From Pseudomonadota bacterium (GTDB taxonomy: Bacteria > Pseudomonadota > Gammaproteobacteria > Burkholderiales > JABEVD01): 39,062 nt of DNA. Both the position numbers and the translations under genes were made by a program. Location: positions 1-39,062 of the forward strand of contig JAJZRP010000018.1 in assembly GCA_021802655.1 (NCBI GenBank). The letters run 5' to 3'. Below are positions 1 to 39,062 of this stretch, piece by piece. Numbering within the stretch: the stretch's first letter is position 1; each line of letters begins with the position of its first letter. The notes under the pieces were generated by a model that saw only the letters and a program-made list of their open reading frames with translations, made no database searches and was not told the DNA's origin.

Positions 1-19
1 CGCCTGAATCCGTTTCATG

Positions 20-1966
20 CTACTCGCCCAATCCCATCTGGATGTAGCCGGTCGGGCACACGTCAGAGCAGATATGGCAGCCGATGCACTTGTTGTAGTC
101 GGTATCGACATAACGCCCCGTCGTGGACTGGTTCTTCTTCACCTTGAATACAGCGGTCTGCGGGCAGTAGACGACGCAGTTGTCGCATTCGAAGCAAAGT
201 CCGCAGCTCATGCAGCGCTTGGCTTCATTGACCGCCTGATCTTCCGCAAGCGCTTCGATGCGCTCCTCGAAGTTGCCGAGCGCGGACTCGCGGTCCAATG
301 TGATGATCTTCCGCTTGTAGCGCGGCGTGAATGTGAAATGCCCGAGGAACATGTCATCGTGCGGAATGACGTAGCGTCCCGAGCGGTTGTCGTAATTGTG
401 CACTGCGACAGGCATCGAATCCGTGCCTCTTATCGGCTCGTGCACTTCTTCCACATTCAGCCCCTTCTCGACCATCTTGCGCATCAGGTCGAAGGTATGC
501 ACGTCGATCTTCGGACGCTTTTCGAGCTCTTCCCCGTTCAGGAACCGGTCTATGCCTTCTGCGGCGATCGAGCCGTGACCGATGGCCGTGGTCAGAAGAT
601 GGGGACGGATCACGTCACCTCCTGCGAATACGCCGGCTTTCCCCTGAACCTGGTAGTTGCGGTCGGTGGTGATCGCCCCCCTGCCGTTGTCGAATTCTTC
701 CAGACCTGCAAAATCGACCGCCTGGCCGATCGCCGATACGATGAGGTCCGCTTCGATGTCGCGCTCGGAGCCTTCGCGCTTATTGATCTCCAGCTTGCCG
801 CCCACCATTTTGGCTTCGCATTCGGCGACGCGCAACGCAGTGGCCCGGCCGCTTGCATCCTTGACCACGCCGACCGGAACGAGACCGCCCAGGATCGCGA
901 TTCCTTCGGCAAGCGCCTGCTCGATTTCGTGCTTGTTGGCCTGCATCTTGTCGATGGGGAAGATCGAGGTGAGCGTGACTTCCGCGCCCTGCTTGGCGGA
1001 AATCCCCGCGACATCGTGCGCCATCTGCCCTGCGATCGCCCTTTCCAGATCTGAGGGCTTGGCATTCTCGATATGCCCCAGACGCCTTGCCACGGTCGCG
1101 ACGTCGATGGAGGTGTCCCCGCCTCCCACGACCACCACGCGCTTTCCGACGTAACGCAATCTGCCGTCGTTGAAGGCGGAGAGGAATGCTGTTGCTGTGA
1201 CGACATTCGGCGCATCCGAATCCGGGGTGGGGAGCGCTCTGCCCGCCTGCGCCCCCATGCCGAGGAAGATCGCGTCGAATTCGCTGCGGATCTGATCCAG
1301 CGTGACATCCTTGCCGATCTTGCAGTTCATGCGCGTCTTGACGCCGAGATCAAGAATGCGCTGGATTTCGGCATCGAGCACTTCGCGCGGCGTGCGAAAG
1401 CCCGGAATACCGTAACGCATCATGCCGCCCAGAAGCTCGTGGTCGTCGAATATGGTAACCTCATGCCCCTTCAAGGCGAGTTGGTAGGCGCAGGAAAGCC
1501 CTCCCGGTCCGCCGCCGATGATCGCCACTTTCTTGCCCGTCGAAATCCCGGGCTTCACGTATTTGAGATTGTTGGCAATCGCATATTCGCCGAGGAAATG
1601 CTCGACCGAATTGATGCCGACATGGTCCTCGACCTCGTTCCTGTTGCAGCCCGTCTCGCAAGGCGCAGGGCAGACCCTGCCCATCACCGAAGGAAAGGGA
1701 TTGGCCTCGGTCAGCCTTCTCCATGCGTATTCCTGCCACTGCATGCCTGCCGACGGCTTTTCCGTGCCGCGCACGATCTGCAGATAGCTCCGGATGTCTT
1801 CACCGGCGGGGCAGCTTCCCTGGCAGGGCGGGGTCGACTGGATATAGGTCGGACACTTGTACGAATAGCTCGCCTGGAATATCTGGTCACGCCAGGAGTG
1901 AACCTTGTGGTCACCGTCCTTGTAGCGTCGGAAAGTGAGCTTCGCATCTTCCATGGTTTCTGACAT
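20..1966 (-). CDS. dsrL: DsrL, NAD(P)H-dependent glutamate synthase small-subunit-like iron-sulfur flavoprotein
   Basis: 648 aa; two nucleotide-binding glycine motifs (VAIIGGGPGGLSCAYQLA; VVVVGGGDTSIDVA); C-terminal ferredoxin motifs CMSCGLCFECDNC and CIGCHICSDVCP; directly downstream of dsrK. Confidence 0.95.
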   Translation of the reverse strand: MSETMEDAKLTFRRYKDGDHKVHSWRDQIFQASYSYKCPTYIQSTPPCQGSCPAGEDIRSYLQIVRGTEKPSAGMQWQEYAWRRLTEANPFPSVMGRVCPAPCETGCNRNEVEDHVGINSVEHFLGEYAIANNLKYVKPGISTGKKVAIIGGGPGGLSCAYQLALKGHEVTIFDDHELLGGMMRYGIPGFRTPREVLDAEIQRILDLGVKTRMNCKIGKDVTLDQIRSEFDAIFLGMGAQAGRALPTPDSDAPNVVTATAFLSAFNDGRLRYVGKRVVVVGGGDTSIDVATVARRLGHIENAKPSDLERAIAGQMAHDVAGISAKQGAEVTLTSIFPIDKMQANKHEIEQALAEGIAILGGLVPVGVVKDASGRATALRVAECEAKMVGGKLEINKREGSERDIEADLIVSAIGQAVDFAGLEEFDNGRGAITTDRNYQVQGKAGVFAGGDVIRPHLLTTAIGHGSIAAEGIDRFLNGEELEKRPKIDVHTFDLMRKMVEKGLNVEEVHEPIRGTDSMPVAVHNYDNRSGRYVIPHDDMFLGHFTFTPRYKRKIITLDRESALGNFEERIEALAEDQAVNEAKRCMSCGLCFECDNCVVYCPQTAVFKVKKNQSTTGRYVDTDYNKCIGCHICSDVCPTGYIQMGLGE

Positions 1967-1998
1967 TTCCTGCCTCCGATATATTTTAGGTAAGAGTT

Positions 1999-3528
1999 CT
2001 ATTCTTTGTCGCCGAGCCTGATCGCGTTGCTCACGAGCTGGTGCACGCCGCCCACCATGCGCATGTTGAACCCGTAATAGGGCAGCACCTTGCTGAACTG
2101 GGTCTTGCAGATGGCACAGATCGTCGCCATGAAATTGACGCCATCTCTGTCCGCCACTTCCTTCAGAGCTTCCATGCGCGGCAGCGCGCCTTTCACCCTG
2201 AGATCCATCAGATCGTCAGTCAGAAGACCGCCTCCCCCGCCGCAGCAGAATGTCTTCTCGCGGGTGGTGGCATCGGACATGTCCACGAAATGATTGGCTG
2301 CCGCCCTGATGATGCTGCGCGGAATTTCGAACTGGCCGCCGGCCATCTCGCCCATGCGCGAGCCCCTCGCCACGTTGCACGAATCGTGGAAGGTGACAAT
2401 AAGGTTGTCGTTGGCTTCGGGGTCCAGCGTGATCGCCTGCTTCTCGATGAGATCCCAGGTCAACTCGCAGATATGGGCGGGCTGCCTGTACCGCTGGTCC
2501 AGCTGCTTCTGCAGTTGCAGCGCGAACCTGTCTTCCGCCCCATCCCCTATCCCGGTGAGGGTGTTCCAGAAGCTGTACGCAACGCGCCAGGCATGACCGC
2601 ATTCTCCGACCACGATACGCTTGACGCCGAGTTCCAGGGCCGCCTGGCGGATGCGCAATGCGATCTTCCTCATCTGCTCGTAGTTGCCTATGAAAAGACC
2701 GAAATTGCCCGCCTCCGAAGACATCGAGGAAAGCGTCCAGGAAATACCCGCAGCATGGAAAACCTTGGCATAGCCTATCAGGCTGTCGATGTGGGGTTCT
2801 GCGAAAAAGTCGGCTGAAGGCGTGATGAGCAGCACTTCTGCGCCCTTGACGTCGAGCGGGAAGCGCACGTCTATTCCGGTATCTTCCTTGACGTCTTCTT
2901 CGAGCCCCGCCAAAGTATCTTCGAGGGCAGGACCCGGAAGGCCGAGGTTGTTGCCTATGGTGTTGACCTTGCCGATGATCTCGTTCGAATATTTCTGGCC
3001 GTAGCCCACCGAATCGAGGATTTCCCTCGCTGCCATGGTAATCTCGGCAGTGTCTATGCCGTAAGGGCAGAACACCGAGCAGCGGCGGCATTCAGAGCAC
3101 TGGTGGTAATAGGAATACCACTCGTCCAGCACTTCCTTCGTCAATTCCCTGGCGCCGACCAGCTTGGGAAAAAGCTTTCCCGGAAGGGTGAAATAGCGCC
3201 TGTAGACGCTGCGCATCAGATCCTGTCTCGCGACAGGCATGTTCTTGGGGTCCTGCGTGCCGATGAAATAATGGCATTTGTCGGAGCAGGCCCCGCAATG
3301 GACGCAGGCATCGAGATAAACCTTGAGGGAACGGTATTTCTTGAGCAGGTCGCCCATCTTGGCGATCGCGCGGTCTTTCCAGTCTTCGACGAGTCCTCCC
3401 GGAAAGCCAAGCGCTTCCTGGATCTTGTCATTCGCGACGAAAGGTTTCAATCCTTCCATGGCCCCCGGCTTGATGGCCGGAATGATCGGGATGACCCGAT
3501 AAGGGGGTGCCGTAATTTCAGTAGCCAT
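1999..3528 (-). CDS. dsrK: DsrK, HdrD-like iron-sulfur subunit of the DsrMKJOP complex
   Basis: 509 aa; two 4Fe-4S motifs (CVHCGACSDKCHYF; CSECRRCSVFCPYG) and a CCG-type C-terminal motif (FCCGGGGGLLTDD). Confidence 0.95.
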   Translation of the reverse strand: MATEITAPPYRVIPIIPAIKPGAMEGLKPFVANDKIQEALGFPGGLVEDWKDRAIAKMGDLLKKYRSLKVYLDACVHCGACSDKCHYFIGTQDPKNMPVARQDLMRSVYRRYFTLPGKLFPKLVGARELTKEVLDEWYSYYHQCSECRRCSVFCPYGIDTAEITMAAREILDSVGYGQKYSNEIIGKVNTIGNNLGLPGPALEDTLAGLEEDVKEDTGIDVRFPLDVKGAEVLLITPSADFFAEPHIDSLIGYAKVFHAAGISWTLSSMSSEAGNFGLFIGNYEQMRKIALRIRQAALELGVKRIVVGECGHAWRVAYSFWNTLTGIGDGAEDRFALQLQKQLDQRYRQPAHICELTWDLIEKQAITLDPEANDNLIVTFHDSCNVARGSRMGEMAGGQFEIPRSIIRAAANHFVDMSDATTREKTFCCGGGGGLLTDDLMDLRVKGALPRMEALKEVADRDGVNFMATICAICKTQFSKVLPYYGFNMRMVGGVHQLVSNAIRLGDKE

Positions 3529-4253
3529 TAGCTTTCCGACTCCAGTTTTGCAGCCCAGGACGAGAGATGGCGATGCTCCCTGGGATTGTCAGGCTGATTG
3601 CGGGACGGCGAGAAAAACACGCCCGGTGCATGCAGCAGCTTGCTGAAGGGGAAGATGATCATCAGGGTGGCGACCAGCGACAGATGAAGATACAGCAGCG
3701 GGCTTGCCGGCAGCGGCTGCGGATCGAAATGTTCAAGGCCGAGAAAGAATGCCTTGACCCCGATGATGTCGGTATGATCCAGGAACTTCATGGAAAGCCC
3801 GGATAATGCAATCATGAGCAGAAGCGCCAGCATAAGATGATCCGAAGGCGTGGAAATATAGCGTATCCTGTCGACCAGAAAGCGCCTTCCCCATAGCCCG
3901 ACAAGACCGATCGCCATCACGAACCCGGCATAAATCCCGAAAGGCTGGGCCAGATCCACCCAGGACCAGACCGGCTGGGTGAAATAACGCAGATGACGCA
4001 TCAGCACGAGCGCGAGTCCGCCGTGGAAAAGCACGGCGAAGGCCCAGGTCCACAGGCTGCCCTTGAAGAGGCTCTCGAAAAGCAGAACCTCCCTGGTCAT
4101 GCGGAGCACCACCCCGCCGCTTGTCGTCGGCGCAGGGGTCGTCGGAATCTTGAGCGGCGCAGGCGTACGCAGGTAGTCGCTTATCCTGTAGACAAGGCCG
4201 CCTGCCAGGGTGATCCCCGCGACGTAGAACAGCGCTGCGAAAAGCATGCTCAC
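3528..4253 (-). CDS. dsrM: DsrM, NarI-like membrane cytochrome b subunit
   Basis: 241 aa multi-TM protein with His residues in TM segments; start overlaps the dsrK end; canonical dsr order. Confidence 0.9.
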   Translation of the reverse strand: MSMLFAALFYVAGITLAGGLVYRISDYLRTPAPLKIPTTPAPTTSGGVVLRMTREVLLFESLFKGSLWTWAFAVLFHGGLALVLMRHLRYFTQPVWSWVDLAQPFGIYAGFVMAIGLVGLWGRRFLVDRIRYISTPSDHLMLALLLMIALSGLSMKFLDHTDIIGVKAFFLGLEHFDPQPLPASPLLYLHLSLVATLMIIFPFSKLLHAPGVFFSPSRNQPDNPREHRHLSSWAAKLESES

Positions 4254-4257
4254 CGTC

Positions 4258-4593
4258 TCAGATGCAACCTGTCGGCTTGGGCAGGCCCGCCACCTTGCAT
4301 GCCTGTTTTCCGGGGCCGTAGGGGAACAGCTCGTAAAGGTACTGGCTGTTGCCTTTCTCGGGTCCGAGCTTCTTGCCGATCGCCTTCGTCAGAACGCGAA
4401 CTGCAGGCGCGATCTGGAACTCGTCGTAATATTTGCGCAGAAAATCGATGACTTCCCAGTGCTGCTCGGTCATGTTCAGATTCTCGGTTTTCGCGATGTA
4501 ATTGGCGACATCCATGTTCCAGTCGGCGAGATTGACGAGATAGCCTTCTTCGTCGGTTTCGTAGGTTTTGCCGTTGACTTCGATTTGGGGCAT
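4258..4593 (-). CDS. dsrC: DsrC sulfur-carrier protein with both C-terminal cysteines
   Basis: MPQIEVNGKTYETDEEGYL...ELFPYGPGKQACKVAGLPKPTGCI; penultimate Cys and the Cys ten residues earlier are both present. Start trimmed from the longer ORF. Confidence 0.97.
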   Translation of the reverse strand: MPQIEVNGKTYETDEEGYLVNLADWNMDVANYIAKTENLNMTEQHWEVIDFLRKYYDEFQIAPAVRVLTKAIGKKLGPEKGNSQYLYELFPYGPGKQACKVAGLPKPTGCI

Positions 4594-4618
4594 TTCTATC
4601 TCCTCTGTAAATGGTGGT

Positions 4619-4915
4619 TCAAAGCCAGGATTGGCAATTTCTGTTGGCGACGACGAGGTCGACGAATCCGTCATAGCCGACTGCCGACACGCCTTCAATG
4701 ACGCGATCGGCAAGGCCGCGCGCCTCGATATCGGGCAGAAGCGCATAAATCTTGAAGCGCCCCATGGCTTCCCGAATCTTTTTCTCGAATGCATTTCCGG
4801 AAGTTGCGGCGTAGACCGCATCTTCGATCAGCAGGATCTCACCCCCTGTTGCGACATTAAGGCAGGAACCCAGGGAGTTTCCCGAAAGCGGGGATTTGTT
4901 GATGATATGCAGCAT
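4619..4915 (-). CDS. dsrH: DsrH/TusB family sulfur-transfer protein
   Basis: 98 aa starting MLHIINKSP; position dsrEFH-dsrC. Confidence 0.93.
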   Translation of the reverse strand: MLHIINKSPLSGNSLGSCLNVATGGEILLIEDAVYAATSGNAFEKKIREAMGRFKIYALLPDIEARGLADRVIEGVSAVGYDGFVDLVVANRNCQSWL

Positions 4916-4925
4916 AGTTCCCTTC

Positions 4926-5297
4926 CTAGAAACTCAGCAGGACATCCTGCTCTTCCATGAGATTGCCCATTTCCGCCCTGGAAAGAACGGTCACGTCGAC
5001 CAGCAGATCTTCCTCGGAGAGTCCGCGGGCTTCCAGGGATTCCTTCTCGACATAAAGCTTCTCGATGTCGTAGCCTTCGAGGGCGCGATAGGTCGGGGAA
5101 AAATTCTTGGTCTCTATGCCCTTGGTCTGCTGTCCCTTTTTCAACTGATAAATGCCGTCGTCAAGGAACGCAAGGGAAACCTCCTGATCGAATGCCGCCG
5201 TGATGAGCACCACTTCAAGCGCTTCGAGCGCATAGATGGTGCCATAGGGCGCCTTGCGGTTGACGAACATGAATTTCTTGATGCTTTCTTCGCTCAT
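4926..5297 (-). CDS. dsrF: DsrF/TusC family sulfur-transfer protein
   Basis: MSEESIKKFMFVNRKAPYGTIYALEALEVVLITAAFDQEVSLAFLDDGIY; start trimmed from the longer ORF. Confidence 0.93.
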   Translation of the reverse strand: MSEESIKKFMFVNRKAPYGTIYALEALEVVLITAAFDQEVSLAFLDDGIYQLKKGQQTKGIETKNFSPTYRALEGYDIEKLYVEKESLEARGLSEEDLLVDVTVLSRAEMGNLMEEQDVLLSF

Positions 5298-5304
5298 TTT
5301 GTCC

Positions 5305-5664
5305 TCAATCGCCGAAAGTGACCAGGCGGTCCGCCTGGATTCCGGCCTCGACCAGCTGCCCGAGTCCGGAAATCCTGAAACCGCTGGCAAGGTTTTCATC
5401 GCGTATGCCGCGCCTCAAGGCAGCAGCCACGCAGACGACGAGATCCACGCCGTGCTCTTCCGCAAGCCTGCTCCAGCGATTCACGATATTCCGGTCATCC
5501 TGGGGCGGCTCGGTCAGCTTGGTGGCATTGTTCACGCCGTCATGGTAGAAAAACACGCGCCAGACTTCATGCCCCTTTTCGATTGCCGCCTTGCAGAACA
5601 GGTAAGCGGAATCGCTCGCCTGGTGCTGATAGGGCCCTTCGTTCACTACGATGCCGAATTTCAT
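5305..5664 (-). CDS. dsrE: DsrE/TusD family sulfur-transfer protein
   Basis: 119 aa MKFGIVVNEGPYQHQASDSAYLFCKAAIEKGHEV...VVCVAAALRRG, including the expected active-site Cys region. Confidence 0.94.
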   Translation of the reverse strand: MKFGIVVNEGPYQHQASDSAYLFCKAAIEKGHEVWRVFFYHDGVNNATKLTEPPQDDRNIVNRWSRLAEEHGVDLVVCVAAALRRGIRDENLASGFRISGLGQLVEAGIQADRLVTFGD

Positions 5665-5673
5665 ATTCCCTCT

Positions 5674-6750
5674 TCAGAAGCGGATATGGGTCGAAGCATT
5701 GAGGTTCGCACGGGAACCGCGCCAGTCGTCGACCAGATACTTGGTGAAAGGCAGCTCGGTCTTCTCGAAAAAACGCGGCCAGCCGATACGCTCGACCCAG
5801 TCCGAAAGCCTCTCCCATGGCCTTGCATCCGCCTTGTAGGTATAGAGTATCTTCTTCACGACTTCCCCGACCTCGGTCCAGCGCGGCGGATTGTTGGGAA
5901 GACCCGAGGCCACCATTTTCATGAAGGTCGGCTTCGCCCGCGCATTGGAGTTCTTGCCTCCCACCCAGATCGCGATCTTGGAATACTCGGGATCGTTGAT
6001 CTGCATGGGCGGACAGGGCGGATAGCATGCGCCGCAGCACACGCATTTCGTCTCGTCGACTTCAAGCGACGGCTTGCCGTTGACAAGAGCCGGCCTGATC
6101 GCAGCCACGGGACAGCGCGCCACGACTGCAGGGCGCTCGCAAACGTTGGCAACCAGATCATGGTTGATCTTGGGAGGCTTGGTATGCTGCACGATAATGG
6201 CGATGTCCGCCTGCCCGCCGCAGTTGATCTCGCAGCAGGATGTGGATAGATGGACGCGATTGGGCATATCCTCCTGCCTGAACTCGTCTATCAGCTCGTC
6301 CATCAGCGACTTGACCACGCCGGATGCATCCGTTCCCGGAATATCGCAATGCAGCCAGCCCTGGGTATGGGCGATCATCGAAACGGAATTACCCGTTCCG
6401 CCGACAGGAAAACCGTTCGCTTCCAGTTCGGCGATCAGCGGGGCCACCTTGGTTTCATCGGACACCATGAACTCGATGTTGGAGCGTATGGTGAAGCGGA
6501 CATGACCTTCAGCGAACCTGTCGGCGATGTCGCACAGCTTCCTGATGGTATGAATATCCATCTGGCGCTGCGTGCCTGCACGTACCGACCAGACTTCGTC
6601 TCCGCCGTGCGCGACATGGTGCAGCACACCGGGTCGGGGACGGTCATGGTATTTCCAGTTGCCGTAATTCTTCAGCAGCACCGGATGCATGAACTGCTTG
6701 TTGTCGGGAACACCGCTCTCTACCGGGCGGCGCAGTTGCGTTTGGGCCAT
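5674..6750 (-). CDS. dsrB: Dissimilatory (reverse-type) sulfite reductase beta subunit
   Basis: 358 aa; CCEINCGG and ferredoxin CVCCGACYPPCPPMQI motifs; adjacent to dsrA. Confidence 0.96.
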   Translation of the reverse strand: MAQTQLRRPVESGVPDNKQFMHPVLLKNYGNWKYHDRPRPGVLHHVAHGGDEVWSVRAGTQRQMDIHTIRKLCDIADRFAEGHVRFTIRSNIEFMVSDETKVAPLIAELEANGFPVGGTGNSVSMIAHTQGWLHCDIPGTDASGVVKSLMDELIDEFRQEDMPNRVHLSTSCCEINCGGQADIAIIVQHTKPPKINHDLVANVCERPAVVARCPVAAIRPALVNGKPSLEVDETKCVCCGACYPPCPPMQINDPEYSKIAIWVGGKNSNARAKPTFMKMVASGLPNNPPRWTEVGEVVKKILYTYKADARPWERLSDWVERIGWPRFFEKTELPFTKYLVDDWRGSRANLNASTHIRF

Positions 6751-6762
6751 AGTCTATTCTCC

Positions 6763-8058
6763 TCAGGCAGCCTGTTGCTTGGCTTTGATTTTCGCGACTT
6801 CCTCGTCCCACCCGTCGGTCCTGACATAGGGATTCATTCTGGGGCTCGCAACCATGTTCGGGTCGACATCGATACCCATCGCATCCAGGAAATTGACCAG
6901 ACCGATGCGCTCGATCATTTCCCCGGTACGCTCGTGCTCCAGCGCGTTCTCGGCAAAGAAATCGATGATGCGCTGACCGAGATCGACGAGCTGCTCCATG
7001 TCCTCGTCCGTTTCGAGCTTCATGAAGGGAACCACAACAGTGCCCATCAGATCGCCGATCTTCAGCGTACGCTTGCCACCGACGAGAACCGTCGCACCCT
7101 TGTCCTTGCCGGGGGAGAGCGCGCCCGTCATGACGTTGATGCAGTGCATGCAGCGCACGCAGTCGTGATTGTCGATTTCCACGGCATGGGTGTCGCTGAC
7201 TGCGACGCTGGAGATATGCTCTCCCTTCTTCACATCCTTGATTTCTTTCAACTGGAAAGCCTTGGTCGGGCAGCGCGCCACGACGTCGTTGACGAGCTCG
7301 TTCATGCCGTGCCTGGCAAACCACTTTTTCGCCAGCGCCTCATCCGTCCTGATGTTGTCGCGCCAAGTGCCGATGACCGCCATGTCGGCACGCTGGATCG
7401 AATTCATGCAGTCGTTGGGGCAACCGGAAAACTTGAATTTGAACTTGTAGGGCAGCGAAGGGCGATGAATATCGTCGACGAAGGTATTGAGCACCATGCG
7501 ATGCGCCTTGGCTTCGTCGTAGCAGGATTGCTCGCAGCGGGCAGCACCCACGCAGGACATGGAGGTGCGCACGGCAGGACCCGCACCGCCCAGGTCGAAG
7601 CCGAGCTCGTTGATCTCGTCGAATGCACCCTGGACATTATCGGTCGTCGCACCCTGGAACATGATGTCGCCGGACTGGCCGTGGAAGGCGATCAACCCCG
7701 AGCCATGGCGCTCCCAGATGTCCGCCATCTTGCGCAGCACATCCGTGTTGTAGTGCATTCCGGGAGGAGGCTGCACGCGCAGGGTATGGAATTCGGCAGC
7801 ATCCTTGTAAATCGGCTCGCCTTTCTCATCCTTGAGTTCTGTAAAGCGCGGGATGATCCCGCCGCCGTAGCCAAAAACCCCGACCGTTCCGCCCTTCCAG
7901 TAGCCCTTCTTGGTCTGGTATGAAGTTTCGAGCTGGCCGAGCAAATCGACCGCCATGTCATTATCCTGAGCCAGGCGTTTCAGACCCGTAACGAAGCTGG
8001 GCCACGGGCCTTTCTCGAGTTCATCGAGATTCGGCGTGTCATGCAATTTCTTAGCCAT
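6763..8058 (-). CDS. dsrA: Dissimilatory (reverse-type) sulfite reductase alpha subunit
   Basis: Siroheme/4Fe-4S motifs (CVGAARCEQSC...FSGCPNDCMNS) and ferredoxin CVRCMHC; start MAKKLHDTPNLDELEKGPWPSFV chosen after a ribosome-binding-like aggagg. Confidence 0.96.
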   Translation of the reverse strand: MAKKLHDTPNLDELEKGPWPSFVTGLKRLAQDNDMAVDLLGQLETSYQTKKGYWKGGTVGVFGYGGGIIPRFTELKDEKGEPIYKDAAEFHTLRVQPPPGMHYNTDVLRKMADIWERHGSGLIAFHGQSGDIMFQGATTDNVQGAFDEINELGFDLGGAGPAVRTSMSCVGAARCEQSCYDEAKAHRMVLNTFVDDIHRPSLPYKFKFKFSGCPNDCMNSIQRADMAVIGTWRDNIRTDEALAKKWFARHGMNELVNDVVARCPTKAFQLKEIKDVKKGEHISSVAVSDTHAVEIDNHDCVRCMHCINVMTGALSPGKDKGATVLVGGKRTLKIGDLMGTVVVPFMKLETDEDMEQLVDLGQRIIDFFAENALEHERTGEMIERIGLVNFLDAMGIDVDPNMVASPRMNPYVRTDGWDEEVAKIKAKQQAA

Positions 8059-8180
8059 GAATCCTCCTACACATGAAGTTATGGAAAGGTCCTTTCGAAC
8101 CCCTGGCGATCTTGGCCGCCTGTATTCTAGACGCTCCGCCACCTGTACTATATTAGACAAGCCTGATAGTGCTGTGTAAA

Positions 8181-8225
8181 CTACCCTTCAGGGTTATGCC
8201 GCCACCCCCCCTATTGGCTATAGAC
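8181..8225 (-). promoter_or_regulatory. Composite motif site A in the dsrA / plus-operon divergent promoter region
   Basis: Reverse strand reads GTCTATAGCCAATAGGGGGGGTGGCGGCATAACCCTGAAGGGTAG; aligns with sites B (13540-13587) and C (15917-15958). Confidence 0.65.
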
Positions 8226-8309
8226 GCTTGAGCCTTGCGTCACGCCCAATATGGCTTAATATTGATATAGCAGATTTCCATGTTTTTATCACCTTCACTC
8301 TAGGAAACG

Positions 8310-8525
8310 ATGATGAAAATCAGCGAACTGGAAAAGTTCAGGATACCGCTGGGCAGCCAGGAAATCGAACTGCAGCAGATCGATTATGCCGAAGGCGGCA
8401 TGAGCTTGCTGCGGTTGCGCATCCGGGAGGGCAAGCGCTTCACCATATTCGACATCGACCCCGTGACCGCGAAACAATGGGCCAATGCAATGCAGACCTG
8501 GGCGGATTCCGTCGATGGCAAATGA
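8310..8525 (+). CDS. Small uncharacterised conserved-looking protein (71 aa), first gene of the divergent operon
   Basis: MMKISELEKFRIPLGSQEIELQQIDYAEGGMSLLRLRIREGKRFTIFDIDPVTAKQWANAMQTWADSVDGK; overlaps the next gene; possibly a DUF6967-type protein, recalled and not verified. Confidence 0.75.
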   Translation: MMKISELEKFRIPLGSQEIELQQIDYAEGGMSLLRLRIREGKRFTIFDIDPVTAKQWANAMQTWADSVDGK

Positions 8526-9108
8526 AATGACCGACATCCGCTTCGATCTCGAAGGAAGATTCGTACCGGAAGCCTATGCCTTTCCCCTGTGGAGCGAGGT
8601 CACGAGGATCCTGCCGGAACTGGAAGATTTCGAGCTTGCAGGAATACTGCCGCTGAAGGGTGCGGCAAGCAGTGAAGGCATGCTGCTGCCCAGGCGCACC
8701 AAGCTCGCACTGCGCATTCCCGCAAGCTTCGTTCAGAATGCGCTGGAATTAACGGGAAAGACCCTCAATATCGAAGGCAATCCGCTGCATGTCGGGACCG
8801 GAACCCTCAGGAAACTCGAAGCTTATCCCACGCTGCGGTCGCAATTCGTGGCAAGCGAAAAAATCGAGACGGATTTCCTCGAAGAAGTCGAGGGAATACT
8901 GGAGAAGCTTGAGATATCCTGCAAATGGATCTGCGGCAGGAGGCAAACCCTGAAGAGCGGGGAAACAATCATCTCGGGTTACAGCCTGGCGGTGCATGAT
9001 CTCAAGCCGCCCGCCTCGATCCGGCTACAGCAGGTGGGACTGGGGAATTACCGTCGCTTCGGCTGCGGCATATTCGTCCCCCACAAGACGATAGCCGGCC
9101 TTGACTGA
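8515..9108 (+). CDS. Cas6/Cmx6-like (MYXAN-type Cas6) RAMP-fold protein, not CRISPR-associated here
   Basis: About 197 aa; C-terminal Gly-rich loop GLGNYRRFGCGIFVPHKTI fits the Cas6 GhGxxxxxGhG pattern; overall resembles the Cmx6 family. Start could also be 8527. Confidence 0.7.
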   Translation: MANEMTDIRFDLEGRFVPEAYAFPLWSEVTRILPELEDFELAGILPLKGAASSEGMLLPRRTKLALRIPASFVQNALELTGKTLNIEGNPLHVGTGTLRKLEAYPTLRSQFVASEKIETDFLEEVEGILEKLEISCKWICGRRQTLKSGETIISGYSLAVHDLKPPASIRLQQVGLGNYRRFGCGIFVPHKTIAGLD

Positions 9109-9144
9109 CCGGAAGATTTTTCATTTCGTTTGGAGACAATAAAA

Positions 9145-9474
9145 ATGGCATATCATATCAATGGGGTTGACGTCGCAACCGATGACGATGGCTATTTGCT
9201 CGAGGCAGACTACACCAGCGAGGCGGTCGAAGTCATCGCTGCGGCAGAAGGCATTGCACTCACGCCGGATCACTGGAAGGTCGTCGATTATATGCGCGAC
9301 CAATACCGCGAGCACGGCCACACGCCCAATTTCAGGAACATGCTGAAGGAGGTTCAGGAATTCTGGCCCGAGGCGGACAGCAAGGCGCTCTATGACCTCT
9401 TCCCAATGGGACCTGCAAAGCAGGGCGCGAAAGTGGCCGGTCTGCCCCAGCCTTATGGAAAAGGCGGATACTGA
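9145..9474 (+). CDS. DsrC/TusE/RspA-family protein lacking both conserved C-terminal cysteines (RspA-type)
   Basis: MAYHINGVDVATDDDGYLLEADYTSEAVEVIAAAEGIALTPDHWKVVDYMRDQYREHGHTPNFRNML...YDLFPMGPAKQGAKVAGLPQPYGKGGY, aligned to DsrC ...FPYGPGKQACKVAGLPKPTGCI. Confidence 0.92.
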   Translation: MAYHINGVDVATDDDGYLLEADYTSEAVEVIAAAEGIALTPDHWKVVDYMRDQYREHGHTPNFRNMLKEVQEFWPEADSKALYDLFPMGPAKQGAKVAGLPQPYGKGGY

Positions 9475-9485
9475 AGGAAATCAAA

Positions 9486-9965
9486 ATGGAAAAATTCAAT
9501 GCCAATGTCGTACTGAATGTGAAGGGAACGACCTGTCCCGGCCCCCTTCTGGGGGCCAAAAGGATGGTGGACGAACTCGGGGCAGGGCAAATCCTGCTTC
9601 TGATATCCGACTGCCCCGGCACTCAGGATGACCTTTTCGCCTGGACGAGGCAGACCGACAACCAGGTTGTGCATACCGAAAAGCTGCCGGACGGGGGAAC
9701 GGGCTATTACATCAAGAAAGGCAGGGGCCACGAATACCATGCCAACGTGCTGCTCGACATTCGCGGCGTGCTCTGCCCGGGACCCATCGTCGAAGCCAAA
9801 AAACTTCTCAACGGCATGCAGTCCGGCGAAATCCTGAAGCTCACCAGCAACTGTCCAGGAATCCGCTCCGACATCGAGGGCTGGGCAAAAACGACCGGCA
9901 TGAGCATCCTCGAAGCAGCGGAAATCGCTCCCGGCGAATACGATTTCTACATCCGGAAGGGATGA
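9486..9965 (+). CDS. Tandem TusA-domain fusion protein (two sulfurtransferase domains)
   Basis: 159 aa with internal duplication: LNVKGTTCPGPLLGAKRMVDEL..LISDCPGTQDDLFAW and LDIRGVLCPGPIVEAKKLLNGM..LTSNCPGIRSDIEGW. Confidence 0.9.
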   Translation: MEKFNANVVLNVKGTTCPGPLLGAKRMVDELGAGQILLLISDCPGTQDDLFAWTRQTDNQVVHTEKLPDGGTGYYIKKGRGHEYHANVLLDIRGVLCPGPIVEAKKLLNGMQSGEILKLTSNCPGIRSDIEGWAKTTGMSILEAAEIAPGEYDFYIRKG

Positions 9966-10561
9966 TGCGGGTCAAGAGCCGCTGGTTCAAAAGCAATCGG
10001 GAAAAGTCCCCGCAGGAAATCGCAGGCGCTGCAGCCTTCATCCTGTGGAAAATCGCCCAGAACGCGCTCAAGAACATGAGGAGCGCCGATTTCGACATCG
10101 AAGCCGGCCCGCAGTACTTCGATTATCTCCGGGAATTCCTGATTTTCCTGGTGCAGATCGCGGACAGGATCGCCTTTGAAAAAATGGATCATGATTCCAG
10201 GGTGGCCTTCACCACCGAACTTGCGCTCAGGGTCGCCGAAAATTTTGCAGAGAACAGGAGCGCCCTGCTGGGACTGTCTTTGGGGGCATGCAAAAGCGAA
10301 TTCATAGATCGTTACAACGAACGCTCGAACGTCTATTCGGAATGCGGCTTTGGTGAGGACGGCCCCGATTTCGCCTTCATCCGCTATCTCGGACATTCCA
10401 TACTGGAATTCTGCGAGGAAAGGGACAAGAGCTGGGTCGTCGACCGGATCATGGCCATCGAAGCTCCCGAAGCCGTCTCGACGGTGCAAAGGGCCATGAA
10501 AGGGCTGCTCGAAGAAGAATCCGCCGAGCAAAGGCTGGGGTCCGGAATCGGCCCGGACTGA
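9962..10561 (+). CDS. Uncharacterised protein, translationally coupled to the TusA-TusA gene
   Basis: 199 aa ORF; start overlaps the preceding stop (ATGATG); no family recognised. Confidence 0.75.
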   Translation: MMRVKSRWFKSNREKSPQEIAGAAAFILWKIAQNALKNMRSADFDIEAGPQYFDYLREFLIFLVQIADRIAFEKMDHDSRVAFTTELALRVAENFAENRSALLGLSLGACKSEFIDRYNERSNVYSECGFGEDGPDFAFIRYLGHSILEFCEERDKSWVVDRIMAIEAPEAVSTVQRAMKGLLEEESAEQRLGSGIGPD

Positions 10562-10562
10562 A

Positions 10563-11384
10563 ATGGACCGGAATACCTACCTTTCATGGCGGGAAGCGAA
10601 ATTCAGGGAAAGCCCCGCGTCCGTGAACGAACTGATCGTCGAAGTAAAAAATCCCGAGGCGCTGACGCAATCCGAGTTCGATGCGATACGGGCAAGGATA
10701 CTCAGAGCCAACATGGCGATCTACGCGAGCCCCGTACCCGATATCGACATGAGGTGCTTCGGCAGGCAGTTCGGACTCGAAAATCTCGATGCCAACTGGC
10801 TGGCCGGGGAAGACGGCGTTTCCAGAATCGCCGTCTCGGAAAGCGGCCAGGGCTACATTCCCTACACCGACAAGCCGATCAAATGGCATACCGACGGCTA
10901 TTACAATCCGATTGATCGGAAAATCCGTGCGATGCTGCTGCATTGCGTACAGGATGCCGAAATCGGCGGGGAGAACCGGCTGATGGATCACGAGATCCTG
11001 TATTGCCTGCTCAGGGATGGAAACCCGCAATACATCCGGGCGCTCTCGGAGCCCGACGCGATGACGATTCCCGAAAGAATGGGAGAAGACGGTGTCGCGC
11101 GGGCCGAAGAAACCGGCCCGGTTTTCTCCTTCGATCCCGACGGGCACCTGCACATGCGCTACACTGCGAGAACCCGGTCGATCCGATGGAAGCAGGACGC
11201 CGTCACGCTGGAGGCTGTTGCCGCCATCGAGGCACTGCTGTCCGCCCCTTCCCGGCATGTTTTCCAGGCAAAACTCGAGCCCGGCATGGGGATCGTCTGC
11301 AACAACGTGCTGCACGACCGGTCGGGATTCTCGGGAAACTCGCGCCTGCTCTACCGCGCCCGCTATTACGACCGCATCAAATGA
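10563..11384 (+). CDS. TauD/TfdA-like Fe(II)/2-oxoglutarate-dependent dioxygenase
   Basis: 273 aa; HxD motif in KWHTDGYYNP, distal His in NNVLHDRSGF and downstream Arg (RLLYRARYYDR); starts 1 nt after the previous stop. Confidence 0.87.
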   Translation: MDRNTYLSWREAKFRESPASVNELIVEVKNPEALTQSEFDAIRARILRANMAIYASPVPDIDMRCFGRQFGLENLDANWLAGEDGVSRIAVSESGQGYIPYTDKPIKWHTDGYYNPIDRKIRAMLLHCVQDAEIGGENRLMDHEILYCLLRDGNPQYIRALSEPDAMTIPERMGEDGVARAEETGPVFSFDPDGHLHMRYTARTRSIRWKQDAVTLEAVAAIEALLSAPSRHVFQAKLEPGMGIVCNNVLHDRSGFSGNSRLLYRARYYDRIK

Positions 11385-11386
11385 AA

Positions 11387-11416
11387 AACCCGCCCCCTTT
11401 TGCAAGGAGACGGGTT
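11387..11416 (-). terminator. Rho-independent terminator between convergent operons
   Basis: Stem AACCCGCCCCCTT/AAGGAGACGGGTT with TTGC loop (two mismatches); on the minus strand followed by TTTTT, so it best serves the fadL-like gene. Confidence 0.75.
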
Positions 11417-11431
11417 GATTGATTTCAAGCC

Positions 11432-12685
11432 TTACCAGCCGTAGGAAATGCCCAGAGAATCTTCGGAAAGGGTATTGCTGACATTTCCTCCACCATATGA
11501 CGGGGGAATGTCATTAACGCCGGATACGGTATTGCTGAAGGCATGCATGTAGAACACTGATATCTCGGATTTGTCGGCAAGCTTCCAGGTCGCACCCAGC
11601 GTCACATTGTCGGTGACCACGCCGGGCGCCAGGATGTTGAAGAAGGTTTCCGATGTCGCATAGGGCTCCTTGTTGTGGGCCCATCCGGCCCGCAAGGTCA
11701 GCGTGGAACTCCAGTCGTGGCTGACGCCGATCTTGTACACCGTCATGTTCTGCCAGCCGAATCCCGCACCGTTCTGCGCCCCTAGATTGAAGGGAACGCC
11801 GCCGAGCGGGTTATTGATCGACGTCACATCGCCGTACATGATTCGCTGGATGTCGAAGGCGACTGTGGTTGTCGGGACAGCCTTCACCGCGATACCCACG
11901 CCATAGGTGGCGGGAATGTCGAAACTGCCCAGATTGGCGAACAAGCCGCTGTATTTGCTGAATTTTGTCATTCTGGTCTTGGTCTGGTAGGTTGCGCCCA
12001 ATGTCACATCGGGAGTAACCTGCCCTATCCAGCCGAAATGGAGTCCATATCCCGTAGACGTGTCGGTACCATTATTTGAGGTTGAATTTGTCCCAACTCC
12101 CGGCGCTGTTGCATAAGAAAATCCCTGAATGCCCTGCGCGGAAAAGGTCTGGTAGGCAAGATTCAGGGAAATGCCAACCGAATTGTGCTCATCCACCTTC
12201 TTCGACCAGGTTGGCGCAATGAAAAGCTGTTTAAGGTTCACCCCACCCTCACCCTGCCCGCCGTAAGCGGCAAAGGGATCGTTCATGTAGCCGGTGTTCA
12301 TGCCACCGTTGCCGTAGATGGATACACCGAGCGAATAATCCGGCGCCATCATCTTGTTGTAGCCGAAATTCGGGATCAGGAACTTACTGATATTGTTGCC
12401 ATCGTAAGAGCCGTTGGCTCCAGGAGATCCGGCTCCGGTTATCTGCGAACTCCTGTCAGGATGGAACAACTCAAGGCCGAAATCGATCCTGTCACCGACC
12501 ATCACCATCCCTGCGGGATTGGTCGCGGCAGCCAGAGAATCCTGGGGAAACGCGATGCCCACTCCGCCCATCCCTTCGGACTTGATGCCGTAGCCGTTCG
12601 AGAAATAGCCGTTGGTCGCATAAGCTGCCGGGGTGATCAGCCCGCCAGCAATCATCATCGAAACCAGCAATTTCCTCTTTTCCAT
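11432..12685 (-). CDS. FadL/OmpP1-family outer membrane transport protein
   Basis: 417 aa; signal peptide then TNGYFSNGYGIKSEGMGGVGIAFPQDSLAAATNPAGMV, typical of the FadL N-terminus; C-terminal beta-barrel ending in W. Confidence 0.92.
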   Translation of the reverse strand: MEKRKLLVSMMIAGGLITPAAYATNGYFSNGYGIKSEGMGGVGIAFPQDSLAAATNPAGMVMVGDRIDFGLELFHPDRSSQITGAGSPGANGSYDGNNISKFLIPNFGYNKMMAPDYSLGVSIYGNGGMNTGYMNDPFAAYGGQGEGGVNLKQLFIAPTWSKKVDEHNSVGISLNLAYQTFSAQGIQGFSYATAPGVGTNSTSNNGTDTSTGYGLHFGWIGQVTPDVTLGATYQTKTRMTKFSKYSGLFANLGSFDIPATYGVGIAVKAVPTTTVAFDIQRIMYGDVTSINNPLGGVPFNLGAQNGAGFGWQNMTVYKIGVSHDWSSTLTLRAGWAHNKEPYATSETFFNILAPGVVTDNVTLGATWKLADKSEISVFYMHAFSNTVSGVNDIPPSYGGGNVSNTLSEDSLGISYGW

Positions 12686-12722
12686 GGTGCCCCTCTCTCT
12701 ATGTAGTAATAAGAATTACCGC

Positions 12723-13190
12723 TCAAACGAACAGACAGATATCGGTTTCCCCCGCGAACTCCATGAAGGTTGCCGCACCGCCATATTCGATCCCATCGAT
12801 GAAATCGCTCTTCTCGAATTCGAATAGATCGACCGTCATCTGGCAGGCGATGAACTTGACGTCCGCCTCCTGGCAGAGGCTGCGCAGTTCCTCAAGAGAA
12901 GCGACCCCTTTCTTTTTAAGCTTGTTCTTCATCATCATCGTCGCCATGGATTCCATTCCAGGCAGCATTTGCACGAAAACCGGCATCGGAACCGGCATCG
13001 GCATCGCAGGATTCGCGAGCGGACTGATCTTGACATCGGAAAGATCCTTCTTCAGAAGCTGCAGCCCGTAGAAAGTGAAGAATACCTGTACGTCGTAACC
13101 CAGGGCGGCAGCGGTGGAAGCCAGAATGAATGGCGGATAGGCCATGTCAAGGGTGCCCTTGGTCGCGATGATCGCCATTTTCTTTGTCAT
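12723..13190 (-). CDS. dsrE2: DsrE2-like (DsrE/DsrF/DrsH-like) peroxiredoxin-fold sulfur-transfer protein
   Basis: 155 aa MTKKMAIIATKGTLDMAYPPFILASTAAALGYDVQVFFTFYGLQLLKK...; Met/Pro-rich central segment; adjacent to tusA. Confidence 0.88.
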   Translation of the reverse strand: MTKKMAIIATKGTLDMAYPPFILASTAAALGYDVQVFFTFYGLQLLKKDLSDVKISPLANPAMPMPVPMPVFVQMLPGMESMATMMMKNKLKKKGVASLEELRSLCQEADVKFIACQMTVDLFEFEKSDFIDGIEYGGAATFMEFAGETDICLFV

Positions 13191-13221
13191 AAAATTTCCC
13201 CTTTATCGAACCTGGCCAACA

Positions 13222-13449
13222 TTACTTCTTCCTCATGAAGAAGACGTATTCCCCGCCTTCCTCGCTCTGGGAAAGCAACTCGTTTCCGGTCTGCTTGGCA
13301 AAAGCCTGCATGTCCTTGACGGAACCGCAGTCGGTCGAAACAACCTTGAGCACCTGTCCGGAATCCATGTCAGCAAGGGATTTCTTGGTCTTCAGGATGG
13401 GGAGGGGGCAATTGAGGCCGCGTGCGTCGAGTTCTTTCTGAAAATCCAT
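13222..13449 (-). CDS. tusA: TusA family sulfurtransferase
   Basis: MDFQKELDARGLNCPLPILKTKKSLADMDSGQVLKVVSTDCGSVKDM; CPLP active site; start trimmed from the longer ORF. Confidence 0.95.
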   Translation of the reverse strand: MDFQKELDARGLNCPLPILKTKKSLADMDSGQVLKVVSTDCGSVKDMQAFAKQTGNELLSQSEEGGEYVFFMRKK

Positions 13450-13539
13450 AGCTGTCTCCGTAAAATTACAAATCCATGTTTCATCGGCGTGAAACATACT
13501 CGAAATATAATGCTATTAGGCGGAATTTGCCATTCTTGC

Positions 13540-13587
13540 GTCTATAGCCGAAATGGGTAATACCCATATAACCCGCATGGGGGGTAG
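13540..13587 (+). promoter_or_regulatory. Composite motif site B upstream of tusA-dsrE2-fadL, containing a perfect inverted heptamer pair
   Basis: GTCTATAGCCGAAATGGGTAATACCCATATAACCCGCATGGGGGGTAG; ATGGGTA-A-TACCCAT (13553-13567) is a perfect palindrome and matches the NarL heptamer TACYYMT. Confidence 0.7.
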
Positions 13588-13589
13588 GC

Positions 13590-14387
13590 TTATACATGCA
13601 CGGCCAGAACCGGTTTTTCCGCTTGCCCCACCACTTTCTGCGTCGTCCCGCCTGAGCGGACATCCCCCATGCCCACCACGATCAGGTCGATATCTGCAGG
13701 CGCCGCAAGAATTTCGTCGCAGGGCCTGCCAACGCGCACCATTTCGTGAACCTCGGCACCCAGCCCTCGCGCCAAATCGGCATTGATCGAGACGTTGTAT
13801 TCCGCTCCCTTCCTCGATGCCTCGCTCGAAGCGACGCTCAGGACATGAAGCGGCAAACCGCATTCCATGGCAATCGAGGCTGCCACGCTGGCAACCCTTG
13901 CAGAACGTTCCGATCCGTCCACGGCAGCCAGTATCCCGCGCGACCACATGCTGCAGGCGCGCGGCACCATCAACACGGAACAGGGGGCGGAACCGATGAT
14001 CCTGCTCACCATTTCCCCGATCAGAAGCTTGGCCAGAAAGCCGCGCCGGCCGCGGCGCCTGATGACGATAAGATCGGATTTGCAATTCAATGCCTCCTGA
14101 ACGATTTCATCCGCAGGCGCATCCCCTCTTCTTGCCCGGATATCGACCGAAACTCCCATTTTTTTTGCATTCATCCGCAGATCATCGACCTTGGCGGCGA
14201 TATCCTGCTCGGTTCGGTCGGCAAGCCTGTGGGCTGCCATTTCGAACTCGGGATTGCTCAAAACGGGCACGACAACGGAGAGTGGAAGATTGCATCGCCT
14301 CGCCATTTCGAGCGCGACACGCTCCGCACCCGAATCGAATTCGGTGCGTTCCGTGGCAAGCAAAATATTTTTGAAAGGATGATCCAT
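13590..14387 (-). CDS. Universal stress protein with two Usp domains
   Basis: 265 aa; N-terminal FKNILLATERTEFDSGAERVALEMA and C-terminal GILAAVDGSERSARVASVAASIA...DLIVVGMGDV. Confidence 0.88.
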   Translation of the reverse strand: MDHPFKNILLATERTEFDSGAERVALEMARRCNLPLSVVVPVLSNPEFEMAAHRLADRTEQDIAAKVDDLRMNAKKMGVSVDIRARRGDAPADEIVQEALNCKSDLIVIRRRGRRGFLAKLLIGEMVSRIIGSAPCSVLMVPRACSMWSRGILAAVDGSERSARVASVAASIAMECGLPLHVLSVASSEASRKGAEYNVSINADLARGLGAEVHEMVRVGRPCDEILAAPADIDLIVVGMGDVRSGGTTQKVVGQAEKPVLAVHV

Positions 14388-14388
14388 G

Positions 14389-14808
14389 TCAATGTTTCCC
14401 CGAGATCAGGCCAGATGCGACCGACACCAGGATGGCGATTTCCAGCACACACAGTATAAGGTAGATCCAGTCGCGCCGCTTCGCATAGACCGGTATGACC
14501 GCAAGGATGCAGAATATGGAGCAGCCGGAAAGGATCGCGATGCCGAGAAAGCTCGCAAGATCGCCGCTGCCCAGCATCCCGATCCAGGCCCATCCCTTCG
14601 GCATACCGGTAACTTTCAGATATTCGTCTGCCGGCAGGTTCCAGACCTGCGGCAGGTGCTCAAGCGGGATCCTGGCCGGCAGGATTCCGAGCGCATAGGC
14701 GACGAAAGTGCCTATGAGCGTCAGAAACCCCAAAAGGGTGCTCCAGTGCAGCCAGGCAGCGTAGCGCAACTGCTCCCCCTCATATTGCCCGGGATCATTC
14801 AGGCCCAT
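14389..14808 (-). CDS. Small integral membrane protein coupled to the TauE-like gene (possibly DUF1634-type)
   Basis: 139 aa with three hydrophobic segments; start overlaps the TauE gene end; DUF assignment tentative. Confidence 0.75.
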   Translation of the reverse strand: MGLNDPGQYEGEQLRYAAWLHWSTLLGFLTLIGTFVAYALGILPARIPLEHLPQVWNLPADEYLKVTGMPKGWAWIGMLGSGDLASFLGIAILSGCSIFCILAVIPVYAKRRDWIYLILCVLEIAILVSVASGLISGKH

Positions 14809-15719
14809 ATTCCGAGTCCTTTCAGCAATGCGCCGACGCCAGAGACGAACAGCATGGCGATCACCATCCTGCGTATCACCGAGGCATTCAGCACCGACAA
14901 AAGATGCGCCCCTATCCTCGCCCCGATCATCATGCCGACGACCGAAGGCACCGCGATGATGGGCAATATCGCGCCGTTATCGAGGTAATACCAGGTCGCA
15001 GAAGAACTGGCCGTGGTCAGGATAAGGCTGGAAGTGCCCGCAGCCACCTTGAGCGGAACCCCCATCAGGAGATTGAGAACGGGCACGTTGGCCCATCCCG
15101 CACCGACGCCGAAAAGCCCGCCGAGAAACCCGATCACCAGGAACAGCGCCATGCCGAGCGGCGTGCGGTGAACCTGCCAGCTCACGTCTTTCCCGGAAAT
15201 CGCATCGCGGAACATGCCATGGATGCCGAGCATTCCGGAAAGCGGATCGGATGCAGGCACCTGGGGATACTCGGACTTCCTTGCGACAGCCATCAATACG
15301 ACGATGCCCAGGATGGTAAGCCCCAGGGCGACCTGAACCACATCGGCAGGCAAGGCAAGGCCCAGCATGGCCCCCCCTATGGCACTGATGGATGCGCCGA
15401 ATGCAAGCGGCATCGCAAGGCGAAGATTGGCAAGCCCCACCTTCAACAGGGAGGGCCCCGCTGCAAGCGAACTCGCAAGCGCAACGAGCAGTCCTGCGCC
15501 GCGTACGAAATCGAGGTGAAAAGGAAAGAAACTGCCGACAATGGGCACGAAAAGCACCCCCCCTCCGACTCCGGCCGGAACCGCCACGATCCCGAGGAAG
15601 AAGCAGACGACAAAGAGCGCAAGCGGCCACACCCACCAGGCGCTGGCGCCAGTTGCAGCGCCGGCGGCAAATACTGGATGCGCGAAAAAAAACAGGGTCA
15701 GCGGCAAGCAGCGCATCAT
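14799..15719 (-). CDS. TauE/SafE family sulfite/sulfonate exporter
   Basis: Multi-TM with repeated GVGGGVLFVP and GGLFGVGAGWANVPVLNLLMGVPLKVAAGTS motifs; start uncertain (15719, 15764 or 15836). Confidence 0.9.
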   Translation of the reverse strand: MMRCLPLTLFFFAHPVFAAGAATGASAWWVWPLALFVVCFFLGIVAVPAGVGGGVLFVPIVGSFFPFHLDFVRGAGLLVALASSLAAGPSLLKVGLANLRLAMPLAFGASISAIGGAMLGLALPADVVQVALGLTILGIVVLMAVARKSEYPQVPASDPLSGMLGIHGMFRDAISGKDVSWQVHRTPLGMALFLVIGFLGGLFGVGAGWANVPVLNLLMGVPLKVAAGTSSLILTTASSSATWYYLDNGAILPIIAVPSVVGMMIGARIGAHLLSVLNASVIRRMVIAMLFVSGVGALLKGLGIWA

Positions 15720-15916
15720 GGAAGCACCCGTTCCGGCGCCGTTACGGCAACATGGAACAGTCATATGACTTTCATTTTTCGCCCGGATTGCTGCCGGATC
15801 GTGAAATAAGGTCGATAAGGGCATAGGCTTCTGCAATTGGTCAATACGCTAATATATCCCATTGTGCTCAACTCGGCATGAGAACTTCCTTATTAAGCGC
15901 AACCCAGGGGGTATAC

Positions 15917-15958
15917 GTCTATAACCGCAATGGGGGGGCATGCATAACCCCATGAGGG
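15917..15958 (+). promoter_or_regulatory. Composite motif site C between the TauE operon and the two-component system
   Basis: GTCTATAACCGCAATGGGGGGGCATGCATAACCCCATGAGGG; includes inverted repeat ATGGGG-N12-CCCCAT (15930-15953). Confidence 0.65.
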
Positions 15959-16013
15959 AATGGCTTTATCACTATAGTGTTGCAAGGCATGACAAATGAT
16001 TTATAATCCGGGG

Positions 16014-17138
16014 ATGAGCGCAGCAGCGAAGGAATCCGTTCCAGAATCCACGCTCTCGGTCAGCGACGAATGTTCGACGCTGATCGAGGGGTTTCTAGGG
16101 ACGATCGCAAAGATGACAGGCGCAATAGCTGGCGCAGTGCGCGTTCATTCCCCTGATGGGAAGGAACTGCGCCTGGTTGGCTCTTTCGGCTTGCCGCCTG
16201 ACGTCGTCGAATGCGAAGATGCCGTCAATCGTAATTGCGGCGCTTGCGGCATGGCCGCCCGCGGTTCGGGAAATTGCTCATCCGGGGTTGAGGCATGCAT
16301 GCTCCGCAACGGCCGTGGCTTTTTCGGAAAAACCTGTAAATGCATGATCGCCGTTCCTCTTGAGGTCAGGGGAAAAACGACAGGCATCTTCAACCTGTTT
16401 TTTGCCTCGACTCAGGCAATTCCGGAGGAAACCGAAAAGAACCTGCGATCCTTCGGCGAGCTTCTCGGCACCGCTCTGGAAAACTCGATACGCTCCCGCG
16501 AAATCAGAAGAATGGGCCTGATGACGGAGCGGCGACTGATGGCCAACGAAATCCATGATTCCCTTGCCCAGACCCTGATTTACGCGAGAATGCGCATGAG
16601 TCTTTTGTGTGAGGCAATAAAATCCGGAAACGAGAGTCTTACCGGAAAATATGTGAGCGACGTCAATGAAGCGCTGGCTTCGGGTCAGCATGCCGTGCGC
16701 GAACTCATCACCCACTTCCGCAGCCCGATGGACCCGCTGGGGCTGCAGCACGCGCTGCGCGAACTCGTCGACGAATTCAGGGAGCGCACCGGCATCGCTC
16801 TCGACTACACCAACCGTATTGCCGATTTTGTGCTTCCCATCGAATATGAACTCCAGGCATTCCACATCGTCCGGGAGGTTCTGGCCAATGTCGCCATGCA
16901 TTCCAGGGCGACTCGCGCGAGCCTTGCCGTGACTTGCCATGACGGATGCTACCTGTTCACCATCGAGGACAATGGCTCCGGCATTCCCGACATCGTCCCG
17001 AGCGAAGGGCATTATGGCCTGACCATCATGCGCGAACGAGCCATGCGCCTGGGCGGCAAGATCGAGGTGGAAAGTGCGAAAGAGCTTGGCACCAGGGTAA
17101 TGCTGAGTTTCCCGATCACCCAGGAGGTCATGCAATGA
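16014..17138 (+). CDS. Soluble GAF-domain histidine kinase, NarX/NreB-like (HisKA_3) with Cys-rich GAF region
   Basis: ANEIHDSLAQTL H-box; HATPase motif DNGSGIPD; seven Cys in about 55 aa (CEDAVNRNCGACGMAARGSGNCSSGVEACMLRNGRGFFGKTCKC); no TM segment evident; start may be 15996. Confidence 0.9.
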   Translation: MSAAAKESVPESTLSVSDECSTLIEGFLGTIAKMTGAIAGAVRVHSPDGKELRLVGSFGLPPDVVECEDAVNRNCGACGMAARGSGNCSSGVEACMLRNGRGFFGKTCKCMIAVPLEVRGKTTGIFNLFFASTQAIPEETEKNLRSFGELLGTALENSIRSREIRRMGLMTERRLMANEIHDSLAQTLIYARMRMSLLCEAIKSGNESLTGKYVSDVNEALASGQHAVRELITHFRSPMDPLGLQHALRELVDEFRERTGIALDYTNRIADFVLPIEYELQAFHIVREVLANVAMHSRATRASLAVTCHDGCYLFTIEDNGSGIPDIVPSEGHYGLTIMRERAMRLGGKIEVESAKELGTRVMLSFPITQEVMQ

Positions 17139-17815
17139 ACGAACCCATTCGCATCGTTCTGGTCGACGATCATTGCCTGTGCCGGCGCGGGCTCACCGAA
17201 CTTTTCGACCACTGCTACGGTATCTCCGTGGTGGGCGGTACCGGCAATGCAACCGAAGTGATCCCCATTCTGGAGGCGCAGCGGCCAGACCTTCTGATCA
17301 TGGATCTGCGCATGGAGCCTGTCGATGGCCTGACCCTGCTCGACCAGATCAGAAAATCGGGCTGCGATACGCCTGTGGCGATCCTGACGATGAGCGATTC
17401 GGAATCCGATCTTGCCAAGGCAATGCGCCTGGGCGCGAAGGGCTACCTCTTGAAAGACATGGACCCCGAAGATGTCGTCAGTGCGGTGCGACGCATCGCC
17501 AGCGGCGAACTCGTCGTTGCTCCGGCCATGACCATGAAACTGATGCATTTCCTGCAGCATGGTCAACAGGATCATCATGTGCGCAAAAATTCTCTCGAAC
17601 TTCTGACCGAGCGCGAGCGGGAAATCCTGCAGCATCTGGCGCGCGGAGAAAGCAACAAGGTCATTGCAAGGACGCTCGACATCAGCTACGACACAGTCAA
17701 GCAGCATGTCCGCCATATCCTGTTCAAACTCAAGCTGGCATCCCGCGTGGAGGCAGCCGTTTTCGCCGTCGAGCAGAGGGCAAAAGAAGGTCGGGTTCCC
17801 TCGCCAAGCCACTAG
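17135..17815 (+). CDS. NarL/FixJ-family response regulator with LuxR-type HTH
   Basis: MNEPIRIVLVDDHCLCRRGL receiver domain and LLTEREREILQHLARGESNKVIARTLDISYDTVKQHVRHILFKL HTH; ATGA overlap with the kinase stop. Confidence 0.95.
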   Translation: MNEPIRIVLVDDHCLCRRGLTELFDHCYGISVVGGTGNATEVIPILEAQRPDLLIMDLRMEPVDGLTLLDQIRKSGCDTPVAILTMSDSESDLAKAMRLGAKGYLLKDMDPEDVVSAVRRIASGELVVAPAMTMKLMHFLQHGQQDHHVRKNSLELLTEREREILQHLARGESNKVIARTLDISYDTVKQHVRHILFKLKLASRVEAAVFAVEQRAKEGRVPSPSH

Positions 17816-17829
17816 GGAAGCCCTGGAAT

Positions 17830-18366
17830 TCAGGTTTTCAGGCGGCCCGAAAATCTTGTGCGAAAATCCTGCAGCTTCGGTCTGACCACGAACTGGCAAT
17901 AAGGACGGAAGCTGTTGTTCCTGAAATAATCCTGGTGGTAATCCTCTGCCTGGAAGAATTTCTCGAAGAAAGTCACTTCCGTCACGATCGGCTCACCCCA
18001 TTTTCCGGAAACTTTCCTGATCATTTCTTCGGCGCTTGCCTTCTGCTTCTCCGAATGGACGAAAATGACCGACCGGTATTGCGTCCCGGCATCGTTTCCC
18101 TGCCTGTTCAATGTGCTCGGGTCGTGGATGGCAAAAAACACTTCCAGGATTTCCGCATAGGAAATGGCAGTTGGATCGAATGTCACCTGAACGACTTCGG
18201 CATGCCCGGTTTTGCCGCTGCAGACTTTCTCGTAGCCGGGATTGTCGACTTGCCCACCGCTGTAACCCGAAACAGCTTCGATGACACCTTCCAGCTCCGA
18301 GAAAATCGCTTCCAGGCACCAGAAGCATCCTCCTCCCAATGTCGCGATCTCCCTGCTTTCAGCCAT
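17830..18366 (-). CDS. msrA: Peptide methionine sulfoxide reductase MsrA
   Basis: MAESREIATLGGGCFWCLEAIFSELEGV, the GCFWC active-site motif. Confidence 0.96.
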   Translation of the reverse strand: MAESREIATLGGGCFWCLEAIFSELEGVIEAVSGYSGGQVDNPGYEKVCSGKTGHAEVVQVTFDPTAISYAEILEVFFAIHDPSTLNRQGNDAGTQYRSVIFVHSEKQKASAEEMIRKVSGKWGEPIVTEVTFFEKFFQAEDYHQDYFRNNSFRPYCQFVVRPKLQDFRTRFSGRLKT

Positions 18367-18455
18367 GAAATTTCCTCCAGAGGTGCCACTTGTCGGCCCA
18401 ATCATACCACTTGTCGGAAAGTGCGTTGACAACTTCATCGCTATGGTTTTTGATA

Positions 18456-18542
18456 GGTGGCGTGAACTCCCAAAGTTCCTCGGCTCTCCGAGCCACACCC
18501 AATGCCTCCTCCTTCCGGCCGGATTCTTCCGGCCTTTTTTTT
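18456..18542 (+). ncRNA. Candidate small RNA with anti-Shine-Dalgarno motif
   Basis: TTGACA at 18426-18431, 17 nt spacer, TTTGAT at 18449-18454; GTGG/CCAC stem enclosing two perfect 5-bp hairpins (GAACT-CCCAA-AGTTC; CTCGG-CTCT-CCGAG); CCTCCTCCTT at 18505-18514; then terminator. Confidence 0.55.
18517..18542 (+). terminator. Strong Rho-independent terminator
   Basis: GGCCGGA-TTCT-TCCGGCC perfect 7-bp stem followed by eight T on the plus strand; no annotated plus-strand protein gene lies just upstream. Confidence 0.85.
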
Positions 18543-19192
18543 CATTTCACCAAAAGGCGAAAGCGCACGTCCTGAACCGAGTCAATCGGCTTTCCGTCCT
18601 TCACCGCCGGAAAGAATTTCCATGTGTTCAAGGTATCCAGCACAGCCTGGTTCAATTCCGGAATGGGGGTCGCAATGATCAATTCGACTTTCATCGTGCC
18701 GTCGGCGGCGACATGAAACCTTGCAACGACCAGGGCATCCAGCGCATCCTGCCGGTATTCCTCCGGAATCTCCGGTTTCGGGCTGTAGATGGCGCGCGCC
18801 CCCATTTCGTCTCCCCCGGGCATGCCTTTCTGAGGCGCGGCTTCTGGCTGCTCTGCAGCTTTCGGGGGCGGCTGGGTTTTGGGCTGCTCGACTTTTTTCG
18901 GAGCCTCCTGCATCTTTGCCCTGGGCTTGGGTAAGTCGGACTTTTCCAGCTTCGGCTCTGCCTTGGGTTTGGGCAAGTCGGGCTTCTGTTGGGGTTCTGA
19001 CCTGGGTTTCGCAGAATTGGGAGGCGCGGGGATTTCGATCAGCTTCGCATCAACCGGCTTCTGATCGGCATGCAGCTTTTCCGGGCGTAAAAGGAACTTC
19101 CCGAACAGCCAGAACAGGGCCAGCCAGGCAAGGACGGCCACGCCCAATGTCCATGGCAGGCGCCGCCAGGGATTTTCGAATTCACTGCCCAT
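18542..19192 (-). CDS. tonB: TonB-like energy transducer
   Basis: 216 aa; N-terminal TM, Pro/Lys-rich linker and C-terminal VVARFHVAADGTMKVELIIATPIPELNQAVLDTLNTWKFFPAVKDGKP. Confidence 0.88.
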   Translation of the reverse strand: MGSEFENPWRRLPWTLGVAVLAWLALFWLFGKFLLRPEKLHADQKPVDAKLIEIPAPPNSAKPRSEPQQKPDLPKPKAEPKLEKSDLPKPRAKMQEAPKKVEQPKTQPPPKAAEQPEAAPQKGMPGGDEMGARAIYSPKPEIPEEYRQDALDALVVARFHVAADGTMKVELIIATPIPELNQAVLDTLNTWKFFPAVKDGKPIDSVQDVRFRLLVK

Positions 19193-19586
19193 GCTTGACT
19201 GCGATCAGGAAATGCTCTGCCCCCGCCTGCCTTGCCCGCAACATGGACTGAACCACCAACCCGTTCCGGGCTTCCGTATCCGCGGAAATGACGATGCTGG
19301 AATCCGGTTTTTTCAGCATCGACGCCAGCACTTTCTGCATCGAATCCAGCGTGACAGGTATCTTGTCCAGAAAGATTTTCCCATCCTTCGTTACGGTGAG
19401 CGTCACCGGGGTCTTGGGCTGCATGGGAGCCGCCGATCCCTTGGGCAGATTCACCGGGAGGGAATGCAGGTTCTGCATCGAAAGTGATGCCAGCATGAAT
19501 GTGACCAGCAGGAAAAACATCACGTCGATCATGGGGATGATCTCGATTCGCCCGCGCCGTGCCGCGCGGGTTTTACGCAGCTTCAC
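19182..19586 (-). CDS. exbD: ExbD-like biopolymer transport protein
   Basis: RGRIEIIPMIDVMFFLLVTFMLAS motif; probable GTG start; between exbB and tonB. Confidence 0.88.
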   Translation of the reverse strand: MKLRKTRAARRGRIEIIPMIDVMFFLLVTFMLASLSMQNLHSLPVNLPKGSAAPMQPKTPVTLTVTKDGKIFLDKIPVTLDSMQKVLASMLKKPDSSIVISADTEARNGLVVQSMLRARQAGAEHFLIAVKHGQ

Positions 19587-20221
19587 TGCCCGCTCCTTCC
19601 TGGTCCATCCTGATGTGATCGAGCAATCTGGTTCCCAGCCTTTCCATTTCATCCAGCGTCTGGGACTGCAGGCGCGAGAAGAAATTGAAGGCGAACAGGC
19701 AGATGAGCGCGATGAACAGGCCGAGTGCGGTGGCGATCAGCGCCTGGGCCACCCCTGCGGTAACTCCGGTCGGATCGACCAGTCCTGCCCCACCGATCAG
19801 CTTGAAGGCATGCATCATGCCGGTGATGGTGCCGAGCAGGCCGAGCAGGGGGGCTGCAGTCACCACGGTTTCAAGCACCCACAGCCCCCTGCCCATCGAT
19901 TTTTCGATCTGCTGCGCTTCGTCGGCTGCACGGGATTCGACCCACCATGCCGGTTTTGCGCGATTTTCCAGAATGGGCCTGAAAAAGCGCCTGAAATAAT
20001 GACGCCTTTCGAGGGATTCGACCTGATTCTCAAGTTCGCCCCAGGAAAAACCATAGGTTTCGACCAGTGCGAGAAGGGAGCCCGGAATGCGCACGTATTT
20101 GAAGTGCACGTAGGCCTTGTCGATCATGATGTAGAGCGCGATCACCCCCAGAACCAGGAGAGGATAGACCATCATCCCCCCGAAATGTATTGCTTCCCAA
20201 GCCTCATTCAATCCCTGCATG
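19573..20221 (-). CDS. exbB: ExbB/TolQ/MotA family proton channel protein
   Basis: LWVLETVVTAAPLLGLLGTITGMMHAF...GVTAGVAQALIATALGLFIALICLFAFNFF; start trimmed to MQGLNEAWEAIHFGG. Confidence 0.9.
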
Positions 20222-20240
20222 CTCGATCTCCAAAAATTAA

Positions 20241-22553
20241 TCAAAAGCCCTTGCTCAACCCCACATAGAATGCTCTCGTCGGGCCATACTGCGGCGCGCC
20301 GACTCCGATCCCCGAGCCATCCCTTATCTCGTAAATCTGGTTGAGCAAATTGATCACGCTCAACCTTCCCTCCACCTTGCCCAGCTGAGGCAAATAGAGT
20401 TGTCTGGTCACGCCCAGGTTCACCTGAACATATCCCGGCATGCTGGCAGTGTTGGCGAATCCCCTGCGCAATCCGCTGCCGAGCAAGGCATCCATACTGT
20501 AATTCGTGCCATGCCAAAGATAAGACCAGCCGGTCGACGCGGTAAAGGTCTGATCGTGATCCAGATGCACCCAGTTGTTGGAGATATAGGCGAGTTCCTG
20601 GGCGGAAAAATTGTACTGCCCCGATACGATGTTCTTGCCCAGCGCCCTGGATACGGCAAAATTCAGGTAGGAAGAAAAATTGTCCTTCTTGTAGTTTCCG
20701 GTCAATTCCAGGCCGTAAATCTTGCCTTGCTGATAATTGAAAGGCGAATAAATAAGCGACTGCCCGAACTGCCCTTCGTCCAGAAGGTCCTGGACCAGCC
20801 GCAAATAACTGTCGAGGCCCATGTTGAGTTCAGAAGTGAACTGGTGCGTCACGCCCGCATCGAAATAATGGCTGCGCTCGGGCAGTACATTCGTATTCAC
20901 GTCTGTGGGCAAGGCATTGGTCGTACCCTGAAATTTCGCGATGCTGGTGGGAGCAATCAATTCTGTCGCCGGAGGAGTGAAATAGCGCGCATAGCCCGCG
21001 TGAAAAGCGGTGTCCCTGGTCGCCTGATAAACGAGCCCAAGCCGCGGGCTCAGCTGACTCGCATTCACATAGGCATTCATCACGTCGAATCGGGCGCCGT
21101 AATTGACTGTCAGCTTTTTCGCAGGATGCCATTCATCCTGCAGATAAACACCGTATAGCCAGGCTGTTTTCGTGTAATTGTCGACGATATTGAAAGGGGT
21201 GCTACTGGTCTGGTTGCCAAAAGCGTCTGCCGGAAAAACGGCGGAAGTATTATTGGATACCGCATACTCCTCGCTGGTGAACACTCCGGCGTGCAAGGTA
21301 TGCGTATCATTCAGGCGATAGCTCCCGTCCCCCTGCAGGCCATTTGCGAGATTGCTCCTCAGAATGGTGGAGGCAACTCCATTGTAGATCAGGTCACCGT
21401 AGGGATCCGGCAAATAGGCCACGCTCGAATAACGTCTGAAAACAGAAAGCTGATAATCCGTTCCGGAACCTCCCGTTCCCTTCAGTGCAAGAATGCCGTA
21501 GCGATTGATCTCTGTCTGGTTTTCGTTGAGATTGGCTGAAGGATAATCCGGCATGCCGGCAAGGGCATAATTCTGGGGAAGACCCGGCGTATTGGGGATC
21601 TGGAACTGGCTTTGAGAACTGCCCAAAATCAGGTTGACGCTCGTGGTCGGATTCATCAGGTAGGAAAAATACCCGAACCCTTTCGACTGCGTCGTCCTGT
21701 CGTGAAGCGGATTCGCACCCGGAGTGGGCGACTGGATGCCAAGGTCGTTCTGCAGGAAAGAGCCGCTCATGTAATAATTGAACTTTCCTTCCGATCCGCC
21801 ATACTGGATCGAGGGTTCGAAGGTGTTGTGGCTGCCGCCGTAAAAATCCAGAGTACCCCCCTTCTGGAATGCGCCGCTCTTGGTATGGATATCGACCACG
21901 CCTGCAGTCCGGTAGCCGTACTGTGAAGGCAGAACCCCGGTCAGGAGATCAAGTCTTTCGGCGAAGCGTGTATCCAGATTCTGCCCGAAACCGCTGATAC
22001 CCTGGGGAAGCATGATGCCATTGATCCGGTACTGGAGGTCACCATGGTCTCCCCTGACATGAATCTGGCCGAAGGAATCCTGGACCACCCCCGGTGCACG
22101 CAACAGCACTTCGTTGAGCGGGGTATTCTCACCCTGGGGCATCGCCTTGATTGCCGCCTGATCCAGGCGATAGACGCTGCTGCCATCTTTGGCAACATTT
22201 TGGGGGCGTTGAATTCGCGCGGCAACCACACTCATCTCCAGCGCCTGGTGCGTAGCCAATGTGATCGACGCCGTTGCCGGTTTTCCGGCACTCACCGTGA
22301 CGATAGCCATCCCGACGGTGAAACCCGGTTTTTTCGCAAGAATCGCATAAATCCCGGGGGATACGTTGGGAAAAACGAAATGCCCGTCTTTCGCACTTCG
22401 GGCATGGAAAATCGTTTTGCCCTGCGCATTCTGCAAATCGAGCTTCGCAGCAGGAACGGCCCTGCCCAGCGCATCCTTCACCTTGCCCTGAACTTCGATC
22501 GCCTGAGCGGCAATCGGCACCATCAGTCCAGCCAGCAAAAAAACCCTTTTCAT
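20241..22553 (-). CDS. TonB-dependent receptor with N-terminal carboxypeptidase-regulatory-like domain
   Basis: About 770 aa; signal peptide; VQGKVKDALGRAVPAAKLDLQN.. domain; plug domain PGVVQDSFGQIHVRGDHGDLQYRINGI; C-terminal barrel. Confidence 0.92.
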   Translation of the reverse strand: MKRVFLLAGLMVPIAAQAIEVQGKVKDALGRAVPAAKLDLQNAQGKTIFHARSAKDGHFVFPNVSPGIYAILAKKPGFTVGMAIVTVSAGKPATASITLATHQALEMSVVAARIQRPQNVAKDGSSVYRLDQAAIKAMPQGENTPLNEVLLRAPGVVQDSFGQIHVRGDHGDLQYRINGIMLPQGISGFGQNLDTRFAERLDLLTGVLPSQYGYRTAGVVDIHTKSGAFQKGGTLDFYGGSHNTFEPSIQYGGSEGKFNYYMSGSFLQNDLGIQSPTPGANPLHDRTTQSKGFGYFSYLMNPTTSVNLILGSSQSQFQIPNTPGLPQNYALAGMPDYPSANLNENQTEINRYGILALKGTGGSGTDYQLSVFRRYSSVAYLPDPYGDLIYNGVASTILRSNLANGLQGDGSYRLNDTHTLHAGVFTSEEYAVSNNTSAVFPADAFGNQTSSTPFNIVDNYTKTAWLYGVYLQDEWHPAKKLTVNYGARFDVMNAYVNASQLSPRLGLVYQATRDTAFHAGYARYFTPPATELIAPTSIAKFQGTTNALPTDVNTNVLPERSHYFDAGVTHQFTSELNMGLDSYLRLVQDLLDEGQFGQSLIYSPFNYQQGKIYGLELTGNYKKDNFSSYLNFAVSRALGKNIVSGQYNFSAQELAYISNNWVHLDHDQTFTASTGWSYLWHGTNYSMDALLGSGLRRGFANTASMPGYVQVNLGVTRQLYLPQLGKVEGRLSVINLLNQIYEIRDGSGIGVGAPQYGPTRAFYVGLSKGF

Positions 22554-22642
22554 TACTTCCTCTCCCGGAAATTCAAACACCGCCCGCATCAAGTCTTGCA
22601 ACGGGCGTACCGTTCCCTCTCGGGAATCGGAAATGGATCAAG

Positions 22643-22915
22643 TCAGGAGAATACGGGAGGGGAGCGTGAACGCGGACAAAGCGCGGCGCGATCGGGCAGG
22701 GAAGATACCCCGGCGAGGGAAACCAGGAAAAGCAGTACCGGCAAAAAAACCGGAGCGCTCAAGGGTGGAACAGACGCGTATGCCGCAGAATGCGCTGCAA
22801 CATGGCATACCGCACAGGCCATCTCGTCGGCATCCTTGACATGATGATGCGCAATCTCCAGGCTGTACAAGCCCAGGAAGCACAACAATGCCGAGAATAG
22901 AAATAACCTTTTCAT
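22643..22915 (-). CDS. Small His/Cys-containing secreted or membrane protein (DUF2946-like)
   Basis: MKRLFLFSALLCFLGLYSLEIAHHHVKDADEMACAVCHVAAHSAAYAS...; HHH and CAVCH motifs; directly upstream of the TonB receptor on the same strand. Confidence 0.6.
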   Translation of the reverse strand: MKRLFLFSALLCFLGLYSLEIAHHHVKDADEMACAVCHVAAHSAAYASVPPLSAPVFLPVLLFLVSLAGVSSLPDRAALCPRSRSPPVFS

Positions 22916-22966
22916 TTTTTTATTCTGCTGTGGATTCTTGCCCCGGTCAAGAGACAAACTGGAATT

Positions 22967-23554
22967 TCACCGGGCCTGCAGGATGCGCTCGACATATCTC
23001 GCCAGCATGTCGGCTTCCAGGTTCACCAGACTTCCCGGCGCAAGATGCTTGAGATTCGTCATCGACAGGGTATGCGGTATCAGGTTGATGTGGAACATGT
23101 CGCCTTCGACAGCATTGACGGTGAGACTCGCGCCATTCACCGTGACCGACCCCTTGGTCGCGATGAATTTCGAAACCGGTTTCGGGGAACGAATGGCAAG
23201 ATGCATGCACTCGCCTGCCAGATCGAAGGAAACCACCTCTCCAACCCCGTCCACATGGCCGCTGACGAGGTGTCCGCCCAGCCTGTCGGAAAGCCGCAAC
23301 GCCTTCTCCAGATTGACTTCACTTCCCGCTTCCAGGCCGCAGGTGCAGTCCAGGGTTTCCTGAGAAACGTCGACCTGGAAAACATTTCCCTCGATCGCCA
23401 CCACCGTGAGGCAGACGCCGCTGACTGCGATGCTGTCCCCGAGCAGGACATCCGAAAGATCGAGGCTTCCCGCATCGATCGCAAGGCGCAATCCCTTGTC
23501 CACCGGATCGGCCCTGACGATTTTCCCGATCGACGCGACAATTCCGCTAAACAT
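22967..23554 (-). CDS. ribE: Riboflavin synthase alpha subunit
   Basis: [12 protein letters not shown]...GDSIAVSGVCLTV...VNGASLTVN duplicated lumazine-binding domains. Confidence 0.95.
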   Translation of the reverse strand: MFSGIVASIGKIVRADPVDKGLRLAIDAGSLDLSDVLLGDSIAVSGVCLTVVAIEGNVFQVDVSQETLDCTCGLEAGSEVNLEKALRLSDRLGGHLVSGHVDGVGEVVSFDLAGECMHLAIRSPKPVSKFIATKGSVTVNGASLTVNAVEGDMFHINLIPHTLSMTNLKHLAPGSLVNLEADMLARYVERILQAR

Positions 23555-24635
23555 CCGGCCTCCCGATGATCCGCAAATCCTTCCCCACCATTCTGACATC
23601 CCTGATTTTCAGTTCGAATCTGTCTTCCATTTTTTCGAGCTCGGGGAAGTCGAACATGCCCTTCGCGCGATTTCCGATGAAATGCGGCGCAAGATAAAAA
23701 ACGATCTCGTCGACAAACCCGGCTTCCAGCATGGCGCCGTTGATCCTTTCTCCCGCCTCCACCAGCAGTTCGTTGATTCCCCGTCTTCCCAACTCGGCCA
23801 TCAGTCTCGCGATATCGACTCGCCCCTTGCCATCGGGAAGATGAACAATCTCGACGCCCAATGCTTCCAGCCCCCCAATCTTTTGCGCGTCCTGGCTGGC
23901 TGTCGCAACGAGCACCTTGCCGCCCAGCAATTTCGCACTCGATGGAAGCCTGAGTTCGCTGTCCAGAACGACGATCATCGGCTGCCTGGAAGTTTCGACA
24001 TCCCTCGCGGTCAATCCCGGGTCGTCCGCAAGGACGGTGCCGATTCCAGTGAGCAAGGCACAGGAACGCGCCCGCAGCCTGTGCCCGTCGCGCCTTGCAG
24101 CTTCCCCCGTGATCCACTGGCTGATGCCGTTCCGAAGCGCCGTTTTTCCGTCCAGGCTGGCAGCAATCTTGAGCCTGACCCAGGGTTTTCCGCGTGTCAT
24201 TCTGGAAACGAATCCGGGATTGAGCTCCAGGGCTTCGGCCTCCAGAAGGCCGCATTCGACCAGGATACCCGCCTTTTCGAGGCGCTCTATCCCGCGCCCC
24301 GAGACGAGCGGATTGGGATCCTTCATTCCGACCACGACCCGGGAAATACCCGCATCGACAACCGCGTCCGCGCAAGGCGGCGTCCTGCCGAAATGGCTGC
24401 AGGGTTCGAGCGTCACATAAAGGGTCGAACCTCTCGCCGATTCTCCTGCATCGAGCAGCGCATTGATCTCGGCATGCGGCATCCCCGCCCTTTCATGCCA
24501 GCCCTCCCCGACTATTTCTCCGCCCTTCACGAGGACCGCGCCGACTCTGGGATTGGGGGTCGCAGTGTACAGCCCCTTCTCTGCAAGACGCAGCGCCCTC
24601 GCCATATACAGGCGATCCTGGCTGGAGAACATCAA
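23547..24635 (-). CDS. ribD: Bifunctional diaminohydroxyphosphoribosylaminopyrimidine deaminase / 5-amino-6-(5-phosphoribosylamino)uracil reductase
   Basis: Deaminase zinc motif [11 protein letters not shown]...[17 protein letters not shown] and C-terminal reductase domain. Confidence 0.96.
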
Positions 24636-25105
24636 CCGTCCTTGCGAAGGGTTTTCGGCTTCTCGACTTCCCTGATCGCTTCCCTGAAGTCCTCGACATC
24701 CTCGAAGCTTCGGTAAACCGATGCGAAGCGGATATAAGCCACCTTGTCGAGCTTGTAAAGTTCCGCCATCACCATCTCCCCGATCTGGCGCGAGGAAATC
24801 TCGCGTTCTCCAAGGCTCAACACTTTCTGCACGATGCGGTCTATCGCCTCGTCCACGAGCGGGGTCGGCACGGGCCGCTTGTGCAGCGCCCTGGCGAATC
24901 CGGTGCGCAATCTTTCCCTGTCGAATTCGGCACGGTTCCCGTTTTGCTTGACCACCTGCGGCATCATCAGATCTGCGGTCTCATAAGTGGTGAAACGCTT
25001 CTGGCAAACCTGGCAGCGGCGCCTGCGACGAATGCTGTTGCCTTCCTCGCCGACGCGCGAATCCATCACACTCGTATCATTGGCGCCGCAAAACGGGCAT
25101 TTCAT
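24632..25105 (-). CDS. nrdR: Transcriptional repressor NrdR
   Basis: [42 protein letters not shown]. Confidence 0.98.
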
Positions 25106-25108
25106 GGC

Positions 25109-26356
25109 TTATCCGTAAACCGGAAAACGTTCGCAAAGAGACTTGACTGCGGAAGCAACCCGCCTGATCACGGCGTCGTCTCCCGGATCATCGAGAATGT
25201 CAGCGATCAGATTGCCGAGCTGATCGGCCTCGATCTCCCTGAAACCGCGCGTAGTGATGGCGGGAGATCCGATGCGGATTCCGCTCGTCACGAAAGGCTT
25301 CTGCGGATCGTTCGGGATCGCATTCTTGTTGACCGTGATATGCGCACGCCCGAGCGCAGCCTCCGCGTCCTTGCCAGTGATGTTCTTGGCCTGGAGGTCG
25401 ACCAGGAAAAGATGGCTGTCGGTGCGCCCGGACACGATCCGGAGGCCCCGCTCCTGCAGCACCTTGGCCATGACGCGCGCATTGTCGATCACGAGCTCCT
25501 GGTATTCCCTGAACTCGCGCGTCGCAGCCTCCTTCAGCGCGACCGCCTTGCCCGCGATCACATGCATCAGGGGGCCTCCCTGGATGCCGGGGAAAATGCT
25601 GGAATTGATCGCCTTCTCATGCTCCGCCTTCGCCAGGATCAGCCCTCCCCTTGGACCGCGCAAGGTCTTGTGGGTGGTGGTGGTCACGAAGTCCGCGATG
25701 CCGACCGGGCTGGGATAGAGCCCGGCAGCGATCAGTCCCGCATAATGGGCCATGTCCACGAAAAGCCATGCGCCCACGCTGTCAGCGATGTGACGGAAAC
25801 GCTTCCAGTCGATGACGAGAGAATAGGCGGATGCTCCGGCGACGATCATTCTCGGTTTATGCTCATGGGCCAACCGTTCCACTTCGTCGTAATCGATTTC
25901 CTCCGTATCGGGCTTGAGCCCGTAGGTCACGGCATGGTAAATTTTTCCGCTGAAGTTGACCGATGCGCCGTGGGTGAGATGGCCGCCGTGCGCGAGGGAC
26001 ATGCCGAGGATCGTGTCGCCGGGCTTGAGCATCGCCATGTAAACGGCGGCATTCGCCTGGGAGCCGGAATGCGGCTGAACATTGGCATATTCCGCATGGA
26101 AAAGGGATTTCGCGCGATCGATCGCGAGCTGCTCGACGATATCCACATATTCGCAGCCGCCGTAATAGCGCTTGCCGGGATAGCCTTCGGCATATTTGTT
26201 GGTCAGCACCGACCCTTGCGCTTCCAGCACGCGCGGGCTGGTATAGTTTTCGGAAGCGATGAGCTCGATATGGTCTTCCTGGCGCCTCGATTCCGACTCC
26301 ATGGCCGCCCACAATTCCGGGTCGAACCCTGCGATGGTTTGGTTTGCTGAGAACAT
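25109..26356 (-). CDS. glyA: Serine hydroxymethyltransferase
   Basis: [42 protein letters not shown]...[14 protein letters not shown]. Confidence 0.98.
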
Positions 26357-26448
26357 GGCTTTCCCGATCAAAAAAACGCAATTTTATCACGATTGACGGG
26401 AGAGTATCGCCTGGCGAGACTCCCCTCTTCCCGATTCGGATCCCTGAT

Positions 26449-28104
26449 TCAGGACGCCGTCATCATGGCAATCCTCGAAGAACGGTACAGTCCGCTCAGA
26501 ATCGCCTTGAAGGAAGCAGTGACGATATTGGGATCGATCCCGATGCCGTAAAGCGTGTCCCCATTCCCGACGCGCATCTCGATGTAGGCGACAGCCCTGG
26601 CGTTCGCCCCGCTCCCGATCGCATGCTCGTGATAGTCCAGCACCCTGATGTCTTCGTCGAGCGCCCTGACGAATGCGTCGATCGGCCCGTTGCCGAAACC
26701 TTTTATCCGCCGGGAGTTGCCAGCCGCCTCGATCTCGGCATGAATTTCAACGCTCCCTTCGTTTTCGATCAGATGGTGCTCGACATGACGAGGGCCGGAG
26801 AGGTATTCCTTCTCGAGTATGGCGTAAAGCGCCTGCGCATCCATCTCGCATCCCCTTTCGTCCATTTCTTTTTGCACCACCTGGGAGAACTCGATCTGCA
26901 GCCTTCTAGGCATCGCAAGTCCGTATTCCCGCTCGAGCAGATAAGCGATCCCGCCCTTGCCGGACTGGCTGTTGACCCGGATGATGGCGCCGTAATTTCT
27001 CCCGAGATCTGCAGGATCGACCGGCAAATAGGGAATTTCCCAGTGCTCTTCCGGCTTTTTCGCAGCGAAACCCTTCCTGATGGCATCCTGATGGGAGCCG
27101 GAAAACGCAGTGAACACGAGATCCCCTGCATAGGGATGGCGCGGATGCACGGGGAGCTGATTGCAGTATTCGGCGCATTGCCTGACGAGATCGATGTCCG
27201 AGAAATCGAGCCCCGGAGAAATGCCCTGAGTATAAAGATTGAGGGCAAGCGTGACGAGATCGACGTTTCCGGTACGTTCGCCGTTTCCGAACAGGCAGCC
27301 CTCCACCCTCTCGGCCCCCGCCATCAGCGCAAGCTCGGCGGCTGCGACAGCGCATCCCCTGTCGTTGTGCGGATGCACGGAGAGAACGATCGCATCCCGC
27401 CTGTCCAGATTGCGATGCATCCATTCGACCTGGTCCGCATAGATATTGGGGGTACTCATCTCGACGGTTGCCGGCAGGTTCACGATCATTTTCGATTCCC
27501 TCGTCGGCTGCCAGACATCCGCTACGGCATCGCAGATTGCCTTCGAGAAATCGAGCTCGGTGGCGCTGAAAGTCTCGGGGGAATACTGGAAAGTCCATTG
27601 CGTCTGCGGCATCTCCTCCGCAATGGACTTGATCACCGCAGCCCCGCGCACGGCAAGCCCGATCGTCCCGGTACGGTCCAGATTGAATACGGTTCTCCTG
27701 AATACCGGAGAAGTGGGATTGTACAGGTGCACGATCGCGCGCCGGGCTCCCCGCAGGGATTCCATGGTGCGACGGATCAATTCCTCCCTGGAAGGCGTCA
27801 GCACTTCGATGGTGACGTCATCCGGAATTCTGTCTTCCTCGATCAGCTTTCTCACGAAATCGAAATCGGTTTTGGAGGCCGAGGGGAAAGCCACCTCGAT
27901 TTCCTTGAAACCTATCCTGATCAGGGTTTCGAACATTCTGAGCTTTTTTTCCACGCCCATGGGCTCTATCAACGCCTGATTGCCGTCCCTCAAATCGGAA
28001 CTCATCCATATCGGTGCGGACGCAATCACCCTGTCAGGCCATGACCTGTCCTTCAATCCCACCGGCTGGAAAGGCCGGTATTTCTGCGACGGATCCGTCA
28101 ACAT
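26449..28104 (-). CDS. leuA: 2-isopropylmalate synthase
   Basis: 551 aa; [36 protein letters not shown]. Confidence 0.96.
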
Positions 28105-28135
28105 GTTTCACTCCCAAATCTAGAAATGGATAACC

Positions 28136-28154
28136 CGGCCGATTGTTGCGGCCG
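28136..28154 (-). promoter_or_regulatory. Hairpin between the leu leader peptide and leuA (possible attenuation element)
   Basis: CGGCCG-7 nt loop-CGGCCG; alternative pairing of an upstream CCGAC with GTCGG would disrupt it; no U-run follows, so not a canonical terminator. Confidence 0.4.
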
Positions 28155-28189
28155 ACGAAAAACTGAATGAATTGGAAAAGGTCGGGAAT

Positions 28190-28264
28190 TTAGCGCGCGA
28201 GGCGCAGCAGCCCTGCCAGGAGCAGGGAGAGGGAAAGGAGGTATGCGACTACGAAATGAACCAT
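28190..28264 (-). CDS. Putative leucine-rich leader peptide of leuA (24 aa)
   Basis: ATG..TAA encoding MVHFVVAYLLSLSLLLAGLLRLAR: 9 of 24 residues are Leu, just upstream of leuA on the same strand. Confidence 0.65.
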   Translation of the reverse strand: MVHFVVAYLLSLSLLLAGLLRLAR

Positions 28265-28294
28265 GGAATAAGCTTATAGGCTTTTAATAAAATG

Positions 28295-29008
28295 TCAACC
28301 CAGTCTGGATACGGTGCCGTATTGCGCAGCGAGGCGCGCCCGGTTCAGCGCCACGTTCGGGGGCAACTGGCTATCCATCGCCTGAGCACCGGAAGGCTGT
28401 GAAGCCGCCTGCCGGACGGTTCCTCGAGACGGGCTTGTCGACTGCTGCGCGTTCGCTTGCACTTGGGAAGCGACTGCGGAAAAAACCTGGGCGACTTCTC
28501 CCGGATTAGAAGCAAGCGCATTCTGCAGGGTTTGAGCGTCGAGCGACAAGGTGCCGTTGGGCCGTCTGGTAATGCCGATCCCGGTCAGGCCGGATGAATT
28601 GAGCGCAGAGGCGAGCAGGCTGCCGCCTGCACCATTCGCATTGTAGGCATCGACGAAAGACCGGGTTGCATGCATGACCTGGTCAATTGCAGTTGCAGCG
28701 GCCGAATCGCCCGCGCGGAAAGGATTGCTTCCCTGGGCACTGCTTCCGGAACGGGAACCGCTCGTCGCATCCCCTGAATGGGCCGACTGATCCATACCCT
28801 GAACGGTGGAATGCAGGTAGGCCAAAGCGTTTTGGGCCTGCCCGTAGGCGGAGATCGCAGGCTGATAATTCGCCTCGGAAAGTGCCGCGCCGGCTTGCTG
28901 GTCAGCCACGGCGGGCGGGATCGCCGCCTTCGCCTGCTGGCTCGCAGGCAATGGAATCGCCTCGTCCAAATTGTTCGCAGAATATAAACCAAGACCTGAA
29001 ATGCTCAT
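28295..29008 (-). CDS. Flagellar filament-cap (FliD C-terminus)-like orphan protein
   Basis: MSISGLGLYSANNLDEA...; C-terminal part LNSSGLTGIGITRRPNGTLSLDAQTLQNALASNPGEVAQVFSA resembles the FliD_C signature. Confidence 0.5.
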   Translation of the reverse strand: MSISGLGLYSANNLDEAIPLPASQQAKAAIPPAVADQQAGAALSEANYQPAISAYGQAQNALAYLHSTVQGMDQSAHSGDATSGSRSGSSAQGSNPFRAGDSAAATAIDQVMHATRSFVDAYNANGAGGSLLASALNSSGLTGIGITRRPNGTLSLDAQTLQNALASNPGEVAQVFSAVASQVQANAQQSTSPSRGTVRQAASQPSGAQAMDSQLPPNVALNRARLAAQYGTVSRLG

Positions 29009-29184
29009 GATATTCCCCGGCAATCCCGCCATCCGAAGCATTCGGACCGGTGATTTTGCGCCCAGCCATCGCTGGCAGCATGCCACCCATTTCTACCACA
29101 ACCCATTGAAAATGTCCAGCATTATGCCGCAGGTTGAATAAAAAGCCCGGACAAGCCGGGCATTTTTATCTCGCATCGCCTGGA

Positions 29185-29769
29185 TCAGGCGAAATTCTTC
29201 GCCACGAAATCCCAGTTGACGAGATTGTTCAGGAAGGTTTCGACGAATTTGGGGCGAAGGTTGCGGTAATCGATATAATAGGCATGTTCCCATACATCGA
29301 CGCAAAGCAGCGCTTTGTCTCCTGTCGTGAGCGGCGTTCCTGCAGCGCCCATATTGACGATATCCACGGTGCCGTCGGCCTTTTTCACGAGCCATGTCCA
29401 GCCCGAACCGAAGTTGCCCACGGCGGAAGTCTGGAAGGCTTTCTTGAATTCGTCGAAAGAACCCCATTTCGCCTTGATTGCCGCCGCCAGCGCGCCTGAA
29501 GGCTCGCCCCCGCCGTTTGGCTTCATGCAGTTCCAGAAAAAGGTGTGATTCCAAACCTGCGCCGAATTGTTGTATATCCCGCCCGCGGGCGCTTTCCTGA
29601 TGATGGCTTCAAGATCGAGGTTCTCGTAGTCCGTGCCCTTGATCAGGTTGTTGAGGTTCGTCACATAAGCCTGGTGATGCTTGGCGTAATGGTACTCGAA
29701 AGTTTCCTTGGACATATGGGGAGCCAGTGCATCCATTGCATAAGGGAGCTGCGGCAAAGCGTGTTCCAT
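29185..29769 (-). CDS. sodB: Iron superoxide dismutase
   Basis: [40 protein letters not shown]...[13 protein letters not shown]. Confidence 0.96.
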
Positions 29770-29847
29770 TTCTTCTCCTAAATTTGTTATGGTGCGTCTA
29801 TTTTAGTCAAAGTTGCGGCTTCAAACAATGTCGAGAGAAATGCTCGC

Positions 29848-30579
29848 CTATTCGCCCGCATCCAGAAACCTGATTTCATCCTTTTCGCAAACAATGCAGA
29901 GCGCGCCATTTTCATGCCAGTCGCCCAGAACCCATCTTTCGCAGGAATTGGCTTCGATACCGAACACATGCCTCCCCGGCTTGTGGGTATGGCCATGGAT
30001 CATGCGGGTGCTGTTGTTTTCAGTCAGCAGGATGTTCACCGTAGCGGGATCGACATCCATGATCGCAACGGCTTTCTCCTGCTTCATTTGCTCGCTCTGC
30101 CGCCGCAATTGAGCGATGGCCTCCTTGCGCGCGGCCAGCGGCCGGGCAAGAAATGCCGATTGCCATGCTTCGGCACGGACTGTCCGCCTGAAAGCCTGGT
30201 ATTCGGTGTCGCCGGTGCAAAGCGCATCGCCATGGGTAAGCAGTATTTTTCCGCCGCAGGCGGCGACCAGGCAAGGGTCGGGCAGATGCGCGGCCCCGGA
30301 TGCCTCGAAAAACCGCCTTCCCATCAGGAAATCCCGGTTGCCGTGCATGATGTAGAGCGCAACCCCCGAATCGGCCAGTTTCTTCAGGCTGGAAACCACC
30401 TTGCTGTTGAAGGGATCATCGAGATCGTCGTCCCCCGCCCAGGCATCGAAAAGATCGCCCAGTATGTAAAGCGAAGAGGCGCTCGCCGCCCGATCTTCGA
30501 GAAACCGGAAAAAAAGCCCGGAGATTCCCGCTTCATCCCCGGAAAGATGGATATCCGAAATGAAAAGAGCACTGCCCAC
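29848..30579 (-). CDS. lpxH: UDP-2,3-diacylglucosamine diphosphatase
   Basis: FISDIHLSGDE...YILGDLFDAWAGDDD...HGNRDFLMG...MIHGHTHKPGRH metallophosphoesterase motifs. Confidence 0.95.
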   Translation of the reverse strand: MGSALFISDIHLSGDEAGISGLFFRFLEDRAASASSLYILGDLFDAWAGDDDLDDPFNSKVVSSLKKLADSGVALYIMHGNRDFLMGRRFFEASGAAHLPDPCLVAACGGKILLTHGDALCTGDTEYQAFRRTVRAEAWQSAFLARPLAARKEAIAQLRRQSEQMKQEKAVAIMDVDPATVNILLTENNSTRMIHGHTHKPGRHVFGIEANSCERWVLGDWHENGALCIVCEKDEIRFLDAGE

Positions 30580-30587
30580 CTAGGCTT

Positions 30588-31079
30588 TCAGCACACTTCC
30601 GCTTTGGTTATGACGGCATCCTCTACCGGGACGTCCCTGTGGCCTGCCTGGCTTGTCGTTTTGAGCTTTCCGATTTGCGAGACGACTTCGGATCCTTCCA
30701 CCACCTTGCCGAAAACGCAGTAGCCATACCCCTGGGGAGTGGAAGCCGTGTAATCCAGGAAATCGTTGTCGACCAGATTGATGAAGAACTGGCTCGAAGC
30801 GGAATGAGGATCAGGCGTTCTCGCCATGGCTATGGTATAGGCCTCGTTCTTCAGCCCGTTGTCCGCTTCATTCTTGATCGGCGCAAGCGTTTTCTTCTGT
30901 TTCATGCCCGACTCGAATCCTCCGCCCTGGATCATGAATCCGCCGATCACGCGATGGAATATGGTGTTGTCGTAGAAGCCGCTTTCGACATAGGAAACGA
31001 AATTTTCGCAGGTCACTGGCGCCTTTTCGAAATCGAGCTCAAGCGAAATAACGCCGTGGCTGGTATGCAATTTGATCAT
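30588..31079 (-). CDS. ppiB: Cytoplasmic cyclophilin-type peptidyl-prolyl isomerase
   Basis: [55 protein letters not shown]; no signal peptide. Confidence 0.94.
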
Positions 31080-31087
31080 GCTTTTCC

Positions 31088-31660
31088 TTATCTTGAAATG
31101 ACTGTCATGCTTTGGATGACGACAGCGTTTTTGGGAACATCGGACGGAAAGGAGCCTCCCGGACCCGTGGGAAGGTCTGCGATTTTGTTCACCACATCCA
31201 TGCCCTTAACCACCCTGCCGAACACGCAATAGCCGATCCTCTCTGCAGAAGAATCGATGTAATTGAGGCTCCTGTTGTCGTTCACGTTGATGAAGAACTG
31301 GGCAGTGGCCGAATTCGGATCCATGGTGCGCGCCATCGCGACCGTTCCCGGAATATTATGCAGTCCGTTGGATGCCTCGTTGGCAATCGGCGCACGGGTT
31401 GCCTTTTCCCTGAATCCTGTCGTGAATCCTCCGCCCTGGATCATGAATCCCTTGATCACGCGGTGGAATATGGTGCCGCTGTAGAACCCGTCCTTCACGT
31501 ACTGCAGGAAATTCTCGACCGTTTTGGGCGCCTTGTCGGGATAGAGCTCGATCAGGACATCCCCCATGTTCGTCTTCATTTCGACCTCGGGATTTGCAGC
31601 CCTGGCCGGGACGCTCAACAGCGCGATCAATAGGACAAAGTATTTCATGCTAGATTTCAT
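31088..31660 (-). CDS. ppiA: Periplasmic cyclophilin-type peptidyl-prolyl isomerase
   Basis: Signal peptide [56 protein letters not shown]. Confidence 0.93.
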
Positions 31661-32823
31661 GCGTCACCCTCATAAATGATTTTCCAGGCATTCCCTTCCC
31701 TGATCCAGTACTGCCGCTTTCTCATCTTGTTGTGGAAGTTGTTGCTCGAATAATCCTGGTCGAAGCTTACCACGAAAAAGTCGCCCTTGCCGGGATACAG
31801 GAAGGCGCTGACATTCGAGATGGTGATCTTCACCCAGGACTTCGTCGAATTGACCTTGGACTTGTATCGCGCCCATTCCGGAAAACCCATGGTGTCGGAA
31901 AAGAATTGTTTCGAATAGTTCCCGAGATAGGCATCATTGTCGAGGCTTTCCCAATCGTGCCGCCACTTCTGCAGGGCATCGTCGACCGACTGGCGCATCG
32001 CCGCTGCATCCTTACGGCTTTCCCACCTGATCGAATCGGAAATGATCACAGGCGTCACGCCCAGTTGCAGGTAGTCTCCTATTTCGGTGAGATCGTGGTT
32101 GGCCAGGACGACGCAACCGCTGCTTGCCTTGGGAACCCGGCTATAGGTGTCGGGGGGAGTGCCGTGAAGCCAGATGCCATGCCCGCTTCGCCCCTCGTGC
32201 CTGTCCCATTCGTTCGGATAGCTGATCGGGAAGGCCCCGGAGCCGTAAAATGCAGGCAGCTTGCTCTCCGGCAGATGTCCTGTCACGCGATAAACGCCGA
32301 TCGGGGTTTTCTTGTCCCCCTCCGATACTTTCTCGCCGGACTGCTTGCCGCTCGTGATGTAATAATCCGCGACATATTGCGGCGCGCCATCGACGTTCCG
32401 GTAAAGGTAAAGCGCCGATTTGTCGAGATCGACGACTATCGCATACTTTTGCTCCGGCCGCATTTCCACCAGGTAGCTCGGGACGGTATCCTCCCCCGGC
32501 CTCTGTTCGTGGCGCATCACGCGGGCGAGCGCTTCTTCCCTCAACCCCTGGATGCGATCGGGAGGAGCGCCCGCCACATCGCCCAACTTGCTGATCGGCC
32601 TGCTGCGGGCAAGCAGGATGTCCCCCTTGACGAGCTGCGCCAGCCTGAAATTGGGATTGGTCTTGAGCACACTGTCTATGCTCGAAAGCGCGGAATTCAT
32701 CTGGCTGTGACTGATATCGATCAGGCTCTGAACCAGAAGCGCATCGGGAGAAGCAGCGCAGACCACCCCCGCAACAGCCAGCATCACGGTGCCAAGGAGC
32801 GAATGAAAAACCAGTTTATTCAA
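31657..32823 (-). CDS. L,D-transpeptidase with C-terminal NTF2-like (Cds6-type) domain
   Basis: YkuD motif [31 protein letters not shown]-terminal SnoaL/NTF2-like segment; signal peptide. Confidence 0.9.
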
Positions 32824-32827
32824 TGCG

Positions 32828-33832
32828 TTACTTTTCAGTTTCGATCAGCCACTTGCCGTCGGAATTCGACAGCGTCATGATTTTTGTCGTCGATTCTTCC
32901 ATGGCAGAAGACTTGTACGATTGCGTAAAGCGGATTGTCGCATGTTTTGCGTCGGAAAAAACCACTTCCGGGTTCGATATCGTCACGGAAATGAACTTCG
33001 GTTTTTCTATCCTGGCCTTGCGCAGCAGTTTCCAGTGATCCAGTCCTTTCCCGTCGGACGGCTGAAAATCCCCTGCATAAAACCCTAGATAGCCGGCGAC
33101 ATCCTGATCCGACCATGCCTTCGCCCAGGCCTGCAGCGTTGCAATCACTGCCTGCTCGTCCCCGGACGGCTCCTTCTTGACGGGCTCGGGCACGGCCTTT
33201 ATGGAAGATTCAGCACTGGCGGGCTGCACCGGTGCCGCGTCTTCTTCCGCTTTTTTCGTGACCTTTCTGTCGTCGGCACGTGGCACGGCATGCTTCGACG
33301 CAACGGACCGCCCCTCCCGCGAAAAGAGGGTCTTGATCAGTTCGAGCTTGGTCTGGGCACTGACGTTCGACTTGTCGAGCTGAAGCGCCTTGTCGTAGGC
33401 CTGGCTCGCCAGCTTGGCGTAAATGTCGCCCAGGTTCTCGTGCGCCGTAGCATAGCTGGGATGGGTCTGGATTGCCAGCTCCAACTCGTCCTTGGCCTTC
33501 TCATACTGCCCCTGCGCCGCATAAAGGACCGCCAGGTTATTGTAAGGCTCCGGCAACTCCGGATAATCTTCGGTCAAACCGGTAAAAACCTTGATCGCCT
33601 CGCTGGATTTGTTCTCTTCGGTCAGGATCAGCCCTTTCAAAAAGCGTCCCTGGGCGTCCTTGGGGTTCTTGGCAAGCCAGACATCGACCTGCTTCATGGC
33701 GGCGTCATATTGCCCCCCCTTGAAAAGTTTGTTCGCATCCTTGAGCGCGTCGGCTCGGGCGGAAAAACTCGACAGCATGAAGCAGCAAAGCAGGGAAGCG
33801 CCGGCAAGCCGGGCGAAGGATGACCTTTTCAT
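32828..33832 (-). CDS. TPR-repeat protein with C-terminal NTF2-like domain
   Basis: MKRSSFARLAGASLLCCFMLSSFSARA signal peptide; TPR-like repeats (YNNLAVLYAAQGQYEKAKDELELAI); C-terminus similar to that of the adjacent L,D-transpeptidase. Confidence 0.88.
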   Translation of the reverse strand: MKRSSFARLAGASLLCCFMLSSFSARADALKDANKLFKGGQYDAAMKQVDVWLAKNPKDAQGRFLKGLILTEENKSSEAIKVFTGLTEDYPELPEPYNNLAVLYAAQGQYEKAKDELELAIQTHPSYATAHENLGDIYAKLASQAYDKALQLDKSNVSAQTKLELIKTLFSREGRSVASKHAVPRADDRKVTKKAEEDAAPVQPASAESSIKAVPEPVKKEPSGDEQAVIATLQAWAKAWSDQDVAGYLGFYAGDFQPSDGKGLDHWKLLRKARIEKPKFISVTISNPEVVFSDAKHATIRFTQSYKSSAMEESTTKIMTLSNSDGKWLIETEK

Positions 33833-33913
33833 TGTGATATACTTGACCTGGTTAAGTTTGTTCAGAATTTTATAACAAAACACAGCAATTCTATCAAAAT
33901 TGAGCCGCGCATC

Positions 33914-35332
33914 ATGACTTTTCCCCTGAAATCCAGGTTCGCCCCGAGTCCGACCGGCCTGATCCACTTCGGCAACGTGCGCACAGCCCTCTTCAATGCA
34001 CTGCTTTCCCGCAAGACCGGCGGCACTTTCCTGCTTCGCATAGAAGACACGGATGCCGCCCGAAGCCGCGAAGAATACATCCTCGCACTGCAGGAAGACC
34101 TCAACTGGCTCGGCCTCGCCTGGCAGGAAGGCGACGGCGCGGGAGGCGTTTTCGGCCCTTACCGTCAATCCGGGAGAAGCGCGATTTACGAACGGCATCT
34201 CAGGATACTTGAAGAAAAGAACAGGGTCTATCCATGCTTCTGCAGCGCCGTCGAACTCGAGGTTTCGAGAAAAATCCAGGCGTCATCCGGAAAGCCCCCG
34301 AGATACGGCGGCAAGTGCGCCCACCTGAAGCCCGACGAAATCGAGAGCAAGAAAAAGCAGGGGCTGCCCTATACCTTGCGCTTCAGGATGCCCAGGGGCG
34401 AATCCATCCAGTTCGACGATCTGGTGAGAGGCCCCCAGCATTTCCCGACGGACGAGATCGGCGACTTCATCATTCGCCGCTCGGACGGCACTTTCGCATT
34501 CTTCTACGTGAACGCCCTGGACGATGCCCTGATGCAGGTCACCCACGTGTTGCGAGGCGAGGATCACCTGACCAACACGCCGAGGCAAATCGCGATCCTG
34601 GACGCCCTTTCGATGCCCGTGCCGCAGTACGGCCACATCTCGCTCATCGTGGACGGGGTAGGTGCGCCGCTTTCCAAGAGAAGCGGCAGCCTTTCCGTGC
34701 AGGAACTCAGGGAGATCGGCTATTTTTCCATTGCGGTCAACAATTACCTGGCCCGCCTCGGCCACAACTACCAGGACAACCGCCTGTTGAGCCTGGACGA
34801 ACTGGCTGCTGCCTTCGCCATCGAAAATCTGGGGCGGGCCCCGGCAAGGTATGACAGGACCCAGCTCGACTACTGGCAGGCTCAGGCCCTGCAAAAAACG
34901 GATTCGGCAACGCTCGCGGCCTGGCTCGGGCAGGCCGTCTCTATATGGGTGCCTGAAAAGGATCTCGAACATTTCGCCGACGCGGTCAGGGACAATGTGC
35001 TGTTTCCCCACGATGCCGCGATCTGGGCGGAGGCGATCTACTCCGACAGGCTCCCCATGTCGGATGAGGCCCTTGCAATTCTCGAGGAAACGCCCGCGGA
35101 ATTCTTCAGGGCGGCTGCCGAACTGCTTGCGCAAGACCTCGATTTCAAGGCCTTTGCGCAAAGCGTCAAGGAAAAAACGGGCTGCTCGGGCAAAAAACTT
35201 TTCCTGCCGCTCAGATCTGCGCTCACCGGACAGACTCACGGCCCGGAAATGCCCAGGATACTCCCGCTCATCGGGTTCGATCGGGCCAGGCACAGGCTGA
35301 TGCAGCATGTACTCAGCGAAGACATAGACTGA
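33914..35332 (+). CDS. gltX: Glutamyl-tRNA synthetase
   Basis: [49 protein letters not shown]. Confidence 0.95.
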
Positions 35333-36693
35333 TGCTCAAAATCTACAATACCCTGGCACGGGAGAAACAGGCCTTCCGGCCGATCCATCCGGAAAAGATC
35401 GGAATTTACGTCTGCGGCATGACCGTTTACGACTATTGCCATCTGGGCCACGCCAGGGTGATGGTGGTCTTCGACATGGTGGCGAAATGGCTCAGGGCTT
35501 CCGGACATAAAGTGAACTACGTGCGCAATGTCACCGATATCGACGACAAGATCATCCGGCGCGCGATCGAAAACGGGGAATCCATCTCCGACCTGACTTC
35601 CAGGTTCATAGAAGCCATGCACGAGGACGCCGAGAAACTCGGAGTGGATGCGCCGGACCATGAACCCCGTGCGACGCAATACGTGGGGCAGATGATTTCC
35701 ATGATCGGAACGCTGGTCGACAAGAAGCTCGCCTATGCGCCCGGAAACGGCGACGTCTATTATTCGGTGCGCGATTTCGCAGGCTACGGCAAACTCTCCG
35801 GAAAGTCTCTGGAAGACCTGCGGGCGGGAGAGCGGGTGGAGGTCGACCCATTCAAGCGCGACCCGCTCGATTTCGTGCTTTGGAAGGCGGCGAAGACAGG
35901 GGAGCCTTCCTGGGATTCCCCATGGGGGCCCGGGCGTCCCGGCTGGCACATCGAATGCTCGGCGATGAGCGAACAACTGCTCGGGGAACATTTCGACATT
36001 CACGGCGGCGGGCAGGACCTGCAATTTCCCCACCACGAGAACGAAATCGCCCAGTCCGAAGGGGCGCATGGCCATACCTTCGTCAATTACTGGATGCACA
36101 ACGGCTTCGTCAGGGTGGACGACGAGAAGATGTCCAAATCCCTGGGCAATTTCTTCACGGTGCGCGAAGTGCTCGAAAAATTCGATGCGGAAGTGGTGCG
36201 CTTCTTCATTTTGCGGGCGCACTACAGGAGTCCGCTCAACTATTCCGACCAGCACCTTCAGGATGCCAAATCATCCCTGACCCGGCTCTACACCGCGCTT
36301 GACGGCATAAATGCGGAAAACATCGAAATCGACTGGGAAGAGCCCCATGCGAAACGCTTCAGGCAGGCGATGGACGACGATTTCAATACGCCCGAAGCGA
36401 TTTCGGTATTGTTCGATCTCGCCAATGAAATCAACAAGTCGCATTCGGCAAACGGCGCAGGATTGCTCAAAAGCCTGGGCAGCGTACTGGGACTGCTGCA
36501 GCGCGACCCGAGAGCTTTTTTGCAGGGCGGCAACGACATCGATTCATCCAGAATAGAAGCGCTCATCCAGCAAAGAATGGATGCCAGAAAATCAAGAAAC
36601 TTCGCTGAAAGCGACAGGATCAGAGACGAACTCCTTCAATCCGGCATCATTCTTGAAGACGGCCCGCAGGGCACGACCTGGCGCAGGGCATAG
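35332..36693 (+). CDS. cysS: Cysteinyl-tRNA synthetase
   Basis: [24 protein letters not shown]...[40 protein letters not shown]...KMSKSLGNF. Confidence 0.98.
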
Positions 36694-36701
36694 GAGAACG
36701 C

Positions 36702-38753
36702 ATGAAAAAACTGCTCTGGTTCGGCATTTCCATTCTCGGCGCGGCCTCCCTGGGCGATATCGCCCTCGCCAGGGGCGAAGCCATCAATTCGCTCTGGCTG
36801 GTTGCGGCGGCCCTGTGCGTGTATGCGCTCGGCTACCGGTTCTATGCGCTCTGGATCGCGGCGAAAGTGCTGGTGATTGACGACACGCGGGCAACCCCTG
36901 CAGAGCGCTTCGACAACGGACTCGACTTCACCCCCACCAACAAATGGGTGACATTCGGACACCATTTCGCGGCGATAGCGGGCCCCGGCCCCCTGGTCGG
37001 CCCGACCCTCGCGGCCCAGTTCGGCTATCTTCCCGGAACGCTGTGGATTCTGGTGGGTGCGGTACTCGGCGGCTGCGTGCAGGACATGGTGATCCTGTTT
37101 TTCTCGACGAGGCGCGACGGCAGGAGCCTCGGCCAGATGGCGAGGGACGAACTGGGGCCCCTGGGGGGGGCTGCCGCGCTCATCGGGACGCTGGCCATCA
37201 TGGTGATCCTGATTTCGGTGCTGGGACTTGTCGTCGTGAATGCCCTGAAGCACAGTCCCTGGGGAACCTCGACCGTCATGGCGACCATCCCGATCGCGAT
37301 CCTGGTCGGACTCCACATGCGCCATTTCCGCCCCGGGAAAGTTCTGGAAGGCTCGCTCATCGGCGTAGCCCTGCTCCTTTTTGCGGTCGCATCCGGGGGA
37401 TGGATAGACCATCACGATTTGCGAACCCTGTTCGATTTCGACGGCAACACCCTCGTCTGGCTGGTCATCGGCTACGGCTTTCTGGCAGCCATCCTTCCGG
37501 TATGGCTGCTTCTCGCCCCGCGGGATTATCTTTCGACCTACATGAAGCTCGGCACGGTGGCGGCCCTCGCGCTCGCCATTCTCGTCATGCATCCCGAAAT
37601 CAAAATGCCGGCGCTCACCCGCTTCGTCGACGGCACGGGCCCGATCTTCGCGGGCAGGCTGTTTCCCTTCGTCTTCATCACCATCGCCTGCGGCGCGATT
37701 TCCGGATTCCATTCCCTCATTTCTTCCGGCACCACCCCCAAGCTGATTGCGAATGAAAGAGACATTCCCATGATCGGCTACGGGGGAATGCTCCTCGAAT
37801 CCTTCGTTGCGATCATGGCGATGGTCGCTGCGACCGTTCTCGACCCAGGCGTTTTCTTCGCCATCAACAGCCCTCCCGGCGTGGTCGGCCAGGGCATGGA
37901 CGCTGTGACGACCATCAGCTCCTGGGGTTTTCCCGTTTCGATGGAGAAAATGCAGGCACTCGCGGCGGATATGGGCGAGAAAACGCTTTTCGCCAGGACA
38001 GGCGGCGCGCCTTCGCTTGCGGTCGGGATGGCGAGCATTTTCGGCAACGCCTTCGGGCGCGGGCTGCTTGCAATCTGGTACCACTTCGCGATCATGTTCG
38101 AAGCGGTCTTCATTTTAACCACGCTGGATGCAGGAACGCGTGTCGGGCGCTTCATGCTGCAGGATCTGCTCGGCAACCTCTACAAACCCATGGGAAGGAC
38201 GTCCTGGTATCCTTCGGTGCTCGCCACCAGCGCAGCCATCGTCGCCTCCTGGGGCTATTTCCTCTATATCGGGGTGATCGACCCCAACGGCGGAGTCAAT
38301 CTGCTCTGGCCGCTGTTCGGCATTGCCAACCAGATGCTGGCCGCAATCGCCCTGTCGGTTGCGACAGGCATCCTGATCAAGTCGGGCAAGCTGAAATATG
38401 CCTGGGTGAGCGGCGTGCCGCTTGCCTGGCTCAGCTTCATCACGACTTCGGCCGCCTGGGAGAAAATCACCAGTTCCGACATCAGGATCGGCTTTTTCTC
38501 GGCAGCCGACAATCTTGCCGAGAAGCTTTCCCTGGGCAAGCTCCCCCCAGAGAAGGCCGCGATCGCGCCCAAGCTCATTTTCAACATGCAGCTCGACGGC
38601 GCGCTCACGCTGTTCTTCGTCGCGGTGCTGTGGATCGTCATTTTCGAAATGCTCAGGGTCAGCTGGAGAAAGGCGATCGGGCTTCCCGTGCCGCCGGTAT
38701 CGGAATCCCCCCATATTCCGAGCAGGCTGGTCGAGGACTGGGTGAGGGACTGA
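36702..38753 (+). CDS. cstA: Carbon starvation protein A family transporter
   Basis: TNKWVTFGHHFAAIAGPGPLVGPTLAAQFGYLPGTLWILVGAVLGGCVQDM. Confidence 0.95.
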   Translation: MKKLLWFGISILGAASLGDIALARGEAINSLWLVAAALCVYALGYRFYALWIAAKVLVIDDTRATPAERFDNGLDFTPTNKWVTFGHHFAAIAGPGPLVGPTLAAQFGYLPGTLWILVGAVLGGCVQDMVILFFSTRRDGRSLGQMARDELGPLGGAAALIGTLAIMVILISVLGLVVVNALKHSPWGTSTVMATIPIAILVGLHMRHFRPGKVLEGSLIGVALLLFAVASGGWIDHHDLRTLFDFDGNTLVWLVIGYGFLAAILPVWLLLAPRDYLSTYMKLGTVAALALAILVMHPEIKMPALTRFVDGTGPIFAGRLFPFVFITIACGAISGFHSLISSGTTPKLIANERDIPMIGYGGMLLESFVAIMAMVAATVLDPGVFFAINSPPGVVGQGMDAVTTISSWGFPVSMEKMQALAADMGEKTLFARTGGAPSLAVGMASIFGNAFGRGLLAIWYHFAIMFEAVFILTTLDAGTRVGRFMLQDLLGNLYKPMGRTSWYPSVLATSAAIVASWGYFLYIGVIDPNGGVNLLWPLFGIANQMLAAIALSVATGILIKSGKLKYAWVSGVPLAWLSFITTSAAWEKITSSDIRIGFFSAADNLAEKLSLGKLPPEKAAIAPKLIFNMQLDGALTLFFVAVLWIVIFEMLRVSWRKAIGLPVPPVSESPHIPSRLVEDWVRD

Positions 38754-38920
38754 TGAAAAGACTTTGGGAAATGATCAGGCGCCTGTCGGGGGACGATGCC
38801 TACGAGCGCTACCTGGCCCATTGCAAAACCGCCCACCCCGACAGAACGCCCATGAGCCGCAAGGCATTCTTCATTGCCGAGCAGGAGCGCAAGTGGAACG
38901 GGGTCAGGCGCTGCTGCTAA
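38753..38920 (+). CDS. YbdD/YjiX family small protein
   Basis: MKRLWEMIRRLSGDDAYERYLAHCKTAHPDRTPMSRKAFFIAEQERKWNGVRRCC; start overlaps the cstA stop. Confidence 0.92.
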   Translation: MKRLWEMIRRLSGDDAYERYLAHCKTAHPDRTPMSRKAFFIAEQERKWNGVRRCC

Positions 38921-39054
38921 GGTTGAAGCAGCTTCTTCATTTCCATGGCATTTTGCACCGGATTCGCGCTGTTGCCCTGCAGCTTTTCGACGACCGAAGA
39001 AACCGCGGTGGATGCGACCGATGCCAGCACGAAAATCAGGATGCTGCGCGTCAT
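38917..39054 (-). CDS. Small hypothetical protein (45 aa) with N-terminal hydrophobic segment
   Basis: Manual reverse-strand translation MTRSILIFVLASVASTAVSSVVEKLQGNSANPVQNAMEMKKLLQP; tail-to-tail with ybdD. Confidence 0.35.
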   Translation of the reverse strand: MTRSILIFVLASVASTAVSSVVEKLQGNSANPVQNAMEMKKLLQP

Positions 39055-39062
39055 TCCCTTTT

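Follow-up and report, generated by a model that had tools for sequence, protein, structure and literature searches.

The stretch of 39,062 nucleotides analysed here (the window) carries dsrA and an operon divergent from it, and between them lies a 45-base element, site A. Two related elements, sites B and C, are found upstream of tusA-dsrE2 and next to the genes of a soluble sensor kinase and a response regulator. The coordinates are given in Table 1.

Table 1. Features of the window discussed in the text, with positions counted from its first base.
Feature	Position	Strand	Remarks
Site A, composite operator (putative)	8181..8225	-	Between dsrA (left) and DUF6967 operon (right)
Dyad I of site A	8209..8225	-	GTCTATAGCC-AATA-GGG
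Dyad II of site A (dsrA-proximal)	8181..8196	-	TAACCCT-GA-AGGGTAG, NarL-like 7-2-7 geometry
dsrA -10 TAATAT	8150..8155	-	33 nt from dyad II centre in 9/9 genomes
dsrA weak -35 candidate TTTACA	8175..8180	-	19-nt spacer, conserved 9/9
Divergent -10 TAATAT of DUF6967 operon	8257..8262	+	43 nt from dyad I centre; TAATAT 7/9, TATTAT 2/9
dsrA, target gene (proposed)	6763..8058	-	TIGR02064, 516.8 bits
Divergent operon	8310..11384	+	DUF6967, Cas6-family protein, DsrC-like, tandem TusA-like, unknown, TauD-like
tusA, target gene (proposed)	13222..13449	-	Followed by dsrE2 (12723-13190)
tusA -10 TAATAG	13513..13518	-	33 nt from dyad I centre in 7/7 genomes
Site B, composite operator (putative)	13540..13584	+	Upstream of tusA-dsrE2
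Leftward -10 TAATAA, TauE-like operon	15890..15895	-	33 nt from dyad I centre
Site C, composite operator (putative)	15917..15958	+	Between kinase gene (right) and TauE-like/USP operon (left)
Kinase-gene -10 TATAAT	16002..16007	+	TTGCAA at 15980-15985, 16-nt spacer; 48-50 nt from dyad II centre, 8/8
Soluble sensor kinase	16014..17138	+	GAF-HisKA_3-HATPase, NarX/NarQ-like C-terminal half
NarL-type response regulator, presumed binder of sites A-C	17135..17815	+	Receiver + LuxR/GerE HTH

Anatomy of site A and promoter geometry

On the minus strand, positions 8225-8181 read GTCTATAGCC-AATA-GGGGGGGTGGCGGCA-TAACCCTGAAGGGTAG. The sequence-only reading had placed this element 123-167 nt upstream of dsrA and also upstream of the divergent operon, and both positions are borne out, with the dsrA ATG at 8058 and the first divergent gene (8310) 85 nt away. 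Its kinship with sites at 13540 and 15917, both on the plus strand, was confirmed by matches in the window, and the remark that dsrA lacks a strong -35 also holds, the best candidate being TTTACA, 19 nt from a good -10 TAATAT. Site A is present in 9/9 genomes of the genus and also in G317, where its second half is degraded. The motif blocks are conserved while much of the intergenic DNA varies.

Each site is composed of dyad I (GTCTATARCC-N4/5-GGG) and dyad II (TARCCC-N4/5-GGG), with centres 22.5-26 bp apart. Conservation of the columns that the search pattern covers is a product of the search itself, which does not apply to the GT preceding CTATA, to the third G or to most of dyad II. In the dsrA promoter, dyad II has the 7-2-7 arrangement of NarL sites, and the spacing CCC-N4-GGG is found in most sites, with N5 in some. 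The NarL heptamer TACYYMT has C at position 3, a position which here is mostly A or G (the purine of dyad I being set by the pattern). The NarL site used for comparison with dyad II was TACCCCTAAAGGGGTA (PMC4549865), and 11/16 bases of the NarL probe TACCCCT-AA-AGGGGTA (PMC4549865) are identical in dyad II at dsrA.

The distance to the promoter boxes is also regular. When 50 sites were read leftward from the dyad I centre, TAATA started at 33 nt in 19 and at 32 or 34 nt in 4; in 7 others it started at 43 nt, one helical turn further, and otherwise only twice. On the other side, the distance from dyad II rightward to the start of the dsrA box is 33 nt in every one of the nine genomes. The five sat sites that have no divergent gene lack the leftward box, and the one with a divergent soeA has it. 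At the sat sites the second half is shorter, and no -10 can be identified at 33 nt. With a -10 starting at a distance of 33 nt, the centre of the dyad falls near -45, and the NarL positions are -40/-49 at napF and -38/-47 at yeaR (PMC4549865). Site A is supported in this refined form, as two dyads that would serve both directions, with the dsrA-proximal dyad predicted near -45.

Recurrence of the motif in the genome, the genus and the order

Pattern searches were performed, each with the reversed pattern as control. The short word GTCTATARCC has 3 matches in the 2.01-Mb draft genome, all within the window, compared with 5 for the reversed control. The composite pattern CTATARCCN{3,6}GGN{5,16}ATARCC gave 4 matches in this genome (G000) against 0 reversed, a recurrence far beyond chance, and all four sites flank sulfur-oxidation genes or the gene of the presumed regulator. 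The fourth match lies on another contig (G000:C4:23030), upstream of sat, which is followed by a QmoC/AprM-like membrane protein gene, aprB and aprA; sat (521.8 bits), aprB (211.7) and aprA (1086.2) all score above their curated NCBIfam cut-offs. Over the nine genomes of the genus, 29 composite matches were found against 2 in the reversed control.

The genome-wide scan proposed in the sequence-only reading, carried out here as a pattern search, thus returned further matches upstream of sulfur genes: 28 of the 29 lie at dsrA, tusA, the NarX-like kinase gene or sat, and the sole exception is G007:C20:20411. The matches are not scattered, and the copies in G000 (n = 4) are all intergenic. Overall, the earlier interpretation of site A is largely supported. 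All four soeA-like genes of the genus also have an upstream site, which is common with the kinase gene in G002 and G007, common with sat in G001, and a one-mismatch match in G004. Patterns for a single dyad with one mismatch were rejected; they gave about 5-23 matches in each genome, which in many of them was close to the control. In G007, tusA and its site are parted by an inserted gene, predicted from its appearance to encode a transposase.

A slightly different pattern was applied to 398 genomes of the order. Inside the nine genus members there were 27 matches against 0 in the control; outside the genus there were 11 against about 26 control matches, and so isolated matches there mean nothing without context. 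Beyond the genus, five matches belong to family f25, recognized as Gallionellaceae from the named loci that match it, and one, in G317 of another family, stands upstream of dsrA. Sporadic matches in G048, G111, G289, G297 and G307 were taken as chance because they fall below control rates. The alignment of the regulator also retrieved 80 named loci, 1.30 Mb in all, in which (A/G)TCTATARCC-N-GG has 27 matches against 3 reversed; this TCTATARCC-anchored pattern replaced a loose two-dyad expression, which had given 23 matches against 19 reversed.

In these relatives, mainly Gallionellaceae, the motif stands beside soeA-like, Qmo-like (with yfcE) and sqr-like genes, names that were given from context and from partial matches to families, none of them by an equivalog cut-off, and it adjoins orthologues of the kinase and regulator genes. 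Some sites lie between the kinase gene and a divergent gene for a 970-aa molybdopterin protein taken as soeA; others lie between the kinase gene and a divergent yfcE-like phosphodiesterase gene, followed in several loci by Qmo/HdrA-like genes; further sites adjoin the regulator gene and that of an sqr-like flavoprotein.

Association with the kinase and the response regulator

The regulator encoded at 17135-17815 belongs to the NarL/FixJ type (PF00072, 90.5 bits; PF00196, 68.7 bits), and its nearest PDB relative is NarL (1a04, E 2e-47). The kinase is not a full-length NarX or NarQ, since it scores 171 bits against a cut-off of 553 for NarQ and 128 against 578 for NarX; the resemblance is confined to the C-terminal half, and the N-terminus is a GAF domain. 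An ATG at 15996 would overlap the -10, which makes 16014 the likelier start. Among 30 aligned kinases, Cys81 is found in all and Cys101 in 28.

In many relatives, about 1.3-1.4 kb separate the motif from the regulator gene downstream of it. When loci were sorted by the recognition helix of the regulator, the motif was present at 30/41 loci with SYDTVKQHVRHI compared with 4/48 with SHDTVKLHVRHI, and close variants (one-base or half-site) were found at nine more loci of the Q-helix clade. In the tree, the Q-type clade (support 100/99) has 44 rows, of which 38 carry the motif and four others belong to a Piscinibacter-type branch with a variant site. Judging by the NarL-DNA structure and the alignment to NarL, the helix residue that varies lies at the position of NarL Val189. 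The regulator is present in all five motif-bearing Gallionellaceae and in G317, and four Gallionellaceae without it have no motif. By neighbourhood, by presence and absence and by recognition helix, the site tracks with the regulator, an association along phylogeny. Since the association follows phylogeny and many related NarL-type regulators (Thiobacillus, Sulfuricella, Sulfuritalea) occur without the motif, it may, with lower probability, reflect a hitch-hiking neighbour.

Two groups of relatives are recorded separately. In the Piscinibacter-type loci L169, L177, L195 and L228, the variant site GTCTATAGCC-GGGAC-GGG lies beside soeA-like genes, and in L169 and L177 its second half is TACCC. 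The loci L181, L196, L197, L214 and similar ones (Thiobacillus, Sulfuricella, Sulfuritalea) form a sister clade of the regulator with an SHDTVKL helix and without the operator; a k-mer search upstream of these SHDTVKL-type systems found no shared operator, and its top words resemble coding sequence.

A putative regulon and its comparison with known systems

Taking together the sequence and conservation of the motif, its gene neighbourhood, the promoter spacing and the regulator association, we consider with good confidence that site A belongs to a dedicated sulfur-oxidation regulon, as the operator through which the adjacent NarL-type two-component system would act. In the mechanism that we infer, the regulator would receive its phosphoryl group from the soluble NarX-like GAF kinase, whose gene lies just upstream, and each of the two near-palindromic half-operators, ATARCC-N4/5-GGG and TAACCC-N4/5-GGG, would presumably be bound by a regulator dimer. 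Dyad I would act on the promoter to its left and dyad II on that to its right, each from near -45 as for a class-II-type activator, so that the regulator would probably activate its targets from a bidirectional operator. The signal is perhaps a reduced sulfur species or a redox state perceived through Cys81/Cys101, a guess from the conserved cysteines and the targets. The proposed regulon in G000 comprises dsrAB and its operon, the divergent DsrC/TusA-like operon, tusA-dsrE2, the TauE-like/USP operon, sat-aprMBA and the system's own genes; in relatives it would additionally include soe, Qmo-like and sqr-like genes. The kinase promoter is spaced unlike the others (48-50 nt) and has a fair -35, which suggests that regulation there may use another geometry or be negative.

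Three alternatives were weighed. It is unlikely, though the least so of the three, that the regulator is a repressor which keeps the sulfur genes off until a signal arrives. NarL does repress many promoters, including frdA (PMC4549865), and the kinase promoter with its fair -35 (TTGCAA, 16-nt spacer) need not be activated; against this, the dyads at dsrA and tusA lie upstream of the -10 region and not over it, and the dsrA -35 is poor, both typical of activation, and activation is also the mode of RsrR, which responds to sulfur but belongs to another class of response regulators (PMC5093147).

We regard it as improbable that the operator and regulon are as proposed but are bound by another DNA-binding protein, with the two-component system only one of its targets. 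The draft MAG G003 (about 170 contigs) could be read in this way: it keeps two sites, at dsrA and sat (L110 5068 and L281 8208), and no kinase or regulator orthologue was found in it, which reflects either an assembly gap or loss. The frequency of related regulators without the motif points in the same direction. The association of the motif with the recognition helix, the NarL-like dyad geometry and the repeated placement of a site directly before the kinase-regulator operon in several families argue instead for the regulator itself. That the block has a structural role instead, as a repeat, terminator hairpin or transposon end, which its G-rich runs and inverted repeats might suggest, is scarcely credible and was rejected, as it is contradicted by the distribution and spacing of the sites: only four copies, all intergenic beside sulfur genes, with promoter boxes at fixed spacing.

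Under the preferred reading, the 45-base element very probably marks a previously undescribed sulfur-oxidation switch common to several groups of environmental bacteria. A literature search, with most subscription journals outside its reach, returned no description of the operator or of a NarL-type dsr regulator; the sulfur regulators described there fall into other classes and use other operators, and to our knowledge the way in which reverse-acting dsr genes are switched on in sulfur oxidisers is poorly known. More tentatively, a cytoplasmic two-component system derived from NarX/NarL, sensing reduced sulfur or thiol redox by its GAF cysteine pair, could control the reverse-Dsr pathway (dsr, apr-sat, soe, Qmo-like, sqr-like) as its master switch in several groups of sulfur and iron oxidisers among the beta-proteobacteria, acting through the bidirectional double-dyad operator. 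The analysis provides a candidate regulator, operator, promoters and target list conserved across families, with which sulfur-oxidation regulons would become readable from genomes of uncultured Gallionellaceae and their relatives.

When compared to NarX/NarQ-NarL of E. coli, the system shares the regulator family and domain order (PDB 1a04, E 2e-47), the C-terminal half of the kinase, and, in its sites, the CCC-N4-GGG dyad and the position near -45 (napF, yeaR; PMC4549865). It differs in the half-site (TARCCC here, TACCCC for NarL), in the recognition helix (Gln here, Val in NarL), in the pairing of dyads about 25 bp apart, in the soluble GAF sensor without a periplasmic nitrate domain, and in its targets, which are sulfur genes. 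RsrS-RsrR and TspS-TspR of Acidithiobacillus caldus likewise place genes of inorganic sulfur oxidation under two-component control, but they belong to the OmpR-like and sigma-54-dependent classes, with operators AACACCTGTTACACCTGTT and TGTCCCAAATGGGACA and targets tetH and sox (PMC5093147, PMC6335251). In Hyphomicrobium denitrificans, sHdrR and SoxR also control sulfur oxidation at the level of a regulon; they are, however, ArsR-type one-component sulfane-sulfur repressors of shdr/sox genes, not two-component systems, and do not control dsrAB (PMC12423496).

Two genes of the divergent operon deserve separate mention. The Cas6-family gene (8515-9108, plus strand) matches PF09559 and, above the cut-off, TIGR02807 cas6_cmx6 (136.6 bits). 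No CRISPR-like array was seen in the window between 7000 and 20000, and the protein is possibly a repurposed RNA-binding protein. The block that contains it (DUF6967, DsrC-like, TusA-like) is conserved across the genus and in G317 (L232). The reading frame at 9486-9965 (plus strand) encodes a single chain with two TusA-like stretches.
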